Assembly (NCBI GenBank): GCA_900540175.1
Contig: UQFG01000012.1
Coordinates: 1-48,966, forward strand
Direction: 5' to 3'
DNA: 48,966 bases
Source: an uncultured Mollicutes bacterium
GTDB lineage: Bacteria > Bacillota_I > Bacilli_A > Acholeplasmatales > Anaeroplasmataceae
Position 1 is the first letter of the stretch; the number at the start of each line of letters is the position of its first letter. Shown here one piece after another: positions 1 through 48,966 of this stretch. The notes under the pieces are model-generated. The model ran no database searches. It was not told the origin of the DNA and worked only from the letters and a program-made list of their open reading frames with translations. The position numbers and the translations under genes were made by a program.

Positions 1-59
1 TAGTCAATTACATGATACAACTAACGGTATGTCTTTTCTATTGTTTATTGAGGGGAATC

Positions 60-88
60 CTTAAAGAGGTTCTCTTTTTTTCTTTAAG
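60..88 (+). terminator. Possible hairpin or terminator at the left edge
   Basis: An 8-bp inverted repeat (CTTAAAGA at 60-67, TCTTTAAG at 81-88) encloses a shorter AAAGAG/CTCTTT stem followed by a T-run. It could end a gene lying left of the window. No gene could be read in 1-113. Confidence 0.35.
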
Positions 89-113
89 TGTCAATTTTTA
101 TTTTACAACTTAT

Positions 114-223
114 AATTGTTGGTGCGCTTTATCAAAGTAAAGAATCAAAATGAATCCTATGCGTTTTTTCGAAAGATTGTTTCTTTGTTTGACTTACAAA
201 GGAACAATCTTTTTTTATTGTAA
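114..223 (+). repeat. Direct repeat, left copy: aldo/keto reductase 3' end plus terminator
   Basis: This stretch matches 3763-3870 almost base for base, with a handful of substitutions and one short indel. In the reductase frame it encodes the last residues VGALYQSKESK and a stop codon, then the same long hairpin terminator. Similarity starts abruptly at 114, so only the tail of the reductase gene is present here. The copy is a remnant of a second reductase gene or the scar of a recombination event. Confidence 0.9.
172..216 (+). terminator. Rho-independent terminator (left repeat copy)
   Basis: A 17-bp stem beginning AAAGATTG and closing in CAATCTTT, with one G-T pair and a loop of about 7 nt, is followed by a T-run. 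It is part of the left repeat copy. Confidence 0.85.
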
Positions 224-281
224 TCCTATATTGATTGTAGTGAACATATAACATTTGCTATAGAAACAGTCTGAAGCACTT

Positions 282-494
282 ATGACAAAATATATACCGA
301 TACTTATAAGCATGAAAGTGTTCCTAAAAGAACATTATAAATTTGAGAAATTAGAATCAATTGATAAATATCCATTGAATTTAAATGATAGCTTAACTAA
401 ATTCTATAAAAAAATATTATCTGTAATTAATTTAAATAATCTTACTACTGCAGGAAAGAGTAAAGATTTATACTGTGTTAGAAAAAAACTTTGA
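282..494 (+). pseudogene. Truncated AT-rich reading frame, possible gene fragment
   Basis: A 70-codon frame, much richer in A and T than the genes around it, runs into the start region of the AbiEii-like gene and stops there in a different frame. No ribosome site is evident before its ATG. The translation (KYPLNLNDSL, NLTTAGKSKD) looks protein-like rather than random, so it may be the N-terminal remnant of a larger gene cut at about position 490 by the rearrangement that brought in the downstream gene. I do not recognise the family with any certainty. Confidence 0.3.
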
Positions 495-1365
495 AAAGGT
501 TATGCGCCTTGCGGATATTTTGGAATTTCTATTTGCTTCAAAATGGAAAGACAAGCTTGCGCTTAAGGGCGGAACGGCTATCAATTTATTTTATCGTGAA
601 CTCCCGAGGCTTTCAGTAGATATTGATTTGGACTATATCGGCGACACGAAAGAGGAAATGGAAAAAGACAAGGAAGAAATGTGGACTTTCTTGCAAATGG
701 CATTATTCCAAAAGAATTATTCGTTTTCGCCGCAAAGTAAACGATATTTCGCTTTGGATTCCGCCGTTTTTCAATATATCAATAATGCGGGCAATCGAGA
801 TAATATCAAAATAGAAATAAACTATCTTGATAGAAAACACATCCTTCCGTTAAGCGATAAACCGATTAAAACTTTCGCCATTGAAAGCGACGTCAACGTA
901 AAAGTTTTAAGCGCGTGCGAACTGTATGGAAGTAAACTTGCAGCACTTATAGGTCGTTGCAAGCCAAGAGATATTTACGACGTTTACGGTTTAATTGAAA
1001 GCGACATGATCAAAGACAAAGAAATGCTAAAAAAATGCACCATTTTTTATAACTGTATCGGTGGAGAGGCTAGTATTTGCGACGTTTCACTTGATATTTT
1101 AGACGGTGTTACGGATAGGGATATCAACAGACAATTAAAACCCATGCTTAACAAAAATGAGCGTTTCAAAAAAGACGTGGCAATCGCTTCAATAAAAGAA
1201 TATTTACAAGCCTTACTTGTGCTTAGCGATAACGAAAAAGAATTTGTCAAAGAGTTTGCGAATAAAAACTATCGCCCCGAACTTTTATTTGACGATAAGG
1301 AAATTTTAAACCGTATCTTTTCGCACCCAATGGCATTGTGGCGAATTAAAGAAAATAACAATTAA
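475..1365 (+). CDS. AbiEii/AbiGii-type nucleotidyltransferase toxin, N-terminus unclear
   Basis: This 296-residue protein belongs to the nucleotidyltransferase fold of the AbiEii/AbiGii toxins, which act with a winged-helix AbiEi-type antitoxin in type IV toxin-antitoxin and abortive-infection loci. The signature is GGTAIN at about residues 32-37 followed by SVDIDLDY at about 48-55, whose aspartates bind metal. The later KVLSACELYGSKLAAL helix and the GRCKPRDIYD segment are also typical of the family. The start is uncertain: GTG at 475 has no well-placed Shine-Dalgarno sequence, and the frame stays open without a good start back to 436, so the natural N-terminus may be lost. No antitoxin gene is adjacent. 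Its activity in this strain is doubtful. Confidence 0.75.
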   Translation: MLEKNFEKVMRLADILEFLFASKWKDKLALKGGTAINLFYRELPRLSVDIDLDYIGDTKEEMEKDKEEMWTFLQMALFQKNYSFSPQSKRYFALDSAVFQYINNAGNRDNIKIEINYLDRKHILPLSDKPIKTFAIESDVNVKVLSACELYGSKLAALIGRCKPRDIYDVYGLIESDMIKDKEMLKKCTIFYNCIGGEASICDVSLDILDGVTDRDINRQLKPMLNKNERFKKDVAIASIKEYLQALLVLSDNEKEFVKEFANKNYRPELLFDDKEILNRIFSHPMALWRIKENNN

Positions 1366-1438
1366 AAATATGACGGAAATTCTCCTATATACTTAGGATA
1401 AAATCAAAGGGATTTGATCAAAACCGAAGGAGAAACGA

Positions 1439-1832
1439 ATGGCCAAAAAAATATTTACGTCATATTTTTGGGATAAGGAAGAACATAAAAAGTGGGTAGC
1501 AAAATTAACCAATGATATGCATTCAAAAAGATGCTTTTGAAGCCACGTGTGATCCCATTCGTTGGGATGAAAACTAGACACAATGATAGTGGATGGTATT
1601 ACCAAAAACGACAAAATAATTGTGGTTATTGCTGCAGATGATACATATAAAGCCGAAAATTGTATCGGTGGTGTTGGGAAAGAAACTAAACTTTGGCACA
1701 CACGTTTTTTTAAAAATGATAAAAAGTATTGTTTCAATTTTAAGAGAAAAAACAAAAGTCCCTGCATACTTAGATTTTACTATTGGGAGTTATAATGATA
1801 ATCTCAACGAATTTGCAATAGGATTATTATAA
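1439..1832 (+). pseudogene. TIR/SEFIR-like domain protein, frameshifted remnant
   Basis: A good ribosome site (AAGGAG, 1427-1432) precedes ATG 1439, and the frame begins MAKKIFTSYFWDKEEHKKWV, the strand-A pattern of TIR/SEFIR domain proteins of Bacillota. It stops after about 30 codons. Matching pieces continue in other frames: KDAFEATCD with a stop near 1577, then ITKNDKIIVVIAADDTYKAE and CIGGVGKE from about 1595, then REKTKVPAYLD in a third frame to about 1832. At least two frameshifts are needed to join them. TIR domains commonly serve as NAD-degrading effectors in bacterial defence; this copy can no longer be made. Family assignment is by motif memory. Confidence 0.65.
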
Positions 1833-1870
1833 TGAATAAAAAACTAAAAAAATTTATTGGAGGGTTTAAA

Positions 1871-2746
1871 GTGAGCGGTAAAAATATAAATTTATTTTTG
1901 ATAGACGGAAAAGCGATCGGCAGAATGAAATGTACCATAGCCAATTGGACGGGGATTGCTTATAAAATTCCAAGAACGGAGATCGAACGAAGCCGCGATC
2001 GAAAAGACCTTAGCCAAAGTGGTGTTTACTTTCTTTTTGGAACCGATGAAGAAACAGAAAAACAAGTCGTTTATATCGGACAAGCAGGCATCAGAAAAAA
2101 TGGAGAGGGTATACTAGGACGTCTTTTGGAACACAATCGCAGTATCGAAAAAGACTATTGGAATGAAGCGGTTGTATTTACTACCCAAAACGATTCCTTT
2201 GGTCCCACCGAAATCAGCTATCTTGAGCATACATTCTGCAATCTTGCCCGACAAGCGAACCGATACGAAGTTAAAAACGCGAATGATCCGACAAGCGGAA
2301 ATATCACAGAGGAAAAAGAAAGCGAACTGGAAGAGTTTATTGATTATGCTAAGACGGTGATGGTTGTTTTTGGTCATAAGGTATTTGAACCGCTAATCGA
2401 AAAAAATAAAGATTGTTTTGATCAATCGGGACCGGAAAAAGAAGGTGTTGAATTGTTTTGTCATGAACGAAACATTGCTGCTAGTTGCATTAGAACAACA
2501 GAAGGTTTTGTATTGATAAAAGGTAGTTTATTGGCCTTGGCGCCGACCAAAAGCTGCCCTCAAAGTATCAAGAAAAAACGAGATCAATATGCCAATAAAA
2601 TTGATGAAAAAGGAGAATTGTTAGAAGATATCTTATTTGATAGTCCTTCCGGGGCCATCTGTTTTGCCACATTCTCCAGTCGAAACGGATATACTTCTTG
2701 GAAAACAAGAGAGGGTGTTTTGTTGAAAGATTTACTGAAACAGTAA
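1871..2746 (+). CDS. GIY-YIG nuclease-family protein with C-terminal DUF4357
   Basis: The product has 291 residues. The start is set at GTG 1871, preceded by GGAGGG (1859-1864) with a 6-nt spacer; the N-terminus then reads MSGKNINLFLIDG, as usual in this family, whereas an ATG at 1832 lacks a ribosome site. The GIY-YIG core is visible as SGVYFLFG at about 55-62 and VVYIGQAG at about 72-79, with a conserved arginine and glutamate further on (LGRLLEH and EISYLEH). The C-terminal part (FVLIKGSLLAL, SPSGAICF, NGYTSWKTREG) matches DUF4357. Such proteins are found in restriction and defence neighbourhoods. It follows the TIR-like remnant directly and may have been cotranscribed with it. Confidence 0.8.
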   Translation: MSGKNINLFLIDGKAIGRMKCTIANWTGIAYKIPRTEIERSRDRKDLSQSGVYFLFGTDEETEKQVVYIGQAGIRKNGEGILGRLLEHNRSIEKDYWNEAVVFTTQNDSFGPTEISYLEHTFCNLARQANRYEVKNANDPTSGNITEEKESELEEFIDYAKTVMVVFGHKVFEPLIEKNKDCFDQSGPEKEGVELFCHERNIAASCIRTTEGFVLIKGSLLALAPTKSCPQSIKKKRDQYANKIDEKGELLEDILFDSPSGAICFATFSSRNGYTSWKTREGVLLKDLLKQ

Positions 2747-2815
2747 AAGCCGATTGAAACAAACGGTATTGTTTTGAAAGTAAGAAAAACCAATGAAAGA
2801 AGGAGAAGAGAGAAG

Positions 2816-3802
2816 ATGAAGTATGTTGAATTGGGAAATACGGGAATAAAGGTTTCCAAAATCTGCATCGGCGGAATGTCTTTTGGAGAAGCGTCCAGTG
2901 ATTTTCATGAATGGATATTAAATCAAGAACAAACAACGGCCATGATCAAACGGGCATGGGAATTGGGTGTTAATTTCATAGATACCGCAAATACGTATGC
3001 CCATGGGACAAGTGAGATTTTCATCGGGAATGCGTTGAAAGAATTAGGAATCCCAAGAGATCAGATCATCATTGCCTCCAAGGTGTATTTTAATGAAGGA
3101 AAACTGTCGAAAAAAGCCATTCTAAGAGAAATCGATGCGACTTTGAAACGACTTCAAACCGATTATTTGGATCTTTATCAAATCCATCGGTTTGATTACG
3201 ATACACCGATTGAAGAAACCATGGAAGTCTTAAATGAATTGGTTCAATCGAAAAAAGTACGGGCAATCGGTGCTTCGGCGATGTTCGGTTATCAATTTCA
3301 TAATATGCAGGAAGTGGCGTTAAAAAACGGCTGGACGTTATTCAGCACCATGCAAAATCACTATAACCTACTTTATCGGGAAGACGAACGGGAATTGATT
3401 CCGATTTGCAACCAATACGGCGTCTCCCTAATTCCTTATTCGCCGCTTGCCGGAGGACACTTGACCCATTTGGCTTGGCAAAGCGATTCCAAGCGATCTT
3501 TAACCGACCGAACGTTAAGAAGTAAGTATGACCATGCCAAAGAAAATGATCTATTGATTATCGAAAGAGTCAGCGAACTTGCCCAAAAATATCAAGTATC
3601 CATGGCCCAAATCGCGCTTGCCTGGTTATTTAAAAAAGGAATTGCCTCGGCCATCGTCGGAGCAACCAAGATCAACCATTTTGAAGATGCGGTTCAAGCA
3701 GTGGATTTAAATCTATCGGATGAAGATGCCTCCTATTTGGAAGAATTGTACGCTCCTCATGAAATTGTCGGGGCACTTTATCAAAGTAAAGAATCAAAAT
3801 AA
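2816..3802 (+). CDS. Aldo/keto reductase
   Basis: This is a 328-residue NADPH-dependent oxidoreductase of the aldo/keto reductase superfamily, of the kind close to Bacillus general stress protein 69 and voltage-gated potassium channel beta subunits. The start is ATG 2816 after GAAGGAG; the longer frame upstream adds a basic, non-conserved leader. Catalytic residues are in place: Asp and Tyr in FIDTANTYAHG, Lys in IIASKVYF and His in YQIHRFDY. The C-terminal SAIVGATK segment binds the cofactor phosphate. The last 12 codons and the following terminator are duplicated at 114-223. The physiological substrate cannot be told from the sequence. Confidence 0.9.
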   Translation: MKYVELGNTGIKVSKICIGGMSFGEASSDFHEWILNQEQTTAMIKRAWELGVNFIDTANTYAHGTSEIFIGNALKELGIPRDQIIIASKVYFNEGKLSKKAILREIDATLKRLQTDYLDLYQIHRFDYDTPIEETMEVLNELVQSKKVRAIGASAMFGYQFHNMQEVALKNGWTLFSTMQNHYNLLYREDERELIPICNQYGVSLIPYSPLAGGHLTHLAWQSDSKRSLTDRTLRSKYDHAKENDLLIIERVSELAQKYQVSMAQIALAWLFKKGIASAIVGATKINHFEDAVQAVDLNLSDEDASYLEELYAPHEIVGALYQSKESK

Positions 3803-3870
3803 TTTATAGCGTTTTTTCGAAAGATTGTTTCTTTGTTCAACTTACAAAGGAACAATCTTTTTTATTGTAA
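3763..3870 (+). repeat. Direct repeat, right copy: aldo/keto reductase 3' end plus terminator
   Basis: This is the intact partner of the 114-223 copy, here in its natural place at the end of the reductase gene. The two copies bracket about 3.5 kb that includes the defence-type genes and the full reductase gene, so recombination between them would delete that segment and leave one copy. Confidence 0.9.
3820..3863 (+). terminator. Rho-independent terminator of the aldo/keto reductase gene
   Basis: A 17-bp stem with one G-T pair, a loop of about 7 nt and a T-run lies 18 bp after the reductase stop codon and just before the marR promoter. Confidence 0.9.
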
Positions 3871-3883
3871 AAAAGAAAAATAG

Positions 3884-3922
3884 TTGAAAAAAGTTCAAAA
3901 TCGTACTATAATTAAAGTACGA
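3884..3922 (+). promoter_or_regulatory. Promoter with palindromic MarR-type operator over the -10
   Basis: TTGAAA (3884-3889) and TATAAT (3907-3912) are 17 bp apart. A perfect palindrome, TCGTACT at 3901-3907 and AGTACGA at 3916-3922, encloses the -10 box. The size and place fit an operator bound by the MarR-family product of the first gene, giving self-repression of the whole operon. Confidence 0.85.
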
Positions 3923-3953
3923 AACAGAACTTTTAACAGAAGGGAGACAACCG

Positions 3954-4370
3954 ATGGATGCCAAACTGTTTTTTTACGAATTGGGAAAAGTAATCTATCA
4001 TATCGATGCCGTGTATGATGATTTTGCCAAACAAAGCGGTGTTGCCCCGACGCTTCTTTGGATTTTGTATGCGTTAAATGACGGCCGTTCGCATACGCAA
4101 AAAGAGATTTGTCAGGACTGGGAATTACCGAAAAGTACCGTCAATACCATCATAACGGAACTGAAACAACACGGCTATCTTGTGCTTCGGCCGATCAAAG
4201 GAAAAAGAAGAGAAATGACGATTCTGTTGACGAAAGACGGGCGAAATTATGCGAATTTGTTGTTAGATGGAATTTATAAAAAAGAAGCGGAAGTTTTTCA
4301 GTCGTTATCAACAGAAGATCAAAACGTTTTAATTTATTTAAAGAAAACGGTAGACTTATTAAAGAGGTGA
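3954..4370 (+). CDS. MarR-family transcriptional regulator
   Basis: A 138-residue winged-helix repressor and first gene of a five-gene redox operon. AAGGGAG lies just before ATG 3954. The recognition region reads QKEICQDWELPKSTVNTII at about 49-67, followed by the wing (LRPIKGKRREMTILLTKDG, about 78-96), both typical of MarR proteins; the terminal helices would form the dimer. There is no obvious cysteine-based redox sensor motif, although Cys lies within the recognition segment. It probably senses electrophiles, quinones or aromatic acids and represses its own operon through the palindrome over the -10. The stop codon overlaps the ribosome site of the next gene, so the two are translationally linked. 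Confidence 0.88.
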   Translation: MDAKLFFYELGKVIYHIDAVYDDFAKQSGVAPTLLWILYALNDGRSHTQKEICQDWELPKSTVNTIITELKQHGYLVLRPIKGKRREMTILLTKDGRNYANLLLDGIYKKEAEVFQSLSTEDQNVLIYLKKTVDLLKR

Positions 4371-4375
4371 GAACA

Positions 4376-4909
4376 ATGAAAATAACGGTTTTACTGGGAA
4401 GTCCGCATAAAAACGGATCCTCCAATACTTTAGCCAATGAATTCATCAAAGGAGCCAAAGAAAACGGGCATGATGTCGTTGTTTTGGATGTTGCGCATAT
4501 GAAAATCCATCCTTGTTTGGGCTGTGATGTATGCAAAATGAACGGAAGATGCGTGCATAAAGACGACAATCTTACCGTACGGGATGCTCTTTTACAAACG
4601 GATCTGGCGGTTTTTGTAACGCCCATTTATTATTTCGGTATGAGTGCGCAATTAAAAGCGGTCATCGATCGTTTTTACAGTTACACCATGCGCCTTTCGG
4701 AAAAGAGGCTGAAAACAATTTTGATTACAGCCGCTTGGGATACCGATCCGGATGTCATGCCGTATACGGCCGAACATTACAAGAAAATCTGTCGGTATAT
4801 GAATTTCGAGAATGTAGGGATGGTTTTGGGAACCGGTTGCGGAAATCCTGCCATGACCAAAGCCAGTCCTCATATGAAAGAAGCCTATTTGCTCGGCAAA
4901 TCAATCTAA
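4376..4909 (+). CDS. NAD(P)H-dependent FMN reductase, flavodoxin-like fold
   Basis: This 177-residue protein belongs to the NADPH-dependent FMN reductase/iron-sulfur flavoprotein group. It begins MKITVLLGSPHKNGSSNT, where GSPHKNGSSNT is the FMN phosphate-binding loop, followed by CLGCDVCKMNGRC at about 48-60, a cysteine-rich segment usual in this subgroup, and TPIYYFGMSAQLKAVIDRFY at about 82-101. ATG 4376 is chosen because GAGGTGA sits just upstream, overlapping the marR stop. The likely role is two-electron reduction of quinones, nitro compounds or flavin, as part of the response controlled by the MarR protein. Confidence 0.88.
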   Translation: MKITVLLGSPHKNGSSNTLANEFIKGAKENGHDVVVLDVAHMKIHPCLGCDVCKMNGRCVHKDDNLTVRDALLQTDLAVFVTPIYYFGMSAQLKAVIDRFYSYTMRLSEKRLKTILITAAWDTDPDVMPYTAEHYKKICRYMNFENVGMVLGTGCGNPAMTKASPHMKEAYLLGKSI

Positions 4910-4934
4910 ATTGAGAATCGAAAGGAAAAGAAGT

Positions 4935-5795
4935 ATGTTCAATCAAAAATTAACACTGTATAATGGGGTGAAAATCCCTCAGTTGGGTTTGGGTACATGG
5001 TTTATAGACGATAAGGATGCCGCCGATGCCGTTTTAAATGCCCTTCAAATCGGTTATCGTCATATCGATACGGCCGAAGCGTACGGAAACGAACGTGGAG
5101 TCGGAGAAGGAATCCGTCGGTCGGGTATTAAAAGAGAAGAGATCTTTTTACAGACGAAATTACACGCGGAAGTGAAAACGTACGAAGAAGCCGTTTCGGA
5201 AATCGAGCGTTCCTTCGAAAAATTGGGTGTGGATTATATTGATTTGATGATCATTCATGCTCCGCAGCCTTGGCAGAACTTCCGAGACGGGAATCATTAC
5301 GAATCCGGTAATTTGGCAGCCTGGAAAGCCCTATCCGACTATTACAAAGCCGGTAAAATCAAAGCCATCGGTGTTTCCAATTTCGAAAAAGAAGATTTGG
5401 ACAATTTAATTAAAAATTCGGATATCAAACCGATGGTCAATCAGATTTTGTGCCATATTTCCAATACCGATTTCGATTTGATCGACTACTGTAAACAGAA
5501 TGAGATTGTAGTGGAAGCCTATTCGCCGATCGCTCACGGCGTGTTGTTGGAAAACAAAGAAATTCAAACGATGGCGGAAAAATACAACGTTTCCATCCCG
5601 CAACTTTGTATCCGTTATACGCTGCAATTGGGACTGGTTTCTTTACCGAAAACAGCCAATCCTTTGCATATGAAAAGCAATGCTTCCGTTGATTTTGAAA
5701 TCTGCGAAGAAGATATGAAAACGTTGTGTGAAATCGATAAAATCCACAGTTACGGCGAATTTATGGCTTTCCCTTGTTATTCCAAACAAGTCTGA
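4935..5795 (+). CDS. Aldo/keto reductase (2,5-diketo-D-gluconate reductase type)
   Basis: A 286-residue aldo/keto reductase of the AKR5-like type, distinct from the reductase at 2816-3802. The start is ATG 4935 after AAAGGAAAAG. The tetrad residues are present: Asp and Tyr in HIDTAEAYGNE, Lys in FLQTKLHAE, His in MIIHAPQPW. The C-terminal SLPKTANP loop is a slightly changed form of the usual IPKS cofactor loop. It is the third gene of the MarR operon, where it probably reduces reactive aldehydes or ketones. The exact substrate cannot be read from sequence. Confidence 0.9.
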   Translation: MFNQKLTLYNGVKIPQLGLGTWFIDDKDAADAVLNALQIGYRHIDTAEAYGNERGVGEGIRRSGIKREEIFLQTKLHAEVKTYEEAVSEIERSFEKLGVDYIDLMIIHAPQPWQNFRDGNHYESGNLAAWKALSDYYKAGKIKAIGVSNFEKEDLDNLIKNSDIKPMVNQILCHISNTDFDLIDYCKQNEIVVEAYSPIAHGVLLENKEIQTMAEKYNVSIPQLCIRYTLQLGLVSLPKTANPLHMKSNASVDFEICEEDMKTLCEIDKIHSYGEFMAFPCYSKQV

Positions 5796-5810
5796 TTGGA
5801 GAAGGTATAT

Positions 5811-6386
5811 ATGAAAAGAAAAATTCAAATGGTCGTTTGTTCTGTTTTGGCTTTGTTTTTGTTCGGTTGTAAAACGAATTCAAATGATCCGATTTCAAGT
5901 AGCGATGCGGTTTTGGTTGCTTATTTTTCCGCAACCGGCACGACCGAAAGCGTCGCGGAAAAAATTTCTCTTTCCATAGGAGCTACGTTGTATGAAATCG
6001 TACCGATGATTCCTTATACGACAGAAGATTTAAATTACAACAACAGCAACAGTCGAACCAGCCAAGAACAAAACGATCCGACCTGTCGGCCGGAAATAAA
6101 CGGCCCTCTTTTGGATATGGCCGAATACGATGTTGTTTTGATCGGCTATCCAATTTGGTGGGGTGAAGCACCTAAAATCATCTATACTTTTTTGGAATCG
6201 TATGATTTTTCCGGAAAAACCATTCTCCCGTTTTGCACATCCGGAAGCAGCGGGATCGGTTTGAGTGCGCAACATTTGGCATCTTCGACCGATGGAGCCA
6301 ATTGGCGTGAAGGAAGACGATTTTCCGGTAACGTCACGCAAAGTGTCATCGATGATTATTTGAAAGAATTCGAAAGAAGGAGATAA
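5811..6386 (+). CDS. Flavodoxin-like lipoprotein
   Basis: The 191-residue product has a lipoprotein signal peptide (MKRKIQMVV, hydrophobic core, lipobox LFGC with Cys at about 22). A flavodoxin domain follows: VAYFSATGTTESVAEKI at about 43-59 is the FMN phosphate loop, and IGYPIWWGEAPKII at about 109-122 and FCTSGSSGIG at about 143-152 are the other FMN-contacting loops. ATG 5811 follows GGAGAAGG. It would be anchored outside the membrane, an unusual place for a flavodoxin but seen in several anaerobic Bacillota. It may pass electrons to extracellular quinone-like compounds, in keeping with the operon theme. Confidence 0.85.
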   Translation: MKRKIQMVVCSVLALFLFGCKTNSNDPISSSDAVLVAYFSATGTTESVAEKISLSIGATLYEIVPMIPYTTEDLNYNNSNSRTSQEQNDPTCRPEINGPLLDMAEYDVVLIGYPIWWGEAPKIIYTFLESYDFSGKTILPFCTSGSSGIGLSAQHLASSTDGANWREGRRFSGNVTQSVIDDYLKEFERRR

Positions 6387-6389
6387 CAA

Positions 6390-7139
6390 ATGAAAGTAAA
6401 ACAAACGGCAGGTAGAAAAGAACTGGGGCAATTCGCCCCTCAGTTTGCAGCCTTAAACGACGATGTTTTATTCGGTGAGGTTTGGTCGGGCGATGAAATC
6501 TCGTTGCGGGAACGTTCGATCATTACCGTAATTGCCTTGATGGCGCAAGGCCTTGTCGATGCCTCTTTCAAATACCATTTGGAAAATGCCAAAAACAATG
6601 GGATTACCAGAGAAGAAATCGCCGCGATTTTAACCCATGCCGCTTTTTATGCCGGGTGGCCCAAAGCATGGGCCGCGTTTCGAATGGCCGTCGAGGTATG
6701 GAATAAGAACGATTCAAGCAGTGAAAAAGCCGCCCATGCCGCTCAAATGGTTTTTCCGATCGGAGATGCCAACTGTCAATTTGCAAAGTATTTTATCGGT
6801 CAAAGTTATCTAGCCCCGATTTCCGTTCGGCAAGTTTCGATCTTCAATGTGACGTTTGAACCTCGATGTCGGAACAATTGGCATATTCATCATGCCAAAG
6901 AAGGCGGCGGACAAATTTTGATCTGTGTAGCTGGAAAAGGCTATTACCAGGAATGGGGAAAGCCGGCTCAACCTCTTCAAGCAGGCGACATCGTTCATAT
7001 TCCGTCCGGCGTCAAGCATTGGCACGGTGCCAAGAAAGATTCGTGGTTTTCTCATTTGGCAGTAGAAGTGCCGGCGGTAGAGGGAACGACGGAATGGTTG
7101 GAAGAAGTCAGTGACGAACATTACAACCAACTTCAATAG
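6390..7139 (+). CDS. Carboxymuconolactone decarboxylase-cupin fusion protein
   Basis: Two domains in 249 residues. Residues 1-110 form a carboxymuconolactone decarboxylase/AhpD-like domain (ERSIITVIALMAQG, then EEIAAILTHAAFYAGWPKAW) without the CxxC pair of true AhpD. Residues about 130-245 form a cupin: NWHIHHAKEGGGQILICVAG is motif 1 with the metal-binding His-His-Glu set, and GDIVHIPSGVKHWHGA is motif 2. ATG 6390 lies three bases after the previous stop codon, with GAAGGAG overlapping that gene's end. The fusion is common in MarR/aldo-keto-reductase operons. A catalytic role on small aromatic or lactone compounds is plausible but not shown. Confidence 0.87.
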   Translation: MKVKQTAGRKELGQFAPQFAALNDDVLFGEVWSGDEISLRERSIITVIALMAQGLVDASFKYHLENAKNNGITREEIAAILTHAAFYAGWPKAWAAFRMAVEVWNKNDSSSEKAAHAAQMVFPIGDANCQFAKYFIGQSYLAPISVRQVSIFNVTFEPRCRNNWHIHHAKEGGGQILICVAGKGYYQEWGKPAQPLQAGDIVHIPSGVKHWHGAKKDSWFSHLAVEVPAVEGTTEWLEEVSDEHYNQLQ

Positions 7140-7183
7140 AAAAACATTGATTTGTTAAGTTTAAAAAAGGATTGCGGTAATTC

Positions 7184-7214
7184 GGATGAAGAAACGAAAA
7201 CAGTTTTTTCATCC
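7184..7214 (+). other. Hairpin after the MarR operon
   Basis: GGATGAAGAAAC and GTTTTTTCATCC form an imperfect 12-bp stem 45 bp after the operon's last stop codon. It lacks a following T-run, so it is more likely an RNA-stabilising hairpin than a terminator. Confidence 0.4.
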
Positions 7215-7280
7215 AGGCTGATCTTTTTACTTTTTGGAAGAAGTAGAGAGAATTTACATTCGATTCCAATCGATAAAACA

Positions 7281-7331
7281 AAAAAATGTCCGAAGAACAG
7301 GGAAGAAAACGCTGTTTTTCGGACGTTTTTT
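7281..7331. terminator. Bidirectional terminator between converging genes
   Basis: A 13-bp stem with one mismatch (GTCCGAAGAACAG at 7288-7300, CTGTTTTTCGGAC at 7312-7324) has an A-run on its left and a T-run on its right, so it can end transcripts from either side: the MarR operon and the minus-strand gene 7330-7896. Confidence 0.85.
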
Positions 7332-7896
7332 ATTGGGGCATGCTTAACTCGGGTTGTACGGTTTTCTTTCTGACATAAAAAAACAGATAAAGGGCGCAAA
7401 AGACATCGATAACAAAAAGGAATTCCAAAATACCGAAACGGATCGTCTGCCGAATGGTCAACTGATGGGAACGCATGGTTTTGTAAAGGGAAACGGCGGC
7501 AATGCTTCCGCTCATGCCAATGCACCATAAATCATAGAGGATAAAAACGAAGACAACCATGGTTCCCCAAACGGAAATAAGAAAGATCAAACTTAAGATA
7601 AAAATAATCAGATAAGCGGGGATATGACAAAGTTTAATAATGAGATTCAAGGTCAGTAAAGATTTTCCACTGCGATTTGAAAAAAACAGTTTGAGGCATA
7701 AAAGAACGGTAAGAAAACTACATAGGATGGCTATAATTGCCAATGCAGCCAACAAAAGATAGCCGTTGTTATGAAAAACCGTGTCCATCAAAAAACCGCT
7801 GTAAAGACAGTAAAGTGCGAGAAAGAGTGTGTAAGGAAACACAATAACGGCGAAGATAAGAAAGAGATTGGTAAGCGAAAACTTTTTCTTTTTCAT
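7330..7896 (-). CDS. Four-helix integral membrane protein, function unknown
   Basis: This 188-residue protein has a basic start (MKKKKFSLTNLF) and about four hydrophobic segments at about residues 9-30, 43-70, 85-108 and 112-135; a further hydrophobic stretch lies at about 155-175. I recognise no catalytic motif. The start ATG (7894-7896) follows GAGGAT on the minus strand and a good promoter lies further upstream, so it is a real, singly transcribed gene. Its 3' end reaches the shared terminator. Confidence 0.7.
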   Translation of the reverse strand: MKKKKFSLTNLFLIFAVIVFPYTLFLALYCLYSGFLMDTVFHNNGYLLLAALAIIAILCSFLTVLLCLKLFFSNRSGKSLLTLNLIIKLCHIPAYLIIFILSLIFLISVWGTMVVFVFILYDLWCIGMSGSIAAVSLYKTMRSHQLTIRQTIRFGILEFLFVIDVFCALYLFFYVRKKTVQPELSMPQ

Positions 7897-7927
7897 TTTT
7901 ATATCCTCGATTGTTTTTATTGATTAA

Positions 7928-7956
7928 ATTCTATCACTTTAAAAAGAAAGTGTCAA
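7928..7956 (-). promoter_or_regulatory. Promoter of the minus-strand membrane protein gene
   Basis: Read on the minus strand, TTGACA (7956-7951) and TAGAAT (7933-7928) are exactly 17 bp apart, about 32 bp before the start codon. Confidence 0.8.
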
Positions 7957-8037
7957 ATTAAACAAATTTTATTTAAATGGACTCTTTTTAAGGGAATTCT
8001 TCCAAACGCTTTACTTTTCAAAGCGACTGAAAAATGG

Positions 8038-8043
8038 TATAAT
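8038..8043 (+). promoter_or_regulatory. -10 box of the ABC-F gene
   Basis: A perfect TATAAT lies 25 bp before the start codon. The -35 is weak (TTTTCA at 8015-8020, spacing 17). Confidence 0.55.
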
Positions 8044-8067
8044 GACAACCTAAAGGAGATGAAGAAG

Positions 8068-9798
8068 ATGGTGATTACTTTTGAAAAAGTATCGTTTCGC
8101 TATATCGAAAAAAAACTATTGAACGAAGCGTCTTTTTCGTTTACGGATCAAGATAAAATCGGTGTTGTCGGAAAAAACGGTTGTGGAAAATCGACGTTAT
8201 TGAAACTGATTTGGGAAGAAGAAAAACCGATATCCGGTAAAATCATAAAAAGCGGCGGCATTCGGTTCGGTATTTTACCGCAACAACCTGTTTTTTCAAA
8301 AGGACGAACGATTTTAGAAGAAGTCATGCGTCATTCTACTTCCCAAAACCCGATTCTTCCGTATGAAGCCAAATCCATTCTTACCAAATTAGGACTGACG
8401 GATTTATCGGTTTTGACCGATGTATTAAGCGGCGGAGAAGCCAAACGCTTGGCTTTGGCGATCGTTTTGGTCACTCCCTGCGATTTTTTACTGTTGGATG
8501 AGCCGACCAACCATTTGGATAACGGCATGATCGAATGGCTTGAGAAATATTTACAAAAATGGAAAAAGGGACTGCTGATGGTAACGCACGATCGGTATTT
8601 TTTACAGCGCGTTTGTCATAAAATCATGGAACTGGAAAACGGAAAGACGTATCTTTATGAAATGGGATTCGACGCTTTTTTGGAAGAAAAAGCCAGACGA
8701 TTGGAAAATACGGAAAAAGCGAATAAAAAATTAAAACAGATTCTTTTAGCGGAAAAAGAATGGATCAACCGCGGTGTGGAAGCCAGAAGAACCAAATCCA
8801 AAAAACGGTTGGAACGCTTTGAACAACTCTCGAAAATCGAATTTAAAGAAGAAAAACAGATGGCCTTTTCTTCTTTGACAACTTATCTTGGGAAAAAACT
8901 GATTGAAATCAAAAACGGTCAAAAGCGCTACGGAAATAAAATTTTGTTTCGGGATTTTTCTTTTTCTTTGCAGCGAAGCGACATCATCGGCGTTGTCGGC
9001 GCCAACGGAGCAGGCAAATCGACGTTTTTTAAGATTTTGATGCAGCAAGAACCGCTGGATAGCGGAGAATTGATTTTAGGAGAAACGCTGAAAATCGGTT
9101 ATTTTTCCCAACATCTTGACTTGATCGATCCGGAAATCCGCGTGATGGACTATATTGACGATCAATGGGTGGAAACATTGGAAGGGAGCATATCGGCTTC
9201 TGAATTATTGGAACGCTTTTTGTTTGATAAAACGCTGCAATATTCGAAAGTGAAAATGCTATCCGGCGGCGAAAAGCGTCGCCTGCAGTTGGTCAAGGTA
9301 CTGATCGGACAACCGAATGTGTTGATTTTAGATGAACCGACCAATGATTTGGATATTTATACGATGGAGATTTTGGAAGATTTTTTATTGAATTTCAAGG
9401 GTCCGATTTTACTTGTCAGCCACGATCGGTACTTTTTGGATAAAGTCTGCAATCAGTTGCTGGTTTTCGAAAACGCTACGATAGCGATGCACAGCGAAAG
9501 TTTCAGTGAATTTCTGATGAAGGAAAAAACGGAATTTTTCAAAAAAGAAACAAAAAAGCCGGTTGTAAAAAATAAGATGCCGGCATCGTTGCGGAATGAA
9601 TACCAACAGATTCAGCAGCAAATCACGCACTTAGAAGAGGAAATCAACGATCTACAAGAACAAATCGCTTCTCAAACGACGGATTTTCATAAGATTATGG
9701 AACTTCAAAGTGCGCTTGATGAGAAACAAAAGACCAACGATCGTCTGATCGAACGGTATGTTGAGTTGGAAGAAATCAAAAATCAGTATCCCTCGTAA
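8068..9798 (+). CDS. ABC-F family ATPase
   Basis: This 576-residue protein has two ABC cassettes in one chain and no membrane segments, the hallmark of ABC-F proteins, which act on the ribosome in translation quality control or antibiotic protection. Cassette 1 has GKNGCGKST (about 36-44), LSGGEAKR and LLLDEPTNHLD; cassette 2 has GANGAGKST (about 311-319), LSGGEKRR and LILDEPTNDLD. Between them lies the charged linker expected of ABC-F proteins (LEKANKKLK to KKRLERFEQL). A coiled coil ends the protein, as in YdiF/Uup types. ATG 8068 is preferred over 8059 because AAAGGAG (8052-8058) abuts the earlier ATG. A house-keeping role is as likely as resistance. Confidence 0.9.
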   Translation: MVITFEKVSFRYIEKKLLNEASFSFTDQDKIGVVGKNGCGKSTLLKLIWEEEKPISGKIIKSGGIRFGILPQQPVFSKGRTILEEVMRHSTSQNPILPYEAKSILTKLGLTDLSVLTDVLSGGEAKRLALAIVLVTPCDFLLLDEPTNHLDNGMIEWLEKYLQKWKKGLLMVTHDRYFLQRVCHKIMELENGKTYLYEMGFDAFLEEKARRLENTEKANKKLKQILLAEKEWINRGVEARRTKSKKRLERFEQLSKIEFKEEKQMAFSSLTTYLGKKLIEIKNGQKRYGNKILFRDFSFSLQRSDIIGVVGANGAGKSTFFKILMQQEPLDSGELILGETLKIGYFSQHLDLIDPEIRVMDYIDDQWVETLEGSISASELLERFLFDKTLQYSKVKMLSGGEKRRLQLVKVLIGQPNVLILDEPTNDLDIYTMEILEDFLLNFKGPILLVSHDRYFLDKVCNQLLVFENATIAMHSESFSEFLMKEKTEFFKKETKKPVVKNKMPASLRNEYQQIQQQITHLEEEINDLQEQIASQTTDFHKIMELQSALDEKQKTNDRLIERYVELEEIKNQYPS

Positions 9799-9881
9799 GA
9801 CGAATTTGACTTGCCTATGGATTTTGGATGAGGATTTGGAGTATAATAAAGTAAAATTGTAAAAAGAAAGGACGATTTACG

Positions 9882-11228
9882 ATGTTTCAATCAACGTATG
9901 TTTCGGCGGTTTATGCCGATCTTAAAAACAAATATCCGTTTGAAAAAGAATTTTTACAGGCGGCCGAAGAAATTTTATTTTCTTTGGAACCGTATGTTTT
10001 AACCCATCCGGAAATCGAAAAAGAAAAAATCTTAGAACGTTTCGTGGAACCGGAACGACTGATCAGTTTTCGTGTTTGTTGGGTGGACGATCAAAATCAA
10101 GTTCAAGTCAATCGCGGTTTCCGTGTTCAGTATAATTCGGCGATTGGTCCGTATAAGGGTGGGCTTCGTTTTCATCCGAGCGTCACGCCGTCGATCATTA
10201 AATTTCTGGGTTTGGAACAGGTTTTGAAAAATTCGCTTACTTCTTTGCCGATGGGCGGCGGAAAAGGCGGCAGCGATTTTGATCCGAAAGGAAAAAGCGA
10301 CCGGGAAATCATGGCATTTTGTCAGTCTTTTATGACGGAACTTTATCGTCACATCGGTCCGGATACGGATGTTCCTGCCGGAGATATCGGTGTGGGAGCG
10401 CGGGAAATCGGCTATTTATATGGTCAGTATAAACGAATTTGCAATGAATCGGTCGGTGTTTTGACCGGAAAAGGTTTGACTTACGGCGGTTCGTTGGTTC
10501 GTAAAGAAGCGACCGGCTACGGCTTATGCTATTTTACGGAAGAAGCGTTGAAAACCTATTTGGGTAAGTCTTTTGCGGGAAGCAAGGTTGTTATTTCCGG
10601 TAGCGGAAACGTGGCGATTTACGCTTGTGAAAAAGCTCGGCAGTTGGGGGCAACCGTCGTCGCCATGTCGGATTCAAGTGGCTACATCTACGATCCAAAT
10701 GGTATTGATTTAGATTGTATCAAGCGTTTAAAAGAAGTGGAACGTAAACGTATTTTTGAATATACGTTGACGCATCCACTGTCCCGTTTCGGTAAAAATC
10801 CGAAAGAAATTTGGTCGATTCCATGCGATATCGCCTTACCGTGTGCCACCCAAAACGAACTGGATTTGGAAGCGGCCCAATGGTTGCATCAAAACGGCGT
10901 GATGGCGGTTTGCGAAGGGGCGAATATGCCGTGTACGAACGAAGCCGCGCGTTATTTCATCGACCAAAAGATCATCTACGGTCCCGGAAAAGCGGCCAAT
11001 GCCGGCGGAGTAGCCACATCGGGTCTTGAAATGGCTCAAAATTCGGCGAGAATGAGTTGGGATTTTGACGAAGTGGATCGACGGTTAAAAGCGATCATGA
11101 TCAAAATTTTTACGAATGTTTACCAAACGGCCCTTCAAAACGGAAATCCCTACGATACGATGATGGGGGCCAATATTGCGGGTTTCGAAAAAGTATGCAA
11201 AGCGATGCTGGCCCAAGGAATTTGTTAA
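9882..11228 (+). CDS. gdhA: NADP-specific glutamate dehydrogenase
   Basis: The 448-residue protein has the full length of hexameric glutamate dehydrogenases, which interconvert 2-oxoglutarate plus ammonia and glutamate. Substrate and catalytic motifs are clear: KGGLRFHPSV, PMGGGKGGSDFDPKGKSD with the catalytic lysine, DVPAGDIGVG with the catalytic aspartate. The Rossmann domain follows (VVISGSGNVAIYACEKA), then CEGANMPCTNEA. The S/D pattern after the Rossmann glycines fits the NADP-linked bacterial type. A TATAAT at 9842-9847 and AAAGAAAGGA before ATG 9882 mark its own start. It is followed after 16 bp by the FakA-like small gene, probably cotranscribed. Confidence 0.95.
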   Translation: MFQSTYVSAVYADLKNKYPFEKEFLQAAEEILFSLEPYVLTHPEIEKEKILERFVEPERLISFRVCWVDDQNQVQVNRGFRVQYNSAIGPYKGGLRFHPSVTPSIIKFLGLEQVLKNSLTSLPMGGGKGGSDFDPKGKSDREIMAFCQSFMTELYRHIGPDTDVPAGDIGVGAREIGYLYGQYKRICNESVGVLTGKGLTYGGSLVRKEATGYGLCYFTEEALKTYLGKSFAGSKVVISGSGNVAIYACEKARQLGATVVAMSDSSGYIYDPNGIDLDCIKRLKEVERKRIFEYTLTHPLSRFGKNPKEIWSIPCDIALPCATQNELDLEAAQWLHQNGVMAVCEGANMPCTNEAARYFIDQKIIYGPGKAANAGGVATSGLEMAQNSARMSWDFDEVDRRLKAIMIKIFTNVYQTALQNGNPYDTMMGANIAGFEKVCKAMLAQGIC

Positions 11229-11244
11229 AGGGAGGAAATAAGCG

Positions 11245-11496
11245 ATGTTAGAATATTGTTTTGATACGCAGTTATTGATTGCGGGAAAAAATTTAGACGA
11301 AGATGAAATCATCAAGTTCATCACCGAAACCATTCCGGGCGATTGTTTATTGGTTGTCGGAGACGATGAATTGATCAAAATCCATTTTCATACCAATACA
11401 CCTTGGAAAGTATTGGAATATGCCTCTACGTTAGGTGATATTCATGATATCGTCATCGAAAATATGCAGCGGCAGGCCAATGGTTTAAAAGGGTAA
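11245..11496 (+). CDS. Small protein resembling the FakA/YloV C-terminal domain
   Basis: This 83-residue protein matches the part of fatty-acid kinase FakA (YloV, DAK-like) that reads YCTE..., GDSLVVVGD, VKVHVHTN, and IENM. Here the equivalents are EYCFDTQLLI, GDCLLVVGDDELIKIHFHTN at about 33-52, and DIVIENMQRQ at about 71-80. The DAK-type kinase domain is absent, so it cannot be a complete FakA. GGGAGG precedes ATG 11245. It sits 16 bp after gdhA and before a terminator, so the two probably form one unit. Function unknown; it may bind a lipid- or phosphate-bearing ligand or partner protein. Confidence 0.75.
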   Translation: MLEYCFDTQLLIAGKNLDEDEIIKFITETIPGDCLLVVGDDELIKIHFHTNTPWKVLEYASTLGDIHDIVIENMQRQANGLKG

Positions 11497-11520
11497 AAAG
11501 CATAGCAATATGCTTTTTTT
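11496..11520 (+). terminator. Terminator after gdhA unit
   Basis: AAAAAGCATA, a GCAA loop, and TATGCTTTTT form a compact stem-loop ending in a T-run directly after the stop codon. The next 190 bp (11521-11716) hold no gene; a TATAAT at 11690-11695 probably serves the kinase gene. Confidence 0.85.
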
Positions 11521-11716
11521 GTTTGTAGGGAATCGATTTTCGAAAAATACGTTTTTTTCTTTGCCAACGGAGTGCAAATTTGTTAAAAATGTAGAAGGAT
11601 AGCCATTTATAACAGAAAAAAGTCTGTTTTTATAAAAAAAATGTCCGTTTTTTTGTTTAATTTTTACACAATTTTGACTGATTATGCTTTATAATAGAGA
11701 TGTTGGAGGGAAAAGT

Positions 11717-13273
11717 ATGAAAAAAATAGGAAATTTAAAGCACGCTACCAAAATATTAAAAGATAATTTGCTCAAAATAGCCTATGTGAATTTAACGAAT
11801 GATTATTTGAAAGAACTGCATTTGGCAAACAACATCGCCTCAAGCGGCGACGAACATCATTTTTCCAAATGGACACAGAAAATGATTCGAAGCAAATACG
11901 TGTTTATGGAAGATATGGATTCGTATAGTTATCATTTGGATTTAAAGCGCTTAAGGACATATTTTGAAACCAATCAGAAAATGTCGTTTCGGTATCGACA
12001 GTTGATTAACAGCCAGTACCGTTTTGTCTGCTTACAGTTGATCAAGGCGGAAAATTATCGCCCCGGTGCGGAATATTTGTATTTGTATATCAACGATATC
12101 AATGATATTCAAAGTAAAGAAAACGAGGAGTTGGTTCGACTTAGAAGAGATACGCAAGCCGCCGAAGATGCCAATCGCAGCAAGAGTGAATTTTTATCGC
12201 GGATGAGTCATGATATCAGAAATCCTTTGAATGTCATTATGGGTCTGCTTTCTTTATGTAAGACGAATATTCATCAGGAAGATAAATTGTTGGAGTACAT
12301 CGAGCGGATGAATCATTCGGCGGAATTCTTACTATCTTTGATCAACGATGCGCTAGATGTATCCAAAATCGAAAGTCGAAAACTTTATTTAAAGTATGTC
12401 AATTTTAAATTGGACGATTTTATCGAACAGATCGCCCAGAATATGGAAACGGCCAATGTCGGTCAGAAAATCATCGTTTCCTGTGATTTGATTCATCCCA
12501 ATGTCTTGGCGGATAAAGATCGAATCCAGCAGATCATCAATAATTTGCTGTCCAATTCCTGCAAATACGTTTTGGATAAATCGATTCCCATCGAAGTTCA
12601 CGTAAAAGAACATCAAATCGATCAGGATACGTCAAACTACCGTTTCGATATCATCGATCACGGAATGGGGATGAGCAAAGAGATTTTATCGAAATTGTTT
12701 GTCCCTTATGAACGCGGGGTAGACAGCCGAATCAACAAGATTCAAGGATTCGGACTGGGGATGAGTATCTGCAAAAGTTTGATCGAACTGATGAACGGAA
12801 CGATTCATGTTCAGTCCAAAGAAGAAATGGGAACGACGATGACGGTTTATTTGCCACTCAAGCATTCCAAAGAATGCATTGTGGAAAATCCTGTGCCATT
12901 AAATAAAGAACTCTTAAAAGATAAATATGTCTTGGTTGCGGAAGATTATCCGATCAACCGCATGATCTTGGAAGAATTTTTAAAATCGGCGGCGATTCGC
13001 TGTGATTTTGCCTGTGACGGAAAAGAAGCGTTGAAACAGTTTGAAGAAAATCATTACGATGCGATTTTAATGGATATCCAAATGCCGAATATGGATGGAT
13101 ACGAGGCTACCAAAAGCATCCGTCAAAAAGATCGGAAGATTCCGATTATCGCCATATCGGCGGATGCGTTTAACGAAGATGTCGTCAAAATGGTGGAATG
13201 CGGGATGAACGATCATATTTCCAAGCCGATCGAACAGAACAAATTGTTAAGTGTTTTGACGAAGTATATCTAA
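11717..13273 (+). CDS. Soluble hybrid sensor histidine kinase/response regulator
   Basis: The 518-residue protein has no membrane segment. Residues 1-150 form a sensor part that looks PAS-like in spacing but is too divergent to name. A charged helix leads to the dimerisation domain with the phospho-accepting His at about 165 (SRMSHDIRNPL). The ATPase domain carries the N box (IINNLLSNSCKYV), DHGMGMS and GFGLGMSICKSL. A receiver domain ends the chain, with acidic residues in LVAEDYPINR, the phospho-accepting Asp at about 453 (ILMDIQMPNMDG) and a KPI lysine. ATG 11717 follows TTGGAGGG. There is no output domain and no neighbouring regulator, so the downstream partner is elsewhere. Confidence 0.9.
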   Translation: MKKIGNLKHATKILKDNLLKIAYVNLTNDYLKELHLANNIASSGDEHHFSKWTQKMIRSKYVFMEDMDSYSYHLDLKRLRTYFETNQKMSFRYRQLINSQYRFVCLQLIKAENYRPGAEYLYLYINDINDIQSKENEELVRLRRDTQAAEDANRSKSEFLSRMSHDIRNPLNVIMGLLSLCKTNIHQEDKLLEYIERMNHSAEFLLSLINDALDVSKIESRKLYLKYVNFKLDDFIEQIAQNMETANVGQKIIVSCDLIHPNVLADKDRIQQIINNLLSNSCKYVLDKSIPIEVHVKEHQIDQDTSNYRFDIIDHGMGMSKEILSKLFVPYERGVDSRINKIQGFGLGMSICKSLIELMNGTIHVQSKEEMGTTMTVYLPLKHSKECIVENPVPLNKELLKDKYVLVAEDYPINRMILEEFLKSAAIRCDFACDGKEALKQFEENHYDAILMDIQMPNMDGYEATKSIRQKDRKIPIIAISADAFNEDVVKMVECGMNDHISKPIEQNKLLSVLTKYI

Positions 13274-13278
13274 ATTGA

Positions 13279-13307
13279 TTGTATTTTTCGCAAATTTGTA
13301 ATACAAT
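13279..13307 (+). promoter_or_regulatory. Probable promoter of the macro-domain gene
   Basis: TTGTAT (13279-13284) and TACAAT (13302-13307) are 17 bp apart, 21 bp before the start codon. Confidence 0.55.
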
Positions 13308-13328
13308 AACAGTAAGGCGGGTGATCTT

Positions 13329-14021
13329 ATGATCAAATATCTAAACTGCGATTGTATCAGTTCGAAATGTTCGGCCATTGTCAATCAGGTAAACCTGTCC
13401 GGGAATATGGATTTTCAATCCGGAATGGAATTTTCGATTCGTTTTCCGAAAATGTATCAAGATTATCTAAATCGTTACCGGGAAAACCGTTTGGAACTGC
13501 ATCAAAGTTATCTGTTTGAAGAAGACGGTCAAAAAATTATCAATATGGTTTGTTATGATTCGTATGCCTTTCCTACGACCATGACGACGGTGGAAAAAGC
13601 TTTGAAGTATTTCGTGAAGAATTACAAAGAATTTCACATCCATGAAGTTGCTTTCCCGCTGCTTGGATGTGATGAGGATGGGTTGAGAATGGTAAATATT
13701 TTGCCGCTCATGGAAAAATATTTAAAACCGCTGCCGATCGATTGTTATATTTGTTTTGATGTGGAAGGTCCGTCCAATCTCGAATTTCAGATGATTCAGG
13801 CCTTTCAGGACGATGATTTTAAGCATCTTAAAACGTATGCCGAGTTAGACGATATTCAAATCGCTTCGTTGGAAAATATTCGCCACCGCATAATCCGGTT
13901 TGAAGAAATCTATCATTTGGATGGAATGAATGCGGAAAGTTATCGCCGGATTTATCGTTATTTTTATACGGGAGAATACAAAAAGCATCATCCGTATCGT
14001 CAAGCGTCTTTTTTCGATTGA
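13329..14021 (+). CDS. Divergent macro-domain-like protein
   Basis: The first 150 of 230 residues follow the macro-domain plan: a strand ending in SKCSAIVNQVNLSGNMDFQ, where VNQVN corresponds to the ligand-binding asparagine loop, then IRFPKMYQDY, then VEKALKYF and HEVAFPLLGCDEDGL, which fits the conserved lGcG.GGl loop. Macro domains bind or remove ADP-ribose from proteins or nucleic acids; the pattern is closest to the DarG-like branch. The remaining 80 residues are helical and unrecognised. No DarT-type ADP-ribosyltransferase is next to it. GGCGGGTGA precedes ATG 13329. Confidence 0.6.
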   Translation: MIKYLNCDCISSKCSAIVNQVNLSGNMDFQSGMEFSIRFPKMYQDYLNRYRENRLELHQSYLFEEDGQKIINMVCYDSYAFPTTMTTVEKALKYFVKNYKEFHIHEVAFPLLGCDEDGLRMVNILPLMEKYLKPLPIDCYICFDVEGPSNLEFQMIQAFQDDDFKHLKTYAELDDIQIASLENIRHRIIRFEEIYHLDGMNAESYRRIYRYFYTGEYKKHHPYRQASFFD

Positions 14022-14035
14022 TTTTTGAATTTTGC

Positions 14036-14064
14036 TTGAATTAGGCATTAACTCATGATATAAT
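14036..14064 (+). promoter_or_regulatory. Promoter of the rimP-nusA-infB operon
   Basis: TTGAAT (14036-14041) and TATAAT (14059-14064) are 17 bp apart. No terminator separates this from the macro-domain gene, so some read-through is possible. Confidence 0.8.
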
Positions 14065-14081
14065 TATAGATAGTTTAAAGG

Positions 14082-14103
14082 AAGAGAGGCGAAAACCTCT
14101 CTT
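14082..14103 (+). promoter_or_regulatory. 5' leader hairpin before rimP
   Basis: AAGAGAGG and CCTCTCTT form a perfect 8-bp stem with a CGAAAA loop in the short rimP leader, 25 bp before the start codon. A small hairpin at this place is usual before rimP in Bacillota. It may be a weak NusA-responsive pause site or simply a stability element. Confidence 0.6.
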
Positions 14104-14128
14104 ATTTATTTGAATGGAGGGGAGTAAA

Positions 14129-14575
14129 ATGGATTTAGAAGCCGTGAAACAATTATTCAATCCTTATTTGGAGGAACACAAGTTATCTTTAGAGGAGATC
14201 GGTTTCGTCAAAGAATCGGGTTATCTCATTTTGCGACTTACGGTCGATCGACCCGGCGGAATCGATTTGGATACGCTGGCCGCTTGCAATGAATTCCTTT
14301 CTGCGGAACTTGAAAAAATCGATGGGGATATGCCGGAATATATGCTGGAAGTTTCTTCACCGGGCGCGGAAAAACCGCTGAAATCGTTAGAAGAAGTTTG
14401 CCGCCATGTTCATGATTATATTCATATCGAACTGGAAAACGCAATTTACGAAGGAACATTGGAAAAAGTTGAAAACGATTCTTTGGAAGTTCGTTACAAT
14501 GCCAAAGGACAATTCAGAAAAATCCTTATCCCTTACGATCAAATCAAGTTAATCAGACTTGCGGTTAAAATATAA
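14129..14575 (+). CDS. rimP: Ribosome maturation factor RimP
   Basis: This 148-residue protein assists maturation of the 30S subunit. Recognisable blocks are RLTVDRPGGIDLDTLAACNE at about 35-54 and EYMLEVSSPGAEKPL at about 70-84, the latter being the RimP signature. The C-terminal half has the small beta-barrel pattern (IHIELENAIYEGTLEKVE). ATG 14129 follows GGAGGGG; an upstream ATG at 14114 has no ribosome site. It opens the classical Bacillota operon, followed 21 bp later by nusA. Confidence 0.93.
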   Translation: MDLEAVKQLFNPYLEEHKLSLEEIGFVKESGYLILRLTVDRPGGIDLDTLAACNEFLSAELEKIDGDMPEYMLEVSSPGAEKPLKSLEEVCRHVHDYIHIELENAIYEGTLEKVENDSLEVRYNAKGQFRKILIPYDQIKLIRLAVKI

Positions 14576-14596
14576 ATTTGAAGGAGAAATGAGAAA

Positions 14597-15730
14597 ATGA
14601 TCAATAAAGATTTTTTCAAAATGGCGGAAGAAGATGCTAAGGAACGGGGATTTGCCGTTGAAGAAGTTTTGGCTTGTATGGAAAAAGCTTTAATCGGGGC
14701 TTTTAAAAAAGAGCACGGCAATACGTCTTGCAAAGTGGAATTCAAACCGGAAAAAAACGAAATACTGCTTTATTCGGTTCATCAGGTTGTCGAAGACGAA
14801 CCGCTTGAAACAGAAGAAAATACCGGTGAGGGTGAAGATGAAAATGCCGTAAAAAAACAGGAATGCGACTACGCGCCGATGCGGCTATCGGAAGCGAAAA
14901 AAATCAAATCCTCTTACAAAGTCGGCGATCTTGTCTTTCAACAGGAAAATTTAAGAACGTACAGTCGGACGACGATCTTAACGGCCGGAAATGTCTATAA
15001 ACAAGGTGTACGTCAATTAGAACGCGACAAAGCCTATGTTTACTTCAAAGAACTCGAAAACGAAATGATCAGTGCCGAAGTATCCAATATCGGCGATCGG
15101 TTCGTCACTTTAAAATTGGGGCATAATGTGACCAGTTTGCTGCCGGTAGCCGAACTGTTGGTCAACGATCATTTGAAAATCGGCGATTTTGTCCGGGTTT
15201 ATGTGAAGAAAGTAGAACAGACGACCAGAGAACCGAAAGTCATTGTTTCCAGAAACGAACGCAATTTGGTAACAAGATTAATGGAAAACTATATTCCGGA
15301 AATCAAAAGCGGTATTATTGAAATCAAAGGCATCGCCAGAGATCCCGGCGATCGGTGTAAAATCGCGCTTTTTTCCAACGATCCGAAAGTGGATGCGATC
15401 GGTTCGTGTGTCGGTGAAGGCGGCAGTCGGATAAGGGAAATCGTCGATGCGTTAAACGGAGAAAAAGTGGATTTGTACAAGTGGAGCGACGATCCGGAAG
15501 AATTGATTGCCAACTCGTTACAACCGGCATCGGTTACGAGGGTTTTGAACGTCGATGTTAAAAATAAGACGTCGCAGGTCGTTGTTCCGGATGACCATTT
15601 ATCACTTGCCATCGGTAAATCGGGTCAAAACGTTCGGCTTGCGGTACAATCGTGCGGTTGGAAAATCGATATCATGCCGACTTCGGAAGCCTATGAAAAA
15701 GGATTAATCAATATTTTGGGACTGGATTAA
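14597..15730 (+). CDS. nusA: Transcription termination/antitermination factor NusA
   Basis: The 377-residue product has the order expected for NusA: an N-terminal RNA-polymerase-binding domain with an acidic insertion at about 70-90, an S1 domain from about 130 (GDRFVTLKLGHNVTSLLPV), then two KH domains. KH1 is marked by VIVSRNERNLV and IKGIARDPGDRCKIAL; KH2 by DDHLSLAIGKSGQNVRLAV. It stops after KH2, as in other Gram-positive NusA proteins that lack the extra repeats of the enterobacterial form. AAGGAG lies before ATG 14597. ylxR starts one base after its stop codon. Confidence 0.96.
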   Translation: MINKDFFKMAEEDAKERGFAVEEVLACMEKALIGAFKKEHGNTSCKVEFKPEKNEILLYSVHQVVEDEPLETEENTGEGEDENAVKKQECDYAPMRLSEAKKIKSSYKVGDLVFQQENLRTYSRTTILTAGNVYKQGVRQLERDKAYVYFKELENEMISAEVSNIGDRFVTLKLGHNVTSLLPVAELLVNDHLKIGDFVRVYVKKVEQTTREPKVIVSRNERNLVTRLMENYIPEIKSGIIEIKGIARDPGDRCKIALFSNDPKVDAIGSCVGEGGSRIREIVDALNGEKVDLYKWSDDPEELIANSLQPASVTRVLNVDVKNKTSQVVVPDDHLSLAIGKSGQNVRLAVQSCGWKIDIMPTSEAYEKGLINILGLD

Positions 15731-15731
15731 C

Positions 15732-15992
15732 ATGAAAGAAAGAAAATTGATTTTAAGAACGTGTGTCGTATCCAAAGAGGTTTGCGAGAAAAAAGATTTA
15801 TTTCGTATTGTTCGAACACCGGAAAAAGAAGTGGTTGTGGACTTAAAGGGAAAGCAAAACGGTCGCGGGGCATATCTTAAAAAAGATGCCGCTGTGATTA
15901 TGCTCGCCAAGAAAAATAAAATACTGGATAAAAAACTGGAAATCGACGTTCCGGATACGATCTATGAAGAACTGCTCGGGTATTTAAAATAA
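15732..15992 (+). CDS. ylxR: YlxR/RnpM family RNA-binding protein
   Basis: An 86-residue basic protein of the YlxR family. The RxCVVSKE start (RTCVVSKEVCEKKDLFRIVR) and the NGRGAYLKK motif at about 42-50 are diagnostic. The Bacillus subtilis protein has been reported to modulate RNase P and renamed RnpM, which is established knowledge, not visible here. It begins one base after nusA and its stop codon overlaps the ylxQ start. Confidence 0.93.
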   Translation: MKERKLILRTCVVSKEVCEKKDLFRIVRTPEKEVVVDLKGKQNGRGAYLKKDAAVIMLAKKNKILDKKLEIDVPDTIYEELLGYLK

Positions 15993-16279
15993 TGGATCGC
16001 AGGTTAAGTAATTTAGGATTGTGTCAACGGGCATCGGGATTGATTTCCGGAGAAGAATTGGTTTTGGAAGGCTTGCGTTCCAACCGGATTTTCTACATTT
16101 TTTTGGCATCCGATGCATCGGAAAATACAAAAAAAAGAATACTAGATAAAGCCAAGTTTTATCATGTGGAGGTGGATGAAAGCTACTCCTGTAATCAGTT
16201 GTCGCAGGCAATCGGAAAAGAAAACCGTATGACAATCGGGATTACAAATCCAGGCTTTCTGAAAATTTTAAAGAAATAG
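15992..16279 (+). CDS. ylxQ: YlxQ, L7Ae-like RNA-binding protein
   Basis: The 95-residue protein has the L7Ae/L30e fold pattern: LGLCQRASGLISGEELVLEG at the start (compare the usual lGlA.rAgkl.sGee.vl), IFYIFLASDASENTKKRI in the middle and RMTIGITNPGF at the end. Members bind kink-turn RNA. The start ATG 15992 overlaps the last base of the ylxR stop codon, showing tight coupling in the operon. Confidence 0.9.
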   Translation: MDRRLSNLGLCQRASGLISGEELVLEGLRSNRIFYIFLASDASENTKKRILDKAKFYHVEVDESYSCNQLSQAIGKENRMTIGITNPGFLKILKK

Positions 16280-16288
16280 GGTGATTTT

Positions 16289-18121
16289 GTGGCGAAAAAA
16301 AATACTAAATTCGAAAAGCGTACTTCCAATATTCCTGTACAGAAAAAAAGTACTCCGCTTCCTTCTGGGGAGAAAGTTTTGATCTACAAAGACGGGATGA
16401 CCGTTGCAGAGGTCGCAAGCGGAATGGGGAAAACCAATGCGCAAATCATAATGAAGTTGATGCAGGCCGGCATTGTCGCAAATCAAAATCAAACCATCGA
16501 TCGGGAAACCATCGAATTGGTTGCGCTTGAATTCGGTTATTCGTTAAAAGACGAACTGATTACGGATGCCACACGTTTTGATGAAATCGTCATCGAAGAT
16601 CAGGAAGAAGATCTTGTTTCAAGACCGCCGGTTGTGACGATTATGGGTCATGTCGATCACGGTAAAACCACACTTTTGGATACCATCCGCAATTCGCGTG
16701 TCGTTCATGGCGAAGCGGGCGGAATTACGCAACATATCGGTGCTTATCAAGTTCAAAAAGGCGGTTTTTCCATTACGTTTATCGATACGCCGGGTCATGC
16801 CGCTTTTACACAGATGCGGGCAAGAGGAGCACAGATTACCGATATTGTCATTTTGGTTGTCGCAGCGGATGACGGTGTCATGCCGCAGACGGAAGAGGCG
16901 ATTGCCCATGCCAAAGCAGCCGGCTGTCCGATTATCGTTGCCGTTAATAAAATCGATAAGCCGACGGCCAATCCGGATCGGGTTATGGAAGAACTTTCGC
17001 ACTTTGGTTTGATTCCGGAAGCATGGGGCGGCGATACGATTTTCGTTCCGATTTCCGCTTTGAAAGGAACCGGTGTCGATCAATTACTGGAAATGGTGCA
17101 ATTGGTTGCCGAAATGAAAGATTTAAAAGCCAATCCGAATCGGTTGGCAATGGGTTCGGTAATCGAGGCCCAATTGGATAAAGGAAGAGGACCGATTGCC
17201 ACGTTCTTGGTTCAAAACGGAACGCTTAAAGTCGGCGATATTGTGGTATGCGGCGATACATGGGGAAGAATTCGGACGATGGAAGACGACCGCAATACGC
17301 GTTTTTCATCGGTTACGCCGTCGATGGCGGTGGCGATTACCGGTTTGAATGCGGTTCCTTTGGCGGGTGATAAATTCATGGTCTTTACCGATGAAAAACA
17401 AGCCAGAGACATTGCCTCGGCAAGAGCCACCCGGACTAAAAATGCCGAAGCGGCTCAGCGGAAACCCACTTCTTTGGAAGATTTGTTCAAGAAAACGGAT
17501 GAAACCGGAGAAAAAGAATTGAATTTGATCATCAAAGCCGATGTTCAAGGATCTGTTGAAGCCTTACGAGCGTCTTTGGAAAAAATCAATGTCGAAGATC
17601 TGAAAGTCAATATCATCCGTTCGACCGTCGGTACAATCACCGATACTGACGTTTCCTTAGCGGAAGCATCTCATGCCATTATCATTGGTTTCAATGTAAG
17701 ACCGATGGCTTCCGTGCGTAATGAAGCGGCAACCAAAGGCGTTGAAATTCGCCTTTATAACATCATTTACAATGTTTTAAACGATATTGAAGCGGCGTTA
17801 AAAGGCATGCTGGATCCGGAATTTGAAGAAGTTGTGATCGGTCAGGCCGAAGTTCGGACGATTTTCAAACTTTCCAAAGTCGGAACCATTGCGGGTTGTT
17901 ACGTAACCGACGGCGTGATCGAACGGGCATCGCTGGTTCGTGTTTTAAGAAACGGTGTGGTGATTTTCGAAGGAAAGATCGCTTCTTTGAAACGGTTTAA
18001 AGATGACGCCAAAGAAGTAAAACAAGGCTTTGAATGTGGCATTACCATCGAAAATTACAATGATATCAAAGAAGGCGATATCATTGAGGCATCGGTCATG
18101 AAGGAGGTTCCAAGGCAATGA
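16289..18121 (+). CDS. infB: Translation initiation factor IF-2
   Basis: The 610-residue GTPase recruits initiator tRNA to the 30S subunit. It has a short N-terminal part with one IF2_N domain ([20 protein letters not shown]) and lacks the long variable region, which is usual in small-genome Bacillota. G motifs are GHVDHGKTT at about 118-126, DTPGHAAF and NKID. Domains II-IV follow ([11 protein letters not shown] marks the C-terminal IF-2 part). The start codon is GTG 16289, with the weak site AGGGTGA upstream. Confidence 0.97.
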
Positions 18122-18462
18122 GCTTAAGTATTCAGCGGTTGGAATCGTTGGCATTGCGGGAATTATCCTTGATTTTAAGGAAAGATGCCAAAAATCATTA
18201 TCTTTCCAATCTGACCGTTACGGAGGTTCGGATTACCAATGATTTATCTTATATGACCATCTATTACACGTTTTATTCCGGTAAAGTGGAAAACTACGAA
18301 AAAGCATTGCAGGACTGCAAAGGTTATTTGCGCAGCGAACTTGCGAAAAAACTCAAAGCCAGAAAAATGCCCGAGTTACTGTTTAAGCATGACGAGGCAT
18401 TGGAATACGGCAATCATATCAGCGATTTGATCGCTCAACTACATCAAAAAAAAGAACAATAA
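18118..18462 (+). CDS. rbfA: 30S ribosome-binding factor RbfA
   Basis: This 114-residue KH-fold protein helps late 30S maturation and cold adaptation. Typical segments are [13 protein letters not shown] near the start, [20 protein letters not shown] in the centre and [20 protein letters not shown] near the end. Its ATG overlaps the infB stop codon (ATGA), with AAGGAGG inside infB. It is the last gene of the operon and is followed by a terminator. Confidence 0.94.
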
Positions 18463-18466
18463 AAAA

Positions 18467-18494
18467 AGAATACGGCAATCGTATTCTATCTTTT
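18467..18494. terminator. Terminator after rbfA
   Basis: AGAATACG and CGTATTCT enclose a five-base loop, with A-rich sequence on the left and a short T-run on the right, so it may serve both rbfA and the converging minus-strand gene. Confidence 0.8.
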
Positions 18495-18717
18495 AGTAAG
18501 GTAAAATCGGATAAGGTTGCGGCATAACGGGGTAACTTGGATAATACGGATAGGGTTGCATCTGCATCGGCGGGTAATACGGCATATTGTTTTTGCTGGT
18601 GTTGCTAGCAATATATCCGAATGGGAATCCCACGGCGGCCCCGACTAAAAGCGGAAGCAAAAGCCCTCGGTTATCATCGCCACGAAAATAGGGATAGTTC
18701 GGCGCCATATAATTCAT
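18493..18717 (-). CDS. Small Pro/Tyr-rich membrane-anchored protein
   Basis: The 74-residue protein has an aromatic start (MNYMAPNYPYFRGDDNRG), one hydrophobic segment at about 19-38 (LLLPLLVGAAVGFPFGYIAS) and a tail made of Pro-Tyr-Met repeats (MPYYPPMQMQPYPYYP). A strong AGAGGAGGT site lies before its ATG on the minus strand, so it is translated. Proteins of this make-up occur near spore-coat and envelope genes of Bacillota, but I cannot assign a function. Confidence 0.65.
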   Translation of the reverse strand: MNYMAPNYPYFRGDDNRGLLLPLLVGAAVGFPFGYIASNTSKNNMPYYPPMQMQPYPYYPSYPVMPQPYPILPY

Positions 18718-18793
18718 TTTTTAACCTCCTCTGATTTTATTTTATGTCGAACAACAAAAAATGCGAATAGAAACGGATAAGGAAGTAGATAAA

Positions 18794-19615
18794 ATGGCAT
18801 GCAATCATAATTGTTCTTCTTGCAATCAACATTGCGATGAACGAACAAGCGAATCATTGCTGGTAGAAACGGCAAAGGAAAATCATATTAAAAAAATCAT
18901 CGGCGTGGTTTCCGGCAAAGGAGGCGTCGGCAAATCGACGGTAACATCCATGCTTGCAGTCGAAATGGCCAAACGCGGCTTTAAAGTTGGAATTATGGAT
19001 GCGGATATTACCGGTCCTTCGATTCCAAAAGCGTTTGGCATCAAACAGGAGGTCGTCGGTAACGGTACCTTGATGTTTCCGCCGCTGTCCAAAACGGGGA
19101 TCAAAGTGATTTCCGTTAATCTTTTGATCGACGATCCGACCAAACCGGTTTTATGGCGGGGGCCGATTTTAGGTGGGGCTGTCAAACAGTTCTATACCGA
19201 TGTTTTATGGGAAGAATTGGACTTTTTGTTTGTCGATATGCCACCCGGAACCGGAGATGTGGCGTTGACGGTTTTTCAGTCGCTGCCGGTCGATGGCGTT
19301 GTGATGGTTTCAACACCGCAGGATTTGGTTTCGATGATTGTGGGCAAAGCCGTTCATATGTGTTCGGCCATGCACGTTCCGGTTTTGGGATTGGTTGAAA
19401 ACATGAGTTATTTCAGTTGCCCGCACTGTCAGGAAAAACTGTATCCGTTTGGAACATCGAAATTACAGGAAGTGGCCGAAACATATGGTTTAGCGGCCCT
19501 TGATTGCCTACCGATCGAATCCAATACGGCTCTATTAATGGATGAAGGAAACATTGAAGAAGCAGATACGTCTGTTTTAACGAAAACCGCCGCGCTTTTA
19601 GAACAGTTGTTATAA
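18794..19615 (+). CDS. mrp: Mrp/ApbC-type P-loop ATPase, Fe-S cluster carrier
   Basis: The 273-residue protein belongs to the Mrp/NBP35 family that carries and transfers [4Fe-4S] clusters. It has an N-terminal Cys cluster (CNHNCSSCNQHC), the deviant Walker A GKGGVGKST at about 45-53, MDADITGPSIPKAFG, DMPPGTGDVALT, and the conserved C-terminal cluster-binding pair CPHC at about 207-210. ATG 18794 is preferred since AAGGAAG lies upstream and the N-terminal cysteines follow at once; ATG 18761 would add 11 non-conserved residues. It would support the many Fe-S enzymes of this genome, including the hydrogenase at 24294-25796. Confidence 0.9.
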   Translation: MACNHNCSSCNQHCDERTSESLLVETAKENHIKKIIGVVSGKGGVGKSTVTSMLAVEMAKRGFKVGIMDADITGPSIPKAFGIKQEVVGNGTLMFPPLSKTGIKVISVNLLIDDPTKPVLWRGPILGGAVKQFYTDVLWEELDFLFVDMPPGTGDVALTVFQSLPVDGVVMVSTPQDLVSMIVGKAVHMCSAMHVPVLGLVENMSYFSCPHCQEKLYPFGTSKLQEVAETYGLAALDCLPIESNTALLMDEGNIEEADTSVLTKTAALLEQLL

Positions 19616-19909
19616 ATTTTTTAAGTCGTCAAGTATCTTTTCGATCTTGGCGCTTTTTCTTTGCAAAAAAGCCAGCATTTCATCGATTTTTTGATTGGGC
19701 TGAACCGGGGCATTTAAGTTTTGCATTTGCCCGCCGACCGTTAAAATGGTCTGTCCGAGCTGTTCGTAAAAATTTCCGAGTGCCTGCTGTTGGTTGCTGT
19801 TCAGTCCTTCTGAAAAAAGGATTCCGAGTAAAAAGGCAAAGGTTGTCAATTCAAAAGGTGACAAACTGAGCAATAACTCATTGATCTTTACAATTGGATT
19901 AGAAGACAT
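19610..19909 (-). CDS. Small conserved-looking protein, function unknown
   Basis: The 99-residue product reads as helix (NPIVKINELLLSLSPFELTT), a hydrophobic stretch at about 22-34 (TFAFLLGILFSEGLN), an amphipathic helix with Gln-rich start (QQQALGNFYEQLGQTILTVG) and a C-terminal coiled coil (IDEMLAFLQRKSAKIEKILDDL). AAGGGGAAAAGGAATG places a ribosome site before its ATG on the minus strand. It overlaps the mrp stop codon tail to tail by six bases. I recognise no named family. Confidence 0.6.
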   Translation of the reverse strand: MSSNPIVKINELLLSLSPFELTTFAFLLGILFSEGLNSNQQQALGNFYEQLGQTILTVGGQMQNLNAPVQPNQKIDEMLAFLQRKSAKIEKILDDLKNL

Positions 19910-20002
19910 TCCTTTTCCCCTTTTCGAACAAAATTTTTTTTAAAAAAACGACCGATCCGACTATTTATTGATATGAACGCCAAAAAGAAAGGAAGAAAAA
20001 AT

Positions 20003-20638
20003 GTGAAAAAAAGCATAGTCGGGGTGTTGATGATTTTGTTTTTACTGTCATTTCAATTGGATTTGCCGGTCCTAGCGGAAGACGATTCCTATCTGACGTA
20101 CAATGAAATCATGATGGTATCGGGTAAATTGCTCGCAAATTTTACGGAAGAAGAATACGAACAGTATTATAAGAATATCGCAGGCAATCGTTTTTGGGGA
20201 GTCAATGCCTATGTCGTCCATCAAAATGTGGCTGCCAGTTATATTTCATCGACGTTGTACAGCGTGGAAAACCGCGGCAACAGCGATATCACGTACGAAT
20301 TGGATATTGTCGTCGAAACGGCAAATAAAACAACTTGGAATGTTTCGGGAAGTTTGGGTGGCAGTGCCAAAGGAACAATCAAAAGTTTTAAAACGGAATT
20401 ATCGGCAAAAGTAGGAGTAGAATACAATCAAACGACGACCGCATCGCGTAAAGAAACGCAGAAAATGAAGATCATCATCGAAAAGCAGAGCCGGGCCATT
20501 GTTTATTTGATGGGAACGGCCAGAATCACCAACGGTGTTTGTTCTTGTTATAAATTTTGGATCGGACTTGGAAAAGGCGGCTTTGAATATTTTACTTTGG
20601 TCAATCAATATCCCAGAATGGAGAAACGCGCATTATGA
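20003..20638 (+). CDS. Secreted protein with Ser/Thr-rich beta-strand region
   Basis: The 211-residue protein starts best at GTG 20003, which has AAAGGAAG upstream and gives a classical signal peptide (KKSIVGVLMILFLLSF... cleaved near VLAEDD). The mature part has an acidic helical start, then a region from about 90 to 165 of alternating strands rich in Ser, Thr and Gly (NKTTWNVSGSLGGSAKGTIK, VGVEYNQTTTASRKETQKMK). This pattern recalls aerolysin-type and related beta-hairpin proteins, but that is only an impression. Its stop codon overlaps the start of the next gene, so it forms one unit with the membrane-anchored protein and the ABC exporter downstream. Confidence 0.7.
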   Translation: MKKSIVGVLMILFLLSFQLDLPVLAEDDSYLTYNEIMMVSGKLLANFTEEEYEQYYKNIAGNRFWGVNAYVVHQNVAASYISSTLYSVENRGNSDITYELDIVVETANKTTWNVSGSLGGSAKGTIKSFKTELSAKVGVEYNQTTTASRKETQKMKIIIEKQSRAIVYLMGTARITNGVCSCYKFWIGLGKGGFEYFTLVNQYPRMEKRAL

Positions 20639-21525
20639 GGAAGATCGTTTTGGGAATGAGTATGCTGTTAGGATGTTTCCTATTGATCAGTTTATCGCTT
20701 CGTTTTCTTGTTCAAGGGCCGAAAACCATCCGTTTTTATACGATATTGCAGAATTATGCTTATTGTTCCGGTCAGGAAAAAACGATGTCGATTGATCTTT
20801 ACAGCAATGAACGCAACAGTTTAATCGCCTATCCGGACCAAAATCGTTATTTTTTGGAAGATGAAACACAATCGTTCAAACTGTCAGGAATAAAAACGAC
20901 GTCGTTTTCGGAAGCAAATCAAGATAAAGCGTCCTACGGCTATCGCTTGGAAGTGCCGCTATTTTCTTTACCGGAAGAACTCATCATGCCGTTTTGCTTT
21001 TTACGCATCGAAAACAGCCATTATACACTTCGCATGGAAATCGGCAGTTTTCGTTTGGTTGGCTCGTCGTATCCGCTTTTAAACGTCACTTCGCTATACG
21101 GAAATTATGCCGTAGTGGAAAACGAATTGCACATGGTTGGAATCAGTATCCGTTTGGATGATTCCTATAACCGACTTGAAAAAGTCGATCTATCGGCAGC
21201 TTGCGGTCGGTTAGAAGAAATGGAAATCGGTGGGAAAGATTCGGAACTGTCGTTAGAAGAATTGAATCATCCCAACTTGCTGGATCCGATCGATCCTACT
21301 CAAAGCGTTTTGTTGCAGGATACGGAATATTTTATTCCCATCGCCTATCGTCGCCTGCTTTTAACGCTTTCTCCTTGTATCTTATGGACGATCGACGGAA
21401 CGGTTTATTGTTTGGATAATTTTTTATACTGTTCCAATACGATCCATTTAAACGATTATCCGAATATGAAAAAAGAAGGAACGGTTCTTTATGCTGAAGA
21501 TGGAAAAGGTTACCAAAACGTTTAA
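20635..21525 (+). CDS. Membrane-anchored extracytoplasmic protein, function unknown
   Basis: A 296-residue protein with an N-terminal hydrophobic segment at about 5-26 (VLGMSMLLGCFLLISLSLRF), which could be an uncleaved anchor or, less likely, a lipoprotein signal ending at LLGC. The remainder has no further membrane segment and looks like mixed beta structure with many acidic residues. Its ATG overlaps the previous stop (ATGA) and its 3' end overlaps the start of the ABC ATPase gene by 35 bp. No family recognised. Confidence 0.65.
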   Translation: MRKIVLGMSMLLGCFLLISLSLRFLVQGPKTIRFYTILQNYAYCSGQEKTMSIDLYSNERNSLIAYPDQNRYFLEDETQSFKLSGIKTTSFSEANQDKASYGYRLEVPLFSLPEELIMPFCFLRIENSHYTLRMEIGSFRLVGSSYPLLNVTSLYGNYAVVENELHMVGISIRLDDSYNRLEKVDLSAACGRLEEMEIGGKDSELSLEELNHPNLLDPIDPTQSVLLQDTEYFIPIAYRRLLLTLSPCILWTIDGTVYCLDNFLYCSNTIHLNDYPNMKKEGTVLYAEDGKGYQNV

Positions 21526-22087
21526 GAAACAAACCGTGTTAAAAGATCTTTTTCTTTGTGTGGAAAACGGCAAACTGTATTTATTTGTCGGGCCAAACGG
21601 CAGCGGCAAAACAACGACGATTCGGTTGATTGTGAAGGCTGCTTTGTTAAAAAAGAAGTCCGGTCGAATTTTCCATGATTTTCCTACGATAGCGTATTTG
21701 GCGGATAAAAGAGCCTATCCTCTATTACTATATGTCGAAACTTTTTTAAAATATTATCTTCCTTCTTGTTCGCAAGAAGAGATTTCAAGGCAGATGCAAC
21801 GATACGGGGTGGAAAATAAGAAAATTCATGCGCTTTCTAAAGGAATGATTCAAAAGATGGGTTTGATCCAAACGTTGATGCAAGATCGCGCTTTATATGT
21901 TTTGGATGAACCGGAAGACGGGATCGACGAAGCGGCGATGACGCATTTGAAAGAAGATTTGGATAAACTCCTTTCAAATGGAAAAACCGTGATCATCAGT
22001 ACGCATCATCCGGTTCGGTATGAAATGTTTCAACCGATTGTTTATACGTTTAAGGAGGGGCGTTGTTTTGAAGAAAAGCCGTCCTAA
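21491..22087 (+). CDS. ABC transporter ATP-binding protein
   Basis: The 198-residue subunit shows Walker A GPNGSGKTT at about 34-42, a shortened signature LSKGMIQKMG at about 116-125 in place of LSGGQ, Walker B LYVLDEPEDGID at about 136-147, and the switch histidine in ISTHH. The SKGM signature is usual in ATPases of ABC-2 type exporters such as BcrA and NatA relatives. It starts inside the previous gene with AAGAAGGAA upstream, and it overlaps the permease start. It would energise export together with the next gene. Confidence 0.87.
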   Translation: MLKMEKVTKTFKKQTVLKDLFLCVENGKLYLFVGPNGSGKTTTIRLIVKAALLKKKSGRIFHDFPTIAYLADKRAYPLLLYVETFLKYYLPSCSQEEISRQMQRYGVENKKIHALSKGMIQKMGLIQTLMQDRALYVLDEPEDGIDEAAMTHLKEDLDKLLSNGKTVIISTHHPVRYEMFQPIVYTFKEGRCFEEKPS

Positions 22088-22793
22088 AATCTTTCGTTTG
22101 TATCTTTGTTTTTATTTTTCGAAAAGAACTTTTTTCTTATTGTTTTTTCTTTTCCTACTTTGGGCATTGATCGCGTTTTTGAATACGGGTTTTCCTTATC
22201 CGAAAAGTGACTACATCCACTCGCCCGACGATTTTCATCAGACGTATTTGAAGGAGTCGTTGTTCTATCTTAAAATCATCAATGGCGGTGTTGTCTGTTT
22301 TTTACTGGGAAGAGATCGCAAAAAAGAAGAGGCGTTCGACAGTATGTTTTTAACACAAACCACAAGAGGGCAAATTCTTTTTGCGAAACTATCGGCCAAA
22401 TGTGGTTTTCTGTTTCTTTTATTGGCTTATGAAGGGTTGATACTGTTGGGGATCGGATTGCTGTGTTATCCGAAATGGCTTCCCGGGATTTCTTTTTTTC
22501 AAACCGGCTATTATCTGTTTTGTTATCTTTTGGAATTTTTATTGTTGGGATATATCCTTTCCTTATTCTTCGATCACTCTTTTTTGCCGATTTTCTGTTT
22601 TTTTCTTTATTTTGTATTGCTGATTCTTTCGGAACATGAATCCGTAAAAGAGATTCTATCCGTTTTTTTACCGATTTTCACCTCGGAAGAACATGAAAAA
22701 ACGATCGGTCTTTCGAAACGAATCATCCACTGGACAGTCTGTTTGGATTTATGGTTGATTTCATGGAGCGTTTTTCAAAAAAAAGAAATTTAA
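22068..22793 (+). CDS. ABC-2 type permease, six membrane segments
   Basis: The 241-residue protein is very hydrophobic, with about six predicted segments (FFLLFFLFLLWALIAFL; IINGGVVCFLLG; CGFLFLLLAYEGLILLG; and three more to the C-terminus). The start is TTG 22068: AAGGAGGGG lies 7 bp upstream, inside the ATPase gene, while earlier ATG 22020 is only a shadow frame. It matches the size and layout of small ABC-2 permeases. Partner of 21491-22087; the exported compound is not known. Confidence 0.8.
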   Translation: MKKSRPKIFRLYLCFYFSKRTFFLLFFLFLLWALIAFLNTGFPYPKSDYIHSPDDFHQTYLKESLFYLKIINGGVVCFLLGRDRKKEEAFDSMFLTQTTRGQILFAKLSAKCGFLFLLLAYEGLILLGIGLLCYPKWLPGISFFQTGYYLFCYLLEFLLLGYILSLFFDHSFLPIFCFFLYFVLLILSEHESVKEILSVFLPIFTSEEHEKTIGLSKRIIHWTVCLDLWLISWSVFQKKEI

Positions 22794-22807
22794 AAAAGAA
22801 AAAAGTA

Positions 22808-22836
22808 TTGACACAAAGCGTTCTTTTTGATATAGT
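22808..22836 (+). promoter_or_regulatory. Promoter of infC-rpmI-rplT
   Basis: A perfect TTGACA (22808-22813) and TATAGT (22831-22836) are 17 bp apart, starting 15 bp after the previous gene. Confidence 0.88.
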
Positions 22837-22842
22837 ATGAGA

Positions 22843-22975
22843 GTAAAATAAATATGTGGAAAGAAGAAACGCCCGTTTCTCGCCTGATTGATGAGTTGGT
22901 AGGCAAAAAGTCACAAAGATAAATAAGACACGATGAAGACAAGAGGGCGTTTGCGTCCTCTTTTATTTTTTACGA
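22843..22975 (+). promoter_or_regulatory. infC leader with attenuator (L20-leader type)
   Basis: The leader ends in a terminator-like hairpin (AAGAGGGCG at 22941-22949, CGTCCTCTT at 22954-22962, then a T-run) just before the infC ribosome site. An upstream segment AAACGCCC (22867-22874) is exactly complementary to GGGCGTTT (22945-22952), the left arm of that hairpin, and can therefore act as an antiterminator. A GCCT/AGGC stem lies between. This is the arrangement by which ribosomal protein L20 controls infC-rpmI-rplT in Bacillus. The alternative pairing is seen in the sequence; L20 control here is inferred. Confidence 0.75.
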
Positions 22976-22993
22976 CATGTGGAGGTGGAAGTT

Positions 22994-23527
22994 ATTAATA
23001 AGCAAAGAAAAGGCGCAGAGGATATGGTTAACGAAGCCATCCGCTGCAAGGAAATGCTCGTCATTACGGATAAGGGAGAAAAGTTAGGCGTACTGTCTCG
23101 TTCAAAGGCTTTGATTGAAGCCGAAAACAGAGGGTTGGATCTTGTGCTTGTTTCATCGGATGCCAATCCGCCGGTAGCAAAAATGATGGATTATTCCCGT
23201 TTTCGTTTCGAACAACAAAAGAAATTAAAAGAAATGAGAAAAAACCAAAAAATAGTGGTTGTTCAGGAAATCCAGTTGTCTCCGACCATCGAAAAACACG
23301 ATTTCGATACCAAATCACGAAAAGCCAGAACGATTTTGGCAAAGGGAAACAAAGTCAAAATTTCTCTGCGGTTTTTCGGACGAATGATCGTTCATCAGGA
23401 TTTGGGAAAAGAAGTCATCGAACGTTTTGTCGAAGGATTGGCGGATTGTTCCAATTTAGAATCCCCGATTCGTTTGGATGGCAGAACTTTATTTGCGGTA
23501 ATAGCACCGAAAACAACAAAAGAATAA
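22994..23527 (+). CDS. infC: Translation initiation factor IF-3
   Basis: The 177-residue protein has both IF-3 domains: NEAIRCKEMLVITDKGEKLG at the start, DLVLVSSDANPPVAKMMDY and the linker helix RFEQQKKLKEMRKNQK, then VKISLRFFGRMIVHQDLGKE in the C-terminal domain. The start is probably ATT 22994: GGAGG (22981-22985) lies 8 bp upstream and the chain then begins INKQRKG. GTG 22979 has no ribosome site. AUU starts are a known hallmark of infC and give self-control by IF-3 discrimination. Confidence 0.95.
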   Translation: MNKQRKGAEDMVNEAIRCKEMLVITDKGEKLGVLSRSKALIEAENRGLDLVLVSSDANPPVAKMMDYSRFRFEQQKKLKEMRKNQKIVVVQEIQLSPTIEKHDFDTKSRKARTILAKGNKVKISLRFFGRMIVHQDLGKEVIERFVEGLADCSNLESPIRLDGRTLFAVIAPKTTKE

Positions 23528-23541
23528 GGAGTGTAAGAAAA

Positions 23542-23742
23542 ATGCCAAAACAAAAAACACACAGCGGTTTAAAGAAAAGAATCAAGATCACAGGCGCTGG
23601 TAAAATCAAACGTGGTCATGCGTATACGGGTCACTTGAAAGTAAATAAGACCCATAAGCAAAACAAAAATTTATCAAAGAGTACATTGGTACATTCGACG
23701 GATGAAAAACGGATCAAACCGTTGATTTCCAATTTACTATAG
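23542..23742 (+). CDS. rpmI: 50S ribosomal protein L35
   Basis: A 66-residue basic ribosomal protein with the usual start MPKQKTHSGLKKRIKITGAG and C-terminal LKVNKTHKQNKNLSKST. ATG 23542 follows AAGGAG. It lies between infC and rplT in the conserved order. Confidence 0.96.
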   Translation: MPKQKTHSGLKKRIKITGAGKIKRGHAYTGHLKVNKTHKQNKNLSKSTLVHSTDEKRIKPLISNLL

Positions 23743-23760
23743 TTTTAGGAGGTAAAAACG

Positions 23761-24183
23761 ATGCCAAGAGTTAAAGGTGGATATACAACAAGAAGAAGAC
23801 GTAAAGCCGTCTTAAAATTAGCCAAAGGTTACTACGGCTCTAAACATACGTTATACAAAACGGCTCACGAACAAGTGATGCGTTCATTGGCGTATGCTTA
23901 CCGTGACAGAAAAAATCGGAAAAGAGATTTCCGTAAGTTATGGATCAGCCGTATTAATGCCGCTTGCAAATTAAACGATATGAAATATTCTGCTTTCATC
24001 AACGGGCTTTCCAAAGCGGATATAAAAATCAATCGGAAGATGTTGGCCGAAATGGCAGTGAATGATGCCGATGGTTTTGCGAAATTATGCGATACAGCAA
24101 AAAAAGCATTGGCTAAAAAACCGAAAGCCGTTCAAAAAGAAAACGTTGTTTACTTAAAACCGCAACCAAAATCTTCGAAATAA
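23761..24183 (+). CDS. rplT: 50S ribosomal protein L20
   Basis: The 140-residue protein begins [20 protein letters not shown] and contains [20 protein letters not shown], both diagnostic of L20. The last 20 or so residues are a lysine-rich extension beyond the usual length of about 118. It binds 23S rRNA early in 50S assembly and, in Bacillus, represses this operon through the leader. TTTAGGAGG precedes the ATG. Confidence 0.96.
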
Positions 24184-24189
24184 AAGACG

Positions 24190-24224
24190 AAAAGAGTGTA
24201 TGAAAAAATGACACTCTTTTTTTC
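24190..24224 (+). terminator. Terminator of infC-rpmI-rplT
   Basis: AAAGAGTGT and ACACTCTTT enclose an 11-base loop and are followed by a T-run. Confidence 0.88.
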
Positions 24225-24242
24225 GTAATTTCAACAAAAGAC

Positions 24243-24270
24243 TTGTTTCTCGGACAATCCATGATATAAT
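24243..24270 (+). promoter_or_regulatory. Promoter of the [FeFe] hydrogenase gene
   Basis: TTGTTT (24243-24248) and TATAAT (24265-24270) are 16 bp apart, 23 bp before the start codon. Confidence 0.7.
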
Positions 24271-24293
24271 TAAGGTGTTTTGGAGGTAATAGT

Positions 24294-25796
24294 ATGCTGG
24301 ATAGTTATGCATCACTGGTAAAAATCAGAAGAAAAGTATTTGAAGAAGTGGCAAAATTGGCCTATGACGGCGATTACGAACGAATCGAGGAAATTCCGTA
24401 TCAAATGTTAAAAGGCCAGGCGAAATACCGTGAATCCATTTTTTTAGAACGCGCGATTGTTGCCGAACGGCTGAGACTGGCGATTGGGTTACCGGTTCGT
24501 AGTGCCGACGAACATACCCCGATTTCCAAAGGAATCGAAGAAGCGATTTGCACGCATCGGTTTTATGAACCGCCATTGGTTAATATCATCGATTTTGCCT
24601 GCAATGCCTGTCCGACGGAATCTTATTTTGTAACGGATGCATGCGAAGGCTGTCTGGCCAACCCCTGTTCGAACGTTTGCCCGAAAGATGCTATTAAAAT
24701 CATCAACGGAAAATCGGTCATCAACCAAGAGTTGTGTATCAAATGCGGTCGTTGTAAAGATGTTTGTCCGTATAAAGCAATCATCCACCGGCAACGTCCT
24801 TGTGAAAAATCGTGTGGAATGAATGCGATCGAATCGGATGAAAACGGTCGGGCAAAAATCAATTACGATAAATGTGTCAGTTGCGGAATGTGCTTGGTAA
24901 ATTGTCCGTTTGGGGCAATTGCGGATAAATCGCAGATTTTTCAAGTAGTACAGTCTTTAAAATCCGATCGGGATGTCTATGCGATCATGGCACCGGCTTT
25001 TGTCGGCCAGTTCGGACCGAAAGTAAACTTAAAGACGATCGATGATGCCATGCGTCAATTGGGATTTACCGGCGTTTACGAAGTATCCATCGGAGCGGAT
25101 TTGTGTACGGTTGACGAAGCGGAAGATTTTATGAAAAACGTTCCTTCCAGACTGCGATTTATGGGAACATCTTGCTGTCCGTCTTGGAGCGTTATGGCCA
25201 AAAAGGAATTCCCGGAATTCAAAGAAAATATTTCCATGGCCTTAACACCGATGGTCTTGACGGCTCGCTTGGTTAAAAAAGAACATCCGGATGCGCAAGT
25301 GGTGTTTGTCGGACCGTGTTCGGCGAAAAAATTGGAAGCTTCCCGGAAAAGTGTCCGCAGTGATGTCGATTTTGTTTTGACGTTTGAAGAATTAATGGGA
25401 ATGTTTGTTGCCAAAAACGTGGATTTCAACCATTTAAAAGAAAAACCGTTGGAAAATAAAACGTCTGCCGACGGACGCGGATTTGCGGTAGCGGGCGGTG
25501 TTGCCCAAGCCGTTGTCAATGCGGCCAAACAGCTCAATCCGAACATTGAAATCAAAGTAGCCTCGGCGCAAGGCTTGGAAAACTGCAAAAAAATGCTGAA
25601 AGATGCCAAAGCCGGAAAATACGACGGATACCTTTTGGAAGGTATGGCTTGCCCGCTTGGTTGTGCCAGCGGAGCAGGAACGATCACAATGGCTACGAAA
25701 ACAAGGGCCATGGTGGAACTGTCCAAAAGAGAAGCTGTTAAAAAGCATTCTCCGGAATCCGAATACGTTGAGCGGTTGCACGACTTAATGGAATAG
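24294..25796 (+). CDS. [FeFe] hydrogenase, group B-like
   Basis: The 500-residue monomeric enzyme has an N-terminal helical part, a ferredoxin-like section with several Cys sets (CEGCLANPCSNVCP, CIKCGRCKDVCP, CVSCGMCLVNCP at about 116-210), then the H-cluster domain. The three H-cluster motifs are TSCCPSW (about 293-299), GPCSAKKLEA (about 340-349) and EGMACPLGCASGAGT (about 449-463), holding all four cluster cysteines. The second differs from the classical MPCxxK motif and the third ends GAGT rather than GGGxP, which points to the poorly studied group B instead of the classical fermentative group A. It would evolve or sense hydrogen in an anaerobe. GGAGG precedes ATG 24294. Confidence 0.88.
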   Translation: MLDSYASLVKIRRKVFEEVAKLAYDGDYERIEEIPYQMLKGQAKYRESIFLERAIVAERLRLAIGLPVRSADEHTPISKGIEEAICTHRFYEPPLVNIIDFACNACPTESYFVTDACEGCLANPCSNVCPKDAIKIINGKSVINQELCIKCGRCKDVCPYKAIIHRQRPCEKSCGMNAIESDENGRAKINYDKCVSCGMCLVNCPFGAIADKSQIFQVVQSLKSDRDVYAIMAPAFVGQFGPKVNLKTIDDAMRQLGFTGVYEVSIGADLCTVDEAEDFMKNVPSRLRFMGTSCCPSWSVMAKKEFPEFKENISMALTPMVLTARLVKKEHPDAQVVFVGPCSAKKLEASRKSVRSDVDFVLTFEELMGMFVAKNVDFNHLKEKPLENKTSADGRGFAVAGGVAQAVVNAAKQLNPNIEIKVASAQGLENCKKMLKDAKAGKYDGYLLEGMACPLGCASGAGTITMATKTRAMVELSKREAVKKHSPESEYVERLHDLME

Positions 25797-25826
25797 AAAA
25801 AAGGCTTTCGTTTGAAAGCTTTTTTC
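25797..25826 (+). terminator. Terminator after the hydrogenase gene
   Basis: AAGGCTTTC and GAAAGCTTTTTT form a stem around a GTTT loop directly after the stop codon. Confidence 0.85.
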
Positions 25827-25923
25827 ATATTGGGGCGAATATTGGTGAAAAGATGGATTTTGCGGTATTTTTTCCGCCCTTTTTTTACGATTTGTGGTAT
25901 AGTTAAAGAAATAAGGGGTGTTG

Positions 25924-27432
25924 ATGTTGAAAGTATTGAGTGTTACGCCAAGGACCGTTACGCTGGAATTGCAAAACGACCGACCGTATTACGCCGAAGA
26001 AGAATTTTCCGTTTACGTAAACGGATCGTTTTGTCGTTTGGAAAAAAGAAATGTCTTTACGCTGTTTGATTTATCACCGGATACGGTATATCAAATCAAA
26101 GTTGCGGACAAATGTTTGGAAGTTCAAACGAAATGCGAATCCGTTTGTCTGAATGTCAAAGACTTCCAGGCGATTGGCGACGGAATCAGCGATGATACGG
26201 TCAAAATCCAAGCGGCTATTGCCTGCTGTCCGAAAAACGGAACCGTCTATTTGCCGAAAGGAACGTATTTGATCAGTTGTCTTTTTCTGAAATCGGACAT
26301 GATGTTTTATTTGGCAGAAGAAGCAAAGATCATCGCGATGACCGATCGACGCTCTTTCCCGGTTTTACCGGGTAAAGCCGGTTCGTATTCTTTTGGAACA
26401 TGGGAAGGCAGTGAAGTTGATAATTTCGCATCCTCCATCACGGCAATCGGTGCCCACCATTTGATTATTGCCGGTAGCGGTGAAATCGACGAACGGGCCG
26501 AAGACGGAGACTGGTATATCGATCATAGAGTTTGCCGAACGGCTTGGCGGGGATTTGGGATGTATTTGAAAGATTGTTCGGATGTGGATGTGGTAGGACT
26601 TTACATTCATCATTCTCCTTCTTGGAACATCCATCCTTATTTTTCAAAAAATTTAAAGTTTTTGAATTTGAGAATCGAAAATCCGTCGGCTATGCCGACT
26701 ACAGACGGGTTGGATCCGGATTGTTGCAGCAACTGTCTGATTGCCGGTTGTTCGTTTAATGTCGGCGATGATTGTATTGCGATTAAAAGCGGAACCATTG
26801 CGTTGGCCGAAAAATACCGCACTCCTTGTGAACGGATTACGATCCGCAATAATTTAATGCAGCAAGGACATGGCGGTGTTGTCTTTGGCAGTGAGTCTTC
26901 CGGTGGAATTCGGCATGTTTTGGTTGAAAAATGTATCTTTTTGAAGACCGATCGCGGTTTTCGAATCAAAACCAGACGAGGAAGGGGTCGGATCGGCGAA
27001 ATTGACGATGTGACGTTTACCAACATTTACATGGATGGGGTCAAGACACCGTTTGTCATCAATATGTATTACAATATGGGTCCAAAAGGCGGACATGAAG
27101 AATACGTGTGGTCGACTAAATATTATTCCGTCGATGAACGGACACCGATTTTAGGACATTTTACCTTCAAAAACATGGTTTGTCGGCAAATTGAATATGC
27201 GGCCGGTGTTTTTTTGGGATTACCGGAAGAACCGATCCGCGGCGTTACGTTTCAAAATGTTTCGTTTGATTACAATAGCGATGCCGAACCGGGGTATCCG
27301 GTTATGATCGAACATCCGATTTTAATGTGTCGGAAGGGGATTTATGCATTGAATGTCGAAAAACTGCAATTGGAAAATGTGACATTCTCCAATCTTTTAG
27401 GAGAAGAAATAGAAAAGATGGATACAAAATAG
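25924..27432 (+). CDS. Glycoside hydrolase family 28 (polygalacturonase-like)
   Basis: The 502-residue protein has an N-terminal beta-rich domain (about 1-75) with no signal peptide, then a right-handed beta-helix. Family 28 motifs are TTDGLDPD at about 259-266 and GDDCIAIKSG at about 282-291 with the three catalytic aspartates, GHGG at about 316, and RIKTRRG at about 347. The substrate is probably a galacturonide-type oligosaccharide, hydrolysed inside the cell. ATG 25924 follows AAGGGG; a TATAGT-like -10 lies near 25896. The next gene, a permease, starts 12 bp later and may share the transcript. Confidence 0.9.
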   Translation: MLKVLSVTPRTVTLELQNDRPYYAEEEFSVYVNGSFCRLEKRNVFTLFDLSPDTVYQIKVADKCLEVQTKCESVCLNVKDFQAIGDGISDDTVKIQAAIACCPKNGTVYLPKGTYLISCLFLKSDMMFYLAEEAKIIAMTDRRSFPVLPGKAGSYSFGTWEGSEVDNFASSITAIGAHHLIIAGSGEIDERAEDGDWYIDHRVCRTAWRGFGMYLKDCSDVDVVGLYIHHSPSWNIHPYFSKNLKFLNLRIENPSAMPTTDGLDPDCCSNCLIAGCSFNVGDDCIAIKSGTIALAEKYRTPCERITIRNNLMQQGHGGVVFGSESSGGIRHVLVEKCIFLKTDRGFRIKTRRGRGRIGEIDDVTFTNIYMDGVKTPFVINMYYNMGPKGGHEEYVWSTKYYSVDERTPILGHFTFKNMVCRQIEYAAGVFLGLPEEPIRGVTFQNVSFDYNSDAEPGYPVMIEHPILMCRKGIYALNVEKLQLENVTFSNLLGEEIEKMDTK

Positions 27433-27444
27433 GGAGTAGGAACG

Positions 27445-28467
27445 ATGTTAGATAAATTAATTTTTACATGCAATGCCGTGTTACCGATCGTTTTGATGAT
27501 TTTGATCGGCTACGGTGTGAAAAAAATAAAATTATTACCGGAAAATTTTTTCAAAATGGCGAACAAACTGTGTTTTCGCCTTTGCTTGCCGGTTTTATTG
27601 TTTTACAATATTTACAGTGTCGATAACATTCAGGCAATCGGTGAAAATTGGCAGATTATCGTGTTTGCGGTGGCAGCGATTGTCGTTATTTTCGCGATCG
27701 GTCTTTTCATGACGATGTTGTTGATCAAAGACCCGAGGCAAAAAGGCGTTGTTTTACAATGTTTTTTCCGTTCCAATTACGCAATCATCGGGATTGCATT
27801 GGCAGAATCGTTAGCCGGAACGGGCAGTGTGGCAGCCGGTCTTGCAGCCGTCGTATCGGCGGTTTCCATTCCTCTATTTAATATTTTGGCGATTATCTCC
27901 CTTTCGATTTTTGTCAAAGAAGGCGATTCGAAAATTAGCGTCGTTTCTATTTTGAAGAAAATCGTTACCAATCCGCTGATTATCGGTGTTTTTGCCGGTT
28001 TGGTGGTGTTGGTGATTCGTTTAGCGATTCCAACACACGTTGTAGACGGAAAAGAAGTCCTGGTTTTTTCGATTGAAAATCAGTTGCCGTTTTTGTACAA
28101 AGTGATTTCGCAACTGGCCGCGGTTGCTTCTCCGCTAGCACTGATTGCGTTGGGAGGCGATTTTACATTCAAAGCGATTTCCAAATTGAAAGTACAGATT
28201 TTGATCGGAACGATTGCCCGTTGTGTTTTTGTACCGGTTCTTTGTTTATTGGTCGCATATGCCATCGGTTTTAGAGCCAATGAATTTCCGTCTTTAATCG
28301 CTTTATTCGGTACACCTGTTGCCGTTTCCAGTGTACCGATGGCATCGGAAATGGGAAGCGATGAAGAATTGGCCGGTCAACTGGTCGTTTGGACTTCGAT
28401 TTGTTCGGCACTGTCCTTGTTTTTGATTATCTTTGTCTGTGCGCAAGTTGGTATTTTCGTAATATAG
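27445..28467 (+). CDS. AEC (auxin efflux carrier) family permease
   Basis: The 340-residue membrane protein has about ten hydrophobic segments in two groups of five, the layout of the AEC family, whose members export or take up organic acids such as malate or malonate. Family landmarks include VLPIVLMILIGYGVKKIKLL at the start, LCFRLCLPVLLFYNIY, and the late SLIALFGTPVAVSSVPMASEMG, where TPVAVSS is highly conserved. GGGAGTAGG precedes ATG 27445. Its place after the family 28 hydrolase suggests a linked substrate, but the pairing is not proof. Confidence 0.88.
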   Translation: MLDKLIFTCNAVLPIVLMILIGYGVKKIKLLPENFFKMANKLCFRLCLPVLLFYNIYSVDNIQAIGENWQIIVFAVAAIVVIFAIGLFMTMLLIKDPRQKGVVLQCFFRSNYAIIGIALAESLAGTGSVAAGLAAVVSAVSIPLFNILAIISLSIFVKEGDSKISVVSILKKIVTNPLIIGVFAGLVVLVIRLAIPTHVVDGKEVLVFSIENQLPFLYKVISQLAAVASPLALIALGGDFTFKAISKLKVQILIGTIARCVFVPVLCLLVAYAIGFRANEFPSLIALFGTPVAVSSVPMASEMGSDEELAGQLVVWTSICSALSLFLIIFVCAQVGIFVI

Positions 28468-28787
28468 CTCTCTTTTAACGCAAGAATCCAAACTTTCTTA
28501 ATAAAGAAGATAAAAACGATTTAGATACAATAAGATGATACCTTTTAAGTAGATAAAACAATTAAAAAAAAGAAACGATTTAAAAACTGGAGACTTCAAA
28601 ATTGCAAGTTTGCAATGAGGATATTTTTTTCATGAAAACAGTGATAAAAGTTCATTGTTATGATGTAGATATTTATATAATCAATGATGTCTTAGTTTAT
28701 AATGAGGACAATTTTTTCAGCGTCCGATGTAAGCGTCTTTGCCATTTATCTGGAAGCGGTTGAAATTGAATTTGTGAGGTGACCCAG
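28468..28787 (+). other. 320-bp gap at the left edge of the accessory island
   Basis: This AT-rich stretch has no clear terminator for the permease gene. It contains a perfect palindrome (28601-28616) and a possible 43-codon frame at 28632-28763 (MKTVIKVHCYDVDIYII...) after TGAGGA. I regard that frame as unproven. Composition shifts here to the A/T-rich pattern of the island to the right. Confidence 0.4.
28601..28616. promoter_or_regulatory. Perfect palindrome, possible operator
   Basis: ATTGCAA, GT, TTGCAAT form a perfect 7-2-7 inverted repeat upstream of the SnoaL-like gene. Size and symmetry fit a dimeric repressor site, but no adjacent regulator gene is seen. Confidence 0.35.
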
Positions 28788-29156
28788 TTGAATATTGAAA
28801 ATTTTTTTGATGCTGTAATATCACAAAACGAAGAAGAATTGAAAAAATATTTTCATAAAAATGCATCTATAAAATGGCATTGCACGAATGAACTATTTAA
28901 TGTACAGGAATATATAAAAGCAAATTGTGAATATCCAAATGATTGGCATGGAGAAATAGAACGTATTGAAAAAATCAATAATACAGTCATCCTAGTTTGT
29001 CGAGTATTTCCTGTAGATAATAGCGCATCATTTCACGTGGTAAGTTTCATTCGTATTAAAGATAATTTGATTATAGAGATGGATGAATATTGGTCTGATG
29101 ATGGAGCAGCCCCAGAATGGCGTAAAAAAATGCAGATAGGTACATCTATTAAATAG
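28788..29156 (+). CDS. SnoaL/NTF2-like domain protein
   Basis: The 122-residue protein follows the NTF2-like cone fold: helix IENFFDAVISQNEEELKKYF, strand NASIKWHCTNELFNVQEYIK, strand VILVCRVFP and the final strand pair FHVVSFIRIKDNLIIEMDEYWSDDG, the last being typical of SnoaL-like proteins. TTG 28788 is the likely start, 5 bp after GAGGTGA; the GTG at 28779 lies inside that ribosome site. Members are isomerases, hydrolases or ligand-binding proteins; which applies here is unknown. It ends at a strong terminator and is not part of the following operon. Confidence 0.75.
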   Translation: MNIENFFDAVISQNEEELKKYFHKNASIKWHCTNELFNVQEYIKANCEYPNDWHGEIERIEKINNTVILVCRVFPVDNSASFHVVSFIRIKDNLIIEMDEYWSDDGAAPEWRKKMQIGTSIK

Positions 29157-29170
29157 AACTTTGCGACAAG

Positions 29171-29202
29171 CGACATAGTATTCCACTATGTCGTTTTTTT
29201 TT
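29171..29202 (+). terminator. Terminator after the SnoaL-like gene
   Basis: CGACATAGT and ACTATGTCG form a perfect 9-bp stem with an ATTCC loop and a run of nine T. Confidence 0.92.
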
Positions 29203-29730
29203 GTGGGATATACATAGTTTAATTGCCTGTCTTTTTCAGTAGCTAAAGTGCTATCTTGTTGAAAAATTGTCTCACGATTTTACTGACAGTCTTGTTATAT
29301 TCGTTTGCTTTTGAAGAAGGAGAATAAATTGTTCGTTTTGACGATTGATCCTTTACGTAGAGGGGTTCCTTTTGATAAATCCAAACCTTTTCTTTTAATG
29401 CCATTTTTTCCACAACGTTTACTTCGATATTGCACTTAGTATAATAGTTTTTCTTTGAATAGTTCTGATAAATCTTTATGATCGATGTCAACTTTTTCTT
29501 CTTTAAGACTTAAGATTATCTGGATTTTCATTTCTTGAAGGAATACAATATTTATTCCAAGTCTTTCTCATAAAAAAACAGCGGTAAAAGAAAGTCTCCC
29601 GCTTTTTAAATCGGAAATGGAACTTATTGATTTTTATTCGCTGAGTGTTTTAATGCATATTGGGTCATATGTTGTACATCCTTATTCTATCATGTTGCCT
29701 ACAAATTACCCCTATAGTGTCTACTTTTAT
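29203..29730. other. About 530 bp without a convincing gene; possible decayed minus-strand gene
   Basis: The minus strand shows protein-like pieces in more than one frame (for example RKTWNKYCIPSRNENPDN near 29570-29510 and KVWIYQKEPLYVKDQSSKR near 29400-29340) but no single intact frame with a ribosome site; the longest (29243-29491) starts at TTG without one. This may be a decayed gene that came in with the island. I could not identify the parent family. Confidence 0.35.
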
Positions 29731-29752
29731 AATAGCACTACAATAGCACTAC
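29731..29752 (+). repeat. Two tandem copies of an 11-bp repeat upstream of the helicase operon
   Basis: AATAGCACTAC occurs twice back to back (29731-29741, 29742-29752), about 20 bp before the -35 box of the operon promoter. Spaced one DNA helical turn apart, the copies could be a regulator's binding sites. Confidence 0.6.
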
Positions 29753-29772
29753 ACTACATAATGCTCTACATC

Positions 29773-29809
29773 TTGACAAAATGATGCGGGGGGGGGGTAT
29801 TATTATAGT
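29773..29809 (+). promoter_or_regulatory. Promoter with a G10 tract in the spacer
   Basis: A perfect TTGACA (29773-29778) is followed by a run of ten G (29788-29797) and then overlapping -10-like boxes: TATTAT (29798-29803), TATTAT (29801-29806) and TATAGT (29804-29809), at spacings of 19, 22 and 25 bp. The first box is the most usable; loss of two G would give the ideal 17 bp. G tracts at this place change length by slippage and switch genes on and off in other bacteria, for example porA of Neisseria meningitidis. The promoter boxes and tract are seen; switching is inferred. Confidence 0.7.
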
Positions 29810-29871
29810 AATGACTACTGACTTATTTTATGGGAAAATGTTTAAAAAAGAAAGCATGGGGAGTACATCAT

Positions 29872-32800
29872 ATGGGATATTTGTATCTAAACTTTACAGA
29901 GAACTTTGAACATGGAAGTAAAAGTTGGGATGACTTTTATACTAGCTCGCTTAAAGAGCAATACGAAAGATTAAAGCCTAAATTGGTGGGTGTTTATGTT
30001 GCTGACACATTTCAAGAATTTATAGCAAGTGTTTTTCCATCTATGGATAAGTATTATAACATTTCGCTTCCGGGATTTGACCGTAGCATGAAGGTCAATC
30101 ATAGAGGGAAACAATGTATTTATAATATTGTCATTCGTCCGGAAAAGGATAATATCTTGTCATATAGACTTCCAAGAAACTACGACATTATTATCATTGG
30201 TGATGTGACATTTGGAAATGTTATAGATATCACGATAAAAGGTATAGAACTGATTGATGTTAATGTAGCCAAATTTGGAGAAAAGCGAGTTTGTTGTACG
30301 GCCGCATGTGCTTTTAAAACGAAAACTTTTTTCGATAGAATGGGCAACAGCATAACTGTTCCCGATTACGGTGTACAAGAAATGCACGATTCTGTTTTTA
30401 CAAATGATTTCGTAAATGATTTGTGTATGAATTTATTTCCAGTACCGCATCCGCAAAAGGCTTTGGCCATATTTGATAAATGGCAAAAATATTTAAAGTT
30501 CCGCAGATATTATTTGGGAAAACAGTCCGAAAGCTGTGAGGAATTTCAAAACGTATCGGTTTGCGATTCTTTTATGATAACAAAGGATGTATTCAAACGT
30601 AATGAGGAAAAATACACGGAAATCTTACTTGACGGAATAGCGCAATTTGCAAAAGGCGAGCAGATAATTCTTTCAAAGGAAGTAGAAGGTGCAGACAGTT
30701 TTCCGCTTATAAGAGTAGATATTGAGTGCAATAGAAAATCGCTTTTTAGTGAAACGGTCGGTAAATTCGGCAAAGGTAAGCCGAAATATGAATCATGGTT
30801 GCAAAGATACACGCGAGATTCTATGGGGATATCGTCTACACAGCCGACGTATGATAAGAACGGAGATTTACCAAAAGGAGCAAGTTTTTTTCAATATCCT
30901 TTGGGTGAGAGATATTTATTTGCATTTGTGGATATAGAGCCTGATTGTTCGGCGCTTGAACGCGGATTTGAAAAGGATTGTTCAAATGAAAATAACCAGA
31001 TTGATCATAAATATGCAGGAATTATAAATAGCGCACTTAAAAGTTTTATAGTGGGACAAACAGAGTCGCTTTCTGCCTTTTACGATAAAAAGGTAGAGGA
31101 GTATCGTCAAGAACTTACCGCTAATTTGAAATGGGAAGTAGCAGAAAATAAGGATAAAGGAGTTGAGCGTGAATACGAGGCCGAAGTTGCAAGGCGTATC
31201 GCGCCAATTAAAGCAGAATACAAAAAACAAGAAAACGAGATCAACGATCAAATCAAAAGAATGAAACTGGCGGAAAAAAAGAAATCCGTCGTCTTTGACT
31301 TGGAAAAGAAATTGTCCGTTTGCAAGCAACAATATGAATTGAAAGTCGCAACGGTAAGGGAAAGGGTAGAGTTATTACCGTTCTACGTTGCTCGTAATGA
31401 TAGGCTTGTGGAACAGAAACGGAAAAGCTTGTCTATTGAATTACAAGCAGAACTCGATAAAATCAAAAAAGAGAAAAAATCTCAACTTGAAGTACAATAT
31501 AAAGGACAGATTACTAGCGAGAAATTGGCAGCGAAAGAAAAACTTGACCGCAAGTTTAAGGCAGATAAGGCAGAAAAAATCGAAAATGAAACAATCCGTA
31601 GGTATCAGATTTATTTCCGTCCCAATGATATAACCGCTAAAGTTCCCGAGATAAAAAAAGATATAGAAAAACGTTCCGCACATTATTTGACCTATGACAA
31701 TCGTGCAGAAAAAGCGAAAATAGAAAGACAAGAAAAGGCACTAAATGCATTTCTTTGTGGTTACATCAAAAATCCTTACTTGCCTGCATATTTATTTGCG
31801 CCAGAAATGCTTGCTCAAACGACGAAAACAGTTCAAAGAGAACCGGATTGGTGTTTGGAAAGTTTGAATGATCGTCAAAAAACGGCGGTTAAACGTGCGA
31901 TTTCAAGCGAAAGTATTTTCCTACTGCAAGGACCACCCGGCACAGGGAAAACACAGGTTATTGCAGAGATTACAGCACAACTTGTCAAACAGGGGAAGAA
32001 GGTTCTTATTTCATCTGAAACGCATAAGGCGATCGACAATGTATTTGAGCGACTTCCTAAAATACCCGAAATTAGACCATTGCGTCTTATTCCATCGCAA
32101 AACGGGAAAAAAACGAATTATAGCCCTGAACAGTTAGTAGATAATTTCTATCTGAATATAAGTCGTAACCTTGAACGACAAGTAAGCAGATTTGAACATT
32201 TTGAAGAAACAAAGGTTACCTTTGACGAAGAAATGAAGAAACTACGTTTTGAATACGATAAACTTCTGCGCTTAAAAATGGAAAATGCAAGAATCGAAAA
32301 TGAGCGAGATGAGATAAGTAAAGTTGTAAATGGACTTAATAACGAATTGCAATCCTTACGCAAAGATCGTACAGATGTTATCGATATTATTGACCAATAT
32401 CGGAGAACGATAAAATACATTGAGAGCTATCGTTTTTCCATAGAAGGTGTTAAAGAACAATATATAGACTTGTTTATTCGCAAGCTGAAAGAATTGTTGT
32501 CTAGCTATACTTGCTTTAAGGGTTGTCCTGTTGAAAAGGTAAGTGAACTCGCAAAAGCTGACCTCGGAATTATACGGGAAGAACTTTCGCTTGTTTTATC
32601 GGAAGAACATTTTGTTAAATTAAAAAATAAGCAAATCGAACTTCGTAAAATTTTGTCCGATTTACGTGATCCCATTACGGACGAGGTGCCTATTGAGGGG
32701 GAAGACAATTATGAAAATTATAAAAAATATCAGGCAGAATTGATTGAGGTTGGCAAAAAAATAAAGAGCACACAAAACCCTTCTTCCATAGATTTGTCGT

Positions 32801-33990
32801 CAAGTCTTGTATTTGCGATTGTTCCTACGATTACAGAGAATAAAGACCTTTTGCGTGAATTACCGGAACAATTAACTGCTTTCAAAATCAGCCTGCAATC
32901 ACTTATTTCGGAAATAAAAGCTGCGGTTGAAAAAGATATGCAACGCTACATAGAACAAGAGCGTGGCATTGCCGGGAAGATAGACGCAAAGCAGCTTGAG
33001 ATAAGCGATAAAAAGCATAGATACGAAGAACTTGGAAAAAATGCAGGAATAGAAGAATACGGGGATCTCAATTCTACGTTAAGACAGAAGATTACCCGTT
33101 TCTTCCGTGATTTCGACATTGTAAGAGAATACGATACAGACAACCTTGAAACGGCATTTGAAATAATCAAAGAGGAGTGGAATAAACTCGAAAACAACTA
33201 TAAAGCCACGAAAAAAGAAAATCAAACGAAGATACCCGTTTATAAAGCCATTTGCAAGTATCTGAGGCAAACAGATATTCTTGAAGAAGATCGGCAGGCA
33301 TATACAAGAGAATTGTATAATTGTGTAAATGTATTCGGAATTACTTGTACGAGTCGTGACAGATTTACCAAAAATCAGTTGGTTGAACTCGGAAAGTACG
33401 GTATCGATGATGTAGATATTCGTTCACAAGGAATAGATGTCGTAATAATCGATGAGGTTTCCAAGTCATCTTTTCTTGATTTGCTGATTCCTATTTTGTA
33501 CGGCAAGACGGTAATTTTAGTTGGAGATCACAGACAGTTGCCGCCTACGTATGATTTACGTTATCTACGAGAAAGTGATTTTGAAGGTCTTGATGAAGAT
33601 ATTATTAATGACAATATAAACATTGAATACACCAATTTATACGAAGAATGTTTCTTTAAGACCTTATACGAAAAAGTCTCCGAAGATTTCAGAGTAATGC
33701 TTAATAAACAGTATCGTTGCCATAGTCACATAATGGAAGTATTTAATCATTTCTACGGTGGTTCCCAAAAAGGGCTTGTCATAGGCAAGCAACAACAAGA
33801 TGACGAAAAAGCGCACAACTTAACGGTCAAGATAGGTGGGAATACTGTAATAGATCCGCAACATCATATCTATTTTGTAGATTGTGATCAAAAGGAATCA
33901 AGCGCTTATGAGGGAAGTACGTCAAAAATCAATGAACAGGAAGCGGAAGTTGCTATTGCTCTTTTGAAAGAACTACAAGGCAAGCAGTGA
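29872..33990 (+). CDS. Giant SF1 (UPF1/Dna2-like) helicase with coiled coils, N-terminal part of a split frame
   Basis: The frame has 1372 codons. ATG 29872 is preferred because GGGGAG lies 8 bp upstream; the ATG at 29830 has no ribosome site. Residues 1-420 are an unrecognised alpha/beta region; 420-590 is a long charged coiled coil (KKQENEINDQIKRMKLAEKK). The helicase begins near 660: Q-motif-like SLNDRQKTAVKRA, Walker A GPPGTGKTQ at about 688-696, motif Ia VLISSETHKAIDN. A coiled-coil arm of about 400 residues follows (about 750-1150), then motif II VVIIDEVSKSS at about 1190, motif III VGDHRQLPP at about 1218, and KQYRCHSHIMEVFNHFY. The frame stops before motif IV; the rest is at 33995-34480 in another frame. 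As read, this product lacks motifs IV-VI and cannot be a working helicase alone. Confidence 0.85.
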   Translation: MGYLYLNFTENFEHGSKSWDDFYTSSLKEQYERLKPKLVGVYVADTFQEFIASVFPSMDKYYNISLPGFDRSMKVNHRGKQCIYNIVIRPEKDNILSYRLPRNYDIIIIGDVTFGNVIDITIKGIELIDVNVAKFGEKRVCCTAACAFKTKTFFDRMGNSITVPDYGVQEMHDSVFTNDFVNDLCMNLFPVPHPQKALAIFDKWQKYLKFRRYYLGKQSESCEEFQNVSVCDSFMITKDVFKRNEEKYTEILLDGIAQFAKGEQIILSKEVEGADSFPLIRVDIECNRKSLFSETVGKFGKGKPKYESWLQRYTRDSMGISSTQPTYDKNGDLPKGASFFQYPLGERYLFAFVDIEPDCSALERGFEKDCSNENNQIDHKYAGIINSALKSFIVGQTESLSAFYDKKVEEYRQELTANLKWEVAENKDKGVEREYEAEVARRIAPIKAEYKKQENEINDQIKRMKLAEKKKSVVFDLEKKLSVCKQQYELKVATVRERVELLPFYVARNDRLVEQKRKSLSIELQAELDKIKKEKKSQLEVQYKGQITSEKLAAKEKLDRKFKADKAEKIENETIRRYQIYFRPNDITAKVPEIKKDIEKRSAHYLTYDNRAEKAKIERQEKALNAFLCGYIKNPYLPAYLFAPEMLAQTTKTVQREPDWCLESLNDRQKTAVKRAISSESIFLLQGPPGTGKTQVIAEITAQLVKQGKKVLISSETHKAIDNVFERLPKIPEIRPLRLIPSQNGKKTNYSPEQLVDNFYLNISRNLERQVSRFEHFEETKVTFDEEMKKLRFEYDKLLRLKMENARIENERDEISKVVNGLNNELQSLRKDRTDVIDIIDQYRRTIKYIESYRFSIEGVKEQYIDLFIRKLKELLSSYTCFKGCPVEKVSELAKADLGIIREELSLVLSEEHFVKLKNKQIELRKILSDLRDPITDEVPIEGEDNYENYKKYQAELIEVGKKIKSTQNPSSIDLSSSLVFAIVPTITENKDLLRELPEQLTAFKISLQSLISEIKAAVEKDMQRYIEQERGIAGKIDAKQLEISDKKHRYEELGKNAGIEEYGDLNSTLRQKITRFFRDFDIVREYDTDNLETAFEIIKEEWNKLENNYKATKKENQTKIPVYKAICKYLRQTDILEEDRQAYTRELYNCVNVFGITCTSRDRFTKNQLVELGKYGIDDVDIRSQGIDVVIIDEVSKSSFLDLLIPILYGKTVILVGDHRQLPPTYDLRYLRESDFEGLDEDIINDNINIEYTNLYEECFFKTLYEKVSEDFRVMLNKQYRCHSHIMEVFNHFYGGSQKGLVIGKQQQDDEKAHNLTVKIGGNTVIDPQHHIYFVDCDQKESSAYEGSTSKINEQEAEVAIALLKELQGKQ

Positions 33991-33994
33991 ACTT

Positions 33995-34480
33995 GTGAGA
34001 ACTGGCAAACTAAAGGTAGATGCCAAAAAGCTTATCGACGAAAGACCGAGTGTTGGAGTTATATGTACTTACGGTGATCAAGCTGGTTTAATCAAGAAGA
34101 AACGCAGGTATCAGCAGTTTTCTGGTTTCTCTCAAAAACAAGATGAGCGTTTGATTATAAGTACGGTTGATGACTTTCAGGGGGACGAAAGAGATATAAT
34201 CATTGTGTCAATGGTTCGTAATCCCACACCGGGGAAGCGCTTTGACGCAGAGTTTATCAAGAAGTTTGAACGTATCAACGTTGCGTTTTCGCGTGCCCGT
34301 AAGATGCTTATTATTGTAGGTGCAAAAAAGTTCCTTTCAGATGAGGGTATAATTGACCTTCCTGATCTTGAAGGCAATAAAGCGTTTGATAAGATAAATT
34401 TCCACGTTTATAAGGAAATAATTGATACTGTTTATTTCCGTGGACGTGTCCTTACAGCAAGCGATATTATAGGAGGTTGA
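33995..34480 (+). CDS. C-terminal part of the SF1 helicase (motifs IV-VI) in a shifted frame
   Basis: These 161 codons continue the helicase: SVGVICTYGDQAGLIKKK is motif IV, STVDDFQGDERDIIIVSMVR is motif V and RINVAFSRARKMLIIVGAKK is motif VI with its arginines. The frame is +1 relative to the 29872-33990 frame and stays open upstream past the stop at 33990, so one indel at about 33960-33990 would rejoin the two. GTG 33995 has only a weak, poorly spaced AAGG upstream. It is either a separately made half, a frameshifted gene, or a sequencing error. The next gene's ribosome site (AGGAGG) lies inside its last codons. Confidence 0.8.
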   Translation: MRTGKLKVDAKKLIDERPSVGVICTYGDQAGLIKKKRRYQQFSGFSQKQDERLIISTVDDFQGDERDIIIVSMVRNPTPGKRFDAEFIKKFERINVAFSRARKMLIIVGAKKFLSDEGIIDLPDLEGNKAFDKINFHVYKEIIDTVYFRGRVLTASDIIGG

Positions 34481-34482
34481 CA

Positions 34483-36696
34483 ATGAAAGATAACGTTATT
34501 AAGACCATTAAAACATCTTGCCCATTTCCTTTGCTTATCTATAAAACGAGCATTAGATATAATGAGGTCAGGAAAGCATCGGGGATATCATATATATTAC
34601 TCGAACTGATAGAAAAGTCGCATTCGTCAACCGAAAGGATATCCGAAATATTGTTGAAATTTGGAATACCTACCGATTTGCACTATATCTTTGGAAACGA
34701 ACTTGCTGTCTTAATCGGAACAGATATTATTACTTCTTGCTATAGGGCCGAACACTTTCGCAATCCGCGTTATTTTAGTGAAATACGAGTAGAAGACGTC
34801 TCATTAACAGAAAAAGGTCGCAAAATGTTCCGTGATGGTGCAATTCCGACAGGGGCAGAGAAAACAAAAGTAAAAAATATATACTTCGATCCAGTAAGTC
34901 GTAAATTTGATATAGATTTTTCGCTACCTTATTCGGATATTTCTAGTTCGTGTCTTGGCGAAGATTTTGTCGATACCATAGACATTGATATAAGTGGGAT
35001 GGAAGATTATATCAATGCAAACAAAAGTGAAATCGGCTTGAAAGCAGAGGAAATAATTGTTTCGTATCAAATCGAACAACCGCAAAAAAAAAGAACGTGT
35101 GCAGAGGAAAATATTTCGATCATTATAAAAAGTTCTGGTGTTGAATTTGTATTTGCGACGAGCAACGAAAATGCTTTTTTCAATAAGTATTATTCTTCTA
35201 ACATCATGAAAGAAGTAATGCTCATCAAAAAGAAATATAAGTTTTATAATGCTTTCGGTGAGCCTGCACAAGTTCCGACTATTCGCTATGAAGATTTAGG
35301 AAATGTAAATTTGTATATTCCAGACGATCTAATGAAACAGGCAGGTCGTCCTTGTAAGATATATATAAGTCGTAAGACTTTCAGCTACGAAAGAGTAGAT
35401 AATACAATTAAAATAGAAGGTGTTTGGGCGAATAAAATATTGAACAGGATAGATGAGAATGCAGAATTTGCCTTGTTAGAGGATTTTGGATGCAACTATT
35501 ATCGTGCTTTGAATGTTGCTATTCCTTGTAAGCAGTTCGGGGACACTTTTGAAATGCAATTGCTCGTCGAAAACACATTGCCACAAGATACTCTAAATAT
35601 GGTAATGCAAAGTATTTTTGAACTATATAAAGAGCAGTCTTGGAGTGACGAAGGTGGCAAGGTAATATTGTATGCAGTTGAAGTTTTGCATAAGCCTGAG
35701 TACTTTGAAGAATATACAGCCGTACAACTTAACAAGTGCAATACGGTGGATGAGAAAATCGGCGTGTTGTTGCAATTAAATAACGTATTTAAAAAAGCAG
35801 AAATGTGGAGACCATATTTTAAAAAGCTTTCAGAAACATTATTTTCGGAAAGCGTTTCGGAAATCAAACTTGATAATATGATTTACAAGAACACCGTATT
35901 GTCGCCGTTAAAGGATACGATGAATATATCCAATATAAATTATATATCAAGGTTTGCGGAAAATGTAAAAAAAGTTGAAGATCCTACGCTTGTCTATCAA
36001 GCACTTGAAACCGCAGGCTTTACTACCGAAGAAATACTGAGCGTTGTCAACGTGGTAGAAATTTATATCAAGGCTGTTCTTGATAACGAAAGCATTTTAG
36101 CCGATACGGAAATTGCTATGAAGTTTAATACGCTTCGGGTTAATCTTTGGAAGCTCAATGATATGTTGGGGATAGAAAATATATCAAATTATACAATTAA
36201 AGACGACTATAACGTGGACGAGTTCTTTGATGCATATAGTACGTTGATATCGACTTACAAAACGATTAAAAAATATAAGGAGTATGCAACAAAAGGCTAT
36301 GATGAGTTAAAAAGGTATGTGGATGTTTTTGATCCAATTCACGACTTGCTTTCTATTGAGAGAACTGCCTCGTCAGAACCCGACAAGATTACAGAGGAGT
36401 ATATAGATGAGCAAATTGTTCGTGGAAAGTATAAGGTCGCTATCTGTGATTTGCTTGTCAAGTTGCAATACGATTTGCGGCAGATACTGAATGAGGCAGC
36501 AATGCAGACAAATGAACTGATAGAAGAAGCAAGAAATCGAGAACTTATAGATAAAAAGCAGACAGCTTTGTTACATAAATTGCGAATTTGCAGAAATGGT
36601 TTACAACATCCAGAACGCAATCAAACGGTTTTTGATGGACAAACTATTTCGGAATGGAAGAATATAGTATTTTCAATTCGAGGAGGTAGGAAATGA
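34483..36696 (+). CDS. Unknown 737-residue protein with winged-helix-like start and HEPN-like C-terminal motif
   Basis: ATG 34483 follows AGGAGG with a 6-bp spacer. Residues 1-130 look like helix-turn-helix and wing (VRKASGISYILLELIEKS, then LTEKGRKMFRDGAIP). The middle (about 130-400) is beta-rich and the second half helical. Near the C-terminus LRICRNGLQHPE holds RNGLQH at about 704-709, which fits the R-N-x3-H (Rx4H) motif of HEPN domains, many of which are RNases in defence and toxin systems; others are inactive. The helix before it (QTNELIEEARNRELIDKKQT) fits a HEPN bundle. I recognise no full-length family. It overlaps the next start by four bases (ATGA). Confidence 0.7.
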   Translation: MKDNVIKTIKTSCPFPLLIYKTSIRYNEVRKASGISYILLELIEKSHSSTERISEILLKFGIPTDLHYIFGNELAVLIGTDIITSCYRAEHFRNPRYFSEIRVEDVSLTEKGRKMFRDGAIPTGAEKTKVKNIYFDPVSRKFDIDFSLPYSDISSSCLGEDFVDTIDIDISGMEDYINANKSEIGLKAEEIIVSYQIEQPQKKRTCAEENISIIIKSSGVEFVFATSNENAFFNKYYSSNIMKEVMLIKKKYKFYNAFGEPAQVPTIRYEDLGNVNLYIPDDLMKQAGRPCKIYISRKTFSYERVDNTIKIEGVWANKILNRIDENAEFALLEDFGCNYYRALNVAIPCKQFGDTFEMQLLVENTLPQDTLNMVMQSIFELYKEQSWSDEGGKVILYAVEVLHKPEYFEEYTAVQLNKCNTVDEKIGVLLQLNNVFKKAEMWRPYFKKLSETLFSESVSEIKLDNMIYKNTVLSPLKDTMNISNINYISRFAENVKKVEDPTLVYQALETAGFTTEEILSVVNVVEIYIKAVLDNESILADTEIAMKFNTLRVNLWKLNDMLGIENISNYTIKDDYNVDEFFDAYSTLISTYKTIKKYKEYATKGYDELKRYVDVFDPIHDLLSIERTASSEPDKITEEYIDEQIVRGKYKVAICDLLVKLQYDLRQILNEAAMQTNELIEEARNRELIDKKQTALLHKLRICRNGLQHPERNQTVFDGQTISEWKNIVFSIRGGRK

Positions 36697-37805
36697 GCCA
36701 ACAGGTTCAAATTAATTACAAACAGATCGCTTCGCAATGTCAAAGTGTTTGCGAGGTTGCCGAAGTAAGATTAAAAGAACTTGATGAGTTGCTTGTGAAG
36801 TTAAAGGAATCTTCAAGTAGTATTCTATCTTCGCGCTCGGAAGAATTAGAAAGGGCGATAGAACTTGAAAAGAAAAAACTTATCGCTCAAATTAAAGAGG
36901 TAAGGGAAAAAGCTGATAAGGACGCTAAACTCGGTCTCGTATATACAAATGATTACAATTTAAGAGACATTCATAGAAACGATACCTTAGCTGTTGCGAA
37001 AAGATTACAACAAACAGCAGATATCGTTGCTTCGAAACGGTTGATAGAATTCCAAACTCTTTTGACAACGCTTCTCGGTGAAAGCATTAATGGTATTTAT
37101 GATAAAATGCGTGAGCGCAATAGGGGAGTTGTAACAATAGACAGCATTACGCAAAGCGTACTTGATTCGATAGAAGATGTAACGTTGAAGCAGTTTGTTT
37201 ATATTGCATACTTGCAAGACAATACACTTGCGGACGATAATTTGATTGCCGCAGGCAGGGCTTTAATGGAAAGTGCATTAAACGCAACGTATGAATCACG
37301 ATACGAACAAGAAGTAGCAAAGATTCGCGCAGAACTTGAAGCGGCAAAAGTAGATAGGAACACCGTAGAGAAACTAATGGATGGTGCGATTGGTTCTGCT
37401 CGTGAAAGACTGACCACAGTACGCGAAGTTGCAACACAAGAAATCGTTGGCGAAAAAGTACGGCAAAAATCATTGCATATCATTATAGACGCAATTAAAA
37501 AGTACGGATTTATCGTCGATAAAAAGAATGTTAAAATCAAACGTGATACTAATGAAGTAATTTTAGTCGCGTTAAAAGCAAGCGGGCAAAAGGCAGAATT
37601 CAGAGTGTTTCTCGACGGGAAATTCATGTATGATTTTCGAGGATATGAAGGACAGGCTTGTCAAAAAGACATTGAACCTTTTATGCATGACTTAGAAGAA
37701 GTTTACGGTATTCACGTTACAAAACAAATAGAAATTTGGAGTAATCCGGATAAAATTTCCACAATGAAATATCAAGCTATGAATACAAATAAAAACAAAA
37801 AATAA
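36693..37805 (+). CDS. Coiled-coil protein of the island operon
   Basis: A 370-residue protein. Residues about 20-80 (CEVAEVRLKELDELLVKLKE, ELERAIELEKKKLIAQIKEV) and about 195-240 (RYEQEVAKIRAELEAAKVDR) are strong coiled coils. The C-terminal 120 residues are mixed alpha/beta (HIIIDAIKKYGFIVDKKNVK, KAEFRVFLDGKFMYDF) and may form a small globular domain. The ATG overlaps the preceding stop (ATGA) and GAGGTAGG lies before it, so translation is coupled. It probably holds the helicase, the 737-residue protein or the AAA+ protein together. No enzyme motif seen. Confidence 0.7.
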   Translation: MSQQVQINYKQIASQCQSVCEVAEVRLKELDELLVKLKESSSSILSSRSEELERAIELEKKKLIAQIKEVREKADKDAKLGLVYTNDYNLRDIHRNDTLAVAKRLQQTADIVASKRLIEFQTLLTTLLGESINGIYDKMRERNRGVVTIDSITQSVLDSIEDVTLKQFVYIAYLQDNTLADDNLIAAGRALMESALNATYESRYEQEVAKIRAELEAAKVDRNTVEKLMDGAIGSARERLTTVREVATQEIVGEKVRQKSLHIIIDAIKKYGFIVDKKNVKIKRDTNEVILVALKASGQKAEFRVFLDGKFMYDFRGYEGQACQKDIEPFMHDLEEVYGIHVTKQIEIWSNPDKISTMKYQAMNTNKNKK

Positions 37806-37815
37806 GGAGTAAAAC

Positions 37816-39648
37816 ATGGCACTCAGTACAACATTTAATCGGTTAAAAAGAGAAATCGGTATTAAAAAATGCGTTATCATTGACGGTAATGTCGGTGATG
37901 TCTATCTCAATGAGAAAAAGCAAATCGTTGACCTAAAACAATATCTTATGGATATGCTAAAAGACATGGAATATGATGACATGTTGTATTGGGATAGAAT
38001 TGACGGTGTGGACGGTGATGTATCCCGACTTTCCGTCATAGATGATGTCAAAGTAGAAGGAGAAGAATATTCTTTTGATGAAGATGAGGAAACATCTAAA
38101 GAAGACGAAAAGACAGGAAGTGGTCTATTCAAAGAACCGGAAGAGATTTTTAATATAGTTTTCAAGAATCTCAAAGCACCCAATCGCAAAATTGCTTTTG
38201 TTCTAAATTGGGCAGATTATCTGTTCACTACGGGTGGTCAGCTTCTGCCCGATGAAAGAAAAATGCTGACATTACTTGGGAAGGCAATCAAGGATAAAAA
38301 AGTGGAGTACTTATCTTCTGAAGTCAACGAGAGTACGGTTATTTTGATTACAAGCAAACTTGCTATGTTTCCAATTTCGTTTTATCAAAAGAATCCAGAG
38401 GTCGCTTGCCTTACACTTTCCAAACCGGACAGAGAAGAACGTGAAAAAATATTGGAAAAGATAGAAAGTGGGTTCGAAGTAAAACTTAAACCGGGTGAAA
38501 CACTTTTGACTTGTGACAAGAAGAACGAGTATGTGGATATGCTCGACGATTTTACAAACCGTGAAATTATACAAATGGCAAGGCTTTCACGCAAAGAAGA
38601 AAAATTACCGTTTGAACAACTATATTTGCTGTTTAAGTACGGTGAAAAAGACAATCCATGGGAAAAACTCGATTATAAAGCTGTAAAAAATATTAAAAAG
38701 ATACTTGGCGAGCGTATTGTTGGGCAGGAAGAAGCGATAGAGAAGATAGAGAAGGTTGTCGTAAAGGCTTATATGGGCCTTACGGGAATACATAAGTCGT
38801 CCAGTCGATCCGCACCAAAAGGCGTACTGTTCTTTGTCGGTCCTACGGGCGTTGGTAAAACCGAATTGTCAAAAGCACTTGCAAAATTTTTGTTTGGGGA
38901 TGAACAGGCGTGTATTCGTTTCGATATGTCGGAGTACGCACAGGAAAATAGCGATCAAAAACTCATCGGTGCACCTCCGGGATATGTCGGATATGAAGAA
39001 GGCGGTCAACTTACTAATGCCGTAAAGGAAAAACCGTTCAGTATTATCTTGTTTGACGAGATAGAAAAAGCAGCGAAACCCAATCCGAGAATACTTGATA
39101 TATTTTTGCAGATTCTTGAAGACGGTCGTTTGACGGATAGCAAGGGCGAAACTGTCTATTTTAGCGAAAGTATCATTATCTTTACATCCAATCTTGGTGC
39201 TTCTGAAGTTGCCTCAAACGGTACGAATGAAGAAATAGCGCAAGAGTTTATTAAGGTAGTAAAGAATTACTTTGACAATGAAATCAAGCGTCCCGAAATA
39301 CTTGGTCGTATTGGATACAATAACATTGTGCCGTTCAACTTTATCAAGGACAAAGAGTTCAGTATTAAAATTGCAAAGTCAAAACTGCGTCCCATTCAAA
39401 AGGCAATTGTTGAAAAGTACAGGATAGATCTTGAATTTGAAGATGAATTAAAGTTCATTAATTATATTCTTGGCGGAGCAGATAGCAGCAAGGGCGGTCG
39501 TGATATTCTGAATGCCATAAACGATAAGTTACTTGATGAACTTGCTATGTTTATGTTCGAAAACAAACAGGATTTGTTTGCAATGAAGGGCGCAAAAATT
39601 CTTGTAAAGACAACGAAGGACGGACTTGCGTTCAGTTTCGAAGAATGA
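37816..39648 (+). CDS. AAA+ ATPase: degenerate first domain, ClpB/HSP100-type second domain
   Basis: The 610-residue protein has two AAA+-like parts. Residues 1-300 begin KKCVIIDGNVGDVYLN and contain KIAFVLNWADYLF and STVILITSKLAMF, an AAA-like scaffold with no Walker A lysine, so probably non-catalytic. Residues about 305-600 are a full HSP100 D2-type module: Walker A GPTGVGKTE (about 343-351), pore loop GAPPGYVGYEEGGQ (about 386-399), Walker B IILFDEIEKA (about 410-419), sensor IIIFTSNLGA (about 455-464), arginine finger region RPEILGRIGYNNIVPF, then the small domain. The GYVG pore loop implies threading of a protein. The radical-SAM gene overlaps its stop by four bases. Confidence 0.88.
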   Translation: MALSTTFNRLKREIGIKKCVIIDGNVGDVYLNEKKQIVDLKQYLMDMLKDMEYDDMLYWDRIDGVDGDVSRLSVIDDVKVEGEEYSFDEDEETSKEDEKTGSGLFKEPEEIFNIVFKNLKAPNRKIAFVLNWADYLFTTGGQLLPDERKMLTLLGKAIKDKKVEYLSSEVNESTVILITSKLAMFPISFYQKNPEVACLTLSKPDREEREKILEKIESGFEVKLKPGETLLTCDKKNEYVDMLDDFTNREIIQMARLSRKEEKLPFEQLYLLFKYGEKDNPWEKLDYKAVKNIKKILGERIVGQEEAIEKIEKVVVKAYMGLTGIHKSSSRSAPKGVLFFVGPTGVGKTELSKALAKFLFGDEQACIRFDMSEYAQENSDQKLIGAPPGYVGYEEGGQLTNAVKEKPFSIILFDEIEKAAKPNPRILDIFLQILEDGRLTDSKGETVYFSESIIIFTSNLGASEVASNGTNEEIAQEFIKVVKNYFDNEIKRPEILGRIGYNNIVPFNFIKDKEFSIKIAKSKLRPIQKAIVEKYRIDLEFEDELKFINYILGGADSSKGGRDILNAINDKLLDELAMFMFENKQDLFAMKGAKILVKTTKDGLAFSFEE

Positions 39649-40190
39649 TTAAATTTAATATCGCAAGTATCAACCAGTGTACGGAAGTCGAAGGGCCGTA
39701 TAAAAGACTGTGTATATGGTTTCAGGGTTGCAACATTATTTGTAAAGGGTGTTGTAATCCCGATTACCAACCGCTTGTGCCGAAAAATATTCTTTCACTT
39801 GCAGAACTTGTTTCGATAATAACAAAAGCAAAAGATCAATTCGGTATTGAAGGAGTTACTTATTCCGGTGGCGAACCGACTTTGCAACAAGGGCTGCCTT
39901 ACTTAACCGAAGAAATCCATCAATTAGGCTTGGGAGTTATATCGTTTACCGGTAGAAAGTATGAGATGGTAAAAGATATTCTATTCGGTTGTGATGTTGT
40001 GTTTGATGGCGAATTCATAGAAGATAGAGCAGATAATCATCGCAAAATACTCGGTTCTACTAATCAGCGCATTCTATGCTTGACGGATAGATATCGCAAT
40101 TGTATCAACGATTGGTTTAATAAAAGGGAATGCTTAACGGCGGAAGTAAATCTCGGCAATCAAATATCCATTAATGGGGATAAAATTTAA
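39645..40190 (+). CDS. NrdG-like radical-SAM protein
   Basis: The 181-residue protein has the compact size and layout of the anaerobic ribonucleotide reductase activase NrdG. The cluster motif is C29-x3-C33-x2-C36 in FQGCNIICKGCC, the SAM-binding GGE motif is in TYSGGEPTLQQG at about 76-87, and a further conserved block reads FGCDVVFDGEFIEDRADNH. There is no nrdD nearby; instead the gene is translationally coupled (ATGA) to the ClpB-type AAA+ gene. It may make a glycyl or other radical on a protein of this system, or use SAM differently. It ends the operon. Confidence 0.88.
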   Translation: MIKFNIASINQCTEVEGPYKRLCIWFQGCNIICKGCCNPDYQPLVPKNILSLAELVSIITKAKDQFGIEGVTYSGGEPTLQQGLPYLTEEIHQLGLGVISFTGRKYEMVKDILFGCDVVFDGEFIEDRADNHRKILGSTNQRILCLTDRYRNCINDWFNKRECLTAEVNLGNQISINGDKI

Positions 40191-40381
40191 GAACGAGTTT
40201 ATATGAGTTAAAATATTTATTAGGCAAACATTAGCGTCAAAAAGCACTATTTTATTATATTTAAGACTGAAGAAGATAAATTTGAGAAGATGGCCTTTTT
40301 CAAGATGGACTAATTGATTTGAAAACGGAAGAGGGAAAAGCTTTTCTGGTCTATTACCTAAAGAGACAATGACATAAAAAA
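40191..40381 (+). other. Right edge of the accessory island, possible gene remnant
   Basis: This AT-rich 190-bp stretch holds no intact gene. A short frame ending at about 40372 (GLIDLKTEEGKAFLVYYL...) has the look of a protein C-terminus without its body. It may mark the point where the island joins the older chromosome. Confidence 0.3.
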
Positions 40382-40417
40382 CAGCAGGACTTGAACTGAC
40401 TTCAAATCCTGCTTTTC
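40382..40417. terminator. Bidirectional terminator between island and ATP-grasp gene
   Basis: AGCAGGA plus TTGAA pair with TTCAA plus TCCTGCT, with one mismatch pair between. A T-rich run follows on each strand, the better one on the minus strand for the ATP-grasp gene. Confidence 0.8.
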
Positions 40418-40469
40418 TTTGACTCAATTTTAGAATGTATTTTTTGTCTGAATTCTTATTTTTTTAATT

Positions 40470-41663
40470 TTATTCCGCATGTTTTAAAACCATGGATGTA
40501 AATTCGTGGACATCGTCTAATGTGTCGAATTTGGCAATGAAATATTCGTTTCCAAGCGCACCGGAAAGCACATCGCTCATTCGATCATGCATCATCAAAT
40601 GGCCTTCGTATTTGGATCGAATTTCGGCATAAGAATACTGATAGCGCAAGCGATCGCGTCTGGCTGCATAACAACAATAATATTTGGGATGATCCAAACG
40701 GACATGGACAATTTTATCGTACGTGATCATATCGGCATAAATCTGATAGGTATCAACGGATTGACCGTAGTTGATCATATCCGGCGTAACGCCGCCGGGC
40801 GGGCGCATGTTCACTTCCAAAGCGACGATATCGCCTTGTTTTCCCAATCCTTTTTTTTCTTTGGTCAATCGGAAAAATTCCAAATGGAAATAGCGGGAAT
40901 GAATTTGAAAGGCTTTTAAAACGCGACAGCCGATATCATAAACATCATCCGGGACAACTTTATTGACATAATAAGAAACTTCCAGATTTTCGTTGACGAT
41001 ATCCATAATCGACGGCGGAAATACTTCGTTGTCCGAAAATAAAACATTGCTGTTGGAATCACAGATACCGTCAAAGGAAATGATGTTTCCTTCGATAAAT
41101 TCTTCCATAATATAAGGCACTTGAAAACCGCGGTCGTAAAATTGTTTCAAATCCGCCTCATTGTTGATTTTGTAGGTTGCGGCCGCACCCACACCGACAT
41201 TGGGTTTGACAACAACCGGAAAACCGACTTCTTGAATGAATTGCAAATCTTCTTCATACGATTTGCAAAACGCATACCTGGCAACCGGAACACCGGCTTT
41301 GATATAAAAGTCTTTCATTTCGGATTTGGATGTAAAGGCAACGACATCGGCGGTTTTAGCACCGGGAATATTGAAATCGGTTCTTAAGCGGGCATCTTGC
41401 CGCAACCAGTATTCATTGTTGGACTCCAAAAAATCGATCTTTCCGTATTTGAACGCGAAGAAAGCCACCGCACGATAAACTTCTTCATACGATTCTAGCG
41501 AATGAACCCGATAATATTCGATCAAAGCGTTTTTTACATTGTCGTCTAATTCTTGATAAGGGGTATCCCCGATTCCTAAAATGGTTACGCCGTTTCGTTT
41601 CAAACGATCGCAAAACCGATAATAATTTTTGGGAAATGCCGGAGAAATGAAAATAAAGTTCAT
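40470..41663 (-). CDS. ATP-grasp domain protein
   Basis: The 397-residue protein has an N-terminal Rossmann-like part (MNFIFISPAFPKNYYRFCDR, VTILGIGDTPY), then the ATP-grasp fold: FPVVVKPNVGVGAAATYKI at about 150-168 with the ATP-binding lysine and flexible loop, YIMEEFIEGNIISFDGICD at about 189-207, and the metal site IVALEVNMRPPGGVTPDMIN at about 287-306. Proteins of this layout ligate a carboxylate to an amine or thiol, as in dipeptide ligases; the substrate is unknown. ATG at 41663 follows AGAGGTGAG on the minus strand. A TATAAT lies upstream at 41689-41684 (minus strand). It stands alone. Confidence 0.85.
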   Translation of the reverse strand: MNFIFISPAFPKNYYRFCDRLKRNGVTILGIGDTPYQELDDNVKNALIEYYRVHSLESYEEVYRAVAFFAFKYGKIDFLESNNEYWLRQDARLRTDFNIPGAKTADVVAFTSKSEMKDFYIKAGVPVARYAFCKSYEEDLQFIQEVGFPVVVKPNVGVGAAATYKINNEADLKQFYDRGFQVPYIMEEFIEGNIISFDGICDSNSNVLFSDNEVFPPSIMDIVNENLEVSYYVNKVVPDDVYDIGCRVLKAFQIHSRYFHLEFFRLTKEKKGLGKQGDIVALEVNMRPPGGVTPDMINYGQSVDTYQIYADMITYDKIVHVRLDHPKYYCCYAARRDRLRYQYSYAEIRSKYEGHLMMHDRMSDVLSGALGNEYFIAKFDTLDDVHEFTSMVLKHAE

Positions 41664-41780
41664 TTTTCTCACCTCTTTTTACAATTATAGCACAAAAAAA
41701 GTAGGATTGGAATACAATTCGCCATCTTGTTCTTGATAAGATTTTATAGTATAATGGAGAAAAACAAGGAGAGATGAGAT

Positions 41781-42482
41781 ATGAAAAATCCGCTTAAAAC
41801 CTATCAGTTTTATGTTAAATTCATTGGAGCGGCGTTGTTGTTGACGCTTGGAATTTGGTTGCTAGCCGATGAGGCTTCGGCTAAATTCATCGTTTTGCTG
41901 TTTACGGGTTTCGTGGCGATCATTTTTGCACTCGTTCGGTTTATTCCGCTCATGAGAACGCTCAAAAGCGGCAAATCCAAAGCGGTGAATGCGGTGGAAA
42001 TTTTACTGGATATCGTTTTGGCGGTTTATTTGATTTTGGCAGCCTTCAGTTTAAGGAGCGACAGTCAATCCTCTTTTTCCCGTTTCAATGATCAAAATTA
42101 TCGTTTTTTCATTGCCTTGTTGCTGTATATTCGCGTCGTATCTTATTTTGCCTGTACGGTTTTGATGAAAGAAGAAACCGATCGAACCAAATTTTTTGTC
42201 CATATCCTTTTGATGAGTATCACCATGGTTCTTTGTGCTTTGAACAATATCACGAGTCAGTGGATCGCTTTGGTCATAGCGGTCATTGCCTTTTTGTGTA
42301 GTTTTGCTTTGATTGGAGACGGTGGAATCGGTTATTACCGGTATCGAAAAAAAATCGTTTTGGAACGTAAGAAAACAGAAACGATCGTTGATGCTCCAAC
42401 CGACGGAAAAGAAGCTCCGACCCAACCGAATCGAATTCCGCTTGAAGATGAAAGACCGCAAGATTCCGTTCAAATTCAATAA
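41781..42482 (+). CDS. Integral membrane protein, HdeD/DUF308-like
   Basis: The 233-residue protein has about six hydrophobic segments (LLLTLGIWLLADE, FIVLLFTGFVAIIFALVRFI, ILLDIVLAVYLILAAF and three more up to about residue 180), then a polar C-terminal tail of 50 residues rich in Lys, Glu and Pro. The repeat of short paired segments recalls DUF308/HdeD-type proteins, though the match is loose. AAGGAGAGATGAG precedes ATG 41781, and a TATAGTATAAT-rich -10 lies about 30 bp upstream. Function unknown. Confidence 0.65.
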   Translation: MKNPLKTYQFYVKFIGAALLLTLGIWLLADEASAKFIVLLFTGFVAIIFALVRFIPLMRTLKSGKSKAVNAVEILLDIVLAVYLILAAFSLRSDSQSSFSRFNDQNYRFFIALLLYIRVVSYFACTVLMKEETDRTKFFVHILLMSITMVLCALNNITSQWIALVIAVIAFLCSFALIGDGGIGYYRYRKKIVLERKKTETIVDAPTDGKEAPTQPNRIPLEDERPQDSVQIQ

Positions 42483-42488
42483 TTGTTT

Positions 42489-42520
42489 CCTCCTGTTTTT
42501 AAAAACGGGAGTTTTTTTTG
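42489..42520 (+). terminator. Terminator after the membrane protein gene
   Basis: CTCCTGTTTTT and AAAAACGGGAG form an 11-bp stem with one G-T pair and no more than a minimal loop, followed by eight T. Confidence 0.85.
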
Positions 42521-42543
42521 TTGAAATTACGCGATGACTGCGT

Positions 42544-42549
42544 TATAAT
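42544..42549 (+). promoter_or_regulatory. -10 box of the S-component/coaX operon
   Basis: A perfect TATAAT lies about 50 bp before the S-component gene; the -35 region (around 42521-42527, TTGAAATT) is at a plausible distance. The leader carries no hairpin I can name. Confidence 0.6.
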
Positions 42550-42600
42550 GAAAAAGGCTTATGGGACCTTATAAAAGGCCTAGAAAGAAAGGAAAAAAAT

Positions 42601-43197
42601 ATGAAAAATAGTGAAAAAGTAAAAAGAATGATCGGACTGGCTACGTTATCGGCGATTGTAGCCGTCTTGCAGTTGATCGCCAATTACATCCCTTCGATCG
42701 GGGGCGTCAGTATTACGCTGGCTTTGGTACCGCTGATTATCGGAGCCGTTTTATATGGACCGCTGGGTGGATGTTTGCTTGGAATCATCATGGGCATTAT
42801 TGTTTTAACAGCACCCTCAACCGGTTCGTTTTTGGCTGTAAATCCGTTTGCTACCGTTTTTTTGTGTCTGTTTAAAACAGCCGTGGCCGGTTTGATTTGC
42901 GGATGGATCTTTAAAGCGTTGCGCAAGAAAAGTTTTTCGGCCGCGATCATTGTCGCATCCCTTGCTTGCCCGATGATCAATACGGGAATTTTCGCAGGTG
43001 GCTGCATGTTGTTCTTTTTGGATACATTGAAAGAATGGGCCGGTGGAAGCAATGTCTTTTCTTATTTGTTTTTGACGATGATCGGTGTCAACTTCTTAGT
43101 AGAGTTTGCAATCAACTCTTTTTTATCGCCGACCATCATTTACATTGTGCGGATCTTATCGCAACATTTTCAAATCGGATCGACGGTTAAAGAATAA
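42601..43197 (+). CDS. ECF transporter S component, probably for pantothenate
   Basis: The 198-residue membrane protein has six hydrophobic segments and the features of energy-coupling-factor substrate-binding subunits: a basic start, an early ALA-type helix (LATLSAIVAVLQLIANYIP), GGVSITLALVPLIIGAVLYG, GGCLLGIIMGIIVL and later VNPFATVFLCLFKTAVAGLI. ECF S-components bind vitamins and use shared EcfA/A'/T subunits coded elsewhere. Its place 21 bp before coaX suggests pantothenate (PanT-like), which is inferred from context only. AAAGGAAAAAA precedes ATG 42601. Confidence 0.82.
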   Translation: MKNSEKVKRMIGLATLSAIVAVLQLIANYIPSIGGVSITLALVPLIIGAVLYGPLGGCLLGIIMGIIVLTAPSTGSFLAVNPFATVFLCLFKTAVAGLICGWIFKALRKKSFSAAIIVASLACPMINTGIFAGGCMLFFLDTLKEWAGGSNVFSYLFLTMIGVNFLVEFAINSFLSPTIIYIVRILSQHFQIGSTVKE

Positions 43198-43218
43198 AGT
43201 TATCTTTAAGGTGGTTAT

Positions 43219-43977
43219 ATGGTTTTATTGATTGATGTGGGAAATTCCAATATTGTTTTAGGATTGGCCGAAGACGGTCAAATTCAAAAGACGTTTCGTT
43301 TAAAATCGGTTTTAAGCAAAACGTCCGATGAATATTACTTTCAGATCCGACCGATTTTAGAGGCTTACCCGATTCAAGATATCATCATTTCATCGGTTGT
43401 GCCGATCATTACCAGTGCTTTAAAAAAAGTTTTTGTCAATCATTACGGAACAACACCGCTCATCATGGGACCCGGAATTAAAACCGGTGTTCAACTGAAA
43501 GTAGATGATCCCAAGACGGTCGGTGCCGATATTATTTGCGATGTGGCGGCTTTAAAAGGGCTGGCCGATGAGGCGATTATTGTCGATCTCGGCACGGCTA
43601 CAAAATATATTTATCAAAAAAATCAAGTTTTCCACGGCGTCAGTATCGCCCCCGGAATTACGATTTCCATGCAGGCTTTGGTGAATCGGGCGGCATTGTT
43701 ACCGAGTGTGGAATTGATTTGTCCGAAAAAAGTCATCGGAACCAATACGATCACTTCGATCCAATCGGGTGTTTTATTCGGGGCGGCCAGTCAAGTTGAC
43801 GGAATGATCAACCGAATCAAAGAAGAACTCAATCAAAACGATTTAAAGGTTTACGCAACCGGCGGGTTGGCGGGACTGATTGTTCCGCTTTGTAAAAACG
43901 AATTGATCCATCTGAAGGATCTTACCCTTCAAGGATTACTCAAAATTTATGAACTGAATCAAAAGGAACAACTATGA
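43219..43977 (+). CDS. coaX: Type III pantothenate kinase
   Basis: The 252-residue enzyme phosphorylates pantothenate in the first step of coenzyme A synthesis. Type III (CoaX) marks are LLIDVGNSNIVLGL at the start (phosphate 1 loop), VGADIICDVAALKG at about 101-114, IIVDLGTATKYIY at about 119-131, FHGVSIAPGITISMQAL at about 138-154, and YATGGLAGLI near the C-terminus. AAGGTGG precedes ATG 43219. Its stop overlaps the start of the hydrolase gene (ATGA). Confidence 0.95.
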   Translation: MVLLIDVGNSNIVLGLAEDGQIQKTFRLKSVLSKTSDEYYFQIRPILEAYPIQDIIISSVVPIITSALKKVFVNHYGTTPLIMGPGIKTGVQLKVDDPKTVGADIICDVAALKGLADEAIIVDLGTATKYIYQKNQVFHGVSIAPGITISMQALVNRAALLPSVELICPKKVIGTNTITSIQSGVLFGAASQVDGMINRIKEELNQNDLKVYATGGLAGLIVPLCKNELIHLKDLTLQGLLKIYELNQKEQL

Positions 43978-44948
43978 TCGGATGGATTTTGTTCAGTGTC
44001 GTTTTAATCGTAGTGATTTTGTTGTTGCTGGTCAGTTATTGGATGAGACAAAAACTGTTCGGTCACCGCTTTATACCCGATCCGCTCGTCCGCTATTATC
44101 AAATAGAAGAATTTGAAGGACTTCGGAAAGAGGCGATTGCGTTTTCCCGTAAAAAAATTATCTTGCGGGGTTATCTTTATTCGTATCCCATCAAGCATGT
44201 AAAAGTGATGATCGTCGCACACGGTATGTGGTCCAATCATCAGGCCTATTTGCAGGAAATCGAATTTTTTGCCAGAAACGGTTATTTGGTGATCGGCTTT
44301 GATTATTGCGGGACGGATCAGTCCGATGGAAAAAACATCAAAGGGCTGGCCGAAAGTTTGGTTTCGTTGGATGCGGCCGTAAGTTTTGCGGAAAGTGATT
44401 TGCGGTTTCGCGGTTTACCGATTGTTGTTTTCGGCCATTCTTGGGGCGGTTTTGCAGCCGGTACCATCGCTTCCATTCATCCAAACATCGAGAAAGTCGT
44501 CGTAATGAGCGGTTTTATCAGTCTGCCTAAAATTTATTTGAATCTGTTGCCGAAAGCACTAGATATCTTGGTACCGTTTTTCTTGTTTTGGGATTGGATT
44601 TACCACGGCAAATATGCGTTTAAAAGCATAAGAAAAACGCTTTTAAACAGCCCCGTCGATGCGTTGATCATTCATTCCAAAGACGATCAAATGGTTTCTT
44701 ACCGGCAACATACAGCCGTTTTGGAAAAGAAATTGGCGGATCAAACTAGTTTTTTGGTGGTAAACGGCAAAAATCATAATCCGGATTATACAACCGAAGC
44801 GATCGATTATATGAAAGAAGTCCAATCGCACAAAAAGACGCTTTCTAAAGAAGAACAAAAGAATTATTTAGAATCGGTCGATTGGCACCGAATGGGACAG
44901 ATCGACGAAGAATTGTTGCGGCAAGTGCTTGACTTTTTAAATTCTTGA
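43974..44948 (+). CDS. Alpha/beta hydrolase with N-terminal membrane anchor
   Basis: The 324-residue protein starts with a hydrophobic segment (WILFSVVLIVVILLLLVSYW) that anchors it to the membrane. The hydrolase fold follows: oxyanion HGMWSNH at about 82-88, strand IGFDYCGTDQSDGK, nucleophile elbow GHSWGG (Ser at about 157), acid in HSKDDQM at about 241-247 and a His in NGKNHNPDY at about 265-273. It is a lipase/esterase or peptidase type of unknown substrate. Its ATG overlaps the coaX stop. Confidence 0.85.
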   Translation: MIGWILFSVVLIVVILLLLVSYWMRQKLFGHRFIPDPLVRYYQIEEFEGLRKEAIAFSRKKIILRGYLYSYPIKHVKVMIVAHGMWSNHQAYLQEIEFFARNGYLVIGFDYCGTDQSDGKNIKGLAESLVSLDAAVSFAESDLRFRGLPIVVFGHSWGGFAAGTIASIHPNIEKVVVMSGFISLPKIYLNLLPKALDILVPFFLFWDWIYHGKYAFKSIRKTLLNSPVDALIIHSKDDQMVSYRQHTAVLEKKLADQTSFLVVNGKNHNPDYTTEAIDYMKEVQSHKKTLSKEEQKNYLESVDWHRMGQIDEELLRQVLDFLNS

Positions 44949-44973
44949 AACAATTTCGATTGTATGGTATACT
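44945..44973 (+). promoter_or_regulatory. Promoter of the small membrane protein gene
   Basis: TTGAAA (44945-44950) and TATACT (44968-44973) are 17 bp apart; the -35 overlaps the end of the hydrolase gene. Confidence 0.8.
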
Positions 44974-45001
44974 GAATACCAAGAAAATAGGAGGTAGCAA
45001 T

Positions 45002-45298
45002 TTGAAAAAACAGCAAGTCGGTTTGATTCCGAAAATTCTTTTGACGCTGGGAATGTTAATCATTTTCGGTTTGGGTATTTTTTACTTCATTGAAGCGGCA
45101 AACGGCCAACAATCGTTTTTTACCAAACATTTTTTTATTCCGATTATCTTATTGATTATCGGTTGCATTGCCATTTATTTACCGTATGTTTCCAGTAAAA
45201 GTTATTCGGGGGATACCAAAGGCGATAAACTGATGCTTGGTGTCGGATTGGTGTTGATTTTTTGTTCGATTTTGTCTTTGGTTTTATCGTTTGCATAG
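45002..45298 (+). CDS. Small three-segment membrane protein
   Basis: The 98-residue protein has three hydrophobic segments (about 9-30 ILLTLGMLIIFGLGIFYF, 43-62 FFIPIILLIIGCIAIYLPYV, 77-97 LMLGVGLVLIFCSILSLVLS). TTG 45002 is the start: AGGAGG lies 6-7 bp upstream and a consensus promoter precedes it. The longer frame from 44945 would begin inside that promoter. No known family. Confidence 0.65.
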   Translation: MKKQQVGLIPKILLTLGMLIIFGLGIFYFIEAANGQQSFFTKHFFIPIILLIIGCIAIYLPYVSSKSYSGDTKGDKLMLGVGLVLIFCSILSLVLSFA

Positions 45299-45300
45299 TC

Positions 45301-45329
45301 TTTACTTTCAAAAAGGCTTATGCTATAAT
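45301..45329 (+). promoter_or_regulatory. Extended -10 promoter of the structured RNA
   Basis: TTTACT (45301-45306) and TGCTATAAT (45321-45329, -10 at 45324-45329) have 17-bp spacing. Transcription would begin at about 45336. Confidence 0.75.
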
Positions 45330-45335
45330 AAAGAT

Positions 45336-45528
45336 GCTAGGAAGATGACCGTGAAGCTCAAACAAATAGAAGGCGAATCCAAGAGTACCAGGTGTTGAAA
45401 GCCCTCTTTTGGGAATCCTAAATGGTGCTAAGAGCGGATTCAAACATTGGAAGACATTTTCAGTCTTCTCGACCTTCCTAGCTTTTGGTTTTTAAAAAGA
45501 ACGGCCTGAAAAAGATTCAGGCTTTTTT
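45336..45528 (+). ncRNA. Structured RNA of about 190 nt, family unknown
   Basis: No plausible frame occurs here. The expected transcript starts and closes with a perfect 9-bp stem (GCTAGGAAG 45336-45344, CTTCCTAGC 45474-45482). Inside, GAATCC (45375-45380) pairs with GGATTC (45436-45441), enclosing AGTACC (45384-45389) with GGTGCT (45424-45429) and a CCC/GGG hairpin at 45402-45413; a separate GAAGAC/GTCTTC hairpin lies at 45450-45468. A U-rich stretch and then a terminator end it. It has its own promoter, and the next gene has another, so this looks like an independent RNA gene, not only a leader. I find no SRP GGAAGGAAGCAG, T-box or RNase P motif. Size and closing stem recall 6S RNA, but I cannot confirm that. 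Confidence 0.65.
45504..45528 (+). terminator. Terminator of the structured RNA
   Basis: GCCTGAA and TTCAGGC form a perfect 7-bp stem with an AAAGA loop, followed by six T. Confidence 0.9.
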
Positions 45529-45530
45529 GT

Positions 45531-45559
45531 TTGCATTTTTTTTCCTTCTTTGCTATAAT
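45531..45559 (+). promoter_or_regulatory. Promoter of the DEAD-box helicase gene
   Basis: TTGCAT (45531-45536) and TATAAT (45554-45559, extended as TGCTATAAT) are 17 bp apart. Confidence 0.85.
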
Positions 45560-45586
45560 AAGACAGTTGAAAATGGGAGATAAGAG

Positions 45587-47200
45587 ATGGAAAATTCATT
45601 TACAGATTTGAAAATAAGCGAAGCGATGATTCAGTCGCTTGATCAAATAAATATCACGGATCCGACTCCGATCCAAAAAGAGGCAATTCCGCTTCTTTTA
45701 GAAGGAAAAGACGTCATCGGCCAGGCTCAAACCGGAACCGGAAAGACGTTTGCTTATGCGATTCCTTTACTGGAACGTTTGGATCAGAAGAAAAGAACGG
45801 TGCAGGCGCTCATTCTTTGTCCGACCAGAGAATTATCGCTGCAAGTGGCTACGGAAGTACAAAAACTTTCATCCGGTATGAAAGGCATTCGTACGGCGAC
45901 GATTTACGGTGGTCAATCGTATGAAAAGCAGTTCAAGGCTTTAAACGATCATCCGCAGATCATCATCGGAACACCGGGAAGAATCATCGATCATTTGACG
46001 CGGGGAAGTCTTCGTTTTGAATCGGTTTCCTACTTGGTGCTAGATGAAGCCGACGAAATGCTGAAAATGGGTTTTCAGGAAGATTTGGAAACGATTTTAA
46101 GTCAAATGAACCACGAACGCCAAACGGCTCTTTTTTCGGCGACTTTGCCGCCATTTATCAAAAAAATCGCTCAAAAGTATATGATCGATCCGGTGATGGT
46201 CCAAATCGAGAAAAAAACATTGACGGTTGAGGCCATTTCTCAGGTTCTCTACTATGTTAAAAAAGAACAGAAAAAAGATCTGTTGATCCGCTTACTCGAT
46301 TATTATCAGTTTAAAAGTGTCATGATTTTCGCCAATACCAAAGCCATGGTCGATGAACTGGTTTTGTTTTTGCAGCAACAATCGTATTCCGCAGACGGCT
46401 TGCATGGGGATTTAAAACAAGTGCACCGTGACCGGGTCATGCAGTCGTTTCGGCTTGCGAATATCGAGATTTTGATTGCCACCGATGTAGCGGCAAGAGG
46501 AATCGATATCGACGGAATCGAGGGGATCATTAATTTCGATTTGCCGAACGAAGATGAAATTTACGTACACCGCATCGGCCGTACCGGACGGGCCGGTGCC
46601 AAAGGAATGTCGATTTCACTGGCTACTTACCGGCAAACTTCAAGAGTTAAGGAAATCGAACGTTACACCAAGTGCAAAATGACGGTAATGGAAATTCCTT
46701 CTTCCAAAGCCATTGCGAAAAAACGCGAACAGACTTTAGTGGATAGGATCGTAAAAAAGATGGACGATCCGGACATTCGTCAATATCAGTCTTTATTGGT
46801 AGAACTTTCTTTGAAAACCAGAGATCCGGAACCGATTATTTTGGCCTTGTTGGCTTTGATCGGACTTCCAAACAAAACGTATCCGCCACTTGACACCCTT
46901 CGGATTAAAGAAAAGAAGAACGTGCTGAAATCCAATCCGAAAAATAAAAACCGAAAAATCCCGTTTGAAGTGAATTTGGGTACTGCCGACCATTTACGGG
47001 CAAACCAGTTGGTTGTTTTTCTGCATGACGAATACAAAATTCATCGGGAACATTTCGGAAAAATCGAAATCGGTAAAACCGCAACCCTTTTTGAATTGGA
47101 TGAACAAGCACTTCGTTTTATCAAGCAGGCCAACGGAAAAAAATACAATGGTAAAGTCATTCGTTTAAAACGATTGGATCAAAAAAAGAAAAAATGCTAG
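45587..47200 (+). CDS. DEAD-box RNA helicase with DbpA-type RNA-binding tail
   Basis: The 537-residue protein carries the DEAD-box motif set: Q motif PTPIQKEAIP, motif I AQTGTGKT at about 46-53, PTRELS, TPGR, DEAD in VLDEADEM at about 151-158, SAT, then the second domain with ARGIDI and HRIGRTGR at about 326-333. Residues about 340-430 are a helical linker, and the last 80 residues (KIPFEVNLGTADHL, FGKIEIGKTATLFELDE) match the DbpA RNA-binding domain, which directs such helicases to 23S rRNA. It may act in ribosome assembly or cold adaptation. GGGAGATAAGAG precedes ATG 45587. Confidence 0.93.
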   Translation: MENSFTDLKISEAMIQSLDQINITDPTPIQKEAIPLLLEGKDVIGQAQTGTGKTFAYAIPLLERLDQKKRTVQALILCPTRELSLQVATEVQKLSSGMKGIRTATIYGGQSYEKQFKALNDHPQIIIGTPGRIIDHLTRGSLRFESVSYLVLDEADEMLKMGFQEDLETILSQMNHERQTALFSATLPPFIKKIAQKYMIDPVMVQIEKKTLTVEAISQVLYYVKKEQKKDLLIRLLDYYQFKSVMIFANTKAMVDELVLFLQQQSYSADGLHGDLKQVHRDRVMQSFRLANIEILIATDVAARGIDIDGIEGIINFDLPNEDEIYVHRIGRTGRAGAKGMSISLATYRQTSRVKEIERYTKCKMTVMEIPSSKAIAKKREQTLVDRIVKKMDDPDIRQYQSLLVELSLKTRDPEPIILALLALIGLPNKTYPPLDTLRIKEKKNVLKSNPKNKNRKIPFEVNLGTADHLRANQLVVFLHDEYKIHREHFGKIEIGKTATLFELDEQALRFIKQANGKKYNGKVIRLKRLDQKKKKC

Positions 47201-47217
47201 AGAATCTAGCATTTTTC
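47191..47217 (+). terminator. Terminator of the DEAD-box helicase gene
   Basis: AAAATGCTAGA and TCTAGCATTTT form an 11-bp stem with a GAA loop, overlapping the stop codon. Confidence 0.9.
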
Positions 47218-47313
47218 CTTATCAAATTGGAATAGGGAGAAGTGTAAATCTATTTGATTTACATCTTTAGTATGTTCTTTTTAAATAAAACTATACAGAA
47301 AGGATGTGAAAAA

Positions 47314-47853
47314 ATGCGGATTATCGGAGGGAAGTTGCGTCATCGCCTCATTGAAGAGGTTCATCTTCCGACAACAAGAGAAACACAAGATAAAGTGCGA
47401 CAGGCGATTTTCAATATGATCGGACCTTACTTTGACGGCGGGACGGTCTTGGACTTGTTTGCCGGCAGCGGGGCGCTTGCGATCGAAGCCTATTCCAGAG
47501 GTATGTCGTTTCTTTATTTCAATGATAAAGAAAGTCAGGCGATCCAAACGGTGAAAAAGAACTGTTGCAAACTAAACATTACGGACTTTCGCTGTTTTAC
47601 ACTAGATTACAACGATTTTTTTCGTCAGCAACTCCCGCTGTTTGATCTGATTTTTTTAGATCCACCGTACCGATTATTCGATACGACAAACCTGTTGGAA
47701 AAAGTTTATCCGCATACGTCTAAAGATGCGGTGATTGTCGTTGAACTGGCCAAAGAGAGTGCTTATCCTTTATCATATTGTGAGTTTTATTTGGAAAAAG
47801 ACAAAACGTACGGCATCAAACGAATCCTAATTTACAGGAGGCATCGACCATGA
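47314..47853 (+). CDS. rsmD: 16S rRNA (guanine966-N2)-methyltransferase RsmD
   Basis: The 179-residue enzyme methylates G966 of 16S rRNA. It begins MRIIGGKLRHRLIEE, as usual for RsmD, then TRETQDKVRQAIFNMIG, the SAM-binding VLDLFAGSGALAIEA at about 46-60 and the catalytic FLDPPY at about 113-118. ATG 47314 follows AAAGGATG; the longer upstream frame is not conserved-looking. The stop overlaps the next start (ATGA). Confidence 0.92.
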   Translation: MRIIGGKLRHRLIEEVHLPTTRETQDKVRQAIFNMIGPYFDGGTVLDLFAGSGALAIEAYSRGMSFLYFNDKESQAIQTVKKNCCKLNITDFRCFTLDYNDFFRQQLPLFDLIFLDPPYRLFDTTNLLEKVYPHTSKDAVIVVELAKESAYPLSYCEFYLEKDKTYGIKRILIYRRHRP

Positions 47854-48878
47854 CTTCTTATGAAATGCTTTATAAAGAATTACGCAAACTCGTTTTAAAA
47901 ATCAAGAAAGAAGGAGCGTTTTCCAACTATACGGCCAACGATTTTTTCTATTTGGAAGACGAGAAAAAAAGAGCGGTTTTGTTGCTTGCGGAAAAAGTAT
48001 TTAACGGCTACGGAATTCAAATTTTTGCCGGCAATACCGCTTTGAATTACCTTCATGATTTGCTTACGACGAAATATGTCGAAACCTTGCAATATTATGA
48101 TGCGGAATGCATGGTTATCTCGATTGTTTCTTTACATGAACTGAGTCAGGAAGATTCTGGTTATCTGTCGTCTCATAAGATTCGGCGGCAGGCGGATATC
48201 AATATTGTTCCTTCTGTTTTCAAAGAAGGCTATGGACATCGGTATGCAAACAAACAGGAATTGGAAGAAATGATTGCCTATCTTTACTATGTCGATTCGC
48301 TTTTTACCAATGAAAAAGAAGCGTTGAAACGAATTTTTTCCGACACTTTATCCGTTTGCGCCCGCTTTGACAATGAAACGATGACTTACGATATGACGGC
48401 GATGCCGCTCCCGTCACTGGAAGTATTTCCGAAAAAGAAAAAAGCGGATTTGAATTTTGCAGCGGAATTTGCCGATTCGGTCTATGTCGATGAATCCTGC
48501 TATTTTTTCCATTCTTTCATCCCGCAAATCGAATCGGATACGGTCGCTTCCTCGATTTTAGTGGCTTATTATCCGAAAAGAAATCAGTATTATTCACAGA
48601 TTTTGCAGGTTCCGCCGACCTCGTTGAAAAAATATTTGTTCGGTTTTTTAAGTGAGGCTTTTACCACATACGGTTTGCCAACATCCCTTTTTACCAATCG
48701 TCGTTCCTTTTATGCGGAAATCTACAAGACATTACAGGAACTAAATATAGAAGTTTCATTTGTAAGAGAAGAAAAGCAAATGGAGTCGGTTTTTTTGGAT
48801 GTGTTGGACGATTCCGATTCAAATCTTTCGGAAGAAGATATTGAGGAGACGGAAAAAGAGGTTCAATATATCTCTTAA
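47850..48878 (+). CDS. Unrecognised protein coupled to rsmD
   Basis: The 342-residue protein is translationally coupled to rsmD (ATGA), with ACAGGAGG upstream. It is soluble, with a helical first half (YEMLYKELRKLVLKIKKEGA, KRAVLLLAEKVFNGYGIQIF), an acidic C-terminus (DDSDSNLSEEDIEETEKEVQ), and a segment at about 235-310 (VAYYPKRNQYYSQILQVPPT, GLPTSLFTNRRSFYAEIYKT) that faintly recalls DUF6930-type domains. I would not assign a function from this. Confidence 0.7.
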   Translation: MTSYEMLYKELRKLVLKIKKEGAFSNYTANDFFYLEDEKKRAVLLLAEKVFNGYGIQIFAGNTALNYLHDLLTTKYVETLQYYDAECMVISIVSLHELSQEDSGYLSSHKIRRQADINIVPSVFKEGYGHRYANKQELEEMIAYLYYVDSLFTNEKEALKRIFSDTLSVCARFDNETMTYDMTAMPLPSLEVFPKKKKADLNFAAEFADSVYVDESCYFFHSFIPQIESDTVASSILVAYYPKRNQYYSQILQVPPTSLKKYLFGFLSEAFTTYGLPTSLFTNRRSFYAEIYKTLQELNIEVSFVREEKQMESVFLDVLDDSDSNLSEEDIEETEKEVQYIS

Positions 48879-48937
48879 TCGAATTGTAGGTTTGTCAAAC
48901 AAATGTTACAGAGAATGTAAATAATTTAGGAGTACCT

Positions 48938-48961
48938 CATTGGGTGTTCTCCAACCCAATG
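48938..48961 (+). terminator. Hairpin at the right window edge
   Basis: CATTGGGT (48938-48945) and ACCCAATG (48954-48961) form a perfect 8-bp stem with an 8-base loop, 60 bp after the last gene. The window ends before a T-run could be checked, so it may be a terminator or the start of another element. Confidence 0.4.
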
Positions 48962-48966
48962 GTCGC

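Follow-up and report, generated by a model that had tools for sequence, protein, structure and literature searches.

A helicase operon with exchangeable RNase ends, an HSP100 motor and a radical-SAM enzyme is probably an undescribed defence-like system

We present here a set of five genes, kept together and in the same order in unrelated bacteria, that is probably an undescribed, accessory and RNase-armed system, with a defence-like role suggested by its parts and its distribution. The set was analysed in a stretch of 48,966 nt (the window) from an uncultured Mollicutes bacterium of the Anaeroplasmataceae (contig UQFG01000012.1 of assembly GCA_900540175.1). There it occupies positions 29830-40190 and encodes, all on the forward strand, a helicase, a second protein (gene 2), a coiled-coil protein, an HSP100 motor and a radical-SAM protein. 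A sequence-only reading had claimed a tight same-strand gene set richer in A/T than its surroundings and, indeed, the spacings from the end of the helicase onward are -4, -4, +10 and -4 bp, while the GC content is 0.353-0.382 (GC3 0.31-0.36) in the operon genes and 0.412-0.436 (GC3 0.44-0.50) in five flanking genes that were measured for comparison. The same reading placed core genes on both sides. Those flanking genes that NCBIfam names are indeed ordinary, with a hydrogenase, a polygalacturonase and a transporter on the 5' side and a type III pantothenate kinase and a CshA-like helicase on the 3' side; three of the ten flanking genes scanned had no NCBIfam match at E 1e-15. The domains it had assigned also hold, with AAA_11/AAA_12 in the helicase, a ClpB-type AAA_2 in the motor and Fer4_12/Radical_SAM in the last protein.

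The five genes occur in the same order in 28 of the 31 distinct loci that carry the coiled-coil gene (complete loci L007-L010, L012, L042-L057, L068, L100 and five plasmid lineages), and the remaining three are either cut by contig ends (L011, L013) or decayed (L041). Their hosts are Clostridia, Anaeroplasmataceae, mollicute-like genomes with TGA=Trp, and plasmids of alpha-, beta- and gammaproteobacteria, so that the possibility raised beforehand, that the genes would fail to co-occur elsewhere, did not materialise. Gene trees of the helicase, coiled-coil, AAA and radical-SAM proteins from 22 loci all resolve into the same five groups, with distance correlations of 0.81-0.94, and in a permutation test of two tree pairs the observed correlation was reached in none of 500 permutations. 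The set is also patchy: one class yielded it in 2 of 391 genomes, another in 18 of 296, and the family sampled in 2 of 55. The slot that it fills in L010 is occupied by a surface-protein gene in L103 (confirmed by Pfam) and L105. Proximity to known defence genes was borne out in part: a type IIG restriction gene (L012) or AbiEii (L100) lies beside some copies, and mobile genes beside others (a serine recombinase at L013 and, by eye, an integrase-like ORF at L068). Among the TGA=Trp loci, leuS lies inside the fetched region in 10 of 14 (upstream in seven, downstream in three), as if the set were inherited vertically at one fixed position; the same ferritin gene recurs in four of these loci and the same 600-aa gene lies downstream in at least five. 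No copy of the coiled-coil protein was found in phage records, nor one of gene 2 or the coiled-coil protein in viral contigs by a pattern-based search, and at the DNA level at least 80% of a 3.9-kb Moellerella query was covered in none of 5,426 E. coli genomes.

By homology the helicase is a UPF1/Mokosh-like SF1 enzyme. Its closest solved relatives are SMUBP-2, DNA2, SEN1 and UPF1/NAM7, and PADLOC matched it to MkoA with E-values of 2e-56 (N-terminal part in the window), 7e-87 (L007) and 7e-102 (L001). The giant SF1 helicase seen from the sequence stands as a member of the AAA_11/AAA_12 family, but the window copy is split over two frames. The N-terminal part and most of the core (AAA_11, a long insert and the start of AAA_12) lie at 29830-33990, where the frame ends early, and the C-terminal part (the end of AAA_12) follows in a different frame at 33995-34480. 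Since six relatives carry the whole helicase as a single uninterrupted ORF of 1466-1546 aa, the window copy is frameshifted, through either a mutation or an assembly error. The relatives begin at window residue 15, and the listed start is therefore probably upstream of the true one (likely 29872).

Gene 2 (34477-36696) combines a shared N-domain, a helical middle and a C-terminal HEPN region; because relatives begin at window residue 3, its true start is likely 34483. The HEPN-like character claimed for it rests on the motif R706-N-x3-H711 (36592-36609), whose R706, N707 and H711 are invariant in a 28-row alignment. The form R-[NDH]-x3-H falls within the last 120 residues, and nowhere N-terminal of them, in all 31 HEPN-type homologues, in agreement with the superfamily motif Rx4-6H with a polar residue after the R, as given in PMC3710099. 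Pfam called DUF4145 in one relative (L043, E 4e-5) and no HEPN domain in the window protein itself. The C-terminus was modelled as helices (pLDDT ~65-90), and Foldseek and VIA-align searches with the whole gene 2 model, which probed mainly residues 367-509, recovered no HEPN fold. In all five proteobacterial (plasmid) copies the C-terminus is instead a PIN_4 domain by Pfam, with four invariant acidic columns, and yet the N-domains align in all three pairings (hhalign, single-comparison E 2.1e-5 to 3.4e-5). In 15 of the 28 complete loci gene 2 has no recognised nuclease; in the 14 TGA=Trp loci and L068 no gene 2 fell below E 0.3 with PIN-only or HEPN-only profiles, suggesting that the effector there is missing or unrecognised. 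Judged by these alignments, gene 2 is a protein that keeps one N-terminal domain and swaps its C-terminus for HEPN, PIN_4 or neither. PADLOC returned nothing for it.

The coiled-coil protein (36693-37805) carries a conserved C-terminal alpha/beta domain (residues ~248-358) with [YF]-x-G-x2-[C/H]-x2-D in nearly all copies, and its single PADLOC match was a marginal one to DpdD (E 0.0019). The HSP100/ClpB-like ATPase (37816-39648; ClpB E 3e-74 in NCBIfam, DolB E 2.8e-21 in PADLOC) has an N-terminal AAA-like half that lacks Walker A and a complete C-terminal D2, with Walker A/B, the pore loop GYVG, the Arg finger and sensor 2 all present. The radical-SAM protein (39645-40190) is of the glycyl-radical-enzyme activase type, its CX3CX2C motif (39729-39752) is found in 22 of 22 loci, and its family profile is closest in the PDB to pyruvate formate-lyase activase (E 3e-16). 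The motor and radical-SAM pair is also found with kinases, and in L005, L020 and L022 it adjoins DUF4011-AAA_11/12-MTES_1575 proteins.

The operon was also said to have its own promoter, and one is present with an unusual feature. TTGACA (29773-29778) is followed after 9 nt by a tract of ten G (29788-29797) and by TATTAT (29798-29803), giving a 19-nt spacer that holds the tract; ACTACA/CTACA repeat boxes, read from the sequence, lie 5' of it at 29736-29772. A consensus scan that admits spacers of 16-18 nt did not list this promoter. The tract is the only G/C run of at least 7 in the window, where 0.017 G runs of at least 10 are expected. The diverged Anaeroplasmataceae copy L010 has the same -35/G-tract/-10 architecture with G11, preceded by similar boxes, and its genome holds two further exact matches to the promoter, 5' of a TIR operon and of Flg_new-repeat surface proteins (one box also occurs at one other G-tract promoter there). 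One genome of 55 and one of 391 contained the exact pattern, and among the operon copies the G-tract promoter is known from these two, with no G/C run of at least 7 upstream in 26 of 27 relatives. As a homopolymer inside the -35/-10 spacer is a mark of phase-variable promoters and is present in both copies, the window promoter (29773-29803, forward strand) seems capable of switching between on and off and is a candidate for phase variation.

No named system in PADLOC (2023), NCBIfam or the papers searched (PubMed Central open subset) corresponds to the five-gene set, although a missing name is not proof. For BREX, DISARM, Zorya, Druantia, Wadjet and Dnd/Ssp, from which it had been set apart, no PADLOC profile matched any of the six ORFs scanned from the window at E 0.1, and the PADLOC run as a whole gave the MkoA helicase-family match and partial matches. 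For Dpd, which is defined by the DpdA transglycosylase and its partners, these were weak DpdJ and DpdD fragments. Mokosh thus shares the helicase family. Its type I carries a Ser/Thr kinase and its type II a PLD nuclease paired with the helicase, whereas neither a kinase nor a PLD domain is among the families listed for the window proteins, and the operon has extra genes and places its nuclease, of HEPN or PIN type, on a separate protein. The pairing of a giant SF1 helicase with a nuclease also recalls Hhe, the name NCBIfam gives to one anti-phage DUF4011 protein, in which DUF4011 and a Vsr/MTES-type nuclease sit in one helicase polypeptide. However, gene 2 and the coiled-coil protein are extra in the operon; neither DUF4011 nor MTES_1575 is listed at E 0.1 for the two helicase pieces of the window (for the large piece, among the best 25 of 26 families), and these pieces score 32 and 25 against the Hhe cut-off of 2000. 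The likeness of L005, L020 and L022 to Hhe is one of domain architecture. The motor shares a complete D2-type AAA ring with ClpB/ClpC unfoldases and Dodola DolB, but its N-terminal half without Walker A and its place in a helicase operon differ; no DolA match was found among the proteins scanned, and the DolB similarity is confined to AAA. The radical-SAM protein has the CX3CX2C and activase-type N-terminal signature of NrdG/PFL activases, but falls below the NrdG cut-off (E 2e-20, 73 bits against 126), no glycyl-radical enzyme, such as the NrdD that partners NrdG, is found among the operon's ORFs by domain scan, and it matches viperin (pVip) weakly and over part of its length (best E 1e-6).

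What, then, is the set for? Gene content and order, co-inheritance, the exchanged C-termini, intact catalytic motifs, patchiness and the layout of the promoter are observed, while we infer each functional step, defence and actual switching included. We consider it about as likely as not that the set is a conflict system, phage-defence-like, which moves horizontally and is probably phase-variable. Conserved order in 28 of 31 loci, agreeing trees and swapped gene 2 ends argue for it, as do patchiness, plasmid carriage, the L010 slot, the promoter shared with a TIR operon and surface proteins, and the motor and radical-SAM pair beside DUF4011-SF1-MTES_1575 proteins, given that Hhe is anti-phage. 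Counted on the other side were the lack of a recognised nuclease in gene 2 of the 14 TGA=Trp loci and L068, the leuS site, the null results in phage, viral and E. coli data, a G tract in two copies, the frameshifted helicase and the unrecovered HEPN fold. The UPF1-type relatives of the helicase could also point to a cellular complex for RNA surveillance or for quality control of stalled translation, comparable to UPF1 and its PIN nuclease partner SMG6 with the addition of an HSP100 motor, which would serve normal growth and not conflict. The TGA=Trp loci, in which the complete set sits at a recurring position (leuS nearby in 10 of 14, ferritin in four, the 600-aa gene in at least five), would fit such a role, as would the AAA protein, which is 88-91% identical among five Clostridia-type copies whose gene 2 shares 51-61%, as if tied to conserved host machinery. 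We nevertheless regard this reading as unlikely, since the set is patchy in the classes and family sampled, borne on plasmids, decayed or frameshifted in some copies and, where the G tract occurs, under a promoter common to surface proteins and a TIR operon.

A module for stress or dormancy, in which a toxin-like RNase is restrained by the other proteins and not aimed at phages, seems less probable still. The genes are tightly spaced, and HEPN and PIN domains are frequent among toxin RNases according to PMC3710099; however, none of the operon's listed ORFs resembles a small antitoxin gene, five large parts that consume ATP or carry out redox chemistry would be an odd match, and the nuclease is unrecognised in 15 of the 28 complete loci. 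Least probable of all, and very doubtful, is a glycyl-radical machine, in which the conserved Y-x-G in the C-terminal domain of the coiled-coil protein would receive a radical from the radical-SAM enzyme. The nearness to PFL activase and the invariant CX3CX2C point that way, as does Y-x-G-x2-C-x2-D in the coiled-coil domain of 12 of 22 loci, but the other ten, all TGA=Trp, have His for the Cys and one has Asn for the Gly, while their radical-SAM motif is retained. Hosts such as Acinetobacter and Polaromonas are, moreover, aerobes.

Under the conflict-system reading, the arrangement of parts into a sensor, an RNase effector and a remodelling or modification module is plausible. The UPF1-like helicase would engage foreign or aberrant RNA (or RNA:DNA), and gene 2 would dock via its conserved N-domain and deliver a replaceable RNase, HEPN here and PIN elsewhere. 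The coiled-coil protein and the HSP100 motor, with its one active ring, might then remodel or thread a partner so that the effector is armed or reset, the radical-SAM enzyme may modify a protein of the complex, and the poly-G promoter could limit the expression of this operon, potentially toxic to its own cell, to a fraction of the population. More speculatively, and with the odds against it, the coiled-coil/HSP100/radical-SAM core could be the reusable engine of a novel type of immune machinery. One branch would join it to a UPF1-like helicase with exchangeable RNases, another to kinase-phosphatase signalling and DUF4011 helicase-nucleases; radical chemistry would arm a protein and, in some gut bacteria, a poly-G promoter would switch a defence and surface regulon.

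If the conflict-system reading is true, the set would represent a widespread system of several genes that puts an HSP100 motor and radical-SAM chemistry at the service of a helicase and its RNase; no such combination was found in the defence catalogues and literature searched. That HEPN and PIN naturally replace each other on a single conserved domain offers a clean handle on effector modularity, and a poly-G promoter shared with a TIR operon and surface proteins suggests population-level on/off control of such systems.

The five-gene operon occupies 29830-40190 of the window, all on one strand, with an SF1 helicase followed by gene 2 (739 aa), a coiled-coil (CC) protein (370 aa), an HSP100-type ATPase (AAA, 610 aa) and a radical-SAM protein (rSAM, 181 aa). 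The tight packing described in the sequence-only reading is borne out by spacings of -4, -4, +10 and -4 bp, counted from the helicase end on, as is its different composition, with a GC3 of 0.31-0.36 vs 0.44-0.50 in the five neighbours measured. The flanking genes that got a name in a family profile scan are ordinary genes, and protein searches placed the nearest relatives found for the window proteins in gut-type Clostridia. At E 0.001 gene 2 had 583 relatives and CC 556, each among about 8,000 scored candidates, and AAA had at least 7,999, since all 7,999 scored candidates passed.

We examined 31 distinct loci with a CC gene: seven (L007-L013) from one genome-contig scan, L068 from one class sample, L041-L057 from another, L100 from a family sample, and five plasmid lineages with one record each (Moellerella, Photobacterium, Polaromonas, Acinetobacter and Leisingera). 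The proposal that the genes travel together holds, as the order helicase - gene 2 - CC - AAA - rSAM is kept in 28 of the 31, counting L042, with a short rSAM ORF (85 aa), and L009, whose helicase extends past the contig end. Outside the 28 are L011 and L013, truncated by contig ends, and L041, where the helicase, gene 2 and the CC start are gone. The CC search of plasmids gave 10 records, six of them Moellerella, and 12 plasmid records had one place covering at least 80% of AAA, namely those 10 plus Aristaeella and Caballeronia. A complete operon copy (L004) lies on the Acinetobacter plasmid pNDM1_010055. Four gene trees of 22 loci give the same groups (five Proteobacteria; those plus L068; four Clostridia-type copies; those plus L043 and L100; and ten TGA=Trp loci from mollicute-like genomes), with distance rank correlations of 0.81-0.94 and, in each of two pairs tested, 0 of 500 permutations reaching the observed correlation.

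A frameshift interrupts the window helicase, so that by Pfam the first ORF carries AAA_11 together with the beginning of AAA_12, and the second ORF carries the remainder of AAA_12. The helicase is a single ORF of 1466-1546 aa in six relatives (L007-L010, L012 and L013), that of L009 beginning at the contig end. At the frame break (33970-34000) there is neither an A/T run of 9 or more nor a G/C run of 7 or more. The solved proteins closest to the L007 helicase are SMUBP-2, DNA2, SEN1 and UPF1/NAM7, and the closest defence profile is MkoA, the helicase of the Mokosh defence system. In a Mesomycoplasma hyorhinis copy (L119, 3441-10795), which looks decayed, helicase and AAA pieces are annotated as several short genes and no rSAM is annotated.

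Gene 2 comes in three types. A C-terminal HEPN motif is present in 31/31 Clostridia-type sequences, which were collected as homologues and so are not independent, and none has a copy ahead of the last 120 residues. Pfam DUF4145, counted as a HEPN family in a HEPN review (PMC3710099), matches gene 2 of L043. The five plasmid copies end in PIN_4, with acidic residues invariant at four columns. In the 14 TGA=Trp loci (L044-L057) and L068, gene 2 has no recognised nuclease: the HEPN motif is missing from all 14, Pfam found no nuclease in the three of these tried, and none of the 15 proteins had a match below E 0.3 to PIN-only and HEPN-only profiles, whose controls score E 2e-38 or better. All three types share 110-180 N-terminal columns (hhalign single-comparison E 2.1e-5 to 3.4e-5, probability 72-77%); these values are moderate singly, and the same region was recovered in all three pairings, which argues that gene 2 is one N-domain bearing exchangeable ends. 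An AlphaFold model (pLDDT 87) gives a helical C-terminus, for which fold searches gave no informative match.

CC is helical, followed by an alpha/beta domain predicted at modest confidence, with [YF]-x-G-x2-[C/H]-x2-D in the latter domain of 21/22 proteins. The conserved Cys of this C-terminal domain is His in the ten aligned TGA=Trp loci, coinciding with the clade whose gene 2 has no recognised nuclease. The N-terminal half of AAA has no Walker A; D2 is complete in 12/12 aligned sequences (Walker A/B, GYVG pore loop, arginine finger and sensor 2). AAA (window 37816-39648) evolves far more slowly than its partners, at 88-91% vs 50-72% identity across five Clostridia-type copies (gene 2, 51-61%). 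The rSAM is of the activase type, with CX3CX2C in 22/22.

AAA and rSAM also occur as a pair elsewhere. The AAA N-half profile matches 6/391 genomes of one class, two with and four without a CC gene, and all four of the latter have a same-family rSAM gene close to AAA. One of these operons (L065) has a PP2C-like protein (by eye), then a kinase-profile protein; L067 resembles it by eye, and the L064 stretch is too short to judge. On plasmids (L005, L020 and L022), AAA and rSAM accompany giant DUF4011-SF1-MTES_1575 proteins, L020 and L022 also with a kinase domain; Hhe is the NCBIfam name of an anti-phage DUF4011 protein. L021 has AAA, a protein that shares the C-terminal domain of CC, and no rSAM within the fetched stretch. 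The operons of L064-L067, L005, L020 and L022 are a related set matched to no name; several carry kinase, phosphatase-like and MSGPK-type coiled-coil protein genes.

The only G/C run of 7 or more in the window, a G10 at 29788-29797 (such G runs expected, 0.017), lies in a candidate promoter at 29773-29803, with TTGACA and TATTAT 19 nt apart. Only one of 27 relatives' upstream regions has such a run, that of L010, another Anaeroplasmataceae copy diverged from the window (gene 2 about 52% identical): here TTGACA-9 nt-G11-TATAAT (5090-5170) lies 217 bp upstream of the helicase, preceded, as in the window, by ACTACA boxes. Four copies without the tract instead have a homologous upstream gene of 172-178 aa, 51-72% identical to that of L007 and HTH-like by eye (L007 4757-5293, L012 1843-2361, L013 4911-5429, L042 1990-2526). 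Nine-G tracts stand at five places in the L010 genome; the exact promoter pattern occurs there three times (reversed control, none), before the five-gene operon, a two-TIR-protein operon and Flg_new-repeat surface proteins, and in none of the other 54 family genomes. Among 391 class genomes, a form also fitting the window occurs a single time, ahead of a protein of 2,736 aa whose N-terminus is signal-like. Homopolymers in promoter spacers are an established site of slipped-strand switching, and a bifidobacterial ON/OFF slippage switch has reportedly been described. The G10-G11 spacer common to two diverged copies is a candidate phase switch, and actual switching is here an inference. In the L010 genome, about 20 kb away from the five-gene operon, the same G-tract promoter precedes eight same-strand genes (L101, 603-13627). 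They include two TIR_2 proteins, one of which carries a fused methyltransferase domain, as well as a RyR-domain protein and another that looks ParA-like by eye; this is possibly a further undescribed defence system. Giant repeat-rich or signal-bearing surface-type proteins also follow this promoter type (L102 9745-15420, L124 3527-11821).

The CC profile is present in 2/391 genomes of the L007 class, 18/296 of the L010 class and 2/55 of the L010 family. L010's right-hand neighbour gene matches at E 0.001 in 53/55 family genomes (47 below E 1e-90), and 16 of these regions were fetched. The slot between two left neighbours and a right-hand NUDIX gene holds the operon and two genes in L010, a surface-protein gene in L103 and L105, and six other genes in L104; the L106 region begins within a gene of the surface-protein cluster, and the 12 other regions differ on the left side and are therefore uninformative on the slot. 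A diverged operon version (L100), which shares the right flank of L010 but differs on the left, adjoins AbiEii, type IIG restriction genes lie near L012, and a serine recombinase lies near L013. Speaking against mobility, the TGA=Trp loci have recurrent neighbours, namely leuS (within 10/14 fetched regions, 7 upstream and 3 downstream), the same ferritin gene (4/14) and the same downstream gene of about 600 aa (five loci, and read as pieces in a sixth, L056), so that within this clade the set looks as if it had been inherited vertically at a single site.

This vertical-looking placement, together with the loci whose gene 2 has no recognised nuclease, limits a reading of the set as a conflict system. 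That reading draws on RNases that are exchangeable on a common adaptor, the likeness of the helicase to UPF1, patchy distribution and plasmid carriage, on the occurrence of decayed or frameshifted copies, a slot with variable content and defence neighbours in some loci, and on a promoter type common to a TIR operon and surface proteins. We put a conflict or defence role at about an even chance, and hold any order of events inside the machine with less confidence.
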